DNA of 64,000 nt from Blastopirellula retiformator (GTDB lineage Bacteria; Planctomycetota; Planctomycetia; Pirellulales; Pirellulaceae), in assembly GCF_007859755.1 (NCBI RefSeq), contig NZ_SJPF01000001.1:1290082-1354081 (forward strand). Reading direction: 5' to 3'. The notes beneath the pieces are model-generated. The model was not told the DNA's origin. It made no database searches and worked only from the letters and a program-made list of their open reading frames with translations. A program made the position numbers and the translations under genes. Shown here one piece after another: positions 1 through 64,000 of the stretch. The number at the start of each line of letters is the position of its first letter. Within the stretch, counting starts at the first letter, position 1.

Positions 1-3000
1 GCGAAAGCGTCGCAAAACTACGAGCAGTTCTCCCGCGCGCTGTTTGGCTTTCAGGATGCGATCGAGCTGTGGCCGAAAAATGAAGCGGCGATCGCCGGCT
101 TTCGAGACGCACGACGCGACTACGCCGAGTGCGCCCTGGCGAAGGCGGACTTCGATCTTGGTCTGCAGCAATTGGAAGAGAGCGATCCCGAAACGCGCTC
201 GCTGTACGACGCGCTGATCCGCGGGCGTAACGATCGTCGCTTGGCGCAGTCGCGAAAGCGTTTCGCGCAGATGTCGGCGATTGCGGCGATGGTGCTGCTG
301 ATGGTTGGCGCGGTTGCGTTCGGCGTAGTCGTCTACGGCAAGAATGCCGTGATCGCCAAAGAACGGGACAACGCCGAACAACAGCGTCTGTTGGCGGAAC
401 AAAACGCTCTGATCGCCACGCAGAATGAGAGCGAGGCGCTGGCAGCCAAGGACGAGGCGGAGCAGGCCGAGATGGCGGCGTTGGTTGCCAAGCAGGCCGC
501 CGAAAAAGCGCAGAAAGCGGCCGAAGATGCCCAGAAGAAGGAAGAGGAACAGCGGGCCCTGGCGGAGAAGAATGAAGAGAAAGCGAAGCAAAGTGCGATC
601 GCCGCGGATAAGGCTCGTGAAGATGCGAACGAGCGCCGCGCCGAGGCGGAGTTCGCCGCCGTTTTCTCGCGGATCGGGTTGGCGCAAGCCAAGATCGAAG
701 CGAACGATATCGGCCGCGCGATTGAATTGTTGGATCAGATTTCGCCACGGTTCCGGAACTGGGAATGGGGGCATCTCTACGAGCGCTGTCATGCCGACGT
801 GCCGCAGATCGACGCCCAGCGGCCGATTCGCGCGATCGCCTTGTCGCCGCAGGGTGATCTGACGGCGGTTGGCGGGGCCGACGGAATCGTTTCGCTTTAC
901 GCGACCGGCGAGGGGGAACTTGCCCAGAGTTCGCTCGATTTGCAGGGAACGCCGATCACATCGCTCGCGTTCGCGCCAAGCGGAGACTATTTGCTGATCG
1001 GTTGCGACGACCCAAAACAGCATCTGCTGGCCTGGTATCCAACGACCGGTGAGAAGCGGTCGATCACCATCCGCAATCCCTACGTGCTGGCGGAGGACGA
1101 TATTCCTTATCGCATTGATCGCGTGGCGTTTGATGCGATCAGCGGCGTCGCATTTGTGGCGGCCAACGGTTACTTGTTTACGATCGACTCGCCCGAAGCG
1201 ACCGCCAAGCCGCTCCGTTACTTCAGCGATGGTTTGTATGGCGTTAGTCCGTCGCTGGATGGAACGACGCTGCTATTGGCTGGCGGTAACGTCCGCCGGG
1301 GACGGGTCGAAACGGTCGACCTGGAAACCAACGAGACCGCCGCCGAGATCTCGCTCAGCGAGATCCCGATCGCCGCTTGTTGGATTGGGCCCGACATGGC
1401 GGCGGTAGCGACCAGCGATGGGGCGATGGCGACCTGGACGGTCGGCCAGTCGGACGTCGCGGAGTTTGATCAACTGAACTCGCGGGTCAATACGCTCGAC
1501 TACAATCCCGAGAGCGGTATGTTGGCGGCGGCGATGGAAGATGGATCGATCTGCGTCTGGGCGGTTTCGGAAGATCAATCTTGGCCGGTGCGCGGCAAGA
1601 CTTTGCGGGGTCATTTAGACGTCGTTACATCGGCGCGGTGGAGCAAGGACGGCAAGACTCTGATCTCTGGCAGCGTCGACGAGCATCTCCGTTATTGGGA
1701 CTACAAAGCCTATCGCGATCAGTTGACCATTCAACATGACTCAGGCATCCTGACCGCCGCTTACTCCAGTGACGGACGTTTGGCGGCCACCGGCGACAGC
1801 GGCGGCGTCGTCCGCATCTTCCAGCCGGGGCTCTTGGATGGCGGCGACGTGCTGGAACTGAAAGAAGGAGATTGGCTGGCCGAAGCCCGGGCGACTGAAT
1901 TTGGCGCCCAGTTTGTCGGACCCAATCACCTGGTAACGCAGATCGGCGGCGTTTCGGCAGCGGTCTGGCAACTCGATTCGACGCGACAAATCAGTTCGTT
2001 CCCGATTGGGGGCAATTCGGTCGCGATCGCCGCTTCGCCCGATGGAGAGCGTTTCGCGCTGCAGGATGGCGAGAACGAACTGCTGCGGATTCGCAACTTT
2101 GCTGGCGACGAGGTGAAGATTCCGCAGCCTGCCAAGGCCTGGGGACTCGACTTCTCGCCCAGCGGCGACAAGATCGCCGTCGCCAAGCTGGTGATGGGAT
2201 CGGTTTACAGCGCACAAACGGCTGACGGTTCGCTGTTGTGGAAGCGGGCGATGAACGGCGTCAAGCAGATGGGCTTTCTGAAGGAAGACGTCGTTGCGAT
2301 CGGTGGGGCCCGCGGCAGCGAAGGAGGCGTCATCGTTCTGGAAACTTTCAGCGGCCGACAACTGGCGGAGTTCCGCGCCGCCGATGGCGAGTCGTATCAG
2401 GCGTTCGTCTTGTCGCCGGATCGTACGAAAGTGGCGGCCCTGTTCCGAAGCGGCGAAGCAGCCGAACATGTCGTCAAGATCTGGAGTCCCGACTCCGAGA
2501 CGCTGGCGACGACGAGCGTTCCCTTCGAGGTGAAGTCGATGGCGTTTTTGGCGGATGGAAAACTGCTGTTGGCCAGTGATCAAGAGGTCTCGCTCTGGAA
2601 CATGAAGGACCCGCCGCAACCGATTTCCGGCATCGCCCAGGCGGTCGCCGGCACCGGACGACGAATCAATAGCGTGATCGCCTCGCCGGTCCGCGACGAC
2701 CAGCTGGCGATTGCATTCACCAATCGCGACGTCGAACTATGGAACCTGGCGGCGGGCCCGATGCAGCGGCTCAATTCGGCGCGTCCGGTGGTGTACGTCG
2801 GATTCTCAAGCGATGACAAAGAAGTGATCTCGGTGCATAGCGACGGAGTCGTTCGTCGCTGGAACGTGCTGGATGGTACGAAGCGGGGGCAATGGATGAC
2901 CACGTGCCGTGATGTGACTTCTGCGGCGCTTGCAGGGGACAAGTTGGCGATCGCCTGTCGCGACGCCAGCCTGACGATTCTCGATTGGCGGACCGGCAAG

Positions 3001-3588
3001 TCGCTGGCCGATGGACAGTTAACGTCGGCGGCGCTCGATATGCAGTGGAGCCCGCAAGGGGACGCACGGTTGATCGCCGGGTGCGTCGATGGTCAACTGC
3101 GGATCGTTTCTGGCGAAAACGCCCAGCCGGTCGGAGAGCCTTTCGGCGGCCATGAAGGAAGCTACCTGGGGGTTGCGATCGACGATGACGGCAAGCGTTT
3201 GGCGGCCGTCAGCAGCGACCGCAAGGTTCGGGTTTGGCTAGAAGTCGACCTGAAGAACGGAAAAATCGGAGACGCGCGGACGCAGGATGGCCATTCGGCC
3301 GAAGTGACCAGCGTCGCCTTCTCGCCGGACGGTCGCCGCCTGGTGACGGGAAGTTCCGACAGTATGGTGATTGTCTGGTATGTGGATCGACCTGACAAAG
3401 ATCAATCGCTGTTGATGCGAGAAATCATGCCTCTGCGGGGACATCAGAAGGGGATTAAGGCGATCAACTTTTCCCCGCGCAAAAATGAGCTGCTAACCGC
3501 CGGCGATGACGGACGCGCCACGGTCTGGTTCGCCGTCGATTGGCGTGAAGAACAGGAGGCTCCTCAGCCGATGGCTGAAAGTGAGTAG
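1..3588 (+). CDS. C-terminal part of a membrane-anchored WD40 beta-propeller protein, probably a Ser/Thr kinase fusion (5' end outside window)
   Basis: The frame is open from the first base, so the true start lies upstream; 1195 residues are visible. In order there is a helical TPR-like stretch (about residues 1-85), one transmembrane helix (about 91-113, core MVLLMVGAVAFGVVVYG), a long Ala/Glu/Lys-rich coiled coil (about 117-220), and WD40 repeats to the end. The repeats are clearest near the C-terminus, where blades begin with GH and end LRYWDY, VIVWYV and ATVWF. In planctomycetes this order is common in large Ser/Thr protein kinases whose catalytic domain precedes the helical segment. No kinase motif lies inside the window, so the kinase assignment is inference. 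The FHA gene 177 bp downstream on the same strand fits phosphothreonine signalling. The propeller presumably works as a protein-interaction platform. Confidence 0.8.
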   Translation, partial: AKASQNYEQFSRALFGFQDAIELWPKNEAAIAGFRDARRDYAECALAKADFDLGLQQLEESDPETRSLYDALIRGRNDRRLAQSRKRFAQMSAIAAMVLLMVGAVAFGVVVYGKNAVIAKERDNAEQQRLLAEQNALIATQNESEALAAKDEAEQAEMAALVAKQAAEKAQKAAEDAQKKEEEQRALAEKNEEKAKQSAIAADKAREDANERRAEAEFAAVFSRIGLAQAKIEANDIGRAIELLDQISPRFRNWEWGHLYERCHADVPQIDAQRPIRAIALSPQGDLTAVGGADGIVSLYATGEGELAQSSLDLQGTPITSLAFAPSGDYLLIGCDDPKQHLLAWYPTTGEKRSITIRNPYVLAEDDIPYRIDRVAFDAISGVAFVAANGYLFTIDSPEATAKPLRYFSDGLYGVSPSLDGTTLLLAGGNVRRGRVETVDLETNETAAEISLSEIPIAACWIGPDMAAVATSDGAMATWTVGQSDVAEFDQLNSRVNTLDYNPESGMLAAAMEDGSICVWAVSEDQSWPVRGKTLRGHLDVVTSARWSKDGKTLISGSVDEHLRYWDYKAYRDQLTIQHDSGILTAAYSSDGRLAATGDSGGVVRIFQPGLLDGGDVLELKEGDWLAEARATEFGAQFVGPNHLVTQIGGVSAAVWQLDSTRQISSFPIGGNSVAIAASPDGERFALQDGENELLRIRNFAGDEVKIPQPAKAWGLDFSPSGDKIAVAKLVMGSVYSAQTADGSLLWKRAMNGVKQMGFLKEDVVAIGGARGSEGGVIVLETFSGRQLAEFRAADGESYQAFVLSPDRTKVAALFRSGEAAEHVVKIWSPDSETLATTSVPFEVKSMAFLADGKLLLASDQEVSLWNMKDPPQPISGIAQAVAGTGRRINSVIASPVRDDQLAIAFTNRDVELWNLAAGPMQRLNSARPVVYVGFSSDDKEVISVHSDGVVRRWNVLDGTKRGQWMTTCRDVTSAALAGDKLAIACRDASLTILDWRTGKSLADGQLTSAALDMQWSPQGDARLIAGCVDGQLRIVSGENAQPVGEPFGGHEGSYLGVAIDDDGKRLAAVSSDRKVRVWLEVDLKNGKIGDARTQDGHSAEVTSVAFSPDGRRLVTGSSDSMVIVWYVDRPDKDQSLLMREIMPLRGHQKGIKAINFSPRKNELLTAGDDGRATVWFAVDWREEQEAPQPMAESE

Positions 3589-3765
3589 AGATAGCCGGTT
3601 TCGGGAAACCGTGGGTTAATTAGGCGAAAGTTATCGCTACGTTGGTGCATTTCGCCGCGATCCTTTGGTAGAAATTGGAAATAATGAAGTACGAGTGCCC
3701 TGGTCGAAAGGATGTCGGCCGTAGCGTTTCGCCTTCCTTGACTAGCGAACTGAGAGAATAGTACC

Positions 3766-4971
3766 GTGCGATGCGCGCTTAACATTTACGCCGGCCCGAG
3801 CGCCGGTCAGCGAATCCAGATTGGTGATGGGCAGACCATTAAGGTTGGCCGAACTCATGCCGCCGAGTTTCTGATTCCTGCCGATCCGCACGTCTCGGGT
3901 TTGCATTTCGCGGTGGAGTTGGCCAACGACCAACTGATGCTGACCGACTTGAAGAGCCGCAACGGAACCTACGTCAACGGCGAACGGATATCGCAGCCGA
4001 TCGCTTTGCAAGATGGGGACGTGGTCACGATCGGCAAGACGCATCTGCAAGCGGCCATTCTCGGCGAGTCGACGGGATCCCGTTCTGGGTTCGGCTCTCG
4101 GTTGTTTGATGAGCAGACCGCCGCCGCCAACATGGACGAGACGGGACGCGCTGCCAAACCGCCATCGCCGGCGCCGCGCTACGATTCGGATCTGACCGAG
4201 TTTCTGCCGTCGCTGCCCGACAAAATGCTGGCCGCTGAATCGAGCGACGAGCAACAAGAGATTGGGGATCACTACTCCCGGCTTTCCAGCGGCGACTTTC
4301 AAAAGGCGCGACAAAAGGCTGGCTATGGCAGTCAGGCCAACGTCGAAGCGCCCGCCAAGCGTGAGGCCGAGCAACCGGTCGTCCATGGCGCGCATCCCGC
4401 CACTTCCGGCGCACCGTCGCCGGGGCCGCTCGACTACGAAGCCGGCGTCGCTCCGTCGGGACTCAATTATTTCACGCAGCGAGTCGTGGTCGATCCGATC
4501 GCCGTCGCTCGCTATATCGGCCAGGGACGCAATCTGTACGCGATCGTCAATCTCGCGCGTCTGCCAGGGGACGACCGCAGCGCCTTTTATCGCGAGGCGA
4601 CCGCTCAAGGCGCCGTACCGATTTCGGACAATCAGTTGGTGCTGGATGACCGGAGCGTCGCTCAGTTCGAAAAGTCGATGCGATCGATCTGGGGACGCGA
4701 CGCGGTGATTTGTCTCGCTAGCCGGGCGGCCAAATTCGCGTTTGTCGCCCACGCGCTGCGGGTCGCCGATCGGCTGACCTATCCCAGTGAATTGCTCGAA
4801 TCGCTCTACACGAAGTCGTCGGGCGAAAACGACGACCTGTTTCAAGAAGTCTCGGCGATCATGCTCGAGGTAGAGCGGGGAGCCGGCTGGGCGATCTTCA
4901 AGAACGACGCCGAGATTCGCACCTGGCGAACCCTTGGCATGCCGTGCCCTCCCGCTTCGGCAGGGCAGTAG
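3766..4971 (+). CDS. FHA-domain protein with an unrecognised C-terminal domain
   Basis: The protein has 401 residues and starts with GTG; no better in-frame ATG lies at the beginning of the FHA fold. Residues 1-95 form a forkhead-associated domain: the VGRT turn, the SGLHF segment (Ser and His of the phosphothreonine pocket) and the RNGTYVNG loop are all visible. A polar linker rich in Pro, Ala and Asp follows (about 100-240). The C-terminal block of about 155 residues (YFTQRVVVDP to the end) looks globular, with no transmembrane helix. I do not recognise its family. FHA domains bind pThr peptides, so a role downstream of the preceding kinase-like protein is likely but inferred. A hairpin at 4981-5008 follows the stop codon. 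Confidence 0.85.
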   Translation: MRCALNIYAGPSAGQRIQIGDGQTIKVGRTHAAEFLIPADPHVSGLHFAVELANDQLMLTDLKSRNGTYVNGERISQPIALQDGDVVTIGKTHLQAAILGESTGSRSGFGSRLFDEQTAAANMDETGRAAKPPSPAPRYDSDLTEFLPSLPDKMLAAESSDEQQEIGDHYSRLSSGDFQKARQKAGYGSQANVEAPAKREAEQPVVHGAHPATSGAPSPGPLDYEAGVAPSGLNYFTQRVVVDPIAVARYIGQGRNLYAIVNLARLPGDDRSAFYREATAQGAVPISDNQLVLDDRSVAQFEKSMRSIWGRDAVICLASRAAKFAFVAHALRVADRLTYPSELLESLYTKSSGENDDLFQEVSAIMLEVERGAGWAIFKNDAEIRTWRTLGMPCPPASAGQ

Positions 4972-5003
4972 GCCCCGAAGGAGCTCGGCGCACAATCGCG
5001 CCG

Positions 5004-5110
5004 GGCTCAGACATCGCTCTTCGCGGCTCGCAAATTTACGACTTACGTCGCTATTTTGGGATCGCATCCCTGCGATCCAGCAGCCCGTTGAGAAAATCAA
5101 CGGACTGCTA
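5004..5110 (-). repeat. Five-hairpin dispersed element, copy A (truncated)
   Basis: This copy matches copies B-D in stem 1 (AGTCCGTTGA side), stem 2 (GATCGCA/TGCGATC) and stem 3 (around GACTTACGTC), and then ends near the GGCTCAG block. The last arm (TTGAAAAATGCC hairpin) is absent. Stem 3 carries two A-A mismatches, as expected of a decaying copy. The strand given is that of the proposed RNA sense, the same orientation as copy B. Confidence 0.75.
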
Positions 5111-5270
5111 GCGGGGGCTCTCTCCCGACAGGTCGCCTCTTTTTCAAAGAATTCCCCCCCAAATTTGCTGGTAGGTGGCTCACCTTGGACGAAAAGGAAC
5201 TCGCAAAATCTCAAATTCATGTACAATCGGCGCAAGTTCTCTTGGACACGAAAAAAACGACTTTGATATG

Positions 5271-5299
5271 TTGACATTCAGTTTAATTACATGTAAACT
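5271..5299 (+). promoter_or_regulatory. Sigma-70-type promoter of the MarR gene with overlapping operator palindrome
   Basis: TTGACA (5271-5276) and TAAACT (5294-5299) are separated by exactly 17 bp. The perfect palindrome TTACATGTAA (5287-5296) lies across the spacer end and the -10 box, inside a larger inverted arrangement GTTTA...TAAAC (5281-5298). MarR proteins commonly repress their own gene from such a site. A near copy lies before the pirin gene at 5849-5863. Confidence 0.7.
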
Positions 5300-5323
5300 T
5301 TTTCGGTCAGAGGGAGTTTTGTG

Positions 5324-5821
5324 ATGTCGGCAAGTCGATTGCAAGAAGAAATCAAGAAGCGTGAGCCGTTCGCCTCGGCGGAACAAGAGGCGACGCTCAA
5401 TCTCTTGCGAACGAGTGATCAGTTGCACAATCGATTCGGCCGCCTGTTTCGCAAGTACGGTTTGACCTCTTCGCAGTTCAACGTGTTGCGGATCCTGCGT
5501 GGCGAAGGGCAACCGTTGCCCAGCCTGGAAATCGCCGAGCGGATGATCCAAGTCGTGCCGGCGATCACCGGTTTGATCGACCGTTTGGAAAAGCAGGAAC
5601 TGGTCGAGCGTCGGCGGTGCAGCGACGATCGTCGCGTGGTCTACGTTGGGATCACCGAGAAGGGCTCGAAGCTGATCAGCGAAATGGACGAGCCGGTCAA
5701 GGACTTGCACATCGAGCTGATGGGGCATCTCTCGCAGGAAGAGCTGAAAGAGTTGAGCCGCTTGTTAGAGAAAGCCCGGACGAGCTTGGCCATCGATAAC
5801 GAAAAAAGATCGGACGCGTAA
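5324..5821 (+). CDS. MarR-family transcriptional regulator
   Basis: The protein has 165 residues, the usual length for MarR dimers. A winged helix-turn-helix spans about residues 40-120. The recognition region is LEIAERMIQVVPAITGLIDR, followed by the wing with the family signature SDDRRVVYVGIT. Long helices at both ends form the dimer interface. I place the start at the ATG at 5324; a GTG directly before it is in frame. The promoter at 5271-5299 carries a palindrome suited to autorepression. The next genes, pirin and DoxX, are preceded by a near-identical site. This layout is typical of MarR-controlled redox or phenolic-stress modules. The effector cannot be read from the sequence. Confidence 0.9.
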   Translation: MSASRLQEEIKKREPFASAEQEATLNLLRTSDQLHNRFGRLFRKYGLTSSQFNVLRILRGEGQPLPSLEIAERMIQVVPAITGLIDRLEKQELVERRRCSDDRRVVYVGITEKGSKLISEMDEPVKDLHIELMGHLSQEELKELSRLLEKARTSLAIDNEKRSDA

Positions 5822-5848
5822 CCTACGCTCCTTTTTTTTAATCAAATA

Positions 5849-5863
5849 GTTTACACGTAAAAC
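5849..5863. promoter_or_regulatory. Candidate MarR operator before the pirin gene
   Basis: GTTTACACGTAAAAC contains TTACACGTAA, which differs from the MarR-promoter palindrome TTACATGTAA at one base. It lies 31 bp before the pirin start codon and downstream of the MarR stop codon. It is therefore placed to control the pirin-doxX pair separately. Binding is inferred from sequence similarity only. Confidence 0.5.
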
Positions 5864-5894
5864 AGTGTTGTGAAGTTTAAGGGAAGGGGAAACG

Positions 5895-6593
5895 ATGATC
5901 CAGGTTCGAAAAGCCAACGATCGCGGCCACTTTGATCATGGCTGGCTCAACACCTACCACACCTTTTCGTTCGCAGGCTACCACGACTCAGAGCAAATGC
6001 GCTTTCGCGATTTGCGAGTGATGAACGAAGACTGGGTCGCGCCGGGGCAAGGCTTCGGCAAGCATTCGCATCGCGACATGGAGATCGTTACCTACGTGCT
6101 GGAAGGAGCGCTGGAGCACCAAGACTCGATGGGCAACGGAGAGACGCTGCGTCCCGGTGAATTCCAGCGGATGTCGGCTGGCTCGGGGATCTTGCACAGC
6201 GAGTTCAACCCATCGACGAGCGACCCGGTCCACCTGTATCAGATCTGGCTTTACCCGGCCGAGAAGGGAATTGAGCCGAGCTACGAACAAAAGAGTTTTC
6301 CCGCGGAAGATCGCCAAAACCGGCTTCAACTGGTCGCTTCGCCCGACGCGGCGGAAGGCTCACTGCAGATCCACCAAGATGCGCGGATCTACCTGGCCGA
6401 AATCGAGAAGGGCTCGTCGGTCGAGCATGCGATTCCGGCCGATCGTCACGTCTGGCTGCAGGTGCTTCGCGGTTCGGTCGACCTGAACGGCACGCTGCTG
6501 GAGACGAGCGACGGCGCTGCGATCAGTCAGGAGGCGGCCCTGAAAATCACCGCCGCCGATCGCGCCGAGGTGATGTTGTTTGAGATGAACTAG
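5895..6593 (+). CDS. Pirin-family bicupin protein (YhhW-like, quercetinase-type)
   Basis: The protein has 232 residues, close to E. coli YhhW (about 231). The N-terminal cupin holds all four expected metal ligands: His57 and His59 in GFGKHSHRD, and His101 and Glu103 in ILHSEFN. Other pirin signatures are the DHGWLNTYHTFSF start and the YQIWLYP segment. YhhW-type pirins are cytosolic iron proteins with quercetin 2,3-dioxygenase activity in vitro; the natural substrate is unknown. A GGAAGGGGAAACG stretch before the ATG is the ribosome site. The gene is preceded by a MarR-type operator match and followed 63 bp later by a DoxX gene, suggesting a small stress operon. Confidence 0.92.
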   Translation: MIQVRKANDRGHFDHGWLNTYHTFSFAGYHDSEQMRFRDLRVMNEDWVAPGQGFGKHSHRDMEIVTYVLEGALEHQDSMGNGETLRPGEFQRMSAGSGILHSEFNPSTSDPVHLYQIWLYPAEKGIEPSYEQKSFPAEDRQNRLQLVASPDAAEGSLQIHQDARIYLAEIEKGSSVEHAIPADRHVWLQVLRGSVDLNGTLLETSDGAAISQEAALKITAADRAEVMLFEMN

Positions 6594-6656
6594 CGTCTAC
6601 CGCCAAAAGCCCATTTTTCCATTTGCCTTGCAACCCGTTACCAGAAAGAAACCTCA

Positions 6657-7100
6657 ATGAACAATCCCATCCAACCAATCGTCTCAATCGTCGGCCGCGT
6701 GATGTTGGCGACCATCTTTGTGATGAGCGCCGTTGGAAACAAAATTCCCAACTTCGGCGGAGTCGTCGAGTACATGAAGTCAGCCGGCGTGCCGGCGCCC
6801 CAGTTTCTCTTAGCGGGCGCGATCGTCTTCTTAATCGTCGGCGGAGCGATGGTCGCCGCAGGCTACTATGCCCGCGTGGGCGCGGCGATGCTGCTGGTCT
6901 TCCTGGTGTTGGCGACCTACTACTTCCATCCCTTTTGGAGCGTACCGGAACAAGAGGCGCAGGCGCAAACGATTCAGTTCATGAAGAACCTGTCGATGGC
7001 AGGAGCGATGGTCTTCATCATGGCCAATGGTTCGGGAGCAGGCAGCCTGGATGGATCGGGCGGCGTCCAAGAGGAGACGAGCGAACAAGAGACAGGCTAA
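6657..7100 (+). CDS. DoxX-family inner-membrane protein
   Basis: The protein has 147 residues with four predicted transmembrane helices: about 8-26, 47-70, 74-92 and 108-125. This is the DoxX layout (PIVSIVGRVMLATIFVMSAV at the start, then MKSAGVPAPQF before helix 2). DoxX proteins are membrane subunits tied to thiol and redox stress in several bacteria; the exact activity here is unknown. An AGAAAGAAA stretch precedes the ATG. The gene probably shares a transcript with pirin and ends at a clear terminator at 7132-7171. The C-terminus is short, Gly- and Glu-rich and not conserved. Confidence 0.85.
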   Translation: MNNPIQPIVSIVGRVMLATIFVMSAVGNKIPNFGGVVEYMKSAGVPAPQFLLAGAIVFLIVGGAMVAAGYYARVGAAMLLVFLVLATYYFHPFWSVPEQEAQAQTIQFMKNLSMAGAMVFIMANGSGAGSLDGSGGVQEETSEQETG

Positions 7101-7131
7101 GAGCGTGCAAGGCTCGCTTGGCGAGGATGGG

Positions 7132-7171
7132 CGGAGCGCCGGTCGCAACGCGATTGGCGCTCCGTTTTCTT
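7132..7171 (+). terminator. Intrinsic terminator after doxX
   Basis: CGGAGCGCC (7132-7140) pairs perfectly with GGCGCTCCG (7156-7164) and is followed by TTTTCTT. It closes the pirin-doxX unit. Confidence 0.75.
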
Positions 7172-7201
7172 GCGCTAGAGCGAAGGTAAATCAGCAGCAG
7201 A

Positions 7202-7426
7202 TCAGCCGCGGCCGACTTCGACCGTGTTCAGCAATTCGATATCAGCGGAAATCGACCGTGCGACTTCTTGCGCCAATTGCTTTTGGTAGAAGTTATCGAC
7301 GCGTCCCGCCAAGACGATGCGATCGTCCAGATATTCGACCTGCAATTGGCGGAGCGGGAAGAGGGGACTGGCGCTTAACGCAGTCCGTATACGAGAGCGA
7401 ACATCTTTTACGTTCGAACTAATCAT
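7202..7426 (-). CDS. Small BON-domain protein
   Basis: The preferred start gives 74 residues. The frame is open back to an ATG at 7528. I prefer the ATG at 7426 because AAGGAAG lies in front of it and because the paralogue at 19441-19653 begins at the same place. The whole protein is one BON fold: an N-terminal helix, then VEYLDDRIVLAGRVDNFYQKQLA, matching the paralogue's DRIVLKGSVSSFFQKQMA. BON domains are linked to membrane or phospholipid binding. There is no signal peptide with this start. The closest functional hint is the existence of two copies in one window; the role is unknown. Confidence 0.7.
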   Translation of the reverse strand: MISSNVKDVRSRIRTALSASPLFPLRQLQVEYLDDRIVLAGRVDNFYQKQLAQEVARSISADIELLNTVEVGRG

Positions 7427-7623
7427 CCGTGGATCTTCCTTGTCGACGAGTCTTTGCAGGGGAGGCTGCCTGACTGGCGGGAAATCTCCGGCGCACTTGA
7501 GCGAAGTAGCTTCCAAATGCGATTTCATCCATGGCGCTTGACGCCGGATATGTTGTTGTATGATTTGTCCGCCGAACGAGTCAACTATTTTTTTAGAAAT
7601 GTTGACGCAATCGCGAACACTTC

Positions 7624-8289
7624 TCAGCCCGACACGATGCCGCGTTCTACCAACTGGGCGATCACGGTCGCCGCCAGTTGGTCAGGCGGCGCTGAACCGC
7701 CGGCCAGCGTGATCTCGGGCTTAAGCGGCGCTTCATACGGATCATCAATTCCTGTCATGCCTTTTAGCTCGCCGGCACGCGCCTTCTTATAGAGGCCCTT
7801 GGGGTCGCGACTTTCGCAGACCTCCAGCGGCGTATCGACGAAGACTTCGATAAAGTCGCCCGGGCCGCCGCTCGCTTCCAGACGATGGCGAACCAGATCG
7901 CGGTCTTTGCGATAGGGGCTGACGAAGGCGGCCAGCGTGATCAGGCCTGCCTGGCAAAAGAGCTCGGCGACGGCGCCAATGCGGCGGATGTTCTCTTCGC
8001 GATCGGCCGGTCCGAAACCAAGACCAAATCGCTGGGCGAAATCGGCGTCGTGCGACTCGGCCAGCATCGCGGTTGAAGGGTTAAGACCGTGGCGAACGTT
8101 GTCGCCATCCAAGAGGAACGTGTGAACGCCTTGATCATGCAGTTGGCGGTCGACGAGATTGGCGATGGTGCTCTTGCCGCAACCGCTGAGCCCGGTGAAC
8201 CATACGACGCAACCTCGATGGCCATTGAGCTGTTGGCGATCGTCGCGACTAACCGCATGTTCGTGCCAGGTAACTTCGACTTTTTCCAT
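7624..8289 (-). CDS. cysC: Adenylylsulfate (APS) kinase
   Basis: The protein has 221 residues from the ATG at 8289. The open frame extends further, but that part would overlap the neighbouring gene and is not conserved. The P-loop GLSGCGKST is at residues 33-41. It is followed by the APS-kinase motifs [39 protein letters not shown] and [20 protein letters not shown]. The enzyme phosphorylates adenosine 5'-phosphosulfate to PAPS with ATP, in the cytosol. PAPS feeds sulfation or reductive sulfate assimilation. No ATP sulfurylase or PAPS reductase lies nearby. The gene follows an acyl-CoA-dehydrogenase-like gene by 20 bp, an unexpected operon partner. Confidence 0.95.
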
Positions 8290-8309
8290 CTCTGTTTGTT
8301 CCGCTTCGC

Positions 8310-9365
8310 TTAATCGAGGATGCCCGCTAGTTCGCAGAGGTTGGCTTGTTGGACCGGTTGAGGGCAGCTCCAAACCAAGAAGAAGAGCGCCTCGCGGCAC
8401 CAACGGCCGACCGGATGCCCTGTAACGTAGCCTGCTCCCTTGGCGGCCGACAAGGCGGCTTGCGTACTGCGCAAGGCGATGCTGTTGGCCCGGGATCGCA
8501 GTTGCTCGGTGCTACAGAGGGGCTCGCCTGCTGCTGCGGAGAGCAAATCGGTCTCCAGGTCGCTCAATTCGTGGGCAAGTGACTCGGCGGCCGCGCTAAG
8601 ATCCGGCCGCTTCTCGGCTTCGTCGCGGATATACGCAGCCGCGGCCATCGCCAGGCCAATTGCGAGCGTTGACGTTTCGAGGCCCCCAGTCCTGGCGCCG
8701 ACGCCGGCTTTCATGACATTCTCAATCGGCCCGGCGAGTAGCTGGTCGGCGCCGATGCTGACTTGCGAGAATTTCACCATGCCGGTCGCGCTGCCGGTCA
8801 ACCCGACCAGGTCGGCAGGTTGCTCAGCCGAGACCCCTGCGGCGTCACCGGGAACGGTGGCCAGCAACTCGCGTCCATCGTCCAGTGTGGCGCCGACGAC
8901 CAAGGTGTCGGCATGCACGCCGCCGGTCACCCAAGGGCTGTAGCCATCGAGCAAAATCGTGTCGCCATCCACCTTTGCGCCCAGAACCGGCTTGCCAAGA
9001 TGGCGTCGGCTGGTCGTCAGGTGCGAGATGCCGACCGTGGCGAGAGTCTTGCCGCTGGCCAGATCGGGCAGCAATCGCTCGCGGGCGGCGGTATTCGCCG
9101 AGCCGCCGATCCGGCGGCAAGCGCCCGTCCGCTGGGTGATAATGAAAGTGGTCGTCAGGCAGGCGGCGCTCAATTTCAAATAGCCGCGCACCACATCAGA
9201 GTCGCTCCAGCCAAGTCCGCCGTTTTCCTTCGAGAGGAACCAGCGAAAGACGCCAGCGTCACCGCAGGCCTGCAGCGAAGCGGCCGGCCAAGTCTCTTGT
9301 TTGGCAAGCTGGTGAAGATGCGCGCAAAGCTGGTCGAGTTCTGGATCGCTAGGCTTGAGGATCAC
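8310..9365 (-). CDS. Acyl-CoA-dehydrogenase-like flavoprotein
   Basis: The protein has 351 residues and starts with GTG. It has the acyl-CoA dehydrogenase layout: an N-terminal helical domain (1-110, with [11 protein letters not shown]), a middle beta domain (about 115-205, with [16 protein letters not shown] and [12 protein letters not shown]), and a C-terminal helical domain (from about 225). It is somewhat shorter than the usual 380 residues. I could not place the catalytic glutamate with confidence, so substrate and activity are open. Relatives include dibenzothiophene and nitroalkane oxidases. It is the first gene of a two-gene unit with cysC, so a link to sulfur chemistry is possible but inferred. 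Confidence 0.75.
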
Positions 9366-9733
9366 GAGAATTCTTTCGGACGAAATTCAAGAAGAAAATA
9401 AAACTAGGAAGGATAGGCATTCGATTTGCTGTCAGCTGTCATCGTACGCATTTCGATGCGTTGTATCCAGCGACGAAGGATTCGCTCCTTTCGTCGGGGG
9501 AGACGAGCAGCCTGTTGGCGGCGAATGAAAACCAAATTAGTTGGTTGCTATCGCCAACTTACTGCGATATGTCTAAAGGAGACGTCGACTGCATGAAGAT
9601 AGCTTCAAGCATTCGGTTGCAGCTTCCGATTCGTAGGAGTGATTGGGGTCGCATCCCCAATAGCGAACAGGTACATTTGCCTTAAGTCTCCAGTTCCCAA
9701 GCGTTTCAGGCATTGCCTGCCGAAGGATGGATT
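9366..9733. other. 368-bp intergenic region before the glucan phosphorylase gene
   Basis: This is a divergent promoter region between the acyl-CoA-dehydrogenase-like gene and the phosphorylase gene. The part near 9380-9415 is A-rich. A direct repeat CTGTCA-G-CTGTCA lies at about 9430-9442. I see no credible ORF, repeat-family copy or RNA. Confidence 0.5.
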
Positions 9734-11935
9734 ATGAGTCAAGCAGAATTGACGCAGTCTGAGTCGGACGCCCTAACCGGCGTTGTCGCAGAGTTGTCGG
9801 CCGAAAAACTCTATGACAAGTGCATGGAGCTGGCCAACAATCTGTGGTGGACTTGGCAGCCAGACGTTTTCAACCTCTTCCGCGACCTCGATCCGATTCG
9901 TTGGCGCCAGCTCGATCACAACCCGATCGCGCTGCTGAAAGAGTTCACGCCGGAGCGCCTTGAACTCCGTGCCGCAGAAATGGTCCTCTACAGCCGCATT
10001 AACCATGCTTATCGCCGGCTGAAAGAATATTTGACGACGAAGGATACTTGGTCGGCGACTCACGCCGGCGTGCTCGGTTCTCGTCCGGTCGCTTACTTTT
10101 CCGCCGAATTCGGCATCCATGAATCGCTGCCGATCTACTCGGGCGGTCTGGGCGTCCTTTCCGGCGACCACGTCAAAAGTGCTAGCGGTCTCGGCGTGCC
10201 GTTGATCGCGATGGGGCTGTTCTACGATCAAGGCTACTTCAAGCAGCACTTGGACGTCGACGGCTACCAGCACGAAGAATACATGGACACCAAGGTCGAG
10301 AACCTGCCGATGAAACCGGCTCTCTCGCCCGATGGAACGCCGATTACCGTCTCCTTGGAAACCCGCAGCGGTACGCTGCAGGCCAAGGTTTGGAAGATGA
10401 ACGTCGGTCGCGTGAAGCTCTTTTTGCTCGACTGCGACGTTGACGGCAACAACCCGGAAGATCGCGAGTTGACCAGCCGTCTGTACGGTGGCGACGAGCG
10501 GACCCGTATTCGCCAGGAACTGGTGCTGGGCGTCGGCGGCATGCGTGCCCTGAAGGCGCTGGGCATCACCCCGGGCGTCTACCACCTGAACGAAGGTCAC
10601 AGCGCCTTCGCTCCGCTGGAAGGGATGCGGGAACGGATCGTGGAAGATGGCATGGCGTACGACGACGCGTTGCGTGAAGTCGCACGGCAGACCGTCTTTA
10701 CGACCCACACGCCGGTTCCGGCTGGTCACGACCGGTTTGACGCCGGGTTGATCGAAGAGCACCTGGGGCCGCTTCGCGACTCCATGGGCGTTTCGCACGA
10801 TCAACTGATGGGGCTGGGCCGGGTCGAACCGCAAAACCCCAACGAGACCTTCTGCATGACGGTCTTGGGGCTGAAGCTGTCGCGCCGAGCCAATGCGGTG
10901 AGCCAACTGCATGGTCACGTTTCGCGACGCATGTGGGCTCATCTCTGGCCGTGGCGCGTGGAAGAAGAGATTCCGATCGGGCACATCACCAACGGCGTTC
11001 ACGTTCCCAGCTGGGTCGCGTGGCAGATGTTGCAGCTGTACGATCGCCACTTCCCCAGTGGGTGGTATGCCCACATGGGCGAACCCGACGTCTGGCAGTA
11101 CATCCACAACGTCGATCCGGGCGAATTGTGGGAAACGCACGCGACGCTCAAGAACCTGCTGCTGCAGTTCGTCCGTCGCCGAGTTTCGCGTCAATGTCGC
11201 CGTCGAGGGGAGAGTGATGACGCTGTAGAACGCGCACGTACGCTGCTCGATCCGAACATTTTGACGATCGGATTCGCGCGGCGTTTCGCTACCTACAAAC
11301 GTGCCGACTTGTTCCTGGAAGACCTTGATCGCCTGGACGACATCGTCAACTCGACGACCAGGCCGGTGCAGTTCATCTTCTCGGGCAAGGCCCATCCGAA
11401 AGATGAGCCAGGCAAAGCGAAGATTCGCGACATCTTTAACCTCCGCAACGACGAACGGTTCCGTCACCGAATCGTCTTCGTCGAAGACTATGACATCAAC
11501 GTCGCACGCCACTTGATTCAAGGGGTCGACGTCTGGTTGAACAACCCGCGTCGTCCGCTCGAAGCGTCCGGCACCAGCGGCCAGAAGGTCGTCCTCAACG
11601 GCGGCCTGAACTGCTCGATTCTCGACGGTTGGTGGGCCGAAGCGCACGACGGCGCCAATGGTTTCGCCATCGGCAACGGCCGGGTTCACAGTTCGGTCGA
11701 ACGCCAGGATGAACGAGATGGGGCCTATCTGTATCAGGTTCTGGAAAACGAAGTCATTCCGCTATTCTATGACCGCGACGCCGACGGACTGCCGCACGAA
11801 TGGATCAAGCGAATGATGAACTCGATCGGAACGCTGGGCTGGCGATTTAGCGCCCACCGCATGGTGATGGACTACACGCGCCATGCGTACGTCCCGGCCG
11901 CTGGCGGTTTGAGCTGCGACATGAGCCAGTTCTAG
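9734..11935 (+). CDS. glgP: Alpha-glucan (glycogen) phosphorylase, short GT35 type
   Basis: The protein has 733 residues from the ATG at 9734, with AAGGATGG upstream; an earlier in-frame TTG is less likely. An N-terminal DUF3417-type segment (LANNLWWTWQPD, about 35-50) leads into the GT35 fold: PVAYFSAEFGIHESLPIYSGGLGVLSGDH, the FTTHTPVPAGHDRF loop, and GFARRFATYKRADL. The pyridoxal-phosphate lysine lies in GTSGQKVVLNGG (about residue 618). The enzyme releases glucose 1-phosphate from storage glucan. The PLP motif has Gln where relatives usually have Met before the lysine. The gene is monocistronic, with a strong terminator 35 bp after the stop codon. Confidence 0.95.
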   Translation: MSQAELTQSESDALTGVVAELSAEKLYDKCMELANNLWWTWQPDVFNLFRDLDPIRWRQLDHNPIALLKEFTPERLELRAAEMVLYSRINHAYRRLKEYLTTKDTWSATHAGVLGSRPVAYFSAEFGIHESLPIYSGGLGVLSGDHVKSASGLGVPLIAMGLFYDQGYFKQHLDVDGYQHEEYMDTKVENLPMKPALSPDGTPITVSLETRSGTLQAKVWKMNVGRVKLFLLDCDVDGNNPEDRELTSRLYGGDERTRIRQELVLGVGGMRALKALGITPGVYHLNEGHSAFAPLEGMRERIVEDGMAYDDALREVARQTVFTTHTPVPAGHDRFDAGLIEEHLGPLRDSMGVSHDQLMGLGRVEPQNPNETFCMTVLGLKLSRRANAVSQLHGHVSRRMWAHLWPWRVEEEIPIGHITNGVHVPSWVAWQMLQLYDRHFPSGWYAHMGEPDVWQYIHNVDPGELWETHATLKNLLLQFVRRRVSRQCRRRGESDDAVERARTLLDPNILTIGFARRFATYKRADLFLEDLDRLDDIVNSTTRPVQFIFSGKAHPKDEPGKAKIRDIFNLRNDERFRHRIVFVEDYDINVARHLIQGVDVWLNNPRRPLEASGTSGQKVVLNGGLNCSILDGWWAEAHDGANGFAIGNGRVHSSVERQDERDGAYLYQVLENEVIPLFYDRDADGLPHEWIKRMMNSIGTLGWRFSAHRMVMDYTRHAYVPAAGGLSCDMSQF

Positions 11936-11970
11936 ACGGTCGTTTCGTAAGCGATTTTCAAACTACAATA

Positions 11971-12006
11971 CGGAGCGGAAAGCGAGACTTTCCGCTCCGT
12001 TTTTTC
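11971..12006 (+). terminator. Intrinsic terminator after glgP
   Basis: A perfect 12-bp stem, CGGAGCGGAAAG (11971-11982) with CTTTCCGCTCCG (11988-11999), has the loop CGAGA and is followed by a run of T. Confidence 0.9.
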
Positions 12007-12103
12007 GTGCGCATGGGGCGACGAAATTCTGTTTGCGTCGTGTAGAGGAGGAGGTTAGGACAAAGGGCTACTCATTTCCCCCTCTCTCGATAGGAGTCGT
12101 CGC

Positions 12104-12490
12104 ATGATCATTTGGGGATCTACCGGACGCGAATCGACTTGCGGTTCCGGCGATTTTTTCTGTCCCACTTGTCGTCGCGATAGCGAATACGCTCACCAGC
12201 GGGTGCAACGGCATTTCACCCTCTACTTTATTCCGCTCTTTCCGATGAATACGGTTGGTGAGTACGTCCAGTGCAACTCATGCGGCGGACAATACAACAC
12301 CGAGATTCTCGACATTCCCCGCGAGCGGATTCGGGCGATGATCGAATCTTGGGTTTGTCAGCGCTGCGGCAACAATAACGCCGCCGAGTATGGCGAGTGC
12401 CTGTCGTGCCGCAGCCCACGTTTGGCGGCTCCTTCTCAGCCGATGATCGCGGCCCAAGATGACGATATCATCGAGGCCGAATCGGCGTAG
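12104..12490 (+). CDS. Zinc-ribbon protein of unknown role
   Basis: The protein has 128 residues. It contains three Cys-pair units: [12 protein letters not shown] near residue 24, [10 protein letters not shown] near residue 65, and VCQRCGNNN with ECLSCRSPR near 86-105. The first two pairs together resemble a single split zinc ribbon, the last two a second. Between them lies the short hydrophobic segment [19 protein letters not shown], common in small planctomycete and actinobacterial zinc-ribbon proteins. The C-terminus is acidic. There is no catalytic motif. A partner-binding or RNA-binding role is possible, not shown. Its 3' end abuts the decayed kinase on the opposite strand. Confidence 0.75.
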
Positions 12491-12499
12491 CGGCTTCCG

Positions 12500-13222
12500 C
12501 TTGCGAGTCGAACGAGCAACTCGGCGTCGCGGCTGTCTTCCACCAACAGGACGTTCGCGTCAAGTCGCGTCGAAAATTCGTGCGTCGGCTTGGACTGGCT
12601 TGTCATGCACTCGTCGATCGATTCGACGAACGGGATCCCTTCGATATCTCCGACCGGGACCGAGAGGGTAAACGAAGATCCTTTGCCCAGGGCGCTCTCG
12701 ACGATCAACGTTCCACCCATCAACTCGGCCAGACGACGGCTGATTGGAAGTCCCAGCCCGGCGCCTCCGTAAGATCGTGAGGTCGTATTGTCGGCCTGCA
12801 CGAACGGCTCGAAGATCGTCTCCAGTTTTTCATTTTCGATGCCCGGCCCGGTATCGGTCACCCGGAAGCGCAACATGCGGCGTCCAACTTCGCCAGGTCG
12901 ACGCCTGCGGGATCGCCGTCTCGCCAGGCGCGATCTCGTTGGTCGATGGCGGCTTGAAGGTCGGCAAGCTCCGCGAATTCGGCGTTCGACTGGGACAGCG
13001 CCGCACGAATCTGCGGCGACTCTGAGTAGGCCCGCCACTGGGCGATTTTGGCGTGCACCATCCGTTCAATTTCGTCGATGACCGATTGAGCCTGGTTGGC
13101 CGAGCGGCTGATGATCACGTTGCGTAGAACATCGGATGCCTGGCGGCTGGCAAGGTAGCCCAGCAGCATCATCTGATCACGAGGACGATCAGCAGTGAAT
13201 AGAACTTCGTCGTCAGCCTCAT
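12500..13222 (-). pseudogene. Decayed hybrid sensor histidine kinase
   Basis: Pieces of one kinase lie in order on the minus strand but in different frames. From the ATG at 13222, MRLTTKFYSLLIVLVI (a typical first membrane helix) soon meets a stop. The next frame continues MMLLGYLASRQASDVLRNVI and a sensor-like helical stretch to about 12900, then stops. A third frame gives the ATPase half from about 12867: [15 protein letters not shown], the FEPFVQAD box, [19 protein letters not shown]. Last comes the start of a receiver domain, [17 protein letters not shown], ending near 12507. The HAMP and HisKA regions, with the phosphorylated His, are missing. At least two frameshifts and one large internal deletion are needed, so it cannot make a working kinase. 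Confidence 0.85.
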
Positions 13223-13582
13223 GTGCGTCGCCCAACGCAAGAAACAAGCCTTCAACGCGAACCGCTAGGCCTCTATCTAACGTGGCGTTTTAAAGTGGCG
13301 GCCGAGTTTGCCAGTGCACGCTCGGCCCACGTATCAATTCTTACACACGTGCGACTGAAGTCTTGAAAACGGCGCTTTCCCGTGGTCGGTTTTGACCGCA
13401 AATCGCCAACGTTTCGGGGGTGGCCAAGGGGATGACTGTTCTGGTTGAACCAGAGCCGATGGGGTGGACAGTTTGGGCTTTTTATGGGGGAGATCCGTTC
13501 TCGTCGGGACGCCCGGGCAGTGATATACTGGCGGGCTTTCCCGATAACCTTTCGACTATCTTCCCGCTGAGGCTTGTGCGCG
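13223..13582. other. 360-bp intergenic region before the DHS-like gene
   Basis: No gene is supported here. The one notable element is an extended -10 promoter match, TG-A-TATACT, at 13521-13529, 54 bp before the start codon. No clear -35 box accompanies it. Confidence 0.5.
13521..13529 (+). promoter_or_regulatory. Candidate extended -10 promoter of the DHS-like gene
   Basis: TGATATACT reads as the TGn extension plus TATACT (consensus TATAAT), 54 bp before the ATG at 13583. The -35 region is poor, as is usual for extended -10 promoters. Confidence 0.4.
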
Positions 13583-14545
13583 ATGTCGATTACGCAGTTC
13601 ATGGAACGCCATTACCGCCATTTTAATGCTCGAGAAATGCTCGACGCGGCGAAGTCATACAAATCGTTCGTCGAAAACGGCGGCAAGATGATGGTCACCT
13701 TGGCCGGGGCAATGAGCACCGCCGAGCTAGGCGTTTCGCTGGCCGAGATGATCCGCCAAGACAAAGTGCACGCGATCAGTTGCACCGCCGCCAACCTGGA
13801 AGAGGACGTCTTCAACCTGGTGGCGCACGACGAATACAAGTTGGCCACCAACTATCGCGATCTCTCGCCGGAAGCGGAACGGGATCTACGCGACGAAGGC
13901 TTCAATCGCGTCACCGATACCTGTATTCCGGAAACGGTCGTGCGCCACCTGGAGCGTCTGCTGACCGAGCTCTGGATTGAGGCGGGCGAAAAAGGAGAGC
14001 AGCACTCGCCGGTTGATTACTTCCGGGTGCTGTTCGACGCCAACGCCCTCGAGCCGTACTACCAGGTCCCGGTCGAAGACTCGTGGCTGAAAGCGGCGTT
14101 TGACGCCAAGATTCCGGTTTATGTGCCGGGGTACGAAGACTCGACGATGGGCAACATCTTCGCCGCCCGCGTCATCGACGGCACCGTCAAATCGCACAAC
14201 GTGCTGAAGCCGGGCACCGCCCAGATGCAAGAGTTGGTGGAGTGGTACCTGGCCAACCAGGGAGATCACCCGATCGGCTTTTATCAGATTGGCGGCGGTA
14301 TCGCCGGCGACTTTGCGATCTGCGCCGTGCCGCTGATCATTCAGGACCTGGAGAAAGACGTCAGCTACTGGAGCTACTTCTGCCAGATTTCGGACTCGAC
14401 CACTTCGTTCGGCTCGTACAGCGGCGCCGTACCGAATGAGAAGATCACCTGGAACAAGTTGGACGTCCACACCGACAAGTTCATGATCAACTCCGACGCG
14501 TCAATCGTCGCGCCGTTGATGTTCGCTTACGTGCTGGGGGAATAA
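13583..14545 (+). CDS. Deoxyhypusine-synthase-family protein (bacterial polyamine-type homologue)
   Basis: The protein has 320 residues from the ATG at 13583. The fold is clear: GGKMMVTLAGAMSTAELG (NAD-binding start), ISCTAANLEEDVFNL, PVYVPGYEDSTMGN, IGGGIAGDFAI, ISDSTTSFGSYSGAVPNEKI and the end SDASIVAPLMFAYVLGE. Eukaryotic DHS transfers the aminobutyl group of spermidine to eIF5A through a lysine in GGGVVKHHI. Here that place reads GGGIAGDFAI, without lysine. Bacteria also lack eIF5A. A polyamine-forming reaction, as reported for some bacterial homologues, is more likely than protein modification; this is inference from the family. The gene stands alone, with no polyamine gene beside it. 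Confidence 0.85.
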   Translation: MSITQFMERHYRHFNAREMLDAAKSYKSFVENGGKMMVTLAGAMSTAELGVSLAEMIRQDKVHAISCTAANLEEDVFNLVAHDEYKLATNYRDLSPEAERDLRDEGFNRVTDTCIPETVVRHLERLLTELWIEAGEKGEQHSPVDYFRVLFDANALEPYYQVPVEDSWLKAAFDAKIPVYVPGYEDSTMGNIFAARVIDGTVKSHNVLKPGTAQMQELVEWYLANQGDHPIGFYQIGGGIAGDFAICAVPLIIQDLEKDVSYWSYFCQISDSTTSFGSYSGAVPNEKITWNKLDVHTDKFMINSDASIVAPLMFAYVLGE

Positions 14546-14581
14546 CTCCCCAGCACGATTCTCGTCAATCCGGTCAGGCGA

Positions 14582-16213
14582 CTACTGAATCAGCAGCGCC
14601 GCCTGGCTGAGGCGAACGAGCGCCTTGGCGACCGCTTCGGCGGCGATTCTTTCCATGACGTCCCCTTGGGGCGCCGACATCGCTTCGCCATCTTTACGCA
14701 TCGTCAGCGTGCCGTCTTGCAGCATCACTTTCAGACCATCGCGGATCTCGTGATGCGTCTTTTCGCCGTCGATCAGTATCGCGATATGCCGCGTCAAGTC
14801 GTCCAGGCGGATCGTCTCGTGGCGGGCATTGGTCAAGCGATCGGTGCTGGCGGCCTGGATGCGCGCCACGCCGGGAACCTTCGGTTTGACCGTCACTTCT
14901 TTGGTGAAGAGGCTCGAGTTGTAGCTGACGTCGATCAAGCCGCCGACCATCATGTGGATCATGTTGTTGGCCATGCCGCGACGCAGAGCCGTCGGATCGA
15001 CGTCTCCCATTTCTCGCGCTTTCGCTTCGACGTGCGCGACCATGTCGTCAAAGGAAACGGCCAGCGGGAAGCTGGACCCAATAAATTCGATCGCCGCCGC
15101 CATCAGCGGATCGGACGTATTGATGCCTTGGTTGGTCTGCGTATTGCGAAACGAAACGGAGTTCGGGGGCAATTTTGCGTCCGGCGACTTTTCGCTCGGT
15201 CGCATGGGCGAACTGATCCAGGACCCATCCATCGCCTTTTCGCCGAGCGCCCGATCGATCTTGGTCCCCTTGGCGCACAGGAGCGTCTGGCGGAACGTGC
15301 GATTCCGCACGAAGTCGGCGTATTGCTCACGCTGGATAATATCGGGAGCGACCCGTTCCAGCGTCTCGGCCACTTCCTTGGGGAAGTTGCCGGTCCACAT
15401 GGTCGCTAGATGCGCTTCGGCCAGATATTGCAGGTCATGTTTGTTCGCTTCCTCGATGAACTCGTGGAAGTAGAACTGGGTGTTCTCGGCTTCCAGGTGG
15501 TCATGGTAGAGGTAGTTGTCGGTCTGCTTTTTCAGCAACTCTAGTTCAGAGTTGATCATCTTGCCGTAAGCGCCCGTTTCGGCGCCGACGCTCTTGGCGA
15601 GAAACTCGAGCAGAGCGCGGGCTTGCTGGACCTTCTTTTTCGGATCGGTCAGAACCCGCGTGTGGTAGCTCATCATGTTGCGAATGGCGCCACGCAAGTG
15701 CCAACCTGGCAGCGTGTTGTAGCTGACCAGCGCAATTCCTTGCGGGTTTAACTGGTCGCGGCAGATCTGTAGGATCTTGCTGCGAACTTCGGCCGGAACC
15801 CAAGAGTAGACGCCATGGCAGATGATGTAGTCGAACTTGCCCAGCGACTCATCGACGTCCATGATGTCGAGATGTTTCACTTCGATGTTGGTCAGGCCGA
15901 TCTTCTCGATGCTCGCCTTCGCCACTTCCACCTGGCGTTGCGACAAGTCGAAGCCGACGAACTCGCTCTCCGGCAGCACTTCGGCCATGGGAATGATGTT
16001 GCCGCCCCCCGCACAACCAATTTCCAGAACGCGGCATTTGCGGATATCGGCCGGAGTCATGCCGAACAAGCGTCCCAAGGCGTGTAGTCGCTCAGGGTGG
16101 GTTTGCCGAAAAGGATGGCTCGGATAGGGAACGATGTCGTAGCTGGTGCGGGCCGCTTCGAGGGCGTCGTTCATCTGCGTGGTTTCAGCCGTCATCAGAA
16201 CGCTGGACTCCAT
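14582..16213 (-). CDS. Class I SAM-dependent methyltransferase with C-terminal regulatory domain
   Basis: The protein has 543 residues. Residues about 55-200 are a Rossmann methyltransferase: motif I VLEIGCAGGGNIIPMA, motif II EFVGFDLSQRQVEVAK, then FDYIICHGVYSWVP. The segment around 235-330 (FYFHEFIEEANKHDLQYLAEAH) resembles the methyltransferase regulatory domain found in this two-domain family. The last 200 residues are of a winged-helix-like type seen in its relatives. The start MESSVLMTAETT may be a few codons early, as a second ATG follows. The substrate is unknown. The gene is convergent with the DHS-like gene, 36 bp apart, with no visible partner. Confidence 0.88.
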   Translation of the reverse strand: MESSVLMTAETTQMNDALEAARTSYDIVPYPSHPFRQTHPERLHALGRLFGMTPADIRKCRVLEIGCAGGGNIIPMAEVLPESEFVGFDLSQRQVEVAKASIEKIGLTNIEVKHLDIMDVDESLGKFDYIICHGVYSWVPAEVRSKILQICRDQLNPQGIALVSYNTLPGWHLRGAIRNMMSYHTRVLTDPKKKVQQARALLEFLAKSVGAETGAYGKMINSELELLKKQTDNYLYHDHLEAENTQFYFHEFIEEANKHDLQYLAEAHLATMWTGNFPKEVAETLERVAPDIIQREQYADFVRNRTFRQTLLCAKGTKIDRALGEKAMDGSWISSPMRPSEKSPDAKLPPNSVSFRNTQTNQGINTSDPLMAAAIEFIGSSFPLAVSFDDMVAHVEAKAREMGDVDPTALRRGMANNMIHMMVGGLIDVSYNSSLFTKEVTVKPKVPGVARIQAASTDRLTNARHETIRLDDLTRHIAILIDGEKTHHEIRDGLKVMLQDGTLTMRKDGEAMSAPQGDVMERIAAEAVAKALVRLSQAALLIQ

Positions 16214-16369
16214 GAGAAGGCGAGTAGTGAGAGGGGAATCGTCCCTTCATTCTCGTAACGCACCTCCGATTTGTCTGCGGAAAACCGAGCAAACCGAGCA
16301 GGTTTGCCAGCATCTCGTCACGGAATAGGCGAGATGCGCCGATTGTGACGTTTGTCGCCGTTTTGCACC

Positions 16370-16897
16370 CTATCCGTTAAGGCGCCAGATCGCAAAATTA
16401 AGGCAACTCGCGTAGCTGACCCACAACAGATAGGGAACCAACAACAGGGCCGCTGGCCACCAGCGACGTGCAAAACCGTAGATCGTCACGCCAATCATCA
16501 ACCACAGCGGCACGATGACAAGCAGTCCTAGCAGCGGGCTCTCCAAGCCAAAAAAAATCGGCGACCAGATCGCGTTGAGCGCCAGTTGAACTCCAAAAAA
16601 GGTCAGCGCCACACCGCTATCTCCCTTTCGCCAAACAAGCCAGGCGGCGATGCCCATCAAGATGTACAGCGTCGTCCAGACCGGCCCAAACAGATAGTTC
16701 GGCGGCGTCCACGGGGGCTTCTCGAGCCCTGCGTACCAGGTCGGAATCTTCGGCGTCGTGAACAACGCCCCGGCAACGCCAACGCCGACGCACAATCCAA
16801 CCGCCAATAACAACGCCACGACCTGCATCGTGACCGATGGCTTCGTAGCGGGCTCTTGGGCATCGAACGCTTGCTCGGCTGTGTCTTGGTTGGCCAT
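16370..16897 (-). CDS. TspO/MBR family membrane protein
   Basis: The protein has 175 residues: a polar N-terminal extension of about 22 residues, then five transmembrane helices. Family signatures are present: WYAGLEKPPWTPPNYLFGPVW between helices 1 and 2, LALNAIWSPIFFGL in helix 3, and WVSYASCLNFAIWRLN at the end. TspO proteins bind porphyrins and sterol-like ligands and are stress regulators in bacteria. The gene lies 10 bp after an AsmA-like gene on the same strand, so the two may share a transcript. Confidence 0.92.
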   Translation of the reverse strand: MANQDTAEQAFDAQEPATKPSVTMQVVALLLAVGLCVGVGVAGALFTTPKIPTWYAGLEKPPWTPPNYLFGPVWTTLYILMGIAAWLVWRKGDSGVALTFFGVQLALNAIWSPIFFGLESPLLGLLVIVPLWLMIGVTIYGFARRWWPAALLLVPYLLWVSYASCLNFAIWRLNG

Positions 16898-16907
16898 ATT
16901 GGTGCGA

Positions 16908-18407
16908 CTACAGATCGATCGTTCTGCTGGAAGGTTCCGGGCGGGGTGGAGCAGGGGCGCCGGCCGAGTTCCGGCTGGTTGGATCAGGCATTGGCGGCGG
17001 TGGCGGAACGTCTTCTTGCGGTAGCGGCTGGATGTCGATCGACGGAATCATTTCTGCCGGCGGTCCATTGTCGATCATGCCGCCGATCCCTTGTCGCAAG
17101 CGGTTGAATAAACCGCCCAATGGTCGCGGCGCCGCCGCGTCTTCGCCGGTGGGGGACGCATCGCCACGGAGGCGTTCCAAGGGGTTGATCGGCATCTCAG
17201 ACCGCATCCTCTGCAACATTCCGCCCGCTGCACTGATCGCTTGGCCGAGGTCGACGTCTCCCTCTTGAACGTCTTCCAGAAAGCTCGCCGCCACCACTTC
17301 CGGCGCATCGGCCAGCGCTACCTGCGGCTCTTGGAGCGTGCCGGTGATCTTCAGACGAACCGTCTTGCCGCGCAGCATTTTGAGGATTGGCGTTTCTTCA
17401 CTGAGGGTTTTGTCGAGTGGAACCGGAATCACGCACAGAATATCGAGCGTGTCGTCCAGGCCAACCGATCCGCTTGTCTGCACGCGGCAGTTGGGAAAGC
17501 CGATCTCCAGGCCCTTGTGATAGACGCGGCCGTTTTCCAGACGAAAGTTGATCTGACAGTTGTCGGCGATTTGAACGGTCGGTTCGATCTTGAGAGCATC
17601 GGTCAACGAACGGACGATCGGTCCGGCGATCAGCGACGCGTGGTGGATCTCGAGCGTGCCGTGGCCGCTGCCTTGCTTCGGATTGTCGAGCGGGAACTCC
17701 CATTCTTCAAACCGGAGCGAGGCTTCGCCATTGACGTTGGTCACGCCATGCATGATCGGCACGGCGTACTTCAGCAGGTCATCGCACATCTCTTCGGTCA
17801 GCTGGAAGTGATGCATCGCTTGGATGTGATCAAACTGCAGCAGCGGGCCATGCTCGGCCGTGGAGGGAGTCAGATGGCCATACAAGTCGAAGTGTTCGAT
17901 CTTCCACTCGGCGCCGCCGGGGCGATTGGCCGAAAGCGTCGCGTCCTGAATTTCGATCGAGACCTGCCGATTGAGCGCCTCGGTCAACTTGGTTTCGTCG
18001 ATCGGCGCCGGCTCGCTGGCGACCGAATCGATCAGGCTGTCCTCTTGCTTTTGGATAACGAAGTGCAGGTTCGGCTTGATGATCTCAAGATTGCCGAGTT
18101 GCCGCGGATTGACGATCAGTTGCCAGAAGTAGACGTCGTTCCGCATCTTCGGCACGCTGACGGTGAACTTGTCTTCCCGCTGGCGAATCTGAAGGCCTTC
18201 GATCCGCGTCGGCGTCAGCCAGCCGAGCGAAACGCGATCGACCATCACTTCGAATTCCGAAGCGGCCAGCACGGCGCTCAAGCCGCGCTGCGTCAGCGGG
18301 CGATACGAAACGAGCGTGGGCGCGGCGGCGATCAGCAGGGCGATAGCGCCCGCGCCGCTCAAGATCCACCAGAACCAGCTTCGTTTTTTGGGCGTTTCGT
18401 CCGTCAT
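16908..18407 (-). CDS. Single-pass membrane protein resembling AsmA/DUF748-type envelope proteins
   Basis: The protein has 499 residues from the ATG at 18407; a GTG three codons earlier is also open. One N-terminal transmembrane helix (about 10-32, SWFWWILSGAGAIALLIAAA) is followed by a long beta-rich periplasmic region without cysteines. The layout (VMVDRVSLGWLTPTRIEGLQI, SGSVGLDDTLDILCVIPVPL, LKITGTLQEPQVAL) recalls AsmA-like proteins, which bridge the envelope and move phospholipids. The similarity I see is one of pattern, not a firm family match. The C-terminus is Pro-rich. It is the upstream gene of a likely pair with tspO. Confidence 0.55.
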   Translation of the reverse strand: MTDETPKKRSWFWWILSGAGAIALLIAAAPTLVSYRPLTQRGLSAVLAASEFEVMVDRVSLGWLTPTRIEGLQIRQREDKFTVSVPKMRNDVYFWQLIVNPRQLGNLEIIKPNLHFVIQKQEDSLIDSVASEPAPIDETKLTEALNRQVSIEIQDATLSANRPGGAEWKIEHFDLYGHLTPSTAEHGPLLQFDHIQAMHHFQLTEEMCDDLLKYAVPIMHGVTNVNGEASLRFEEWEFPLDNPKQGSGHGTLEIHHASLIAGPIVRSLTDALKIEPTVQIADNCQINFRLENGRVYHKGLEIGFPNCRVQTSGSVGLDDTLDILCVIPVPLDKTLSEETPILKMLRGKTVRLKITGTLQEPQVALADAPEVVAASFLEDVQEGDVDLGQAISAAGGMLQRMRSEMPINPLERLRGDASPTGEDAAAPRPLGGLFNRLRQGIGGMIDNGPPAEMIPSIDIQPLPQEDVPPPPPMPDPTSRNSAGAPAPPRPEPSSRTIDL

Positions 18408-18511
18408 CGGAATCACCTACGACCGAGGGGGAAGGAGACGTCAGCGTTTTATCTTAAACACGTAGCGAGCCGATGGGAAAACCTTACCGACCGCAAATCG
18501 GGGGTTATCAC

Positions 18512-18545
18512 AAAAAAAGAGCGATCCCTGGTGGGGGATCGCTCT
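18512..18545 (-). terminator. Intrinsic terminator after tpx
   Basis: On the minus strand AGAGCGATCCC pairs perfectly with GGGATCGCTCT around a 6-nt loop, followed by seven T. It lies 27 bp after the tpx stop codon. Confidence 0.9.
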
Positions 18546-18572
18546 GTTACGGTTTGCCAGCTGCGAGACGAA

Positions 18573-19097
18573 CTAGGCGAGACACTTGTCCAGGGCCGCG
18601 ATCACGTCGTCGTAGTTCGGCTCTTGCGTCACTTCCGAAACGACTTCGCCGTAGACGACCGTGCCGTCCGCGTCGAGCACGTAGGCGCCGCGAGCCAGCA
18701 GCATCAGCTCTTCCATCAGCATGCCCCAGTTGTTGCCGAAGCTGCGGGTTTGATAGTCGGAGCCCTTCTGGATGTTTTCGATGCCTTCGGCGCCGCAGAA
18801 GCGGTTCATCGCGAACGGCAAGTCGCAACTGACCGTCAGAGCGTTGATCTTGTCGCCGTAGCTGCCCAGCTTTTCGTTGAAGGTGCGGGTCTGCGTCGCA
18901 CAGACGCCGGTGTCGACCGACGGCACAACGCTGAGGATGGTCGGCTTGCCTTTGACGTCGGCCAGCGTGATCGCCTTCAGGCCTTCCGGGCCAAAGCTAT
19001 GCAGGGTGAATTCGGGAGCCGGCTTGCCGACTTCGACCGCTTCGCCGGCCAGAGTCATCGGGTTGCCTTTAAACGTGACGGCGCCTGATCGCGACAT
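18573..19097 (-). CDS. tpx: Thiol peroxidase (atypical 2-Cys peroxiredoxin)
   Basis: The protein has 174 residues from the ATG at 19097, preceded by CAGGAGAATC; the longer open frame runs into the repeat copy and is not coding. The peroxidatic cysteine is in PSVDTGVCATQTRTFNE and the resolving cysteine in SCDLPFAMNRFCG, the Tpx spacing. It begins like E. coli Tpx (VTFKGNPMTLAG). Tpx reduces alkyl and hydrogen peroxides with thioredoxin in the periplasm or cytosol; there is no signal peptide here. It is monocistronic, with its own terminator at 18512-18545. Confidence 0.95.
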   Translation of the reverse strand: MSRSGAVTFKGNPMTLAGEAVEVGKPAPEFTLHSFGPEGLKAITLADVKGKPTILSVVPSVDTGVCATQTRTFNEKLGSYGDKINALTVSCDLPFAMNRFCGAEGIENIQKGSDYQTRSFGNNWGMLMEELMLLARGAYVLDADGTVVYGEVVSEVTQEPNYDDVIAALDKCLA

Positions 19098-19440
19098 AGG
19101 AGATTCTCCTGAGCTGAAGTTTGCGTGCGAGGGGGTTCGATACGCCGGTATTGTCTCCCACTGTCGGCGGCCGAGAAAGGGGGCGCTTGCCGCTGGCGGC
19201 CAATCTTCTTGGCCAAGAAACAGATCAGCCCGCGGGCCAAAGTCCGCGGGCTGATCCAAGTCGTCGTAGGTATCGCGAGATTTGACGCTAGCTACCTGTT
19301 GAAAAATGCCATCGTGGCATTTTTCAACCTCGCCAGGCTCAGAGCATAGCTCTTCGCGGCTCGCAAAATAACGACTTACGTCGTTATTTTGGGATCGCAT
19401 CCGTGCGATCACGCAGTCCGTCGAGAAAATCAACGGACTG
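19098..19440. other. 343-bp intergenic region: GC-rich hairpin and repeat copy B
   Basis: Positions 19223-19256 form a perfect 13-bp hairpin (GATCAGCCCGCGG with CCGCGGGCTGATC, 8-nt loop) without a T-run. From 19288 the region is filled by copy B of the five-hairpin element. No gene is supported. Confidence 0.6.
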
Positions 19441-19444
19441 CTAG
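19288..19444 (-). repeat. Five-hairpin dispersed element, copy B (full length)
   Basis: This is about 157 bp. In the proposed RNA sense (minus strand here) it starts CTAGCAGTCCG and ends CAGGTAGCTAGC. It contains five successive hairpins: CAGTCCGTTGA/TCGACGGACTG, GATCGCA/TGCGATC, AAAATAACGAC/GTCGTTATTTT with loop GTAA, AGAGC/GCTCT, and TTGAAAAATGCCA/TGGCATTTTTCAA. Stem 3 is fully Watson-Crick in this copy. Its first four bases overlap the stop codon of the BON gene. Confidence 0.9.
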
Positions 19445-19653
19445 GCCCAATTCACTTCCAGCTGGTTTTCGATCTGATCGACGCCAGCCTGGCGCAGGGC
19501 CTCTTGAGCCATTTGCTTCTGGAAAAAGGAGGAGACGCTCCCTTTCAGCACGATGCGGTCTTGCTCATGTTCAAAGCGGAACGAGCGTCCAGCAAAGTGC
19601 GGGTTGTTGGCGAGTGCGCGTTCCACATTGGCGGAAAAATCGGTTTGATTCAT
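19441..19653 (-). CDS. Small BON-domain protein (paralogue of the one at 7202-7426)
   Basis: The protein has 70 residues. It is one BON domain: SANVERALANNPHF, RSFRFEHEQDRIVLKGSV, SSFFQKQMAQEALRQAG, IENQLEVNW. There is no signal peptide or membrane helix. The TAG stop codon is formed by the terminal CTAG of repeat copy B, so the repeat inserted at or exactly beside the gene's end. The shared DRIVL.G.V..F.QKQ core with the other copy points to duplication of a small, possibly membrane-associated protein. The function is unknown. Confidence 0.75.
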   Translation of the reverse strand: MNQTDFSANVERALANNPHFAGRSFRFEHEQDRIVLKGSVSSFFQKQMAQEALRQAGVDQIENQLEVNWA

Positions 19654-19770
19654 GAGTCTGCTCTAACAGGGATAAGCCGGGGTGTGAACGTCGCGGTGGG
19701 GCTGACCAGAAATTTCTATCGACCGTGCTAGCGTCGTAAATTGAGCCCTGAATTCCGAATCTATCGCTGG

Positions 19771-19810
19771 AAAAAGCGAAACGGCGCCGATCGTAACGAT
19801 GGCGCCGTTT
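19771..19810 (-). terminator. Intrinsic terminator after alaS
   Basis: On the minus strand AAACGGCGCC pairs with GGCGCCGTTT around a 12-nt loop, followed by CGCTTTTT. It lies 42 bp after the alaS stop codon. Confidence 0.8.
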
Positions 19811-19851
19811 GGTCGGTCGGTTGAAAACTGGGAAGAGTTTTCGGCGTGGGC

Positions 19852-22665
19852 CTAGCCCAGCATCTGCTTCCCAAACGCAACGGCCGCGGCCAATGCGTCG
19901 GCAATCTTGCCCGGCTCTTTGCCGCCCGCTTGAGCCATGTCAGGGCGACCGCCGCCGCTGCCGCCGACGATCGTGGCGATCTCTTTGACCCAGGCTCCGG
20001 CCTTGCCGCCTGACTTGACGACCTCTTCGCTGAGCCCGGCGACCATCATCACCTTTTCGTCTCCCTGGGCCGCGATCAGCAGCACCGCACAGGGGGCCGC
20101 CTTCTTGCGGAGCTGATCGATCAGGCCGCGCATCTCGTTCGGACCGGCGCCAGGCGCTTCGGAGACGATCAGTTTGGTCGAGCCGACCGTTTCGGCCTTG
20201 GCCAGCAAGTCGTCGGCCGTCAGCACGCCCATCTCGGCGCGAGCGGCGATCTCTTTCTTCAGCGAGTCGACATCGGCCAGCATCGCCGTGATTCGGGCCG
20301 GGGCGTCGAACATGCCGACGTTGACCATCCGGGCCGATTCTTTGAGCGTCTCTTTTTGCGCCGCGTAGTCGGGCTCGGCCGCTTTGGCGTTGGTCGTGAT
20401 CGGCGAGATCTCTCCCGGCGCCTTGCCGCTGCCGCCGGCCGCTTTCTTCAGATCGCGGACGTACTGCTGCAGCTGCTTGATCGCTTCCGGCACGTCGAGC
20501 TTCGCGACGCCGAGCGCCTTCGCCATTTCGCCCAGCGACGATGCGACTTGCTCGCGATACTCTTTCGCCTTGTCGCCGGTCAGGGCGACGATACGGCGTA
20601 CGCCTGCCGACGGGCCTTCTTCGCTAACGACCTCAAACATGCCGACTTGCGACGTGTTGGTCAGGTGCGTGCCGCCGCACAGTTCGCGGCTGAAGGTACC
20701 CATCGAAACCAGGCGAACCGGGTCAGGGTACTTCTCGCCAAACAGCATCATCGCGCCCAGCTCGCGAGCCTTCGCCAGCGGCACGGTTTCCCATTTGACG
20801 GTTTCGCTCGCTGAAACGCGTTCATTAACGTCTTCTTCGATCGCCGCCAGTTGCTCGGGCGTGACCGCTGACATGTTGCTGAAGTCGAAGCGAAGCCAAT
20901 CTTCGTCGACCTTCGAGCCTTGTTGCTGGGCGTGTTCGCCAAGGTTCTTCTGTAGCGCGTAGTGCAGGATGTGCGTCGCCGAGTGAGCCCGCTGAATGCC
21001 GGTGCGACGCTGGCTGACGACCGCCTTCGCGTCGACGTTGCTGCTGATTTTGCCGCTGGCCAGGTAGCCGCGATGCAGGAACAGGTCGCTATCTTTCTGC
21101 GTGTCGGTGACGATAAACAGGAAGCCCTCGCCGACGATCTCGCCGGTGTCGCCAACCTGACCGCCTGACTCGCCATAGAACGGCGTCGAATCGGTGACGA
21201 CGATCAGCTCATGCTCTTCGCCTAGCAACTCATAGTCGTCGACCAGTTTCGTCGTACCGTCCTCATCGTTCGCGACGATGCCTTTGATCGTCACATCGGC
21301 GTCGCTTTGGTCATAGCCGACAAAGTCGGTTTGGCGGAGCGTGTTCTTCAGCGATTCGATCGGACCGGTTTCGAACAGCTTCATCGTGCCGGTACCGGTC
21401 AACTCGCCGAACTTCTCCATCTCTTCTTTGTAGCCGGGCCAGTCAAAGGTCAGCCCTTTTTCGGCCGCGACCTGCTCAAACAATTCCGGCGGAAAGCCAT
21501 AAGTTTGATACAGCTCGGCCGCTTCGCCGCCGCTGACGACCGTCAGGTTGTCTTTGCGCATCGTGGCAAAGACCTTTTCGGTCCGCGCCAGGCCTTCGTC
21601 AAGTCGATCAAGGAAGTTCTCCTCTTCGGTCTTGATCACGTTTGCTACCCGCTGCGTCGTCTCTTGCAGTTCGGGGTAGGGGGTCTTCATCATCTCGGCG
21701 ATCTTATCGACCAACTGATACGCGAACGGCTTGCGGAGACCCATTTGGTGACCGTCGAGAACCGCGCGGCGGAGCAACCGGCGGATGACGTACTTTTCCT
21801 TCTGGGCGCCGGGATAGACGTTTTCGTGAATCGCGAAGGTGCAGGCGCGGATGTGGTCGGTGATGCGGCGGAGACGACGGCCATTGTCTTCTTCCGGCAC
21901 GTACTTCACGCCGCAGATTTCGGCCGCCGCTTCGACGATCGGACGCAGGATATCGATGTGGTAATTGGTGGTGACGCCTTGCAGGGTGGCGGCGGTTCGT
22001 TCGAGACCCATGCCGGTGTCGATGTTCTTGCTCGGCAGCGACTCCAGGTTGTTCGGCGGATCGCCGACGCGGTTGAACTGCGTAAAGACGAGATTCCAGA
22101 TCTCGACCGGCTTGCTCCCTTTCGGGTGATAGTAGATTTCGCTGCACGGGCCGCAGACGCCGTCGGGGCCTTGGCTCGGCGCGCTGGCAGGCCAGAAGTT
22201 TTCGTCTTCTTCCAGGCGATCAATGCGGGAAGTCGGCAGGCCGATCTTTTCGTGCCAATAGTCGGCCGCTTCGTTGTCATCTTTGTAGACGGTGACGGTC
22301 AGTTGGTCGGCCGGCAGTCCCAGCCATTTCTTGTCGGTCAGAAACTCCCACGCCCACGAGATCGCATCGGGCTTGAAGTAGTCGCCGAAGCTGAAGTTGC
22401 CGAGCATCTCGAAGAAGGTGTGGTGGTAGGCGGTGCGGCCGACATTGTCGATGTCGCCGGTTCGCAGGCACTTCTGACAGGTGGTCGCCCGGGTGAAGTC
22501 GAGCTTCACGCGGCCGAGGAAGTGATCCTTGAATTGGTTCATCCCGGCCGGGGTAAACAGCACCGAAGGATCCCAGGTCGGTACGAGCACGTCGCTTGCG
22601 CGGCGGGCATGTCCTTTGGTTTCGTAGAAACTGAGGTACTTTTCACGGAGTTCGTCGGTCTTCAT
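19852..22665 (-). CDS. alaS: Alanyl-tRNA synthetase
   Basis: The protein has 937 residues, slightly longer than E. coli AlaRS (876). The class II catalytic domain is N-terminal: motif 1 region VLFTPAGMNQFKDHFLG, QKCLRTGDIDNVGRTAYHHT, and motif 3 GMGLERTAATLQG. The editing domain carries the zinc/His set HSATHILHYAL and CGGTHL. A C-terminal C-Ala domain ends the protein, with GGSGGGRPDMAQAGG. It charges tRNA-Ala and clears mischarged Ser and Gly. A linker of about 30 residues near the C-Ala boundary (AAGGSGKAPGEISPITT) is longer than usual. The gene is monocistronic with a clear terminator. Confidence 0.98.
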   Translation of the reverse strand: MKTDELREKYLSFYETKGHARRASDVLVPTWDPSVLFTPAGMNQFKDHFLGRVKLDFTRATTCQKCLRTGDIDNVGRTAYHHTFFEMLGNFSFGDYFKPDAISWAWEFLTDKKWLGLPADQLTVTVYKDDNEAADYWHEKIGLPTSRIDRLEEDENFWPASAPSQGPDGVCGPCSEIYYHPKGSKPVEIWNLVFTQFNRVGDPPNNLESLPSKNIDTGMGLERTAATLQGVTTNYHIDILRPIVEAAAEICGVKYVPEEDNGRRLRRITDHIRACTFAIHENVYPGAQKEKYVIRRLLRRAVLDGHQMGLRKPFAYQLVDKIAEMMKTPYPELQETTQRVANVIKTEEENFLDRLDEGLARTEKVFATMRKDNLTVVSGGEAAELYQTYGFPPELFEQVAAEKGLTFDWPGYKEEMEKFGELTGTGTMKLFETGPIESLKNTLRQTDFVGYDQSDADVTIKGIVANDEDGTTKLVDDYELLGEEHELIVVTDSTPFYGESGGQVGDTGEIVGEGFLFIVTDTQKDSDLFLHRGYLASGKISSNVDAKAVVSQRRTGIQRAHSATHILHYALQKNLGEHAQQQGSKVDEDWLRFDFSNMSAVTPEQLAAIEEDVNERVSASETVKWETVPLAKARELGAMMLFGEKYPDPVRLVSMGTFSRELCGGTHLTNTSQVGMFEVVSEEGPSAGVRRIVALTGDKAKEYREQVASSLGEMAKALGVAKLDVPEAIKQLQQYVRDLKKAAGGSGKAPGEISPITTNAKAAEPDYAAQKETLKESARMVNVGMFDAPARITAMLADVDSLKKEIAARAEMGVLTADDLLAKAETVGSTKLIVSEAPGAGPNEMRGLIDQLRKKAAPCAVLLIAAQGDEKVMMVAGLSEEVVKSGGKAGAWVKEIATIVGGSGGGRPDMAQAGGKEPGKIADALAAAVAFGKQMLG

Positions 22666-22983
22666 GGCGAAATCAGGCCGGGCCAGTAGGAGTCAAATAG
22701 CGCTGTTTAAAGGGGTTATGATACGCCCTGGAGGGCGAATCGGCTAGGCGGCGCGTGATCTGAACCGCCGCTAGAGGGTAGGACGCGATCGGGCGAGAAA
22801 GGTTTGCGGCTAGCAAAAAAAGAGGCTTCCGGGTGATGCGAACCGGAAGCCTCTTTGGTCATGGGCGTCGGATGGAGCCCGCCGACGCCCAAACGGAGGA
22901 AGTTTCGTTGCTCAACTCAGTGGTGCACTCGCTATGGCGGAAGACGACTGCGGAGATTCAGTCGTCCGCCGCACGCGAGAAAA
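22666..22983. other. 318-bp intergenic region between alaS and recA
   Basis: It holds the recA terminator (22815-22856) and a second hairpin GCGTCGG/CCGACGC at 22865-22888, both read from the recA transcript. The alaS promoter must lie at 22666-22800; I see no strong -35/-10 pair. No gene is supported. Confidence 0.5.
22815..22856 (-). terminator. Intrinsic terminator after recA
   Basis: On the minus strand AAAGAGGCTTCCGG pairs perfectly (14 bp) with CCGGAAGCCTCTTT around a 10-nt loop, extended by further T. It lies 127 bp after the recA stop codon. Confidence 0.9.
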
Positions 22984-24144
22984 TTACAATTCTTCCGACG
23001 ATTCCTCGTCTTTGGATTCGTCCTTACTTGGGGCGGCTTCAAACAGCTTTTCGCCGCCATGGCCAGCCGCGTGCAGCACTTTTTGCTTCAGTTCCGAGGT
23101 GATCTCGGGATTTTCGATCAAAAACGCCCGGGCCTTCTCTTTTCCTTGACCCAACTGCGTATCTCCATAGCGGAACCAGGCCCCGCTGCGAGCGACGATC
23201 TTCTGTTCCAAGGCCAAGTCCAGAATGTCCCCTTCATAACTGATGCCATTGCTGTGCATCATGTCGAACTCCGCAATCCGGAACGGCGGAGCCACTTTGT
23301 TTTTCACAATCTTGCAGCGAACGCGCTGGCCGACCACGTCCTCCCCATCTTTCAGCTGGCCGATGCGGCGAACGTCGACGCGGCACGAACAGTAGAACTT
23401 CAGGGCGCGACCGCCGGGGGTCGTTTCGGGGCTGCCGAACATCACCCCCACTTTTTCGCGGATCTGGTTGATGAAGATCACGATCGTCTTTGACTTCGCG
23501 ATGATGCCGGTCAGCTTACGCATCGACTGGCTCATTAAGCGGGCCTGCAGACCGACGTGCGAATCGCCGATTTCGCCGTTGAGTTCCGCACGGGGAACCA
23601 ACGCTGCGACCGAGTCGACCACGATCACGTCGACCGCGTTTGATTTGACCAGCATTTCGGTAATTTGCAGACCTTCCTCGCCGCTCGACGGCTGGCTGAC
23701 CAGCAGCGTTTCGAGCTCGACCCCCAGCTTTTTGGCCCAACTGGGGTCCAAGGCGTGTTCAGCGTCGACAAAGGCGGCGATGCCGCCGGCCGCTTGGGCC
23801 TGGGCGATCACGTGCAGCGCGATCGTCGTTTTACCGCTCGATTCGGGGCCGAAGATCTCGATGATGCGTCCGCGGGGTAGTCCCTTCCCGCCAAGCGCCA
23901 GGTCGAGCGAAAGAGAACCGGTCTGGATCCCTTCGATCTGTTGGTGATTCGAGCCGAGAGGCATGATCGCCCCTTCACCAAACGACTTTTCAATTTGCTG
24001 TAGCGTCGTTTTAAGAACGGCATTGCCGGACAGCATCGCGGCGACATCTTTGTGCTCCGCCTTGGGCGACTTATCAGCGCCGGCCGCCTTCTTGGTGTTC
24101 TTTTTCGCCATTCGTCCGTTCTTGGAAGCTGTTGCAGTGACCAT
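22984..24144 (-). CDS. recA: RecA recombinase
   Basis: The protein has 386 residues from the ATG at 24144, with AAAGGAGCC 6 nt upstream; the longer open frame crosses the promoter and is rejected. Walker A is in [15 protein letters not shown]; other RecA signatures are [44 protein letters not shown] and [19 protein letters not shown]. The N-terminus has a Lys-rich extension of about 35 residues and the C-terminus is acidic ([13 protein letters not shown]). It promotes homologous strand exchange and LexA autocleavage. The promoter carries an inverted repeat suited to LexA. There is no intein. Confidence 0.98.
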
Positions 24145-24219
24145 TTTCCGGGCTCCTTTATGGTAAATGTCTTGTCCGCTGGCAAGCATCCTTAGTTCGC
24201 ATCGACTAAACGGATGGGC

Positions 24220-24248
24220 AGTGTACGTCTGTTGGGTGTACATGTCAA
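24220..24248 (-). promoter_or_regulatory. recA promoter with candidate LexA operator
   Basis: On the minus strand TTGACA (24243-24248) and TACACT (24220-24225) are 17 bp apart. The inverted repeat TGTAC-N11-GTACA (24222-24242) covers the spacer and the -10 box, the right place for a repressor. LexA is the obvious candidate; the box is not the E. coli or Bacillus type. Confidence 0.65.
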
Positions 24249-24392
24249 CAGTGTCTTACCTCTGACTAAAGAAGAGTATCGGGGCGCCCTCTGACACGGT
24301 TGGTCACGGCCTGGGGAGAATCGAAAAGTTTTTGTTAGAAGCCTGGATATGTGAAAATGGGGCAAATGCGTCGTTGGTGTTGGCCATTGCAG

Positions 24393-24613
24393 GGACTGGA
24401 CTCCTCGCGTTGTTTTTTCTGCGGGCCGCTAGGTGATGGGGGGCGTTTTCCCTCGGCTTGCGCACTCGGGCTACGATTGGGGACAGACTGGACTGGACCG
24501 TTGCGTTTTTTGTTGAGTTGGTGGACTGGACTCCTCGCGTTGTTTTTTTTCTGCGGGCCGCTGGGTGATGGGGGCGTTTTCCCTCGGCTTGCGCACTCGG
24601 GCTACGATTGGGG
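24393..24613. repeat. Direct duplication of a ~90-bp unit upstream of recA
   Basis: The unit beginning GGACTGGACTCCTCGCG and ending GGCTACGATTGGGG occurs at 24393-24482 and again at 24523-24613 with few differences, mainly T- and G-run lengths. The intervening 40 bp contain a partial echo (GACTGGACTGGACC). The second half of each unit belongs to the TTTCCCTCG...CGGGCTAC family. Confidence 0.85.
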
Positions 24614-24792
24614 CTGAACCCTACGCGGGCCATTGGCTATCGGGAATCGACCAGAATTCCGTGCGCTTTGTCAAGCAAAACGGTTGGTGGGAACGGGCGC
24701 CGGGGCATTTCTTCGCGCAGCGAAGGTGCATCGCCGAATTTCTGCTCGGTCGACTGGAAAACCAGTTCCCGTCAACTTCGACTGGGCAACCC

Positions 24793-24825
24793 ATTCATTG
24801 CCACGAAGACCTGGCAACGGCACCC
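24793..24825 (+). repeat. 33-bp hairpin repeat, copy 1
   Basis: It is 29/33 identical to 61818-61850. The core is GCCACG-AAGA-C(C/G)TGGC. It lies 8 bp after the exbB stop codon. Confidence 0.75.
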
Positions 24826-24832
24826 CGAAGAA

Positions 24833-25726
24833 TTACGTCGCAATCTGCTCGGCGGGGGTCGGTTCCGCTTCTTCTTCATCCAGATGATGCTGGTGGATGC
24901 GGGTTTTGCCCTCGAATTCTTCGATCGCCGGCAAGAGGCTGAAGAGGCGTTCGTCGATTTGGTGGAACAGGTTGATGATCCGGCTCTCGAAGTATTGGGC
25001 CAGGATCGCCGCCGGAATCGCCACGACCAGGCCCCCGAGCGTGGTGACGAGGGCGACGTAAATTCCTTCGGCCAGTTGATTGGCCCGGTTGCCGCCGATG
25101 TCGAGCTGCGTCGTTTTGTAGAACGCCCAGATAATCCCCCAGACCGTACCCAGCAGGCCCATCAGCGGCGTCACGCCGGCGGCCAGGGTCAGCCAGCGGA
25201 CGTTGCCGTACAGGCGATCCGCTTCTCGTTCGCTCGCTTCGTTGACGGCGTGCACCACTTCCGACTGCGGGCGACCGATGCGGGAGAGCATCGATTCGAC
25301 GATGCTGGCCATCGCCGACGGATATTTCTTGCACAGGCGATACGCTTCTTTCGGCTGAAAGCCGGCCGGCGATTCTTTCAGGTCTTCCAGGCCGTCGACC
25401 AGCGCCGGCGGAATGGTCCGACCGCGGCGCAGGGCGATCGCCCGTTCAAACGCCAGCGTGACGACCAGCATCGACATCAAGCCGATCGGGATCATCATCT
25501 GGCCACCCTTCAAGATCAGGGCGACCAGGTGCAGCTGATCATCGTCTCCCAGCTTTTCTTCCAGCAAGGCGCCAGATTCGTTGGCGACCGGCGCAGGCTC
25601 TTCATCGGCGGCGGCTGCGTCGTTATTCTCTTGCGCCCAAGCGGCGACCACGCCGACCCCGGCGGTCAGCAGAAAGGTGAACAACAGCAGCGCGACGTAT
25701 CGCTGGGTCAACGAAAATCGTGTCAT
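24833..25726 (-). CDS. MotA/TolQ/ExbB proton-channel family protein
   Basis: The protein has 297 residues. An N-terminal signal-like helix (about 8-30, VALLLFTFLLTAGVGVVAAWA) is followed by an acidic periplasmic stretch and three channel helices: about 75-95, 180-205 and 220-245. Typical ExbB/TolQ text is WLTLAAGVTPLMGLLGTVWGI and YVALVTTLGGLVVAIPAAI. It would form an energy-transducing inner-membrane complex with an ExbD/TolR partner, but no such gene follows. It starts 12 bp after the giant TPR gene, as in planctomycete TPR-ExbB-ExbD operons, so the pair probably acts together in the envelope. Confidence 0.88.
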   Translation of the reverse strand: MTRFSLTQRYVALLLFTFLLTAGVGVVAAWAQENNDAAAADEEPAPVANESGALLEEKLGDDDQLHLVALILKGGQMMIPIGLMSMLVVTLAFERAIALRRGRTIPPALVDGLEDLKESPAGFQPKEAYRLCKKYPSAMASIVESMLSRIGRPQSEVVHAVNEASEREADRLYGNVRWLTLAAGVTPLMGLLGTVWGIIWAFYKTTQLDIGGNRANQLAEGIYVALVTTLGGLVVAIPAAILAQYFESRIINLFHQIDERLFSLLPAIEEFEGKTRIHQHHLDEEEAEPTPAEQIAT

Positions 25727-25738
25727 GGGAACCTGCGT

Positions 25739-28700
25739 TTACAGTTTGTCGATCGCTTTCAGGCGACTGGCGGCCAGTTTCGCTTCGGCTGCTTGCGGAT
25801 AGTCCGAAACGACCATGCCATAATATTTCGTCGCTTCCGAGATGTAATGAACGCGGGCAGCGCCGACTGCGTCGCGGATGCGGACTTCGTTGCAGCGTCC
25901 CAGTTCGTAGGCCGACTTCGCTTGCCACGGCTTCACTTCGTCGACCGAGCCGGCGCCGCCAAAGCCGAGGACGACTCGTTTGAACTGCGCTTCGGCCGCC
26001 GGGTAGTCCTTTTTCTCAAAGTACAACTCGCCCAGCATGAACCGAGCGCGAGCGCCAGTGCGACCGGGCGAAAGTTCGGCGGCGGCCGTAAATCGCTTGA
26101 CCGCCTCGTCGACCTTCTTCTGATTGTAATTCGCCCAGCCGATTTCGTATTCGGCTTCTGCGGCGACCGGAGAATCGGGCGATTTGGTCAGTAACTCGGT
26201 CATCCAGCGGATCGATTCGTCCCATTTTTTCAGTTGGGCCGCCGATTGGCCGGCATGCAGGCGCCACAGGTCGCGCATGTCGTCGCTCGAGAGCTGATCG
26301 GCTTTCACCTGGCCATAGGCGCCGGCTGCGTCAGCGAACTTGTCTTGTTTGTACAGGCATTCGCCCCGCATGAAGCTGGCGTCGGCCGCTAACGGTCCGC
26401 TGGGGTACTTGTTGGTCTGCTCGGCGAACGCGGCCGAAGCGGCGGCGTAGTCTCCTTGCTGATAATTGGACCAGCCCAGCTTGTAGGCCGATTTTTCACC
26501 GACGTCTGCGGCCTGAGCGCCCGAGAGAGCGGCCGCGTACGCTTTCTTCGCAGCATCGTAGTCTTGGCGATTGTAGGCCGCTTCGCCAACATGGTAGTTC
26601 GCTTCGGCCGCCAGTGGGCTTTCCGGATGTGACTTTGCAAGCTCGGCAAAGGTCTCGGTTCCTTGGGCGTCGCTGCCCGAAGCTTTCAGCGACCAAGCGA
26701 GTTCGTACAGCACCTTGTCGTCGTTCTCGTACTTCGGGAACTCTTTCTTGAGGGCGGCGAACTGCGCGGCCGCGCCCGCTTGATCGTTGGCGCCGACCAG
26801 GCAAAGCCCCTTCAGGTAAAGGGCGTCGGCCTTGTCAGCGGCTTGCGGCGATTTCCTCAGATAGGCGTCGACATCGCCAGCGGCGCCGGCAAGGTCGCCT
26901 GCCAAGCGGCGAGCGACCGCCCGGGCATGCAGCGATTGCGGAGCAAGTTCGTGAGCGCCATGCTTGGTTAGCAGCGTCGAAAAAGCGTCAGTCGCTTCTT
27001 TGCCTTGTTGCTGCTGAATGTGCGACCAGCCAAGTCCATACAGCGCGTGGGGCGCCAGCGACGAACTGGCGAACTTGTCGGCGACTACCTGGTATTGGTG
27101 GGCGGCACGGGGATAGTCGCCGGCAGCGTAGTAGAACTCGCCAAGTCGGTAGGCGGCGTGATCGCCAAGCGAAGAGCTGGGAAACTGCTGCTGCATTTTC
27201 TGGATGGTCGCGATCGCCGAGGCGTCGTCTCCCTGCTGGTGTTGAGCCCGAGCGAGCAAGATCAGCGTTTCGTCGGCCTGACGCCAGTCGGGTTTCGCAG
27301 CAAGCGAAGCGGCGAGGCTTTGCTGAGCGACCGGAAATTGATTGAGGGCAAACTGGCTGGAACCGAGTAGGAAGTTGGCTTCCGCTTTCAGCGCCGCGTC
27401 GGCCTGCTTGCCGGCGATCGGAGCGAGCAGCGCGACGACGTCGTTATGCTTCTCTTGCAGTTGCAGAGCGAGCGCCAGTCGCAACTGCCATTTGCCTTGT
27501 TCGGGGCGATTGCCGCCGGCGGCGATCAGTTCGCGGAACATCCGCTCGGCGTCGTTACGCTTCTTTTCCTGCAGCGCCGCTTCGGCGGCGACGTACTTGG
27601 CGTCGAGCAACAACTCATGCTTCGGAAACTGATCGACGAAAGCTTTGGCGAGTCGCGACGCGGTGGCGAAGTCTTGCGTCTCCAAGGCGGCGAAGGCGCC
27701 GTTGTACAAGGCTTGGGGCGCCTGGGGATCTTTGGGGTGTTGCGTGACGATTTGTTGATAGAGCTTGACCGATTCGCCGCGGCGCTTCGGTTGATCGTAC
27801 AAGGCGTCGGCTTGATCGATTAGCAGCGGAACCAACTGTGGGCTCCCTTTGGCGGCGGCCAGTTTGGACGCGGCCAGTTTCTCGGCATCTTGCGGCTTGC
27901 CGGTCTTTAGGTAGACGCGGCAGAGCCAATGGGCCGCTTCCAATCCGGCGTCGTCGGGCAGTTTCGCCGCGGCGCCGAGCAACTTGGCGGCCTGGTTCCA
28001 GTCTTCGGCGCGATAGTAACAGCGTCCGGCCAGCATCAACGCTTCGTCATGGTATTTCGATTTCGGATAGTCGCTGGCGAGCTTGGCGTAGGTAGCGCCG
28101 GCGGCGGCAAGCTGGTCTTGTTTGAGCTGGGCGAAAGCGAGCCGGTAGAGGGCGTGATCGATCAGCGGGAATTTTGGATCGGCCGTGACTGCGGTCAAAG
28201 TTTGCGTCGCCTTGGCGAAGTCGTTTTGGGTGAGCATCGTTTCGGCCTGACGCATGCGCACTTCGGCCGCCAGATCATGCTGCGGGAAGGCGGCGAGAAA
28301 CTTGCCGTAAACGTCGGCCGCTTCGCCTGGCTTGTTCAGCTCTTCCAGCGTCACGCCCCACGCGTAGGCGGCGTCGGCGCGATAGGGACTATGCGTGAAC
28401 TGTTCGACCAGCGCTTTGTACGGGCCAAGCGAACGCTGCTTTTGATCGCTGAGATAGAACGACTCGCCGGCGAAGTAGAGGGCCTGATCGGCGTTCTTCC
28501 CCTTGGGGTACTCTTTGTAAAGCTGCTCGAACGTTTTGGCGGCCCGGTCAAATTGTTTGGCGTCGCTCGTCTTGGCCCAACTGTAGTAGGTGGAGCCGAG
28601 ATTGAGCAGCGCGTCTTCGCGGAGTTCGGTCTTGGGGTTGTTTTGCAGGATCGCGTAGAAGTTTTTCGCCGCGTCGGGGTACTTTTCGAGCTTCAGCTGA

Positions 28701-28927
28701 CAAACCGCTAGGTTGTTGCGGGCCTTCTCGGCGAGCGGATCGTTCTCGTAGCGGGTCAGGAACTTGTTCCACTCTTCGGCGGCCAGCTGATACTCTTCCG
28801 CCTTTTGAAAGGCGACGGCGTCGGAGTAGATGATCGCTGCAGCGGGGGGCGTCTCTTGCCCCCAAGCGGCGCAGGCGAACAGCAGGAGCGACACGGCGAG
28901 CGGCAGAGTGAGATGGCGAATCGGCAT
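25739..28927 (-). CDS. Giant periplasmic TPR protein
   Basis: The protein has 1062 residues. A signal peptide (about 1-23, LPLAVSLLLFACAAWG, cleavage near GQETP) is followed almost entirely by TPR-type helix pairs. Many are of the Tol-Pal YbgF / outer-membrane lipoprotein type, recurring as YPKGKNADQALYFAGE, YPKSKYHDEALMLAGRCYY, FPSSSLGDHAAYRLGEFYY and SPDSPVAAEAEYEIGWANY. I count more than twenty repeats. There is no lipobox. It would act as a periplasmic scaffold for the ExbB-like channel encoded 12 bp downstream. Targets are unknown. Confidence 0.85.
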   Translation of the reverse strand: MPIRHLTLPLAVSLLLFACAAWGQETPPAAAIIYSDAVAFQKAEEYQLAAEEWNKFLTRYENDPLAEKARNNLAVCQLKLEKYPDAAKNFYAILQNNPKTELREDALLNLGSTYYSWAKTSDAKQFDRAAKTFEQLYKEYPKGKNADQALYFAGESFYLSDQKQRSLGPYKALVEQFTHSPYRADAAYAWGVTLEELNKPGEAADVYGKFLAAFPQHDLAAEVRMRQAETMLTQNDFAKATQTLTAVTADPKFPLIDHALYRLAFAQLKQDQLAAAGATYAKLASDYPKSKYHDEALMLAGRCYYRAEDWNQAAKLLGAAAKLPDDAGLEAAHWLCRVYLKTGKPQDAEKLAASKLAAAKGSPQLVPLLIDQADALYDQPKRRGESVKLYQQIVTQHPKDPQAPQALYNGAFAALETQDFATASRLAKAFVDQFPKHELLLDAKYVAAEAALQEKKRNDAERMFRELIAAGGNRPEQGKWQLRLALALQLQEKHNDVVALLAPIAGKQADAALKAEANFLLGSSQFALNQFPVAQQSLAASLAAKPDWRQADETLILLARAQHQQGDDASAIATIQKMQQQFPSSSLGDHAAYRLGEFYYAAGDYPRAAHQYQVVADKFASSSLAPHALYGLGWSHIQQQQGKEATDAFSTLLTKHGAHELAPQSLHARAVARRLAGDLAGAAGDVDAYLRKSPQAADKADALYLKGLCLVGANDQAGAAAQFAALKKEFPKYENDDKVLYELAWSLKASGSDAQGTETFAELAKSHPESPLAAEANYHVGEAAYNRQDYDAAKKAYAAALSGAQAADVGEKSAYKLGWSNYQQGDYAAASAAFAEQTNKYPSGPLAADASFMRGECLYKQDKFADAAGAYGQVKADQLSSDDMRDLWRLHAGQSAAQLKKWDESIRWMTELLTKSPDSPVAAEAEYEIGWANYNQKKVDEAVKRFTAAAELSPGRTGARARFMLGELYFEKKDYPAAEAQFKRVVLGFGGAGSVDEVKPWQAKSAYELGRCNEVRIRDAVGAARVHYISEATKYYGMVVSDYPQAAEAKLAASRLKAIDKL

Positions 28928-29150
28928 TATCTGGCGCGGGTGGGGGTGAGGCTGGTTGGTTACTTATCCGCCGGAAGGGGGCGATTTGCTATTTACGTAC
29001 CATTATTCCCGAAGGTGCGGATTATGCCAGCAGAAAACGGCGGCAACCCGATCAGGGCGACCCACTTAGGTTGTCGCTCGCTAGCGGTCGATTTAGGATG
29101 AACCGTTCGGGCGGATCGTTACGCTCTCTCTATCTTCTTCGGTGGTTCGA

Positions 29151-30152
29151 ATGACGCACGCGCTTGTGACCGGCGGCGCCGGGTTTATCGGTTCTCATCT
29201 TTGCGAGGCGCTGGTTGCGCAAGGGCGGACCGTAACCGCCATCGATGACGAATCGACCGGCAATCGTCGGAATCTGGCGCATTTGGAAGGCGAAGAAAAA
29301 TTTCGCTTCGTTTCTGGTACGGTCGCCGATCGCGATTTGATCAAGAGCCTGCTGACCGAGGCGAACGAAGTTTACCATCTGGCGGCGGCGGTTGGGGTGG
29401 CGCTGATCCAAGAAGAGCCGATCCAAACGATCGAACGCAATATTTACCCGACCGAACTGCTGCTGGCCGAAATCGCCGCGCTGCGCGACGCCGGGCAAGA
29501 TCTGAAAATGTTTCTGGCCAGCACCAGCGAGGTGTATGGCAAAAACCCGAAGGCGACCTGGACCGAGGAAGACGATTTGGTCTTTGGCTCGACGACGCGA
29601 CCGCGCTGGTCGTACGGCGCGTCGAAGGCGATTGATGAGTTTCTGGCGCTTGCCTATTGGCAACAGCGAAAGACGCCGACGGTGATCGGCCGCTTTTTTA
29701 ATGTCGTGGGCCCCCGGCAGACTGGCGCCTACGGGATGGTGTTGCCGCGATTTGTGGAAGCGGCCCTGTCGGGCAAAGGCCCGACCGTTCACTCTGACGG
29801 CGGCCAGATCCGCTGCTTCGCCCATGTCAACGACGTCGTCAGTGCAGTGATCCAATTGGTCGACACGCCGGCAGCGGCTGGTCAGGTCTTTAACATCGGC
29901 AGCGATCGACCGGTGACGATTCTGGAATTGGCCCAGATGGTGATTGGTCAGATCGATCCGAGCCTGACGCCGACGTTCCAGGCCTATGAAGAGGCGTTTG
30001 GCAGTACCTTTGAAGATGTGATCCGCCGGGTGCCCGACCTGTCGAAGCTGCGGAAAACGATCGACTACCAGCCGAAGTATGACCTGGAAGCGATCATCGA
30101 AGACGTCACCGTCGCTAAGCGGGCCGAACTGGCCGCCCGGCAGTCGTCGTAA
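29151..30152 (+). CDS. NAD-dependent sugar epimerase/dehydratase (extended SDR)
   Basis: The protein has 333 residues from the ATG at 29151; a GTG three codons earlier is in frame. The Rossmann motif GGAGFIG is at residues 8-14. Catalytic residues are visible as ST in LASTSEVYG and as YGASK (Tyr-x-x-x-Lys). Substrate-side text is RFFNVVGPRQTGAYGMVLPRF. This pattern is close to UDP-glucuronate decarboxylase and UDP-glucose 4-epimerase relatives; which one cannot be decided. Sugars for LPS or polysaccharide are the likely products, matching the nearby hldE and GT9 genes. A small gene is coupled downstream. Confidence 0.88.
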   Translation: MTHALVTGGAGFIGSHLCEALVAQGRTVTAIDDESTGNRRNLAHLEGEEKFRFVSGTVADRDLIKSLLTEANEVYHLAAAVGVALIQEEPIQTIERNIYPTELLLAEIAALRDAGQDLKMFLASTSEVYGKNPKATWTEEDDLVFGSTTRPRWSYGASKAIDEFLALAYWQQRKTPTVIGRFFNVVGPRQTGAYGMVLPRFVEAALSGKGPTVHSDGGQIRCFAHVNDVVSAVIQLVDTPAAAGQVFNIGSDRPVTILELAQMVIGQIDPSLTPTFQAYEEAFGSTFEDVIRRVPDLSKLRKTIDYQPKYDLEAIIEDVTVAKRAELAARQSS

Positions 30153-30168
30153 CGAAGGAGCGAGCCCC

Positions 30169-30414
30169 ATGTGGGAAAAACAGCCGAACGACGATCGATT
30201 TGACCTGAAGTTCGCCCAAGGCACGCCGCTGTATGATGCGGTGGCCGAGGTCGCGGCCCGCGTCGATCGTTCGTTGCCGTCGATGGAAGAACTGACGATG
30301 GGGGAGATCTACCACCTGGCCCTGCAGGAATATGGCGAGCAACTGCCGGAATTCTGGGTGCGCTGGGCCGAGTGGAACGAACCGGGGCAAATGGACTCGA
30401 TGGGCGATCTGTAG
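30169..30414 (+). CDS. Small conserved-looking protein coupled to the epimerase gene
   Basis: The protein has 81 residues from the ATG at 30169, with AAGGAG ideally placed; an earlier in-frame start would overlap the epimerase. It starts 16 bp after the epimerase stop codon. It is acidic and helical, with no membrane segment, cysteine pair or known motif: DRFDLKFAQGTPLYDAVAEV, SMEELTMGEIYHLALQEYGE, WVRWAEWNEPG. The strong ribosome site and regular amino-acid use support a real gene. The function is unknown; co-expression with a sugar enzyme is the only clue. Confidence 0.6.
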   Translation: MWEKQPNDDRFDLKFAQGTPLYDAVAEVAARVDRSLPSMEELTMGEIYHLALQEYGEQLPEFWVRWAEWNEPGQMDSMGDL

Positions 30415-30560
30415 GCCCCATTCTTCCCGTGGAGCGCTGATCGGCAGGCGTTCAATTATGGCTACCGCTAGAGCGGTTGGACGCTTCGGAGCCTGTACGG
30501 AGTTTCTGCTCGCCTTCCCTGGTTCGCGCTGCGGGCTGGTGCATGCGCAGTAGGCGATCT

Positions 30561-31613
30561 CTACGCCGCCGCTCGTTTCGCTTGGTTCAAATGATCTTGA
30601 ACCGCTTGATAGACGCGAGCGACTGACAGCTTCTGCATGCAGTCGTGATGCCCCAGCGGACAAACGCGTTTGACGCACGGTCCGCAGTCGACCGGATGAT
30701 TGAGCATCGTCTCGACCGGATTGTGACTGTCGCCCCAGCGAGGATCGGTTGGCCCAAACAACGCCACAGTTGGCGTTGCAAACGCCGCGGCAAAATGTTT
30801 GGGGCCGCTGTCGGTGGTAACTAGCACGTCGGCTTGATGCACGGCCGCTTTGGATAGGCCGATATTGAGCGTCTCGTCGGCCAAGCTGCAGGCGTTGGGA
30901 TGATCGATCGCCTGCTCGATCTTGGCGACCGTTTCTCGCTCTTGCGGTCCGCAGATCAACAAGACCGCCACGCTGGGATCTTTGACCAGTTGTTCGGCCA
31001 GCGTGATGTAATGTTCGGCCGGCCAATGTTTGGCGGCGCCGTAAGCTCCGCCGGTGTTGAAGACGACCACCTTCTTGCCGAAGAAGTCGAACTTCTTCCA
31101 GATCTCGTCAACGCGGCGCTGCTCGGCCTGTGAGATCGCCAGAACCGGCTGCTGACCTTGGCTAGGGTAGCCGGCCATTTCGACCAGGTCGAGATAGTAG
31201 TCAACCGCCGAGATTGGCGCGTACTTGCCGTTAGGCATCTTGGGAGGCGTCAGCCGATCAGTCAGCAGCGGACTGCGCCAGCCGCGAGCATAGCCGATGC
31301 GACGTTTAGCCTTGCCGAAGTAGGGGAGGGCGGCGGTCCGCAATGAATTGGTAAACAAAATCGCCTGGTCGAAGCTCTCGGCCCGCAACTGTTTGACGAC
31401 GCCCCAAAAGCGGCGGCGACGGTCCGAGGTCTTCTTGCTCCAGTAGATGCTGCGGTCGAGCAGATGCGTTCCTCGCAGCACGTCTTTGACGTACGGCTGC
31501 ATCACGCCAACGATCTCGTCTCCTGGTTGCGATTGGGCGCGGATCGCTTTCAAGGCGGGCGTCGCCATCACGACGTCGCCAATCCAGTTCGGTAGCACGA
31601 CGACGGTTTTCAT
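30561..31613 (-). CDS. waaF: Glycosyltransferase family 9, heptosyltransferase II-like
   Basis: The protein has 350 residues from the ATG at 31613; the ATG at 31619 is equally possible, and no Shine-Dalgarno sequence decides. The start KTVVVLPNWIGDVVMATPAL is the WaaF/WaaC hallmark. Later come RIGYARGWRSPLLTDRL, VVFNTGGAYGAAKHWPAEHY, LVTTDSGPKHFAAAFATPTVALFGPTDPRW and the Cys-containing end PVDCGPCVKRVCPLGHHDC. It should move ADP-heptose to the lipid A core on the cytosolic face. It follows hldE by 46 bp, which makes the substrate sugar, so the pair forms a heptose operon. The exact acceptor is inferred. Confidence 0.88.
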   Translation of the reverse strand: MKTVVVLPNWIGDVVMATPALKAIRAQSQPGDEIVGVMQPYVKDVLRGTHLLDRSIYWSKKTSDRRRRFWGVVKQLRAESFDQAILFTNSLRTAALPYFGKAKRRIGYARGWRSPLLTDRLTPPKMPNGKYAPISAVDYYLDLVEMAGYPSQGQQPVLAISQAEQRRVDEIWKKFDFFGKKVVVFNTGGAYGAAKHWPAEHYITLAEQLVKDPSVAVLLICGPQERETVAKIEQAIDHPNACSLADETLNIGLSKAAVHQADVLVTTDSGPKHFAAAFATPTVALFGPTDPRWGDSHNPVETMLNHPVDCGPCVKRVCPLGHHDCMQKLSVARVYQAVQDHLNQAKRAAA

Positions 31614-31659
31614 CGGCATTCTCGCGAAAGGAGGAACTTGGAGCCTAGTGAGAACAACG

Positions 31660-33162
31660 TCACGCTGCGGCGCGGCGAGGAGGTTGAGCTTCGGCGACGC
31701 GACGGATAATGTCGGTCGTCGATTTGCCTTCAACGAGGTTGATCAACCGCACTTCGCCTCCGTAGGAGGTGACAAAGTCGTAGCCCACAATCGATTCCGC
31801 CTTGTAGTCGCCCCCCTTGGCTAACACATGGGGGCGAATTGCCTGAATGAGTTCGAGCGGCGTGTCTTGATCAAAGACCGCCACATAGTCGACGCACGAC
31901 AATGCCGCCAGCATCGCCGCCCGTTCGGTTTGACCAATCACCGGTCGTTCGGGACCTTTTAGTCGTGCGACGCTCTGGTCGCTGTTGAGTCCGACGACCA
32001 GGATGTCTCCCATCCGCGACGCTTCGTTCAAGTTGGTGACATGCCCATAGTGGAGCAGGTCGAAGCAACCGTTGGTGAAGACGATCCGTTGTCCGCGCCG
32101 CCGCAGTTCGTCCGACTGGCGGGCGAGCTGATCGAGCGACATGATTTTGCGCGAGCCGGGCTGATGATGGGCGGTCAGTTCGGCTTCGATCTCGTCCAGC
32201 GGAATGACCGCGACGCCAATCTTTTCAACTTCTAGGCCAGCCGCGACGTTCGCCAGACGAACCGCCTCGGCACGCGACAAACCTGATCCGATCGCCGCGC
32301 CCAGCATCGCCAGCACCATGTCGCCGGCGCCGGTGATGTCATAAACGCTGCGGGCTTCGGTCGGGAAGAGAGTCGCGGCGCCTCCTTTTTCGACCAGCGC
32401 CATGCCGTCGCTATCAAGCGTGACGATGACCGATTCTAGCTGCAAAGCGGCGCACAGCTCTTGGCCGGCGGCGGCTGCGTCGTCGGGAGTGCGGATCTTA
32501 CGTCCCGTGCAGGTTTCGGTCTCGATTCGGTTCGCCTTGATCAGATCAGCGCCGCGATAGCGACCAAAGTCGCGACCCTTCATCGGATCGACCAGCACCG
32601 GCACGCCGCGATCGTTGGCGTGGCGAATCAGCGTTTGCAAAATCGCCGGCGTGCAGACCCCTTTGGCGTAGTCGGAGATCAAGACGATGTCGCAGTCGTT
32701 CAGCGCGTTGACGACGCCGTACAGCAGCTGCTCTTCGATCTCGCCGGCGGCGGCGTCGGTCGTCTCGTGGTCGACTCGCAAGATTTGGCTGGGGTGGCGA
32801 GCGCCGGCGCGGCCGACGAAGCGTTCTTTCAGCGTGGTTGGTCGGGAGGAGTCAGTCAGGCAAAGCGAAGCGTCGACGCCAGCTTGCTCGAGCAAGTTCA
32901 CCAGATCGGCTCCGGCGGCGTCAGCGCCGACGATGCCGGCCGCGACTACTTCGCACTCGAGTCCGCGGAGCATATTGCAAACATTCGCGGCGCCGCCGAG
33001 GCGCAGTTCATGACTGTCGGCGCGCAGCACGATGACCGGCGATTCCTGGCTGACGCGTTCGGCGTCGCCATAGGTATAGCGATCGAGAATCAGGTCCCCC
33101 AGGACCAACACTTTGGGACTGCGAAGCCGCTGAAATGCGGCCAGCAGAGACTCGTTGTTCAT
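31660..33162 (-). CDS. hldE: Bifunctional heptose 7-phosphate kinase / heptose 1-phosphate adenylyltransferase
   Basis: The protein has 500 residues from the ATG at 33162; upstream open frame is not conserved. The first domain (1-320) is a ribokinase-type kinase: VLVLGDLILDRYTYG, LRLGGAANVCNM, LISDYAKGV and DITGAGDMVLA with the catalytic Asp. The second domain (about 345-495) is a nucleotidyltransferase with VFTNGCFDLLHYGHVTNL, the HxGH signature, and the end KGKSTTDIIRRV of this family. It makes ADP-heptose for LPS core from heptose 7-phosphate. The downstream GT9 gene completes the logic. Confidence 0.96.
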   Translation of the reverse strand: MNNESLLAAFQRLRSPKVLVLGDLILDRYTYGDAERVSQESPVIVLRADSHELRLGGAANVCNMLRGLECEVVAAGIVGADAAGADLVNLLEQAGVDASLCLTDSSRPTTLKERFVGRAGARHPSQILRVDHETTDAAAGEIEEQLLYGVVNALNDCDIVLISDYAKGVCTPAILQTLIRHANDRGVPVLVDPMKGRDFGRYRGADLIKANRIETETCTGRKIRTPDDAAAAGQELCAALQLESVIVTLDSDGMALVEKGGAATLFPTEARSVYDITGAGDMVLAMLGAAIGSGLSRAEAVRLANVAAGLEVEKIGVAVIPLDEIEAELTAHHQPGSRKIMSLDQLARQSDELRRRGQRIVFTNGCFDLLHYGHVTNLNEASRMGDILVVGLNSDQSVARLKGPERPVIGQTERAAMLAALSCVDYVAVFDQDTPLELIQAIRPHVLAKGGDYKAESIVGYDFVTSYGGEVRLINLVEGKSTTDIIRRVAEAQPPRRAAA

Positions 33163-33591
33163 TGCGTCATCCTTGACGATGGTCTTTCTCGCGAGGGATT
33201 CTACCGCAAGAGGTAAAATCCACCTAGACGAATGCGAGCCCAGAAATAGTAGCCCGCAGCGCGAGCGAGGGAAATGCGTTCGGTCCCTTGCCATGATAGA
33301 CATAATCGACGTGCGCATGGCGTTGTGCTAGCTTCCATTCAACGCGTGATCGACGACGTTCAATGGGAGGCGATTCAGAGCCTTCGCGTTTGACTTGCAA
33401 CCGCATTTCCCTCGCTCGCCCGTCGGGCGACGATCGCCCTAGCAGTCCGTTGATTTTCTCGACGGACTGCGTGATCGCATGGATGCGATCCCAAAATAGC
33501 GACGTAAGTCGTTATTTTGCGAGCCGCGAAGAGCTACGCTCTGAGCCTGGCGAGGTTGAAAAATGCCACGATGGCATTTTTCAACAGGCAG
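33163..33591. other. 429-bp intergenic region: short-repeat pair and repeat copy C
   Basis: Two units of the TTTCCCTCG family form a perfect 17-bp inverted pair (33262-33278 and 33402-33418) around 123 bp. From 33439 copy C of the five-hairpin element fills the rest. There is no gene. Confidence 0.7.
33262..33418. repeat. Inverted pair of short dispersed units
   Basis: CGAGCGAGGGAAATGCG (33262-33278) and its exact complement at 33402-33418 are copies of the family also seen near 24446, 24577 and 30515. Confidence 0.8.
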
Positions 33592-33596
33592 CTAGC
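33439..33596 (+). repeat. Five-hairpin dispersed element, copy C (full length)
   Basis: This is 158 bp, bounded by CTAGCAG and CAGCTAGC. The five stems are as in copy B. Stem 1 and stem 3 each contain one T.G or G.T pair in this strand, and the stem 3 loop is GTAA, a GNRA tetraloop in RNA. The last six bases contain the stop codon of the downstream hydrolase gene. Confidence 0.9.
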
Positions 33597-34329
33597 CGCC
33601 GGTCACCTTCTGCATCAACCAGCGATTCAGATCCTCGAACATGTCGGTCGAGAGTTCATCGCCACAGAGATACTGGTGCAGATCGATCTTCATCCCGGCC
33701 GTGTGCAGCAGACGCAAATCTTCGCACAGCTTCGACTCAGGATAGCGTTCGCTTTGCTGCAGATGGATCATCAGCATCGGCAGCGAGCGGGCTTCGCTCA
33801 GGCGAGCCAGCGGCGAGCAACCTTGCGGGAAGCCTCCGCCGATCGATGCGGCGCCGGCGAACAGCTCCGGGTTGCGCAGAGCGAGGCGAATCGCCATCGC
33901 TCCGCCGCCGAGATAGCCGGCCAAAAAGATCCGCTGCGGGTGAATGTTGTACCGCTTTTCAGCGACGCGAACGGTCTGCAGCACGCGAGCGGCTGCAACG
34001 TCGATGTCACGCTGCTTTTGATCCCAGCGGAACGTCATGCCGGCGGTCGCGCCGTCATGTCGCGGCGCCCGGGGCGCCGCGGCGACGTAGTTGCGGGTGC
34101 TGGTCAGCGGCATCACGCGACGAAGTTGTCGTTCGTTATCGCCGGGGCCGTGCAACCAGACGACGAGCGGATAGGCATAGCCGGGCTCGTAGTTCTGCGG
34201 AGTAAAAAATTCGATCGCGGTCCGGCGGGACTGCAGCCGATCGATTTTGAACTCGAGGATTTGTTGCGCGGCTTGCGTGGCGGCTCCGGGGAGCGGAGCC
34301 GGGAGTACGTCTTGGCGTTTCATAAGCAT
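33592..34329 (-). CDS. Alpha/beta-hydrolase-fold protein lacking the catalytic serine
   Basis: The protein has 245 residues. The fold resembles dienelactone-hydrolase / esterase PHB-depolymerase relatives: YAYPLVVWLHGPGDNERQL, then RIFLAGYLGGGAMAIRLAL, then LPMLMIHLQQSERYPES. The nucleophile elbow should be GxSxG but reads GYLGG, with Leu (CTC) for Ser. The region where the His is expected reads LCGDELSTDMFEDL. The hydrolytic triad therefore seems absent. A binding or regulatory role, or a different chemistry, is more likely. The TAG stop codon lies within the CTAGC end of repeat copy C. The N-terminus has no signal peptide. Confidence 0.7.
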   Translation of the reverse strand: MLMKRQDVLPAPLPGAATQAAQQILEFKIDRLQSRRTAIEFFTPQNYEPGYAYPLVVWLHGPGDNERQLRRVMPLTSTRNYVAAAPRAPRHDGATAGMTFRWDQKQRDIDVAAARVLQTVRVAEKRYNIHPQRIFLAGYLGGGAMAIRLALRNPELFAGAASIGGGFPQGCSPLARLSEARSLPMLMIHLQQSERYPESKLCEDLRLLHTAGMKIDLHQYLCGDELSTDMFEDLNRWLMQKVTGG

Positions 34330-34554
34330 TTGGCGCCGGGCCGTGGGTCTTCGCGGGGGACTGGAGGGGGAGATTAATGACTCTCGGCAAATGACGCAAT
34401 TGCAGCTACGCCATTTCCCTTTCGAGCCCCGCGGGAGTTGCAGCGCGTCAATTGCGCCGCTGGGGCTCGAATCGTTGTCCGTCCTCGCAACGGTCGATAT
34501 TATTAGCAGCCCAGCGAGTTTGAAGCAATCTCGCTAGCGGCAAATAATTTTCCG

Positions 34555-36990
<2,436 letters not shown>

Positions 36991-37105
36991 TCAAGCGGGC
37001 CGAGCCCCCCCGGCACGGCCCAGTTTACGGGGAAGTGCCGCTGTGGTACTCTTCACCGTTTAAACGTGCATGTTTCGGCATCTTTTAGCGCAATAGGGTT
37101 GAATA

Positions 37106-38206
37106 ATGGCATACGAAGTGACGCTCATCACCGGTGATGGTACCGGTCCCGAATTGGCCGAAGCCGCGCGAAAGTGCGTGGACGCGACCGGAGTCGAAAT
37201 CAACTGGGACGAGCAAGAAGCGGGCGTCGACATCATGGAAAAGGTGGGCACGCCTCTTCCCGAGTCGGTCATGGAAAGCGTTCGTCGCACTCGCTGTGCG
37301 CTGAAAGCCCCGATCACCACGCCGGTCGGTACCGGTTTCCGCAGCATCAACGTCCACCTGCGACAAGAGCTGGGGCTGTTCGCGTGCATTCGCCCTTGCA
37401 AGTACTACCCGGGCGTTCGCAGCTACTTCAGCGAAGTCGGCGTCGATATCGTCATCGTCCGTGAAAACACGGAAGACCTGTACGCCGGCGTCGAGTTTGA
37501 AGCGGGCAAGCCCGAGACTTCCCAGCTGATCGACTTCATCAACAGTCTGCCGTCGGACAAGAAGATCAAGACTAAAGGGGAAGAAACCGGCGTCTCGATC
37601 AAACCGATGAGCGTCAGCGGCACGCAGCGAATCGTCCGTTGTGCGTTTGAATATGCCCGCAAGAATGGTCGCAAGAAGGTGACGGCCGTTCACAAGGCGA
37701 ACATCATGAAGTACTCGGACGGTCTCTACCTGAAGACCGCGACCGAAGTGGCTCAAGAGTTCCCCGACATCGAATTCGAAGAACGAATCGTCGACAATAT
37801 GTGCATGCAGCTGGTCCAAAAGCCGGAACTGTATGACGTGTTGGTCCTGCCGAACCTGTACGGCGACATCGTCAGCGACCTGGGCGCTGGTTTAGTTGGC
37901 GGACTGGGCATGGCGCCGGGCGAAAACCTCGGTCCCGACGGAGCGGTCTTCGAAGCGACCCACGGTTCGGCGCCGAAGTACAAAGGGCTGAACAAGGTCA
38001 ACCCGACCGCGCTGATCCTTTCCGGCATGCTGATGCTTCGCCACCTGGGCGAAATGGACGCCGCCGATCGTCTGGAGAAAGCGGTCGCCGCCGTGATCCA
38101 AGAAGGCAAGGACGTCACGTACGACCTGAAGCCGAACCGCGACGACCCCAGCGCCGTCGGCACCCAGGAAATGGCCGCCGCCATTTGCGCGAAGCTAGGC
38201 GGCTAG
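37106..38206 (+). CDS. icd: Isocitrate dehydrogenase (isocitrate/isopropylmalate family)
   Basis: The protein has 366 residues, the length of IDH3-type enzymes rather than E. coli Icd (416). Substrate residues are visible in [16 protein letters not shown] and [13 protein letters not shown], metal residues in [20 protein letters not shown]. Cofactor text is [18 protein letters not shown]: it keeps the Lys-Tyr pair and the Val that bind the 2'-phosphate of NADP in E. coli, where NAD enzymes have Asp-Ile. The distal Tyr is also kept (VTYD) but the last Arg is not. NADP use is therefore suggested. The gene ends at a strong terminator and lies close to mdh. Confidence 0.93.
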
Positions 38207-38236
38207 TCGCGAAAGCGATCAAGGCTCATCATAAAG

Positions 38237-38267
38237 GGACCGTCTCCAGTGAGACGGTCCTTTTTTT
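38237..38267 (+). terminator. Intrinsic terminator after icd
   Basis: GGACCGTCTC (38237-38246) pairs perfectly with GAGACGGTCC (38251-38260), loop CAGT, followed by seven T. Confidence 0.95.
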
Positions 38268-38288
38268 GTTGCAGTAGCTCCTGGGTAG

Positions 38289-38306
38289 GGTGCGTCTAGA
38301 CGCACC
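38289..38306. repeat. 18-bp perfect palindrome between icd and lpxK
   Basis: GGTGCGTCTAGACGCACC is identical to its reverse complement. It lies 22 bp after the icd terminator and 45 bp before lpxK. It may be an operator or a remnant of a dispersed element; CTAG is at its centre. Confidence 0.6.
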
Positions 38307-38350
38307 GTAATTCGGTCGCGCTCCCCAGTCTGAAAACAGAGGCAATCAAC

Positions 38351-39421
38351 TTGCTTACCGCGGAAGAATTCAAGGACTACGCCAGCGGGCGGCGGAAAGG
38401 TATTGGGGGGCTGATCATGCGGGGCATGATGTTGGCCGCCTCAAAGCTGTATGGCGTGGGCGTGCGGATGCGCAATCGGCAGTACGATCGCGGCTCGAAG
38501 CCGATCGAAGAGGCGGGCGTACCGGTCGTCAGCATCGGCAATATCACGCTGGGCGGGACCGGCAAGACGCCGACCGCCGCCTGGCTGGCCCGGTGGTTTC
38601 GTCGCCAGGACGTTCGCGTTACTTTGATCAGCCGCGGTTATGGCGCTGAGCGAGGAGAACTAAACGATGAGGCCCGCGAGCTGGACGATCTGCTGCCGGA
38701 CGTGCCGCATCTGCAAAACCCCGATCGGGTTGCGGCGGCGAAGGTGGCGGTCGAAGAGCTAGCCGCCCAGGTGTTGCTGTTGGATGACGCGTTTCAGCAT
38801 CGCCGGATCGCCCGGACCCTGGACGTTGTGTTGATCGACGCGACCGAGCCGTTTGGTTATGGCTATCTTTTTCCGCGGGGGATGCTGCGAGAACCGCTGG
38901 AAGGACTGGCGCGGGCCGATGTGTTGGCGCTGACCCGGGCCGACGCGGTCTCGGCCGAAGAACGACAGCGGATTCATAACGAGGCGCGGCAGAATAACAA
39001 TAATGCGATCTGGATCGAAATGATTCATCGCCCCGCCCATTTGCGGAATGCGGATGGCGAAACGCTTCCGCTGGATCAACTGCAAGGGAAGCGAGTTGCG
39101 GCGTTTTGCGGAATCGGCAATCCGGCCGGATTCCGGCACACGATCAGCAGCTGTGGCGCCAATTTGGTCGACCTGAAGCCATTTCCGGATCATCACATCT
39201 ACAAAAGCGCCGACATCGCGGCGCTTGAGAAGTGGGCCGCCGAGCAGCGGATCGATTACGTCCTATGCACCCATAAAGACCTGGTGAAGGTGGGGGTGAA
39301 CCAGTTGGGCCAAACCCCGTTGGCGGCGATTGTGATCGAAGCGGACGTGACGGTGGGCTTGCCAGAGCTGGAAGAGCGACTGGCAAAATTAGTCGCCGAG
39401 ATCCCGCCTGACGCTTTCTGA
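38351..39421 (+). CDS. lpxK: Tetraacyldisaccharide 4'-kinase
   Basis: The protein has 356 residues from a TTG start, chosen because the conserved N-terminus (EEFKDYASGRRKGIGG) precedes the first ATG. The membrane-associated N-terminal helix leads to the P-loop GNITLGGTGKTPTA. Further LpxK text is SRGYGAERGE, VLLLDDAFQHRR and YGYLFPRGMLREPLEGL. It adds the 4'-phosphate to lipid A precursor at the inner membrane. With hldE and waaF it shows that this organism makes LPS. The stop codon touches the stop codon of the convergent phosphatase gene with no bases between. Confidence 0.95.
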   Translation: MLTAEEFKDYASGRRKGIGGLIMRGMMLAASKLYGVGVRMRNRQYDRGSKPIEEAGVPVVSIGNITLGGTGKTPTAAWLARWFRRQDVRVTLISRGYGAERGELNDEARELDDLLPDVPHLQNPDRVAAAKVAVEELAAQVLLLDDAFQHRRIARTLDVVLIDATEPFGYGYLFPRGMLREPLEGLARADVLALTRADAVSAEERQRIHNEARQNNNNAIWIEMIHRPAHLRNADGETLPLDQLQGKRVAAFCGIGNPAGFRHTISSCGANLVDLKPFPDHHIYKSADIAALEKWAAEQRIDYVLCTHKDLVKVGVNQLGQTPLAAIVIEADVTVGLPELEERLAKLVAEIPPDAF

Positions 39422-40087
39422 CTAATACGACTCGCCGGTATGCGTGCGGGGCGTTTCCGACGTCAGGTGGAAGATCGAGTTGGTCGAGATTAGCCGCGTC
39501 TTGCCGCCGCGGAGTCGGACCAGCGTAATGCCGCAGTTGTCATGATGGACATGGCCGACGTTATCCAGCGGCAGTTCGAGCAGATAGGCGATCATCGAGC
39601 GGATCACCACATTGTGGGCCACCACGGCGACATGTTGCTGAGGATGGGCACCGAAGATCCGCATCAGCTCGGGCACGACGCGGTCTTGGACCTGCTTTAG
39701 GTTTTCCCCCTCGGGATAGCCATGCTCGGCGGCACTGGTGTGGTGCAGGCGATACGCCTCGGGATCGTTCGCTTCGATCCAGCCCCAGTCTTTTCCTTCC
39801 CAGCGGCCAACATCGACTTCTTGGAGCAAGTCCGACGTCTGGATCGTCAGCTCGCGCACGGCGGCGATTTTTTCGGCCGTCTGCATCGCCCGCAGCAGCG
39901 GACTGCTGTAGATCGCTGCTAGCGGCGTCCGTGTCAGAAACTTCGCCGTCTCTTCCGCCTGTTGCAGACCGATGTCGACCAGCGGCCCATTGATGCCGTT
40001 GCCCTGCAAGACGGGGGGCCGGCTAATGTTGTTGGCGGTCGCTCCGTGACGGATCAGGTACATCCAGGTCGTGATTTTTTCAGGCAT
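39422..40087 (-). CDS. Histidine phosphatase family protein (phosphoglycerate-mutase-like)
   Basis: The protein has 221 residues. The phosphohistidine motif LIRHGATANN (His14) and the second His in VAVVAHNVVIRSMI mark a branch-1 histidine phosphatase. SSPLLRAMQTAE and DVGRWEGKDW complete the family pattern. Substrates of such proteins range from 3-phosphoglycerate to alpha-ribazole phosphate and cannot be told here. It has no operon partner and is convergent with lpxK. Confidence 0.9.
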   Translation of the reverse strand: MPEKITTWMYLIRHGATANNISRPPVLQGNGINGPLVDIGLQQAEETAKFLTRTPLAAIYSSPLLRAMQTAEKIAAVRELTIQTSDLLQEVDVGRWEGKDWGWIEANDPEAYRLHHTSAAEHGYPEGENLKQVQDRVVPELMRIFGAHPQQHVAVVAHNVVIRSMIAYLLELPLDNVGHVHHDNCGITLVRLRGGKTRLISTNSIFHLTSETPRTHTGESY

Positions 40088-40381
40088 CGGCGATCTAGGC
40101 GGATAGCGGAAAGAAAAAGAAGTGCTGGCGCCGCTATCTTACTTTTTCGCCGCCAGGTCGAGAACCGCCGACAACCGAGCGATCGCCAAGCGTGGGGGGA
40201 CGGAAACGTCTTGACGGCAATCGCGGTGTTGAGGTATTTATGCCTCCCGCGAAATGCGCGAGCCTGCGCACTTTGCTGCGCCAAGACGAAGAGAAGCCGG
40301 ATCTAACGACCCACTTCTAGCATCGGCACGGATGCCGAAGCCGCTTGAGCCAAAACCTGAAAAAGTCAATTTCCTCCACCG

Positions 40382-42874
40382 ATGGCCGACGAAGTCAAGG
40401 AAGATATCGCGCCGGAAGCTGAGGCCGCCCCGAAAAAGGGCTGGCTCAGTTCGCGGATGCGCGTCGTGATCGTCGGCCTCCTGCTGTCGTCCGCCTTGGG
40501 GGGCGTCGCCTTCGTGCTGATGCCGAAGTCGAGCGTCAGCCCGGTGACGATCTATACGGCCCTCGAAAAGTTGGAAGAGGGAGACTACGCCGCCGCCCGG
40601 GGAATCGCCGAATCGTTCGTCGGCAATTACCAACTGCCGGAGCCGGAACAAGCGATTCCGCCCTATGTGTTGGGGGCGATCGCCTATCACGATTCGGATC
40701 AATTCTGGAGCGAGCAAGACAAGCAGCGGATCTTCATGATCGCCGCTCGCTATCTGCGCCAGTCGGCCGATCTCGGCTATCCCGAAGGGTACGCAACCGA
40801 AGGCAACTACATGCTCGGCCGCAGCCTGGTCTTGAGCAAGCAATACGGCAAAAGCATTCCGGTCTTGCTCAAAACGTACGAAGCGGCGCCCCAATATCGT
40901 CGCGAGATCGAAGACATGCTGGCCAGCGCCTACCTGGCCGACGCCGCTTCTAGCGACAAGCAACTGACCGACGCATTGACCTGGGCCGACAAGTACCTGG
41001 AAGTCAAGCTGCTGACGCCGCAACAGCGCGACTCGGCGATGTTGCGGCGGGCCAAGATCTTGCTCCGTCTGGGACGCCTGGATGATGCGGTCGCCGCGGT
41101 CGACGAAATTGCCAAGACCTCACCGGTCTACGTCGATTCGTTGATTGTTCGCGGCGAAGTCGAACTGGCCCGGGCCAAACAACAAAGTCCCAAACGCGAA
41201 GAAGAGCTGAATACGGCGATCGACTTGCTGCGGCAAGCGGCCGACAATCAGTTGGTCGGCACCGATTCGACCCGGGCTTCTTCGTATCTGCTGGCGGTCG
41301 CTCTCGATGAAGCAGGCGAAAAGCCGGCCGCCCTGAGTCAGGCGACCCGCACTCGCAAGATCTACTTCCGTACGCCGGAAGGAATCGCCGCCGGCGTGTT
41401 GGAAGGGCGTTTGTTGCGAGAAGTAGAGCGCTATGACGAAGCGGTCGACGTTTATCGCCGGACCCTGCAAGACGCGGCGCTGGAGCCGGAATTCCGCAAC
41501 CCATACCTCACAATCGAACAGCTCCGCATCAAGGTGACCGCGGCGATCGAGCAGTTCCTCGATAAGAAGCAGTTCCAGAATGCGGTGGAAGTCGCACAAG
41601 CCTTGACGCCCCTCTTTCCTCTTGACCAAGCGCAGCAGACCGAGGGAGACATCCTGGTCCGCTGGGGCGACGCCATCATGAAAGAGGCCCAGGTTGCGAA
41701 ACTGGCCGAGGCGGAAGCGCTCCGCAAGGAAGCCCGCGAACGCTTCCGTAGCGCCGGTCGCGTCTATGAGAAGCTGGCCGCCGAGCGTTTCTCGTCGCGG
41801 AGCTATACCGAAGAGCTGTGGAAGAGTGCGACCGCTTACTTCGACGGGCAAGACTTCACCAAGTCGATCGAAATGCTCGACATGTACAGCCATTACGAAG
41901 ATCGCTCGCGTCAGCCGCGGTCATTGGTGGCGAAGGCCCGGGCGTTGATCGCCTTGGACCGCGCCGACGAAGCGCTCGATCTGCTGCACGAATGTTTGGA
42001 CTTTTATCCCCGCGATCCGGTTACCTACGACGCTCGCTTGCTGGCGTCGGAAGCCTACCTGGAAGTGGGCGACCTGACGCTGGCCGAAGAGATGCTGCAA
42101 GCCAATTTGAACGACGGCCGGCTCGAGCCGCAGTCGACCGAATGGCGAAATTCGCTGTTCGCCTTGGGCCGCGTGTTGCACTTGGAAGGGGAAATGTTCG
42201 AGGCGCAGGCTCGCGTCGCTGGGATTCTGGAAGATCCGGAAGCGGTGCCGCGAGAAGCGTTTGAGCTGCTCGAAAAGAGCAACAGCTCGTATCTGCTGGC
42301 GATCAAGAACCTGAAGATGGCGGTTCGCCGTTATCCGAATGATCCGCAGTCGGTAATGGCCCGCTACCTGGCGGCCGAGTGTCATCGTCGCTCGTCGATG
42401 CTGCCGCGCAAGCGATTCCGCCTGGTCGATATCGAGACGCAGCGGGTCCGCTTCGACAAAGAAGTGAAAGACAACCTGGAAGCGGCTTTGGAGATCTATG
42501 CGTCGCTGGTCGACGAGTTGACCGAAGAGTTTGAGACCCGCGGCGAATTGCACCCGGTGCATGCCGACATCTTGCGCAACAGCTATTACGCCCAAGGGGC
42601 CGCCTACTATGATCTGCAGCAGTTTCCGCAAGCGATTGAAGCGTATTCGACCGCCTCGAACCGCTATCAGAACGATCCGATCGCCTTAGAAGCGTTTTCG
42701 CAAATCGCCAGTTGCTATCGCTTGATGGGGCAACCGATCGAAGCGAAGGGAACGCTGGAACAGGCGAAGATCGTGTTGGATCGTTTGCCCGCAGACGCCG
42801 ACTACTCCGAGACCTCACACAGCTCGGCCGACGATTGGCGGAACTTCATCGATTGGCTTATTTCCACCCTTTAA
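40382..42874 (+). CDS. Single-pass membrane TPR protein
   Basis: The protein has 830 residues. A short cytosolic N-terminus is followed by a transmembrane helix (about 28-47, VVIVGLLLSSALGGVAFVLM) and then TPR-like helices to the end. Recurring pairs are ALIALDRADEALDLLHECLD, ASEAYLEVGDLTLAEEMLQ and AAYYDLQQFPQAIEAYSTAS. There is no enzyme motif. It precedes the flagellar genes by only 16 bp to the next ORF, so it may share their transcript. Whether it has a flagellar role is unknown. Confidence 0.8.
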   Translation: MADEVKEDIAPEAEAAPKKGWLSSRMRVVIVGLLLSSALGGVAFVLMPKSSVSPVTIYTALEKLEEGDYAAARGIAESFVGNYQLPEPEQAIPPYVLGAIAYHDSDQFWSEQDKQRIFMIAARYLRQSADLGYPEGYATEGNYMLGRSLVLSKQYGKSIPVLLKTYEAAPQYRREIEDMLASAYLADAASSDKQLTDALTWADKYLEVKLLTPQQRDSAMLRRAKILLRLGRLDDAVAAVDEIAKTSPVYVDSLIVRGEVELARAKQQSPKREEELNTAIDLLRQAADNQLVGTDSTRASSYLLAVALDEAGEKPAALSQATRTRKIYFRTPEGIAAGVLEGRLLREVERYDEAVDVYRRTLQDAALEPEFRNPYLTIEQLRIKVTAAIEQFLDKKQFQNAVEVAQALTPLFPLDQAQQTEGDILVRWGDAIMKEAQVAKLAEAEALRKEARERFRSAGRVYEKLAAERFSSRSYTEELWKSATAYFDGQDFTKSIEMLDMYSHYEDRSRQPRSLVAKARALIALDRADEALDLLHECLDFYPRDPVTYDARLLASEAYLEVGDLTLAEEMLQANLNDGRLEPQSTEWRNSLFALGRVLHLEGEMFEAQARVAGILEDPEAVPREAFELLEKSNSSYLLAIKNLKMAVRRYPNDPQSVMARYLAAECHRRSSMLPRKRFRLVDIETQRVRFDKEVKDNLEAALEIYASLVDELTEEFETRGELHPVHADILRNSYYAQGAAYYDLQQFPQAIEAYSTASNRYQNDPIALEAFSQIASCYRLMGQPIEAKGTLEQAKIVLDRLPADADYSETSHSSADDWRNFIDWLISTL

Positions 42875-42890
42875 GAGAAACGTCGTCGCT

Positions 42891-43346
42891 ATGCACGCTT
42901 ACGCCGAAACGGACGAACTCGCACAACTGATCGGGCAAAAGCACGATCTGCTGTCGAAGTTGCATCTGTTGTCGCGACGCCAATTGCAGTTGTCGGGACA
43001 CAGCGACCACATCACCGACCTGATGCGAGTCGTCGCGGCCAAGCAGACGTTGATCGAGAACCTATTGGACGTCGATCGGAAGCTGGATCCGCATCGCCAA
43101 TGCGATCCCGAGCGGCGTCAGTGGCGTTCGCCGATGGATCGTCATCGCTGCAGCGAAGCGACCCGCGATTGCCAGGCAATGCTGGAAGACTTGAAGCAGA
43201 TGGAAAACGAAGCGGAAGAGCGCGTTCGCGCTAATCGAGACGAGATTTCCCGAAGTTTGCAAACAAACCAGGGATCCAACGTGGCGCTTGACGGCTATAC
43301 GTCGGCGTCGGGGACGACACATCGCATTGACTTTACGGCAGGTTAA
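42891..43346 (+). CDS. FlgN-like flagellar chaperone (tentative)
   Basis: The protein has 151 residues, all helical and strongly charged, with heptad spacing in QLIGQKHDLLSKLHLLSRRQ and AMLEDLKQMENEAEERVRAN. The size, coiled-coil form and place at the head of a flagellar cluster fit the FlgN export-chaperone family, which guards hook-associated proteins. Sequence similarity alone is too weak to assert it. It is followed 2 bp later by the histidine kinase gene, so the three are translated together. Confidence 0.5.
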   Translation: MHAYAETDELAQLIGQKHDLLSKLHLLSRRQLQLSGHSDHITDLMRVVAAKQTLIENLLDVDRKLDPHRQCDPERRQWRSPMDRHRCSEATRDCQAMLEDLKQMENEAEERVRANRDEISRSLQTNQGSNVALDGYTSASGTTHRIDFTAG

Positions 43347-43348
43347 CC

Positions 43349-44242
43349 ATGGCAATGCCCGCACAACGAAATCGACTGCAGGACACGGCGACGGCGGATC
43401 AAGTGATTTCCGATGCGTTTGCGTCGGATGGCGCGATTGACGTCGATCGCTTGCTATCGGCCTGGGATACCGCGACGACTCGCTTACAGGAAACGCACGA
43501 AGCGCTCCGCCGCGAAGTCGCCCGCCTGTCGGACGAACTGGAAATTAAGAATCGCGAACTGGCCCGCAAGAATCGTCTGGCTGATTTGGGGCAGATGGCT
43601 TCGCACGTCGCCCATGAGGTTCGCAACAGCCTGATGCCGCTCACCATGTACGTCAGCATGCTGAAGCGTCAGTCCGATTTCGGACCCAACAGCGCCAAGA
43701 TTGGTCAGAAAATCGAGAACGGCCTGACCGCCCTCGATTCGACCGTCAACGACCTGCTGCATTTCACCTCGGATCGTCAGCCGCAATGGAGCGGCTTTCC
43801 GCTGGCGTCGCTGCTGGACGAAGTTTGCGACACGCTGGCGCCGCAATGCGAAGCGCAGCGTGTGAAAGTGGCGATCGACGTCGATTCGCAGCTTACCGTA
43901 CGTGCTGATCGTGGAATGGTTCGCCGCGCCGTGTTGAATCTCGCTTTGAATGCCCTCGACGTCATGAACGAAGGGGGCCGCTTGCTGCTGACCGCCTGCG
44001 TCGGCCGCTCAGGCGTCGAGATCGAATGTGCCGACTCGGGACCGGGCTTCCGACCGGAAGTCGCCTTGCGGGCCTTCGATCCCTTCTTCACCACCAAAAA
44101 CACGGGCACCGGACTTGGCCTGGCGATCGTCCAGCGAGTGGCGGAAGCCCACGGCGGTCAAGCGATCGCCATGAATTGTCCAGAAGGAGGCGCGGCGGTG
44201 ACGCTGGTGCTTCCGCAACCTCGAATGGAGGCCGCCGCATGA
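43349..44242 (+). CDS. Soluble sensor histidine kinase (FlrB/NtrB-like)
   Basis: The protein has 297 residues without a membrane helix, so it is cytosolic. A coiled coil (about 45-78) leads to the H-box ASHVAHEVRNSLMPL with the phosphorylated His89. The ATPase domain shows the N-box RRAVLNLALNALDVM, the G1 box DSGPGF, and FDPFFTTKNTGTGLGLAI. It should phosphorylate the sigma-54 activator whose start codon overlaps its stop codon (ATGA). By analogy to Vibrio FlrB it may sense flagellar assembly state; the input is inferred. Confidence 0.9.
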   Translation: MAMPAQRNRLQDTATADQVISDAFASDGAIDVDRLLSAWDTATTRLQETHEALRREVARLSDELEIKNRELARKNRLADLGQMASHVAHEVRNSLMPLTMYVSMLKRQSDFGPNSAKIGQKIENGLTALDSTVNDLLHFTSDRQPQWSGFPLASLLDEVCDTLAPQCEAQRVKVAIDVDSQLTVRADRGMVRRAVLNLALNALDVMNEGGRLLLTACVGRSGVEIECADSGPGFRPEVALRAFDPFFTTKNTGTGLGLAIVQRVAEAHGGQAIAMNCPEGGAAVTLVLPQPRMEAAA

Positions 44243-45639
44243 GTATCGTAGAAGCTCCTACCGCAACCGGAAACGTGCTGGTTGTTGATGACAACGCTCG
44301 CGCTCGACAATCGATTGTCGACGTGCTGGAGATGTTGGGACATCGCGGCTCGGCTTGTTCCGGCGGACACGAGGCGCTGCAGCGTATGGACGCCGGCGAG
44401 TTTGACGCCGTCGTGACCGACCTGCAAATGCCCGGCATGGACGGCTTAGAACTGGTCCAACAGATCCGTCGCCGCGACGCCCACATTCCAATCGTGATGG
44501 TCACCGCCCATGGCAGCGTTTCGACCGCCGTCGAGGCGATGCGATTTGGCGCCGCCGACTATTTGGAAAAGCCGCTCAACGCCGATCGCCTGGAAGCGGT
44601 CATTAACCGCGTGCTGGAAAACGCCGCCAGCGGCGATCGCGCCACAGTTACGGCCCCAGACGATGACAGCGAAGTGGCGATGATCGGTGACAGCCGCGCG
44701 ATGGAAATCGTGCGTCAGCGGATCGCCCAAGTCGCGCCGACCGACGAAACGGTGTTGATCATCGGCGAAAGCGGCGTCGGCAAAGAGCTGGTCGCCCGCA
44801 CGATTCACCAGTGGAGCCGCCGCGCCGGTCGGGCCTTGATCAGCCTGAACTGCCCGGTCCTGTCGGCTCACTTGATGGAAAGCGAACTGTTTGGCCATAC
44901 CCGCGGCGCCTTTACCAGCGCCGATTCTTCCCGCGTCGGACGGTTTGAGCTGGCCGAACAGGGGACCATCCTGCTCGACGAAATCAGCGAGATCGACTTG
45001 TCGCTGCAGGCCAAGCTGCTGCGAGTGCTGCAGGAACGTTGCTACGAACGGGTCGGCTCGAGTGAAACGGTGGACGCCGACGTTCGCGTGCTGGCCACCA
45101 CCAACCGCGACTTGCCAGGCGAGGTTTCGGCCGGGCGTTTTCGCCGCGACTTGTACTATCGCCTAGCGGTGGTGCCGATCGAACTGCCGCCGCTCCGCCA
45201 GCGCCGCGACGACATCCCGTTGTTGGTCAACCACTTTTTGCAGCAGACCGCGGTTCGTTTGGAACGGCCGATGTGCGACGTTCAGCCGGCGGCGCTCGAC
45301 TTGCTCGTGCGTCACGATTGGCCGGGCAACGTGCGGGAGCTCGAAAACATCGTGACCCGGTCCTGCGTTTTGGCGACCGATGGTCAGGTTACCGCCAACG
45401 CGCTCTCCGCCTGGTTGCATGGCGAAGCGAGCGAAGAAGCCAGCGACTCTGTCGAAGCGCCGGTGGGCGTCAAGCTAGATGAGATGGAACGTCGGTTGAT
45501 TTCGGCGACGCTCGAACATTATGACGGCCATCGCGAGAAGACGGCGGCGGCGCTGGGGATCAGTCCTCGCACATTGTCGAATAAACTTCGCAGTTACGGC
45601 CTGGCGCCGCGGGCGAAAACCTTCGCTCGGGCGATCTGA
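44239..45639 (+). CDS. Sigma-54-dependent response regulator (FlrC/NtrC-like)
   Basis: The protein has 466 residues from the ATG at 44239, overlapping the kinase by 4 bp. The receiver (about 12-125) has DD17-18 and the phosphoacceptor Asp61 in VVTDLQMPGMDG. The AAA+ domain has Walker A GESGVGKE (about 176) and ELFGHTRGAFTSAD. The last is the sigma-54 contact loop, read GAFTSA instead of GAFTGA. A Fis-type helix-turn-helix ends the protein (KTAAALGISPRTLSNKLRSY). It likely activates the sigma-54 promoter just before flgB, 140 bp downstream. Confidence 0.93.
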   Translation: MSIVEAPTATGNVLVVDDNARARQSIVDVLEMLGHRGSACSGGHEALQRMDAGEFDAVVTDLQMPGMDGLELVQQIRRRDAHIPIVMVTAHGSVSTAVEAMRFGAADYLEKPLNADRLEAVINRVLENAASGDRATVTAPDDDSEVAMIGDSRAMEIVRQRIAQVAPTDETVLIIGESGVGKELVARTIHQWSRRAGRALISLNCPVLSAHLMESELFGHTRGAFTSADSSRVGRFELAEQGTILLDEISEIDLSLQAKLLRVLQERCYERVGSSETVDADVRVLATTNRDLPGEVSAGRFRRDLYYRLAVVPIELPPLRQRRDDIPLLVNHFLQQTAVRLERPMCDVQPAALDLLVRHDWPGNVRELENIVTRSCVLATDGQVTANALSAWLHGEASEEASDSVEAPVGVKLDEMERRLISATLEHYDGHREKTAAALGISPRTLSNKLRSYGLAPRAKTFARAI

Positions 45640-45727
45640 GGAAACTGGATCATGCGTAAATCGATCGGCAAAATTTTCCGAATGCAAGCAGCACGATTTG
45701 CTGCGGCGCCGCTTCGCTGCGGCTCGC

Positions 45728-45741
45728 ACGTCGCGCGACGT
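45728..45741. promoter_or_regulatory. 14-bp palindrome, candidate enhancer site
   Basis: ACGTCGCGCGACGT is a perfect palindrome 37 bp before the -24 element of the sigma-54 promoter. It is a plausible dimer site for the regulator encoded just upstream. Confidence 0.4.
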
Positions 45742-45777
45742 CGTATTCAAATTGCCGAGCTTACCGTGATCAACGTA

Positions 45778-45793
45778 GGGTACGCCTTTTGCA
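45778..45793 (+). promoter_or_regulatory. Sigma-54 promoter before flgB
   Basis: GGGTACG-CCTT-TTGCA matches the consensus TGGCACG-N4-TTGCW at 10 of 12 defined positions, with the invariant GG and GC exactly 10 bp apart. Transcription would begin near 45804, about 21 bp before flgB. Confidence 0.7.
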
Positions 45794-45824
45794 TGAAGTC
45801 CCTTCGCCTGGAAGGAGCCGAGCA

Positions 45825-46238
45825 ATGAGCGGTTCGATTTTTAACGCCAGTACGATTCCGGTGCTCGAGCAAGTATTGAACTTCTCGCAGTCCCGACACA
45901 ATCTGCTAGCGGGAAATATCGCGAACCTCGACACGCCTGGATACAAGGTGCGCGACCTGAACCTGAATCAGTTTCAGTCGAAGTTGCGTGAGGCGATCGA
46001 GGAGAAGAACAAACCGAACGAGCCGCTCTCTCCTGGTCTGATCGCGACCCGCGATTCGGATCCCATGCGAAGCGTGAAAGAGTCGATCCCCGGCATTTTG
46101 TTTCACGACGAAAGCAACGTCGGCATCGAACAGCAAGTCATGGAAATGACCAAGAACCAAATCATGCACAACATGGCGATTTCGTTGATGGAACAGCAGA
46201 TGCGGTTGTTACAGACGGCAATTAGCGAACGCGTATAA
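45825..46238 (+). CDS. flgB: Flagellar basal-body rod protein FlgB
   Basis: The protein has 137 residues from the ATG at 45825 (GGAAGGAG upstream). It has the rod-protein N-terminus SRHNLLAGNIANLDTPGYK and the C-terminal helix MTKNQIMHNMAISLMEQQMR that pack in the rod. It is the first gene after the sigma-54 promoter and starts the structural operon. It is exported by the type III apparatus and forms the proximal rod. Confidence 0.95.
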   Translation: MSGSIFNASTIPVLEQVLNFSQSRHNLLAGNIANLDTPGYKVRDLNLNQFQSKLREAIEEKNKPNEPLSPGLIATRDSDPMRSVKESIPGILFHDESNVGIEQQVMEMTKNQIMHNMAISLMEQQMRLLQTAISERV

Positions 46239-46252
46239 CCAGGAGAGTAAAC

Positions 46253-46675
46253 ATGAACGGCGCTCTCGATATTAGTTCCAGTGCGATGGTGGCGCAGCGA
46301 GTCCGCTTGAACGCGGTGACCAGCAACATTGCGAACATGTCGTCGCTTCGCGATGAGAACGGCGATATCGCTCCTTACCAGGCTCGACACGTGATCTTTG
46401 AAACCGACAGCTCGATCCACGCTCCCGGCGGCGCCTCCGGCGTGCGAGTTTCGTCGATCGAAGAAGATCAGGTCGAACCGCTGTACCGCTATCAGCCGAC
46501 GCATCCGTTGGCGATTACCGAAGGCAAATACAAAGGCTACGTGGCCTACCCCCGGGTCAACATGGTCGAACAGATGGTCGATGCCCTCGAAGCTTCCCGC
46601 GCTTATGAGGCGAACATCGGCGTCGTCGAGATCTCGAAGAATCTCGCCGCCCAATCGCTCCGGATTTTGGCTTAG
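46253..46675 (+). CDS. flgC: Flagellar basal-body rod protein FlgC
   Basis: The protein has 140 residues. The N-terminal helix SSSAMVAQRVRLNAVTSNIA and the C-terminal EQMVDALEASRAYEANIGVV are FlgC signatures. It follows flgB by 14 bp with AGGAGAG as ribosome site. It forms the proximal rod with FlgB and FlgF. Confidence 0.95.
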   Translation: MNGALDISSSAMVAQRVRLNAVTSNIANMSSLRDENGDIAPYQARHVIFETDSSIHAPGGASGVRVSSIEEDQVEPLYRYQPTHPLAITEGKYKGYVAYPRVNMVEQMVDALEASRAYEANIGVVEISKNLAAQSLRILA

Positions 46676-46699
46676 GGGAAGCCAGGGAGTTAACGACCC

Positions 46700-46999
46700 A
46701 TGAAACCGATTCACAACGTTCAGCCGCAGACGATCCTGCCGAGTCAGTTGACCCGGCCGGCCGGAACGGCGCAGTCGCACGAATCGTTCGCCAACCTGTT
46801 TTTGGAAGGCTTTTCGCGCGTCAACGAAATGCAGCAACATGCGGACCGTGCAGTCGAGCAGTTGCAGACCGGCGGCGACGTCAATCCGTCGGAAGTGTTG
46901 ATCGCCGTCCAGAAAGCGGACGTCGAATTCAAGCTGATGATGCAGGTGCGCAACAAGATGTTGCAAGCCTACCAAGAGATCAAAGACATTCGAATTTAG
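46700..46999 (+). CDS. fliE: Flagellar hook-basal body protein FliE
   Basis: The protein has 99 residues. The second half, DVNPSEVLIAVQKADVEFKL and MMQVRNKMLQAYQEI, is the conserved FliE core. FliE joins the MS ring to the rod. It keeps the usual flgB-flgC-fliE-fliF order. Confidence 0.93.
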   Translation: MKPIHNVQPQTILPSQLTRPAGTAQSHESFANLFLEGFSRVNEMQQHADRAVEQLQTGGDVNPSEVLIAVQKADVEFKLMMQVRNKMLQAYQEIKDIRI

Positions 47000-47039
47000 C
47001 GCCCAGACGAACTCCCACTAGTAGCATTGAGGTCCACGG

Positions 47040-48680
47040 ATGGACTTTTTGAACAAAGCGTTTGAGCAGATCAAGGACCTGTTCTTCTCGATGACGCCGG
47101 GCTCCCGGATTATCGCAGGTCTGCTGATCGTGGTAATCGTGGCGAGCTTTGCGTTCCTGTTCCAGGGAAGCGTGTTCGAGCACGATACGGCGCTATTGTC
47201 GGGCGCTCCGATCGATCCCGCCGATCAAAAAGCGGTGCTGGCCGCGTTCGCCGCCGAAGGGCTGGACGACTACAAGGTTGAAGGGAGCCAGATCTTCATT
47301 CCCCGCGGCAAGCGCGCCGAATACGTCGCCTCGATCGTCAAGCACAACGCGATCCCGCCCGAGTTTCATCAAAGCATGGAAGACGCGGTCGAGGCCGCCA
47401 ACCCGTTCGAGTCGGAACAGCATCGGTCGGATCGCCAGAAAGTGGCGAAGGAAAAAGACCTGGCCCTGGTGCTGCGGAAGATGCGGGGGATCGAGTTCGC
47501 CTCGGTTCACTACGATGTCGAAGATAAGGGGGGGTTCCCTCGCCGCAAGGTTTACACCGCGTCAGTGGTGGTGCGTCCTCTGGGTAGCGAGCAGATCGAC
47601 CAGTCGCTGGTTCGCAGCATTCGCAACTACGTCTCCTACTCGATCGCGGGGCTCTCGCCGGAACATGTGTCGGTTACCGATCTGAACTCGCGCCGCACCT
47701 TCTCGGGCGATATCGAAAACCCGGCCGAAGACGCCTACGCCGCTCGCAAGCAGTTCTTCGAGTCGGCCTGGCAAGACAAGATCGCCGCCGCCCTCAATTA
47801 CATCGACGGCGTCAACGTAACGGTTAACGTTGAACTTGATCGCAAGATGAATCAAAGGGAAGAACGCCTAGAGCATGGGGCTCGCCCAATCGCCTTGCTG
47901 ACGTCGGCCGAAAAGCGGACCGAAATGAACAAGGTGCCGCGCGAAGGAGGACGTCCTGGTCTGGCCGCGCAAGCGCCCAACCAGCAAGCCGAACTGACGA
48001 CCGCCCCGGCCCGCGAATCGTCGATGGAAGAAAGCCGCGAAGAGACCGCTTCGGTCACCGATAAGACGCTGATGCTGAGCGAAACCGCGTCGTTGACGCC
48101 GCAGCAAGTCCGCGTCGTGGTGACCGTTCCGCAAGACTACTACGAGAACATCTGGCACAAGCAAAACCCGCCTGCCGCAGGCGCCCCGCCTAATAAGCCG
48201 GATGCCGGCGTGGTCAAGAAGATTGAAGAAGACGTCAAGAAGTCGATCGAGTCGCAGGTGGTGACCCTGTTGCCGCCGCAACCGCCGGGAGACGATCCTT
48301 ATCCGCAAGTCCACGTCACCTCGGTGACGCGAACCGACGTCGCCACGATGCCCGAACCGGCGCTGGCCGATACGGCGCTCGTATGGCTTGGCGCCAATTG
48401 GCAAACGGTGGCGATGATCGGCGTTGGCCTGTTCGCTTTGTTGATGCTTCGCAGCATGGTCAACAGCCAGCCGGACGAACCGGCGATGGACCAGGGCATT
48501 CGCTTGTCGGCGCCGCCGCAGATGGAGGAAGACGAAGAGGAGACCGACATTTCCGGCATGCTGAAAAAGCGGTTCACCAAGAACAGCCCGAACTTGAAAG
48601 ACGAGCTGATTGAGATGGTCCGGGAAGATCCGGACACCGCCGCGGGGATTTTGAAAAACTGGATTAACGCGGCTAGCTAA
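47040..48680 (+). CDS. fliF: Flagellar MS-ring protein FliF
   Basis: The protein has 546 residues. Two membrane helices, about 20-41 (IIAGLLIVVIVASFAFLF) and about 450-470, flank a periplasmic region with the ring-building motifs (VEGSQIFIPRGKRAEYVASI, VSVTDLNSRRTFSGD). The C-terminal cytosolic tail (EIDISGMLKK region onward, LIEMVREDPDTAAGILKNWI) is the FliG-binding part. FliF forms the MS ring that carries the rod and export gate. Confidence 0.95.
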   Translation: MDFLNKAFEQIKDLFFSMTPGSRIIAGLLIVVIVASFAFLFQGSVFEHDTALLSGAPIDPADQKAVLAAFAAEGLDDYKVEGSQIFIPRGKRAEYVASIVKHNAIPPEFHQSMEDAVEAANPFESEQHRSDRQKVAKEKDLALVLRKMRGIEFASVHYDVEDKGGFPRRKVYTASVVVRPLGSEQIDQSLVRSIRNYVSYSIAGLSPEHVSVTDLNSRRTFSGDIENPAEDAYAARKQFFESAWQDKIAAALNYIDGVNVTVNVELDRKMNQREERLEHGARPIALLTSAEKRTEMNKVPREGGRPGLAAQAPNQQAELTTAPARESSMEESREETASVTDKTLMLSETASLTPQQVRVVVTVPQDYYENIWHKQNPPAAGAPPNKPDAGVVKKIEEDVKKSIESQVVTLLPPQPPGDDPYPQVHVTSVTRTDVATMPEPALADTALVWLGANWQTVAMIGVGLFALLMLRSMVNSQPDEPAMDQGIRLSAPPQMEEDEEETDISGMLKKRFTKNSPNLKDELIEMVREDPDTAAGILKNWINAAS

Positions 48681-48694
48681 GAGGGGGAAACGCC

Positions 48695-49840
48695 ATGACG
48701 ACCAAACTTGATCAACAGATGATTCGGAAGGCGGCGATCGTCGTCGCCGAACTCGACCCAGACGCCGCCGACGTATTGCTCGACGGATTTCCGGACGAGA
48801 TTGCGCAACAGGTGCGGTACGAGTCGATGTTTGTCGACGAGATTCCGGCCGAAGAAAAAGCGGAAGTGCTGGCCGAGTTCATGCAGCGGCGCACTGGTTC
48901 GGCGCCCGCCCCCGAACCTGCCTCCGGCGACGAGTTGGTCCTGAGCTCGCCTCCGCATCCGGGATCGCCGCGCCTTCGCAAACCAGCTGTTGAGCCGCAG
49001 CCGGCCGCTCCGGTACCGCCGCCATTTCACTTTTTGAACGACGCGCCCCCCGAGATGCTGGCCCCGTTTTTTGAACAAGAGAGCCCCCAGATCATCGCAG
49101 TCGTTTTGTCGCATCTGGAGCCGACCCGGGCCTCCGCCATTTTGCGAGAGCTGCCGGTCGACTTGCAAGCGACCGTCATTCAGCGGCTGGTCGACCTGGG
49201 ACATACCGATCCAGAAACGCTCCGCGCGATTGAATCACGGTTGCAGACGATCGTCCAGGATCAACTGCAGGCGATGTCGAGCCGCCGGATCGGTTTGTCG
49301 GCCGCCAAGGCGATCTTGGCCGCTTCCGACTCCGCCAACAGCGCCGAAGTCTTGAAAGCGCTAAAGTCGCGCAGCGCTTCGATGGCCAAACGTTTGGGTG
49401 TCGACATTCAGCCAGAACCGGCGCCTATCGAGCCGCCGGCGCCGAGTCTTGATCAGGTTTACGTCCCGGCTCAGCCGCAGCCCGCGAGCATGGAACTGGG
49501 CGCCAAGCCGGCGCCTGCCGAAGCGCAAGCCCCGCCAGAGCCATGCGTGCCGCTGGCCGAGTTCGTCAAGTTTGATGACGCGCTGCTGGGCCAAGTGTTG
49601 GCCGATACCGAACCGCAAACGGTGCTCTTGGCTTTGGCTGGCGCATCCAACGCCGTCACGCAGCGGTTTTATCGCGGACTGGCGAAGCGGGAAATCAACG
49701 ACCTGCAGCGAAGGATTCGCGATTTGCAACCGGTATTGGTCCGTGACATTGATGCGGCGCAGAAGAAGTTGGGCGTCACCGCGGCCCGCGTGATTGCGCA
49801 AGGTCAGCAGGGCGGTTCTCGTTTGTCGGCATCGGCGTAG
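48695..49840 (+). CDS. fliG: Flagellar motor switch protein FliG
   Basis: The protein has 381 residues, longer than usual (about 330-340). The N-terminal domain begins QMIRKAAIVVAELDPDAADV; the middle domain has ESPQIIAVVLSHLEPTRASA; the C-terminal domain has FDDALLGQVLADTEPQTVLLALAGAS and REINDLQRRIRD with the charged torque residues. Two Pro/Ala-rich linkers (about 70-108 and 232-285) account for the extra length. It binds FliF and meets MotA. Confidence 0.93.
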   Translation: MTTKLDQQMIRKAAIVVAELDPDAADVLLDGFPDEIAQQVRYESMFVDEIPAEEKAEVLAEFMQRRTGSAPAPEPASGDELVLSSPPHPGSPRLRKPAVEPQPAAPVPPPFHFLNDAPPEMLAPFFEQESPQIIAVVLSHLEPTRASAILRELPVDLQATVIQRLVDLGHTDPETLRAIESRLQTIVQDQLQAMSSRRIGLSAAKAILAASDSANSAEVLKALKSRSASMAKRLGVDIQPEPAPIEPPAPSLDQVYVPAQPQPASMELGAKPAPAEAQAPPEPCVPLAEFVKFDDALLGQVLADTEPQTVLLALAGASNAVTQRFYRGLAKREINDLQRRIRDLQPVLVRDIDAAQKKLGVTAARVIAQGQQGGSRLSASA

Positions 49841-49852
49841 GAAGGTCACACC

Positions 49853-50512
49853 ATGAGCGTCATCAAAGCGGAACAGCTACAGGGTGAAGACCGCGATTTC
49901 TCGGCGGTCGCCTTCAATTTCGAAGACGTCACCGATCGTGCGCAAGGCGAGCTGGCCAAGATCAAACAGTACGCCGCCAAGCTGATTCAAGAGGCCCAAA
50001 AGGAGGCGGCCGCCATTCGCCAACAGGCGGCCACGGCTGGTCAGGCCGACGCCATGAAGAAGGCGCAGCAAACGCTCAAGACGCAGGTCGATCAGCAAGC
50101 GGCGACCGTCATCCCGGCGCTGCAGCAGATCGTCAAAGAGCTGACCGAAGCGAAACAAACGTTCCTGAAGGAATGGGAAAACGCGGCGCTACATGTCGCC
50201 TGTTCGATCGCCGAGAAGATCATCCGCAAAGAACTCTCCGAACGCCCCGAGATTGGGATCGAGATGATTCGCGAAACGATCAAGCTGGCGAGTGGTTGCG
50301 GCGAGATTACCGTCCATATGAACCCGTCCGATATTGATGCGATGGATCAAGGCGCCAGTAACTCGGCGAATGTGCTGCGGAAGCTGTCGCCTTCGCAGGT
50401 GACGCCTGACGCGAGTCTGTCGCGCGGCGGTTGTCGCGTCGAAACGCAATTTGGCGAGATCGACGGCCAGATCGAAACGCAGCTGCAGCGTATTGAGGAG
50501 CAATTGAAGTAA
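49853..50512 (+). CDS. fliH: Flagellar export ATPase regulator FliH
   Basis: The protein has 219 residues. A Gln/Ala-rich coiled coil (about 35-105) is followed by the C-terminal FliH/HrpE domain (ALHVACSIAEKIIRKELSERP to DGQIETQLQRIEEQL). FliH is the peripheral stalk of the FliI ATPase. Its stop codon overlaps the fliI start by one base (TAATG). Confidence 0.9.
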   Translation: MSVIKAEQLQGEDRDFSAVAFNFEDVTDRAQGELAKIKQYAAKLIQEAQKEAAAIRQQAATAGQADAMKKAQQTLKTQVDQQAATVIPALQQIVKELTEAKQTFLKEWENAALHVACSIAEKIIRKELSERPEIGIEMIRETIKLASGCGEITVHMNPSDIDAMDQGASNSANVLRKLSPSQVTPDASLSRGGCRVETQFGEIDGQIETQLQRIEEQLK

Positions 50513-51885
50513 TGTTGCACCCGATTTGCGGACAACTCGAGCACCTGATGTCGCACGATCTCGTCGGCGGCGTCGTCGAAACGATCGGCACCACCGTCGC
50601 CGTGGGCGGATTTCCGGCCCCAGTTGGCAGCGTCGTTGAGATCCAGCGTCAGTCAGGCAAACCGCTGGCCGGCGAAGTGGTCGGTTTTCGCGGCGAGTTG
50701 ACCCTTGTCTTTCCGTTGGAACCGCTCAATGGCGTCCGTCAGGGAAGCGCTGTGCGGCTGAAGCGAACGGTCCGTTCGGTTCCGGTTGGCGATACGCTGC
50801 TGGGACGGATCGTCGACGCGCATGGCAACTGCATCGACGGACTGCCGCAACCCGCTTCGGCGGCAAAGTCGCCGCTCGATCAAGATCCGCCTACTTCAAC
50901 CAGCCGCCCTCGGATTCAGGAGGCGTTTTCGACCGGCGTGCGGGCCATCGACGGCATGCTGACCTGCGGCGACGGCCAACGTATCGGCATCTTCGCTGGT
51001 TCGGGCGTCGGCAAGAGCGTGACGCTGGGCATGATGGCTAAATACGCCTCGTCGGACGTCAACGTCATCGCGCTGATCGGCGAACGTGGCCGCGAAGTGA
51101 ACGACTTTATTGAACGCGATCTGGGCCCGGAAGGGATGGCCCGCAGCGTCGTCATTGTGGCGACCAGCGATCAGCCGGCGATCATGCGGGTGCAAGCGGC
51201 GATGGCGGCGACCAGCATTGCCGAGTACTTCCGCGAGTCGGGGCGCCGCGTGTTGTTTTTAATGGACTCGGTTACCCGGTTTGCGATGGCGCAGCGCGAA
51301 ATCGGCCTGGCTGCCGGCGAACCTCCGACGACCAAAGGGTATACGCCGTCGGTCTTCGCGATGCTGCCGAAGCTGGTCGAACGGACCGGCCGCAGCGCCA
51401 AGGGAAGCATTACGGCGTTTTATACGGTGCTGGTCGAGGGTGACGACACCAACGAGCCAGTCAGCGATACGGTTCGGGGGCTGCTGGACGGGCACGTGAT
51501 CTTGTCGCGCGCGATCGCCGCCAAGGGGCATTACCCGGCGATCGACATCCTAGGCAGCATCAGTCGCTTGATGAACGATCTGGTGACGCCGGAAATTCGG
51601 GCGGCCGCCCAGGCGATTCGCGAACTGATGTCGGTCTATCGCGAGAACGAAGACTTGATCACGATCGGCGCTTATCGACAAGGGACGAACGCGCAGATCG
51701 ATCAGGCGATCCGGATGCGGACCGAAATTGACGCCTTCCTACAGCAGGCGATTGAAGAAAAGTCGTCGGTGCAGGAAGCGCAGCAGCAGTTGGTGCAACT
51801 GGTCGCCAAGTGTGGAACTCGACCTACGCCCAACCCGGCGGCGCTGGCGAAGGTAAAACGTCAAGCCCAACAGGCTGGCGCCTAA
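50512..51885 (+). CDS. fliI: Flagellum-specific ATPase FliI
   Basis: The protein has 457 residues. Walker A is AGSGVGKS (about 163-170) within the F1-ATPase-like core; ALIGERGREVNDFIERDLG, LFLMDSVTRFAMAQREIGLA and GEPPTTKGYTPSVFAMLPKL are FliI/YscN signatures. It powers unloading of export substrates at the type III gate. It is translationally coupled to fliH. Confidence 0.97.
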   Translation: MLHPICGQLEHLMSHDLVGGVVETIGTTVAVGGFPAPVGSVVEIQRQSGKPLAGEVVGFRGELTLVFPLEPLNGVRQGSAVRLKRTVRSVPVGDTLLGRIVDAHGNCIDGLPQPASAAKSPLDQDPPTSTSRPRIQEAFSTGVRAIDGMLTCGDGQRIGIFAGSGVGKSVTLGMMAKYASSDVNVIALIGERGREVNDFIERDLGPEGMARSVVIVATSDQPAIMRVQAAMAATSIAEYFRESGRRVLFLMDSVTRFAMAQREIGLAAGEPPTTKGYTPSVFAMLPKLVERTGRSAKGSITAFYTVLVEGDDTNEPVSDTVRGLLDGHVILSRAIAAKGHYPAIDILGSISRLMNDLVTPEIRAAAQAIRELMSVYRENEDLITIGAYRQGTNAQIDQAIRMRTEIDAFLQQAIEEKSSVQEAQQQLVQLVAKCGTRPTPNPAALAKVKRQAQQAGA

Positions 51886-51908
51886 ACGAGAAAGGACGAA
51901 GGTAACCG

Positions 51909-52358
51909 ATGGCCGACTTTCGCTTTCGCCTAGCGACCTACCTGAAACTGAAGATCGCTGCGCGCGATCAGCGCCAAGCCGAACTGATGGAAGTGCTATC
52001 GATCCAGGATCAGCTCACTCAGGAGATGCAGGAGACCGAGGAGCAGCTGAAGCAGACGGTGCTGGAAGCTCGCGACGGGTGCTCGATCGGCCGCATGAAC
52101 GTCGACAACCTGATTGTCGCTCAGCGAGAAATGAATCACCTGCGGGCCGTGATCGGCCACAAGCGAGGTCTGCAGAAGAAATTGGCGCCCCATATCGAAC
52201 AACGTCGCAACGCCCTGCTGGAAGCGGAGAAGGAAGTCCGTTCGCTAGAGAAACTGCGTGAGCGGCAGGAGAAACGCTTTCATGCCGAGCAAGAGCGACG
52301 CGAGAGCATCCAGATGGACGAAATCGCATTGATCGCCTTTGCGCGGAAAGGACGGTAA
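51909..52358 (+). CDS. fliJ: Flagellar FliJ-like protein
   Basis: The protein has 149 residues of continuous coiled coil, starting FRFRLATYLKLKIAARDQRQ, the usual FliJ beginning. It lies just after fliI, its place in most flagellar operons. FliJ forms the central stalk of the export ATPase. The assignment rests on position and form more than on specific residues. Confidence 0.8.
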   Translation: MADFRFRLATYLKLKIAARDQRQAELMEVLSIQDQLTQEMQETEEQLKQTVLEARDGCSIGRMNVDNLIVAQREMNHLRAVIGHKRGLQKKLAPHIEQRRNALLEAEKEVRSLEKLRERQEKRFHAEQERRESIQMDEIALIAFARKGR

Positions 52359-52361
52359 TCG

Positions 52362-53060
52362 ATGGCTGCAATACGACTGGCCGCCGCGGCGTTCGGCTAC
52401 CTCTGCGTTGCAACGGTATTGGCCGCTGGGATCGGCGCGGCGATTTTGATCGCGACGAATCGGGTCGACACGAACAAGGCGTACTCGATTTTGGCGATCG
52501 TCTACGGCATCGACGAAGACAAGATTCGCGAACAGTTGGACGAAGAATCGCAGCCTGAGAAAGACAACGAAGAGCCCGACATGCAGGCGGTGATCGACGC
52601 CCGGGCTCGACGGCACTTGGCGCTCGATTTTCGCATTCAGGCGATCGACACCGGAATTGAAAACATTCGCGGCATGCAAGCGAACCTGGCCGAAGAACGT
52701 CGCCGCTACGACCAATTGAAAACGTCGTTTGACGAGCGGTTGCGCAAGCTGGAAGAAGGGGTTCGCGACGACGCGATTGTCGAACTGCAGCGGACGATGG
52801 AAGCGATCGACGCCCGACAAGCGAAAGAGCAAATGATGATCATGCTCGAACGGGACGACAAGTCGATGCAGGACGTGGTGACGATCCTCAAGGGGATGCC
52901 GAACGACAAACGCAAGAAGATCATCGCCGAGTTCCGCTCGGAAGAAGAGAAGCAAAAGTTGGCGGACATCCTGAATCAGATTCGTCTGGGCGTACCCGAG
53001 GCGACGCTGATCAAAGATGCGCGGGATCAACTCGACCAGTTTCAGCCAGAAGAATCGTAG
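52362..53060 (+). CDS. MotE-like membrane protein
   Basis: The protein has 232 residues. One N-terminal transmembrane helix (about 8-32, FGYLCVATVLAAGIGAAILI) is followed by an acidic linker, a long coiled coil (about 95-150) and a C-terminal helical block LKGMPNDKRKKIIAEFRSEE. This resembles the MgtE-N-like segment of MotE, a motor chaperone in epsilonproteobacteria and others. It follows fliJ by 3 bp and precedes fliK, the place MotE-like genes often occupy. The exact function is inferred. Confidence 0.65.
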   Translation: MAAIRLAAAAFGYLCVATVLAAGIGAAILIATNRVDTNKAYSILAIVYGIDEDKIREQLDEESQPEKDNEEPDMQAVIDARARRHLALDFRIQAIDTGIENIRGMQANLAEERRRYDQLKTSFDERLRKLEEGVRDDAIVELQRTMEAIDARQAKEQMMIMLERDDKSMQDVVTILKGMPNDKRKKIIAEFRSEEEKQKLADILNQIRLGVPEATLIKDARDQLDQFQPEES

Positions 53061-53077
53061 GGTAGGGGAGTAGGGCC

Positions 53078-54751
53078 ATGGAAACGCGAGACTCTCAGGG
53101 CGTGCAGTCGGCGACGTTATCGTTGCCGCCCCGTACGATCGGCGTTGCTGGCGCTGCGCCGGCCGATGCGCTGGCGTTTATCACGTTGATTCAACAGAAC
53201 TCGGCCCTGACGCCGAAATCGCCTGGCGCCGAGGCGGGCTCTGTCGACAGTCGCCCCATCGACGATCAGCCGGCGACGGAAGATCGGCAGCCGACCTCCG
53301 ACGACGACCCCAAGGCCGAGGCGAGCCCCACTACAAACGACGACGCCAAAACGGTCTATGAAGCGGACGAGATTCCGGAAGAGCTGCTGGAGCCGGCCGT
53401 TGAAGAGGCTTCTGGCGACGCCGCGACGGATGACGACCGAGGAGACGAAGAAGTAATCGTCGTCGAGACGAAAGTAGCGACGCCGATCGAAGAAGCGCCG
53501 GTTGAAGCGGAAGCGGAAGAGGAAGCGGTCGTCGAGTCCGACGAAGTTGAGCCGGCCGCCGACCCGTCGCTGGTGCGAGCGGAAGGTGACGCTGCCGACG
53601 ATCGCGCGACCGCCGCCGAACTACAAGGCGAACAGGACGAAGCGATTGACCGGTTTGACGCCCAATTGACCGAGAGCGTCGCCGAAGAGAACTCGGCCGC
53701 CGCTGACTCGGAAACGATCGTCGAAACGGAGGCGAGCGGCGATGATCAATCGCAAGCGAGAGCGGATGTCGAGACTGCGGCGCCTGAAGACGAAATCCAA
53801 CTGGTTGCCGAAGAAGTCGCATTGGAGCAAGGCCGCGCCGACGAGCCTGCCGCGGCCGACGAGGCCGAGCGAATTCGGGAAGCGCAAGAAGCGGCTGCCG
53901 CAGCGCTCGAACAAGAGCCGGGTGGCGATGGCCCGAGCGACGCCGAGCAGTTCGCCTCTGATCGTCGTGAGGCGAGCGAGAAAGTCCGTGAATCGAGTCG
54001 AGCCCGGCAGGAAGCGGATCCCGACGCAGCGGTCGATCCGGTCGCCGAGGTGGAGCAGGTGCAACCAACGCCGCCGGCGACTTCGTCCAATACGACGCCG
54101 GACACGCATACGGCAGTCGCCGCGATGGAATCAGGCGTAGCGCCACAGCCTGGCGGAACCGCCACGCAACCGGCCGCGGCTACGAACTCGGCGACGACCG
54201 GCGATTCGTCCAGCGTCAGTGAACCGAATTTGGGTTCGGCGATCCAGCGTGGTCTGCAACGCGGTCTGTTGCAAAAAGCGAAGGGTAACGGCGACGCTCC
54301 CAAGATTGATTCGGCCAAGCAGATTCAATTGATTCAGCGGGTTTCTCAAGCGGTGCGCACCGCGCAGACGCAAGGAGGACCGATCAAGTTGCGATTGAGC
54401 CCGCCGGAGTTGGGCTCGTTGCGGGTCGAATTGGAAGTGGAAGAAGGGGGCATGAAGGCAAAGCTCGAGGCGGAGAACGAAGCGGTGCGAAAAGTGCTGC
54501 TCGATAATCTGCCGCAACTGCGAGATCGCCTGGCCGAATTGAACCTGCGGGTCGACTCGTTTGACGTATCGGTCGGACAAGACGGCAATCCGCAAGACGC
54601 CGGCGGCGCCCAGGCCGAGCAAGAGCGGAGTTCCTCCGATCAACAACAGTCTAGCGGTCAGCGCAACTCAACAAGCGGCGAAACCTCCAGCGAGGAAACG
54701 ACTTCGACGCCGATCGTCAGCGCCGATGGACAACTGAATGTGATGGTCTAA
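53078..54751 (+). CDS. fliK: Flagellar hook-length control protein FliK
   Basis: The protein has 557 residues. A very long acidic, Ala/Glu/Asp-rich middle (about 45-400) is low in order and shows no domain. The C-terminal Flg_hook domain (about 425-500) is clear: GGPIKLRLSPPELGSLRVEL, then KLEAENEAVRKVLLDNLPQL and LRDRLAELNLRVDSFDV. FliK measures hook length and switches export specificity; the long disordered region fits the ruler role. It ends with a Ser/Thr-rich tail. Confidence 0.93.
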   Translation: METRDSQGVQSATLSLPPRTIGVAGAAPADALAFITLIQQNSALTPKSPGAEAGSVDSRPIDDQPATEDRQPTSDDDPKAEASPTTNDDAKTVYEADEIPEELLEPAVEEASGDAATDDDRGDEEVIVVETKVATPIEEAPVEAEAEEEAVVESDEVEPAADPSLVRAEGDAADDRATAAELQGEQDEAIDRFDAQLTESVAEENSAAADSETIVETEASGDDQSQARADVETAAPEDEIQLVAEEVALEQGRADEPAAADEAERIREAQEAAAAALEQEPGGDGPSDAEQFASDRREASEKVRESSRARQEADPDAAVDPVAEVEQVQPTPPATSSNTTPDTHTAVAAMESGVAPQPGGTATQPAAATNSATTGDSSSVSEPNLGSAIQRGLQRGLLQKAKGNGDAPKIDSAKQIQLIQRVSQAVRTAQTQGGPIKLRLSPPELGSLRVELEVEEGGMKAKLEAENEAVRKVLLDNLPQLRDRLAELNLRVDSFDVSVGQDGNPQDAGGAQAEQERSSSDQQQSSGQRNSTSGETSSEETTSTPIVSADGQLNVMV

Positions 54752-54805
54752 ACGACCAAGACAATTCGAGAATCGCCTGCGTCGTGGGACGCTGCGCGGA
54801 GCCTT

Positions 54806-54820
54806 TGGAGACGCGGTTGC
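54806..54820 (+). promoter_or_regulatory. Weak candidate sigma-54 promoter before flgD
   Basis: TGG (54806-54808) and TTGC (54817-54820) have the exact spacing of a sigma-54 promoter, but the positions between match poorly. It lies in the 105-bp gap between fliK and flgD. Confidence 0.25.
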
Positions 54821-54856
54821 GCAGGGCGAAATTGAGACATTTATTTGGAGCGTTCT

Positions 54857-55435
54857 ATGTCAAGTGTTAACAGTTCTACGTCGACAACTAGTAGTGGATC
54901 TGAGGGCGCGTCGGGTGGCGGTCTGCAAGATCTCGATATGGATCAGTTCCTGAAATTGATGATCGCTGAGTTGCAAAACCAGGATCCTTTGGAACCGATG
55001 AAGAACTCCGAGATGTTGGAGCAGATCGGACAGATTCGGAACATCACCGCGACCGAGCAACTGTCGACCACGCTGACCAACGTCCTGGACGGCCAAAACA
55101 TTTTGTCAGCCACAACCTTGATCGGCGGTCAGGTTCAGGCGCTGACCGATGAAGGGGATGTGGTCTTCGGCGTGGTAACCGGCGCCCAGATCACCCCCAA
55201 CGACGATGGAGTGCGAGAGGTCTTCCTGAAGGTGGCGACCGATGACGGCATCGCGACCGTGCGACTGGACGACCTGTTTACGGTGCTTCCGGCGCAGGCC
55301 TACACGGGCGATGGCACGACCGACGAGACCGATGAGACGGACGGAGCGAACGCTGGCGGCGGATCGGACGAAACCGACGACAGCACCGACGACTCCAGCG
55401 ATGACGCTGCCGACGATTCGACCGCCGCGGCGTAG
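54857..55435 (+). CDS. flgD: Flagellar hook assembly (cap) protein FlgD
   Basis: The protein has 192 residues from the ATG at 54857; an earlier in-frame TTG is less likely. The hallmark DMDQFLKLMIAELQNQDPLE is followed by MLEQIGQIRNITATEQL. The C-terminus is unusual: after the FlgD Ig-type part comes a tail of about 40 residues made of Asp, Thr and Ser. FlgD caps the growing hook and is discarded afterwards. Confidence 0.95.
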   Translation: MSSVNSSTSTTSSGSEGASGGGLQDLDMDQFLKLMIAELQNQDPLEPMKNSEMLEQIGQIRNITATEQLSTTLTNVLDGQNILSATTLIGGQVQALTDEGDVVFGVVTGAQITPNDDGVREVFLKVATDDGIATVRLDDLFTVLPAQAYTGDGTTDETDETDGANAGGGSDETDDSTDDSSDDAADDSTAAA

Positions 55436-55529
55436 TCGCTTGAGCGAGACGACGATACTACCTGGCGAACGACCGACGCGATCGCCGCAAGCACCATTCC
55501 CGAGATTTCCTTTACGGAGAAGATGAAAC

Positions 55530-58361
55530 ATGGGTCTAGCATCGGCCATGACGACTGCGTTGACCGGCATGACGGCCGCCGAAACGCAGATTGACGTGCT
55601 GGGCAACAACTTGGCGAACTCGCAGACGGTTGGTTTTAAAGCTTCCGACGCGTTGTTCGCCAACCAGTTCTTGCAAACGCGCGGTCTCGGGTCGAAGCCG
55701 ACCGACACCGATGGCGGTACGAATCCCCGTCAGGTTGGTCTCGGCGTGATGGTGGCTGAAATTACCCCCAACTTCACCCAGGGAACGATCGAGGTTAGCT
55801 CGAACCCGTCCGACCTGGCGATTCAGGGGGATGGCTTCTTCATTGTCCAGGGAAACAACGGCGAACGTCTCTACACCCGCAACGGCATCTTTAAGACCAA
55901 CTCCAACAACGAACTGGTCACGATCACCGGCGAACGGGTGCTTGGTTTCGGCATCGACGAGAACTTCAACATCCAGGAAACGCAACTGGTTCCGCTGACG
56001 ATTCCGCTCGGCGCCGCGGCGGTCGCCAAAGCGACCGAGAACGTTTACCTAGAAGGTACGCTCCCGGCGACTGGCGATATAGGCACGGTCGCGCAGGTGA
56101 TCCAAAGTGCGATTCTAGGCAACGGCGCCATCGATCGGCCCGACGTTTCCACGTCGCTGGTGACCGTCGCCGAGACCCCGGATGAGAGCTCGTCGACGAC
56201 GCAAAGCGTCTCGACGCCCGGCATCGGAGCGTTGGTGCAAGGACAGACCGAAGCAACCGGCGGCTCGGTGCCGGACGGTACGTTTGACTACCGATTTACG
56301 TTCTCCAACGCGGGTCTCACCAACGAAACGCAGGCTTCGGCCAACGTGAACGTCAACGTGGCCGACTTGGGTGACGCGATCGCAAATAACAACACGGTCA
56401 CGTTCGCCAACCCGCCGCAGAGTTCCAGTCACTCGCAAGTGAACATGTACCGCAGTAACGACGGCGGCGCCACCTACTTCCTGGTCAGCTCGTTTGCGAT
56501 GGGCGCCGCGGTTGAAGATACCGCCGCAGCGCCAACCGCGACGCAGTTGCCGGCCGCCAACATTGGCGGTACCGGCGCCAACGGCACGTTGACCGGCGGC
56601 GACGTGTACGAATATCGATTCTCGTTCCTGGACGCGGACGGAAACGAAACAGTTGCGTCGGATCCTTTGCAGATCACTGTCGACGGTTCGCCTGGCGATG
56701 GCAACGGCTACTCGGTCGTGCTCGATGCCATTCCGACCAGCGCCGACTACGACGAAGTGCGCATCTACCGGACCGCCCCCGGCGGCAGCGACTTTTTCGA
56801 GCTGAATACGATCACGATGGCGGCGGCCGCCGGCCCCTACATCGATGACGGTTCGACGCCGCTGACGGCCAACGCCCTGGACGAAGCGACGCTCAACGGC
56901 AACTACTCGTACTTGGTCACCTTCGGTCGTACCGGTCAGGAAGAAAGTCGTCCGTCGCTGGTTCTCGGTCCCGAAAACGTGATCAATGGTCGCATTTCGT
57001 TGTCCAACTTGCCGATGCCCAGCGGCGGCACACCGCCTTACGACACGGTCAACGTTTACCGGAACCTGTCGACCGACTCCGCGTCCTATTACCTGGTTAC
57101 GGAACTAGCTGCCGGCGAAGACTTTGTTGACAATCGATCGGACGCCGAAATCTCGGATTTGACCAACACGGCCAATCGCGTGGTCGATCTCGACGGTCCA
57201 AAAATCGACTCCAATACGTTTTTGGTCGACGTCGTCAAACGGGACGGCCTGAACTTCGAGCAGATGTTTACCGAAGGGGATTTGACCTTCACCGGCTCGA
57301 AGGGTGACCGAACGCTCGACGAAAAGACGTTTACCGTTACCAGCACGACGATCGTGCAAGACCTGCTTGAGTTCATGCAGGCCTCGCTCGGCATTCAGCC
57401 GTCGGTCAACGGCAACTCGAACCCGATTCCTGGTTCCGAGAACACCATCGCCAATGAGACCGGAGCCTTGTCGCAGGGCATTAGCATCACCAGCGATGGT
57501 CGGATTCGCGTCGTCTCCAACAATGGCGTCGACAACGGCGTCGATATTGGTCTCTCGTCGTTTCAGCTGGACACCGGCAGCGGCGTGATCCAGAACCCGA
57601 ACCTCAACTTCGGCGTGATTCAGGAGGCTGTGGGCGAAAGCGCCGTCGCCGACGTGATCGTGTACGACTCGTTGGGCGTGCCGATGAACGTTCGCGTGAC
57701 GACCGTGCTGGAAGCCCGCAACGGCACCAATACCATTTATCGCTGGTTCGCCGATTCGCCCGCCAATGACGCCGACACGATCGGCGACGAGACGGAAGAG
57801 GCTCGGATTTCCGTCGGCACGGGCTTGATCTACTTCGACGGCGACGGCAACTTCATCGGTTCGGACAACAACACGGTGACGATCAATCGCCGGAATATCC
57901 CGTCGGAGTCGCCCCTGGAGTTTGACCTCGACTTCTCGCAGCTCTCGGGTCTGGCGGCCGATGAGGCGACCTTGAACGCGTCGCGTCAGGATGGTTCGGG
58001 CACCGGTAAGTTGAACAGCTTCATCATCAGCGAAGATGGCGTTATCCGCGGCGTCTTCTCTAGCGGCGTTGACCGCGACCTGGGGATGCTGCAGTTGGCC
58101 CGCTTCGCTAACCCCTCGGGTCTTGAGCAGCGGGGTAACAACCTGTTCGCCGCCGGCGTGAACTCGGGCTTGCCGGTTCAAGGCGATCCCGGTGAAGAAG
58201 GGATCGGTAGCGTCATTGCTGGCGCCGTCGAATTGTCGAATACCGACATCGGCGGAAACCTGATCGACCTGATTCTGGCCTCGACGCAGTACCGCAGTAG
58301 CTCGCGGGTCATCACTTCGGCCCAACAATTGTTCGACGAATTGCTGAATATCCGCCGATAG
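55530..58361 (+). CDS. flgE: Very large flagellar hook protein FlgE
   Basis: The protein has 943 residues, about twice the usual size. The N-terminus (MTTALTGMTAAETQIDVLGN) and the C-terminus (NTDIGGNLIDLILASTQYRS) are canonical D0/D1 segments, and GDGFFIVQ lies near residue 108. Between about residues 245 and 548 there are three related beta-modules of about 95-100 residues. Each begins near Y.(F/Y).V/R.TF and has (Q/E/T)V(N/R)(M/I/V)YR near its middle: VNMYRSND, VRIYRTAPG, VNVYRNLS. They probably form extra outer domains on the hook surface. It has its own ribosome site (ACGGAGAAG) and a terminator behind it. Confidence 0.95.
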   Translation: MGLASAMTTALTGMTAAETQIDVLGNNLANSQTVGFKASDALFANQFLQTRGLGSKPTDTDGGTNPRQVGLGVMVAEITPNFTQGTIEVSSNPSDLAIQGDGFFIVQGNNGERLYTRNGIFKTNSNNELVTITGERVLGFGIDENFNIQETQLVPLTIPLGAAAVAKATENVYLEGTLPATGDIGTVAQVIQSAILGNGAIDRPDVSTSLVTVAETPDESSSTTQSVSTPGIGALVQGQTEATGGSVPDGTFDYRFTFSNAGLTNETQASANVNVNVADLGDAIANNNTVTFANPPQSSSHSQVNMYRSNDGGATYFLVSSFAMGAAVEDTAAAPTATQLPAANIGGTGANGTLTGGDVYEYRFSFLDADGNETVASDPLQITVDGSPGDGNGYSVVLDAIPTSADYDEVRIYRTAPGGSDFFELNTITMAAAAGPYIDDGSTPLTANALDEATLNGNYSYLVTFGRTGQEESRPSLVLGPENVINGRISLSNLPMPSGGTPPYDTVNVYRNLSTDSASYYLVTELAAGEDFVDNRSDAEISDLTNTANRVVDLDGPKIDSNTFLVDVVKRDGLNFEQMFTEGDLTFTGSKGDRTLDEKTFTVTSTTIVQDLLEFMQASLGIQPSVNGNSNPIPGSENTIANETGALSQGISITSDGRIRVVSNNGVDNGVDIGLSSFQLDTGSGVIQNPNLNFGVIQEAVGESAVADVIVYDSLGVPMNVRVTTVLEARNGTNTIYRWFADSPANDADTIGDETEEARISVGTGLIYFDGDGNFIGSDNNTVTINRRNIPSESPLEFDLDFSQLSGLAADEATLNASRQDGSGTGKLNSFIISEDGVIRGVFSSGVDRDLGMLQLARFANPSGLEQRGNNLFAAGVNSGLPVQGDPGEEGIGSVIAGAVELSNTDIGGNLIDLILASTQYRSSSRVITSAQQLFDELLNIRR

Positions 58362-58404
58362 TCGGGATATTCCGATTGTGCCGACAGGCGACCTTCGATA
58401 TTTT

Positions 58405-58448
58405 TAGGCCCCCGCTCTTACCTTTGCCGAGCGTGGGCCTATTTTTTT
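58405..58448 (+). terminator. Intrinsic terminator between flgE and flbD
   Basis: TAGGCCCCCGCTC (58405-58417) pairs with GAGCGTGGGCCTA (58429-58441) with a single mismatch, followed by seven T. It separates the hook genes from the motor and export genes. Confidence 0.85.
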
Positions 58449-58459
58449 AGGTACCTCTC

Positions 58460-58678
58460 ATGATTCAACTAACCCGATTGGGCGGACATCCGTTCGTGCT
58501 GAACGCGGAATTGATTCAGTACGTCGAATCAAGCCCCGACACCTTCATCACGCTGACCACGGGCGATCGGATGGTCGTCACGGAATCGATGGATGAGGTG
58601 CTAGCACGCGCAATTCGATACCAACAAGCGAAGTTTTTGGCGCCGGCCGGTCCGGTCGCCCCCTCCGCCAACGCCTAA
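58460..58678 (+). CDS. flbD: FlbD-family flagellar protein
   Basis: The protein has 72 residues, matching the small FlbD (not the Caulobacter regulator of that name): IQLTRLGGHPFVLNAELIQY, ESSPDTFITLTTGDRMVVTE, and a helix ending DEVLARAIRYQQ. These proteins occur just before motA in many phyla, as here. The biochemical role is unknown. The C-terminal tail is Pro/Ala-rich. It starts 11 bp after the terminator T-run, so its promoter may lie within the flgE-flbD gap or upstream. Confidence 0.85.
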   Translation: MIQLTRLGGHPFVLNAELIQYVESSPDTFITLTTGDRMVVTESMDEVLARAIRYQQAKFLAPAGPVAPSANA

Positions 58679-58696
58679 CCTGGGCAACACCTAACT

Positions 58697-59473
58697 ATGG
58701 ACATCGCGTCGGTCATCGGTCTGATCGCTGCATTCGGGCTGATCCTCGTAGCAATCTTGATTGCGCCGGGCTCATCGCTGGCGGCGTTCATCGACGCTCC
58801 GTCGATCCTGGTCGTCTGCGGCGGCGCGGTCGCGGCATGCATGATGGCCTTTCCGCTGAAGACCGTTCTCGGTTCGCCGATGGCGCTGAAGGTCGTTTTC
58901 CTAAACAAGCCGACCGACGTGACCGCCCTGATCAAAGAAATCGTCAGCCTGGCCGAAACCGCCCGTCGCGACGGTCTGCTGGCCCTGGAAGGGCGCATCG
59001 CGGAAATCAGCAACGCGTTTATCGTGCTTGGCATTCAGATGGCGGTCGACGGTGCGCGCCCCGACGTGATCGAAGATCTGCTCCGCACCGAAATTGACGC
59101 CGTCGCTACGCGGCATCGCGATGTGAAAGCCTTTTACGACCAAATGGGACGTTTCGCCCCGGCATACGGAATGATCGGCACCTTGCTCGGTCTGATCATC
59201 ATGCTCGGTAACATGAGCGATCCTTCGTCCATTGGTTCCGGCATGGCGGTCGCCTTGTTGACGACGCTGTATGGCGCTATCGTCTCGAACTGCGTGTTTC
59301 TGCCGTTCGCCGAAAAGCTCTCGTTTTTGAACAAGCAAGAGCTGCTGGTGATGGAGATCATCGTCCGCGGCATTATGGCGATCCAGTCGGGCGAAAACCC
59401 CCGCGTCATCGAACAGAAACTGCGCACGTTTCTGCCTCCTGCGGCCCGCAAGAAAGCGGATGAGGAGAAGTAA
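58697..59473 (+). CDS. motA: Flagellar motor stator protein MotA
   Basis: The protein has 258 residues with four transmembrane helices: about 2-22, 28-48, 150-170 and 180-200. Motifs: YDQMGRFAPAYGMIGTLLGLI in the loop and helix 3, and MAVALLTTLYGAIVSNCVFL in helix 4. The cytosolic loop (about 70-140) holds the residues facing FliG. It forms the ion-driven stator with MotB, whose ATG overlaps its stop codon. Confidence 0.95.
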   Translation: MDIASVIGLIAAFGLILVAILIAPGSSLAAFIDAPSILVVCGGAVAACMMAFPLKTVLGSPMALKVVFLNKPTDVTALIKEIVSLAETARRDGLLALEGRIAEISNAFIVLGIQMAVDGARPDVIEDLLRTEIDAVATRHRDVKAFYDQMGRFAPAYGMIGTLLGLIIMLGNMSDPSSIGSGMAVALLTTLYGAIVSNCVFLPFAEKLSFLNKQELLVMEIIVRGIMAIQSGENPRVIEQKLRTFLPPAARKKADEEK

Positions 59474-60246
59474 TGGGCGACGACGAAGAGGAGATGGGGA
59501 TTCCGGAGTGGGTCGTGACCTTCGGCGACATGATGTCGCTGCTGTTGACCTTCTTCATCATGCTCGTCTCGATGAGCGAGATCAAAAAAGAAGAGCACTT
59601 TCAAGCGCTGGTCGAATCGTTCCGCCGTCAGTTTGGTCACGACGACTCGATGAACAGCGTCATCGCCGGCACCGCACAGCCGCGCAACTCGCATCTCTCG
59701 AACCTGGCGACGATGGGACGCGCCAAGCGTTTCAGCACGCAGGAAGGGGGCGAGAAGGTCAAAGCTCCCGTCGGCGACAGCCCGCAGGTCCGCATCGTTC
59801 GCCCCGGCAGTAACACCGCGGTCGGCACGGTGATCTATTTTCTGGGCGAATCGGCCAAGCTGACCGACGACATGAAACGCGATCTGCAGGCCCAAGCCCA
59901 AGAGTTTGGCGGCAAGCCGCAGAAGATCGAAATCCGCGGACACGCGGCGCCCAAACCGATTACTCCCGGGGCGCCGTTCATCGACCACTACGATCTGGGT
60001 TACGAACGCTGCCGGGCGGTGATGGACTTTCTGGTGTCGCTGGGGATAGATCCGCGGCGTATACGGATTTCAACGGCTGGGAAGAACGAACCGATTCATA
60101 TCGGCACCGACCCGCTCAAATTGAAACAAAACCCCCGCGTCGAGTTGTTCCTGCTCGATGAAGTGGTCGACGACCTGGTCGGCTCTGGGGCCGAGCAGTC
60201 GCAGCGGATCACCAATGGCGGTCCTACCGGAGATAAGAAGCCGTAG
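59473..60246 (+). CDS. motB: Flagellar motor stator protein MotB
   Basis: The protein has 257 residues. The short N-terminus and single helix WVVTFGDMMSLLLTFFIMLV contain the ion-binding Asp19, equal to E. coli Asp32. After a linker the OmpA-like peptidoglycan domain follows: KIEIRGHAAPKP, YDLGYERCRAVMDFLVSLGI, RIRISTAGKNEP and NPRVELFLLDE. It anchors the stator to the wall. It is translationally coupled to motA. Confidence 0.95.
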   Translation: MGDDEEEMGIPEWVVTFGDMMSLLLTFFIMLVSMSEIKKEEHFQALVESFRRQFGHDDSMNSVIAGTAQPRNSHLSNLATMGRAKRFSTQEGGEKVKAPVGDSPQVRIVRPGSNTAVGTVIYFLGESAKLTDDMKRDLQAQAQEFGGKPQKIEIRGHAAPKPITPGAPFIDHYDLGYERCRAVMDFLVSLGIDPRRIRISTAGKNEPIHIGTDPLKLKQNPRVELFLLDEVVDDLVGSGAEQSQRITNGGPTGDKKP

Positions 60247-60317
60247 CGCAAAACGCATGCTAGGCTTGGGGTGGATAGTTTGTTTTTTCAACCCTTTACC
60301 GGAAGAGTTCGGCTGCG

Positions 60318-60854
60318 ATGGCTGATGCAACGCCCACTACCCCCGCTGGGCCCTCGCTGGTAACTAAGCTCAAAATTCTGGGCGCAGTACTGGCCTTAGT
60401 CGGTCTGGAATGTCTACTCGCGTACTTCGTGATTCCTTCCCCCGAAGACGTCATTGAAGCGGCTGAAATGCGAGCGCGCCAGCACTCGGCGACCGAGCCC
60501 GATATCGAAGAATTGACGACCGTCACGGACAAAGAGACGGTCGAAATCGATCTGAAGAATTTTGGCATCACGGCGTATCAGCCGCTCGCCAATACGACCC
60601 TGCGGATTGACTTTCATCTCTACGCGATGGTCAACGCCGAGAACCAGAGTGAGTTTGAGGACCTGATCGCCCAGAACGAGCATCGCTTCCGCGAGCAGGT
60701 AATCGTCACGCTGCGAAGCTCGGAAGTCAGCGATCTGACCGATCCCAGTTTGGGCTTGCTTAAACGCAAGATTTTAGAGAAAACCAACCGCATTCTGGGA
60801 AAACCCCTCGTTAAGTCAGTTATTTTCAGCGACTACTCGTTCATCGAGCAGTAG
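60318..60854 (+). CDS. fliL: Flagellar basal body-associated protein FliL
   Basis: The protein has 178 residues. One N-terminal transmembrane helix (about 14-34, LKILGAVLALVGLECLLAYF) is followed by the periplasmic FliL domain: IDFHLYAMVNAENQSEFEDL, RFREQVIVTLRSSEVSDL, LKRKILEKTNRILGKPLVKS and VIFSDYSFIEQ at the end. It surrounds the stator and supports torque. It comes between motB and fliN, a standard place. Confidence 0.85.
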   Translation: MADATPTTPAGPSLVTKLKILGAVLALVGLECLLAYFVIPSPEDVIEAAEMRARQHSATEPDIEELTTVTDKETVEIDLKNFGITAYQPLANTTLRIDFHLYAMVNAENQSEFEDLIAQNEHRFREQVIVTLRSSEVSDLTDPSLGLLKRKILEKTNRILGKPLVKSVIFSDYSFIEQ

Positions 60855-60884
60855 TCGTCTGAAATCAGCTCGGAATGGATTCCG

Positions 60885-61517
60885 ATGAGCGACGATCAAA
60901 TTGGACAGGACGAAATCGAAGAGCTGCTGAAGCAAGCGCAAAGCGGCAAGATCGAATCGTCTGGCGAACAGAAACCGGATGCGGCTGAAATCGAGTCGCT
61001 GGGACAAAACGAGATCGAGGCGTTGCTCGCCGGCGGAGGCGGATCTTCCGCTCCGAAAGCGGCCGCCCAGCCCACTCCAGCGGCGGCGACCGCGGCTCCG
61101 GCTGTAGCGCACCAGGGCGGCGAGGGCGGTATGGATCCCGGAGACATCGAATTTCTGCTGAATCAGGCTCAAGACGCGCTCGCTTCGCTGGAGTCGCCGA
61201 CCGAGATGGCGCCCGAGGCTTCTCTCTTTTCCTTGCGCGACTTTGGCGGCGCCCCAGCTAGCACCAACAAGACCACGATCGACCTGGTCCGAGACGTCGA
61301 ACTGGACGTCAAGATCGAGCTGGGCCGGACCAACATGTACCTGGAAGACGTTCTGAAAATGAACAAGGGCTCGGTCGTCTCGCTCGACAAGCTGGCCGGC
61401 GACCCGGTCGACATCTACGTCAACGGACGCATGATCGCCCGTGGCGAAGTGCTGGTCCTCAACGACAACTTCTGCGTCCGTATCGCCGAACTCATCGTCG
61501 GCGACGGGATCGAGTAG
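60885..61517 (+). CDS. fliN: Flagellar motor switch protein FliN, with FliM-like N-terminal peptides
   Basis: The protein has 210 residues, longer than typical FliN (about 110-140). The C-terminal SpoA domain (about 140-210) is clear: DVELDVKIELGRTNMYLEDV, LDKLAGDPVDIYVNGRMIAR and GEVLVLNDNFCVRIAE. The N-terminus has IGQDEIEELLKQA (about 6-18) and LGQNEIEALLAG (about 37-48). Both resemble the CheY-binding peptide LSQAEIDALL of FliM. Between them and the SpoA domain lie a Pro/Ala linker and a short helix. No middle FliM (CheC-like) domain is present. It may do part of FliM's job in signal reception. Confidence 0.88.
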   Translation: MSDDQIGQDEIEELLKQAQSGKIESSGEQKPDAAEIESLGQNEIEALLAGGGGSSAPKAAAQPTPAAATAAPAVAHQGGEGGMDPGDIEFLLNQAQDALASLESPTEMAPEASLFSLRDFGGAPASTNKTTIDLVRDVELDVKIELGRTNMYLEDVLKMNKGSVVSLDKLAGDPVDIYVNGRMIARGEVLVLNDNFCVRIAELIVGDGIE

Positions 61518-61540
61518 AGGTTTTCCCTCGGCTGTAGTTC

Positions 61541-61572
61541 GGGCGCCGTTGCCACGTCTTCGTGACAATGAA
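61541..61572 (-). repeat. 33-bp hairpin repeat, copy 2 (inverted)
   Basis: The reverse complement matches 61818-61849 at 29 of 32 bases, the first 24 without a mismatch. It stands 29 bp before copy D of the five-hairpin element. Confidence 0.8.
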
Positions 61573-61601
61573 TGCGTCTGCTACCTCAATTCGATAGCGA
61601 G

Positions 61602-61757
61602 TTAGCAGTCCGTTGATTTTCTCGACGGACTGCGTGATCGCAGGGATGCGATCCCAAAATAGCGACGTAAGTCGTTATTTTGGGAGCCGCGAAGAGCGAT
61701 GCTCTGAGCCTGGCGAGGTTGAAAAATGCCACGAGGGCATTTTTCAACAGGCAGTTG
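61602..61757 (+). repeat. Five-hairpin dispersed element, copy D (near full length)
   Basis: This is 156 bp, with all five stems present. The ends are worn: TTAGCAG instead of CTAGCAG at the start and CAGTTGG at the end. The closing pair of stem 5 is lost (GAGGGC instead of GATGGC). Stem 3 keeps the GTAA loop and a G.T pair. It lies 84 bp after the fliN stop codon. Confidence 0.9.
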
Positions 61758-61817
61758 GCATTCAGCTTGCCATGAAGTCCGTCGAATCGGACAAATCCAT
61801 CATCCAGTCCGAGCACA

Positions 61818-61850
61818 ATCATCGCCACGAAGACGTGGCAACGGCGCCCC
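61818..61850 (+). repeat. 33-bp hairpin repeat, copy 3
   Basis: The core GCCACG-AAGA-CGTGGC makes a 6-bp stem with a four-base loop. It pairs as an inverted repeat with 61541-61572. Confidence 0.8.
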
Positions 61851-62047
61851 AGCCGACAGCGACAGGCGGCGACAATTCACCAAAATAACGCTAGCAACAG
61901 AAGACGGCGCAGCGATTCGCCTTGTCATGCCAGACGCCCGCTTCTATGATCTGCGGGCCGATGGAAAAGGAAACGGATTTCCCTACCTCAAACGTCGGCG
62001 CCAGCGAGCGACCCGCTTGAGTCTTTTTTCCAAAAGCGAGTGCAAGG

Positions 62048-62701
62048 ATGCACGCGATAACTCTCTGCCTGGTTTTGGCGACCGCCGCCGCCGATGGTTC
62101 GTCGGGACAAATGGTCAATGGTCATGCCGCCGTGACTGCGGTCACTCCGATGCGGATGCCGCATGACGCCCAACCGCTGCGTACCGCCGCGGCCCCGCAA
62201 GACTCGTCGCCGCAAAATCTGACGCCGCAAGCCGCACCCTCCGAAGCGGCCGGCGGACCGCTGACGCTGCCCAAGCGTAGAGAAAAGCCGTCGTCGCCGG
62301 TTGGTTCGATCTTGCCTAGCGCCGAGTCGAAACAACGGACCGCCACGATCGTCGCCAGCTTGATGTTGGTCGTCGGACTCTTTTTGATCTTCGCGTGGGC
62401 AGGGAAGAAGAAACTGCCGACCGCCAACTCGCGGTTGCCGCAGGAAGTGGTGCAGGTGCTGGGCCGCGCGCAACTGCAAGGTCGCCAACAATTGCAATTG
62501 GTCCGCGTTGGCAGCCGGCTGCTGCTGCTGTCGGTAACGCCGCATGGCGCCGAGACGCTGACCGAAATCACCGATCCGCTCGAAGTCGAATCGCTGCTGG
62601 TTCATCTGCGACAAAATGGAAACGGCAACATGACCGCCAACTTCCAGGAAGTCTTGCAGAAGATGGGCGAAAAGCCGGCTCGTGGTTTCCTGGAGGCTTA
62701 G
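62048..62701 (+). CDS. fliO: Flagellar biosynthesis protein FliO
   Basis: The protein has 217 residues. An N-terminal signal-like stretch ([17 protein letters not shown]) is followed by a Pro/Ala-rich periplasmic part and one membrane helix (about 99-118, [20 protein letters not shown]). The cytosolic part, [20 protein letters not shown] and [18 protein letters not shown], is the typical FliO fold. It assists FliP stability in the export gate. It lies just before fliP, 2 bp apart. Confidence 0.88.
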
Positions 62702-62703
62702 TC

Positions 62704-63657
62704 ATGCTCAACTCGAACAAGCTCCGAACTTTTTCGCTGACGCTGGCCGCCTTGCTGATCTGTACGGCGACCGCATCGGCTCAGTTTTCGACCGCTCAGC
62801 TGACGAGTCAGTCGGCCCCGTCGGTCGAGGTTACCGCAGAGTCTTCGCTGGACGCTCCGGTGAGCGAGGAAGCTTCCGACCTGGCCGACTTCGTCAAAGG
62901 GGGGCCAGAGCAATGGACCAGCCCCAGCGGCCTGGTCAGCACCATCCAGATCATGGTGCTGCTGACGGTCCTGAGCCTGGCGCCGGCGATCTTGCTGATG
63001 ACGACCGGGTTTATCCGCATCATCGTGGTGCTCGGACTGTTGCGTCAGGCGCTTGGCACCCAGCAGTTGCCTCCTTCGCAGGTCGTCACCGCGATCGCCC
63101 TATTCATGACGATCCTGCTGATGTACCCGACCTGGCAGAAGGTGTACGAAGACAGCGTCGGCCCCTACACGCGGCAAGAGATCAATCCCGAGACGGGGGA
63201 GCAGTACAAGCTGTTCGCCGTCATCGACCCGGTCACCGGCGAACTGGGACCCGACGAAGCGTGGGAGCGAGGAACCAAGCCGATTCGCCACTTCATGAGC
63301 AAGCAGATCGACATCGCCGGCAATAGCGACGACGTCTGGATGTTCTTTGAGTTTCTTCCTGAGTCGACCAAGGAAGAGATTGGCGAGCCGCAGTCGTACG
63401 ATGACGTGCCGCTGCAAGCGCTGATTCCGGCGTTCATCCTCAGCGAACTGAAGACCGCGTTCTTAATTGGTTTTCAGATCTATCTGCCGTTTCTGATTCT
63501 CGACATCGTGGTCGCCAGCGTGACGATCTCGATGGGCATGATGATGTTGCCGCCGGTGATGATCTCGTTGCCGTTCAAGCTGTTGTTATTTGTGCTGGTC
63601 GACGGCTGGACGTTGGTCGTCGGTATGCTGCTGCAAAGTTTCGCCCCCACCATCTGA
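62704..63657 (+). CDS. fliP: Flagellar export gate protein FliP
   Basis: The protein has 317 residues (E. coli FliP has 245). Signal peptide about 1-27. Conserved cores: [20 protein letters not shown] (101-120), RHFMSKQ (about 195), [20 protein letters not shown] (about 240-259), and [20 protein letters not shown]. The extra length comes from an N-terminal periplasmic stretch (about 28-78) and an insert of roughly 20-25 residues around 160-185, before the GTKPIRHFM segment. It forms the core pore with FliQ and FliR. Confidence 0.95.
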
Positions 63658-63680
63658 CGAAGAAGACCGGAGCTGCTCCC

Positions 63681-63956
63681 ATGGACGTTACGACGACCGT
63701 CGACCTGACCCGCGAGGCGATGTTGGTCGCGCTCTGGATCTCGGCGCCTGCCTTGCTGGTCGGCATGCTGGTTGGTCTGGCGATCGGCTTGCTGCAAGCG
63801 CTCACCCAAATTCAAGATCAAACCGTTTCCTTTGTACCCAAACTACTGGCGATGGCGGCCGCGATGCTGCTGGCGCTGCCATGGGTTTTGGAGCGATTGA
63901 TGATTTACACCGAAACCCTGGTCACTCACATCCCCGACCGCATCATGGGCGGGTAA
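63681..63956 (+). CDS. fliQ: Flagellar export gate protein FliQ
   Basis: The protein has 91 residues with two membrane helices (about 18-40 and 52-72). Typical text is ALWISAPALLVGMLVGLAIG, LLQALTQIQDQTVSFVPKLL and a Leu/Ala-rich second helix. It follows fliP by 23 bp. fliR should come next, outside or at the end of the window. Confidence 0.93.
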   Translation: MDVTTTVDLTREAMLVALWISAPALLVGMLVGLAIGLLQALTQIQDQTVSFVPKLLAMAAAMLLALPWVLERLMIYTETLVTHIPDRIMGG

Positions 63957-63968
63957 CGATTTGGCGGC

Positions 63969-64000
63969 ATGCTCTTATCGCGTCTTGGCGAGAAGAGCAT
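63969..64000 (+). CDS. Possible start of the next gene (fliR expected)
   Basis: An ATG at 63969 opens a frame MLLSRLGEKS that runs off the window. It has no convincing ribosome site, and the same bases form an 8-bp inverted repeat (ATGCTCTT/AAGAGCAT). Gene order makes fliR likely here, but ten residues are too few to identify it. Confidence 0.2.
   Translation, partial: MLLSRLGEKS

Follow-up and report, generated by a model that had tools for sequence, protein, structure and literature searches.

A dispersed MITE of Blastopirellula retiformator with a conserved five-hairpin fold, probably maintained as RNA and often placed at gene ends

Bacterial MITEs are commonly regarded as relics of deleted insertion sequences (IS). 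Families such as Correia, RUP and BOX/SPRITE are short and non-coding, carry terminal inverted repeats (TIRs) within a target duplication, lie between genes in high copy number, form hairpins and are mobilized in trans. A 2024 review of prokaryotic MITEs treats terminators and riboswitches as possibilities only (PMC10969869). In Coxiella burnetii, the accessible part of one report presents the MITE families QMITE1 and QMITE2, with tens to about 80 copies, as a source of small RNAs, describes their duplications as variable in sequence and their mover as unknown, and reports no cross-family covariation (PMC5896051). REP/BIME elements (GTAG and CGTC superfamilies) are likewise palindromic, dispersed and intergenic (PMC3733652), and the CsrA/RsmA-binding RNAs CsrB and RsmY/RsmZ present ANGGA in hairpin loops on covarying stems, with many such loops per RNA.

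The element of Blastopirellula retiformator analyzed in this work shares the listed traits of the bacterial MITEs but differs from MITEs in general in (i) five hairpins that covary across families, with strand polarity and a fixed GGA loop, (ii) the position of about 41% of its copies on stop codons, and (iii) a probable helper of IS1182/IS5 type together with a YTAR target. Unlike REP/BIME, it is longer, has TIRs and a target duplication and does not follow Y1-type transposition; in contrast to CsrB and RsmY/RsmZ, it has one ANGGA loop, is mobile and dispersed, and its binding of CsrA is putative. The MITE features are themselves known, and the novelty rests on the conserved, strand-polar RNA fold. 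In the openly accessible literature, searched without an ISfinder comparison, we found no description of this MITE family, nor did we find there a paper on Rhodopirellula MITEs together with insertion sequences.

The window, which is the whole stretch of 64,000 nucleotides that was analyzed, contains the four copies announced in the original prediction. Full copies are located at 33439..33595 (+ strand; the reference, with a 149-bp core and 4-bp duplications), 19288..19444 (− strand) and 61603..61757 (+ strand, with an imperfect right duplication). The fourth, at about 4993..5111 (− strand), is truncated, retaining hairpins 1-4 before an unrelated 3' end; here blastn covers positions 1-120 of the query, and the covariance model aligns 4961-5107 with the last hairpin differing. 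The predicted coordinates were right in location and off by a base or two, the element proper ending in its 4-bp target duplication. The five hairpins proposed from the letters hold up well, with z-scores of -8.3 for RNA and -8.0 for DNA folding and not one shuffled sequence folding equally well.

In the reference copy, the left target duplication CTAG (33439..33442) is followed by the left TIR CAGTCCGTTGA (33443..33453, + strand), which doubles as the 5' arm of hairpin 1 (33443..33469). On the same strand, hairpin 2 (33473..33490, GATCGC-ATGGAT-GCGATC) has the GGA loop, hairpin 3 (33492..33519) has a GTAA loop that is GNRA-like in most members, hairpin 4 (33520..33554) stands on a CGAG/CGAG base with possible tandem G-A pairs, and hairpin 5 (33555..33585, GTTGAAAAATGCC-ACGAT-GGCATTTTTCAAC) marks the place where other copies carry nested IS4-family insertions. 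The right TIR CTGCCTGTTGA (33581..33591, − strand) leads to the right duplication CTAG (33592..33595). Both TIRs are 11 bp long and imperfect; the core runs from CAGTCCGTTGA to TCAACAGGCAG, and the full length is 157 bp. The right duplication holds the stop codon (33592-33594, − strand) of an esterase-like gene at 33592-34329, and the duplication of the copy at 19288..19444 (positions 19441-19444) holds that of a 70-aa ORF at 19441-19653 (− strand), so that this stop-codon type accounts for two of the four copies in the window. The element has no coding capacity and does produce misleading frames, as had been foreseen: a 286-aa ORF (18573-19433) reads into the copy at 19288..19444, giving MIFSTDCVIARM...SEPGEVEKCHDG. 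The frame in question (− strand) is peroxiredoxin-like, its N terminus is extended through the MITE copy, and a start codon annotated there would be wrong.

The original prediction recognized no IS, REP or MITE family in the repeat. The element is a MITE, and we have hardly any doubt about this: its TIRs, the 4-bp target duplication, the orthologous sites that are empty and the autonomous relatives sharing both its ends and its target all speak for it. The absence of a catalogued family was confirmed for Rfam, since searches against Rfam 15 hit the element neither in the window, at gathering scores, nor at ten loci, with E values up to 5. The flanking 4-bp repeat is mostly CTAG, TTAG, CTAA, TTAA or ATAG (YTAR), and in 37 of 47 copies the two words are identical; 5000 shuffles gave 10 such copies on average and 20 at most. 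Shifted registers show no duplication, and bases outside the four are not shared above chance. A comparison of orthologous intergenic loci, suggested in the original prediction, was made on stretches fetched from the syntenic same-genus genome G002, in which about 20 loci, including those of the window copies 19288 and 33439, are without the element. Where the flanks align well, G002 has a single YTAR word, for example TTAG (window 19441 and 33592), CTAA (C1:309642) or CTAG (C1:265091). These empty sites indicate that the MITE burst is specific to the B. retiformator lineage.

In the first 1.2 Mb of contig 1, blast and HMM searches gave 62 non-overlapping matches, 49 of them full, a count in which a few pairs represent one copy split by an IS. 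This density corresponds to about 300 copies in the 6.2-Mb genome, in line with the hundreds that had been extrapolated from four. Across the whole genome, the exact right-end pattern gave about 209 sites (102 forward, plus 215 reverse entries that list each site about twice), and its reversed control gave 0 matches. Both orientations are used equally (25 + and 24 − among the full copies of the same 1.2 Mb), and pairwise identity among copies is about 95%. The statement that the element always lies between genes was nearly exact, as a simple gene caller placed 61 of the 62 matches between genes and one 64-bp fragment within a predicted gene. Internally deleted copies of 121-139 bp with intact ends and duplications occur as well. 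No match to the element was found in the plasmids and viral contigs searched. We also observed micro-elements of 26-27 bp made up of the two ends only, back to back, beside NTAR words (C1:203451 and C1:959191 of the own genome, G000).

A duplication of constant length, 4 bp with the sequence YTAR, suggested a DDE transposase as the mover. A truncated IS1182/IS5-like gene in the own genome (L074) has a right end consisting of CTAG and CAGCCCGTTGAACTATTGGG, and an intact relative in genome G045 is bounded by CTAG-CAGCCTGTTGAATTAT and ATAATTCAACGGGCGG-CTAG. Eleven loci in related genomes contain a transposase of the L091 type in a unit of 1.4-1.5 kb with both ends (CAGCCCGTTGA) and equal YTAR words. 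Of 396 genomes searched in the order, 47 gave a match to the MITE fold, 32 to the transposase and 9 to both (3.8 expected, p = 0.007), these searches being filtered strictly so that the absences are soft. The IS5 group produces a 4-bp YTAR duplication. With IS5 and IS1182 the partner transposase shares the domains DUF772 and DDE_Tnp_1 as well as this duplication, but the MITE has only its ends in common with the partner. The best NCBIfam match of the partner is IS1182 (196 bits for a cut-off of 270) and the second is IS5_4 (100 for 140), both below cut-off, so that the assignment to an IS family is provisional; a solved-structure search with the transposase gave no match. Judging from these ends and YTAR duplications, the MITE is very likely moved in trans by a DDE transposase of the IS1182/IS5-like class (DUF772 plus DDE_Tnp_1). 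The weak point is the own genome itself, which has this type as a truncated copy only; its burst may have relied on another helper or on one since lost.

Two other candidates for an autonomous parent within the own genome were discarded. A 1717-bp unit, detected through PF01609, with MITE ends around a 426-aa transposase (L068, L070, L071) proved to be an IS4-family element nested in hairpin 5; this element is about 1553 bp long, has the TIR ATACYGTTCGGCACG and a duplication of about 13 bp (TGCCACGAGGGCA), and also occurs as a free copy (L069). It sits at the same spot of hairpin 5 in several MITE copies (L068, L070, L071, L077, L078), and the outer NTAR duplications match in L068, L070 and L078; either hairpin 5 is a preferred IS4 target or the MITE and the IS are mobile as a composite. 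An ISAs1 element (1260 bp, ends CACGGCGATTGCGC) turned out to be unrelated to the MITE. Its ten near-identical copies (L057-L066, 94-100% identity) represent a second recent expansion in the own genome.

The fold was followed with a covariance model built from ten copies, which aligned 44 members; its relatives are scattered over many families of the order. All five stems are kept, and 45 of 55 pairs show changes on both sides, a count that leans towards structure, since the alignment had been made to fit it and its members are related to one another. In these 44 members, 92.5% of the stem cells are paired, compared with 79.2% after shuffling and 33-44% when the stems are slid. The compensatory changes are visible by eye in hairpin 3, which reads CAAAATAGCGAC..GTCGTTATTTTG in the window and CAAATCGTGG..CCGCGATTTG in G045. 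With one row per genome, the mismatch cells comprise 45 G-T versus 12 A-C, and the + strand gives the more stable RNA in 37 of the 44 members. Within the own burst, diversity is 0.021 in stems versus 0.072 in unpaired positions, and the four frequent stem polymorphisms mainly exchange Watson-Crick and G-U pairs on the + strand. Unpaired letters are conserved too: the loop of hairpin 2 contains GGA in 42 of 43 distinct members, mostly as ANGGAT, and the base of hairpin 4 is CGAG/CGAG, with a Watson-Crick CGAG/CTCG in some relatives. Because the stems are compensated, G-U exceeds A-C and the loop and internal-loop letters are fixed, the interior is probably under selection as an RNA fold of one strand. 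A MITE carrying a structured RNA is, with good confidence, the best explanation overall. A shorter relative of 119 bp (family f8; L185 in G297, and L189) has hairpin 4 reduced, carries GGA a second time in the last hairpin (CCATGGATGG), and occurs in near-tandem copies at L185 1501-1619 and 1624-1742.

A related form is resident in genus g58. Five of nine species there have one copy without TIRs in a long tRNA array, where it separates tRNA-Val(TAC) from tRNA-Asp(GTC); in three other species the spacer at that place is short. The array tRNAs are on the strand opposite to the + strand of the element, and the three array copies included in the model alignment keep 90-96% of the pairs with differing letters. 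The tRNA arrays of this genus are very long, with up to 19 tRNA genes in 3 kb (L182, L183, L184, L188).

Several other origins of the hairpins have to be weighed. Template switching corrects inverted repeats, and such correction would favor the view that the element is an ordinary MITE whose hairpins are by-products and whose paired changes come from hairpin-templated (quasipalindrome) repair instead of selection on RNA. An old fixed pair outside such tRNA arrays, L036 and L043, has indeed fallen to 73-75% pairing, so that not every copy is under selection. Repair, however, predicts Watson-Crick pairs without strand preference, contrary to the bias for G-T over A-C and to the greater stability of the + strand, and neither the GGA loop nor the CGAG/CGAG letters are products of arm repair; we therefore regard this view as improbable. 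Somewhat less probable still is that the hairpins serve the DNA, as features that the transposase or DNA-binding proteins of the host recognize in the course of transposition. The left TIR lies in hairpin 1 together with its inverse, hairpin 5 extends into the right one, and the fold is found mainly in mobile forms, all of which would suit a role in DNA. Yet the full IS relatives have the same ends without hairpins 2-4, meaning that the transposase does not need these, the deleted copies keep their ends and duplications, the fold survives in the TIR-less copies of the tRNA array, and the strand polarity of pairing is also against it. Strand polarity and fixed unpaired letters are in fact unexpected from either palindrome repair or DNA hairpins alone. 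As for a REP/BIME-type element moved by a Y1 (RAYT/IS200-IS605) HUH transposase, the repeat is palindromic, intergenic and of high copy number, and 21 Y1_Tnp matches are present in the own genome; but Y1 transposition makes no target duplication, whereas the 4-bp duplication is exact in most copies and the TIRs match those of DDE elements. We rejected this origin on account of the duplications and give it next to no probability. A structured RNA gene might also have come first, in the array of genus g58, and have been captured later between transposon ends to become the MITE. The TIR-less copy in five of the nine species, with its fold kept by compensatory changes, would be in agreement with this; the array copy was found in genus g58 only, however, and the mobile forms are scattered over the order, so that later domestication fits at least as well, and we hold such a capture to be as improbable as the repair view.

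The position of the copies adds a further point. No full copy lies inside a gene, where 24.7 were expected for the same words with a simple codon-usage gene caller. The target word falls on a stop codon in 21 of 49 copies (7.6 expected among non-coding sites) and in 10 of 26 copies on other contigs; pooled, this makes 31 of 75 copies against about 12 expected (p = 2e-7, or p = 2e-4 under a harsher background that assigns a third of the 'intergenic' sites to missed genes). Since the duplication rebuilds the stop codon, the gene is left unharmed, and the excess reflects either the target choice of the transposase or the survival of harmless insertions. It also bears on the idea that the element is a portable 3' end in which hairpins 3 and 5, built of an A-tract, a short GC stem and a T-tract, work as bidirectional terminators or as stabilizers of mRNA 3' ends, which would explain why copies are kept directly behind stop codons. 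In its favor, hairpin 5 points towards the stop codon in 21 of those 31 copies (p = 0.07), and A/T tracts flank its GC stem. Scans for sigma-70 promoters and terminators found nothing in two copies, though, the A/T tracts lying within the hairpin 5 stem; the G+C stem has only 4-5 pairs, and termination by itself would keep neither the hairpin 2 loop nor hairpin 4 fixed. On balance this idea seems unlikely, albeit less so than any of the origins considered above.

Returning to selection on the RNA, the most testable molecular role would be the binding of a CsrA-family protein through hairpin 2, a possibility that we put forward only tentatively. The hairpin has the form of a CsrA site, with ANGGA in a hairpin loop, and most members have a single GGA loop. 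CsrA is likely to be common in these bacteria. All 15 genomes examined have CsrA matches, several each; the CsrA-like loop hence has a possible partner, but as all 15 carry the element this observation is not discriminating. The own genome has 13 matches to PF02599 (CsrA) versus 7 in each of three same-genus genomes; some of the 13 are adjacent or partial, so the real difference may be smaller.

It is tempting to speculate on how these parts could work together. An IS1182/IS5-like transposase would move the MITE in trans into YTAR; insertion there would re-create the stop codon and add hairpins behind the gene; RNA could be made from an undetected promoter or by read-through from neighboring genes; a host RNA-binding protein, with CsrA as the first candidate, might bind to hairpin 2 at its ANGGAU-type loop; and the element would persist as tolerated or useful at gene ends. 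In its full form, as a mobile riboregulator by which a MITE spreads a protein-binding RNA (for CsrA or another protein) mostly to gene ends, with one lineage keeping a resident in a tRNA array, the scheme is rather doubtful, marginally less so than binding to CsrA in particular.

Altogether, the conserved shape in spite of changed letters suggests that the element spreads a working structured RNA, often exactly at gene ends. Across distances as large as the order, this cargo has the look of a selected RNA, and the element still jumps. For the annotation of planctomycete genomes, in which the element yields extended or spurious protein frames, the analysis provides a transposase class, an insertion rule (YTAR, often at the stop codon) and a search model. 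Should the RNA be active, a single burst would supply hundreds of gene ends with the same hairpins, and whether such repeats are junk or regulators would become a directly testable question.
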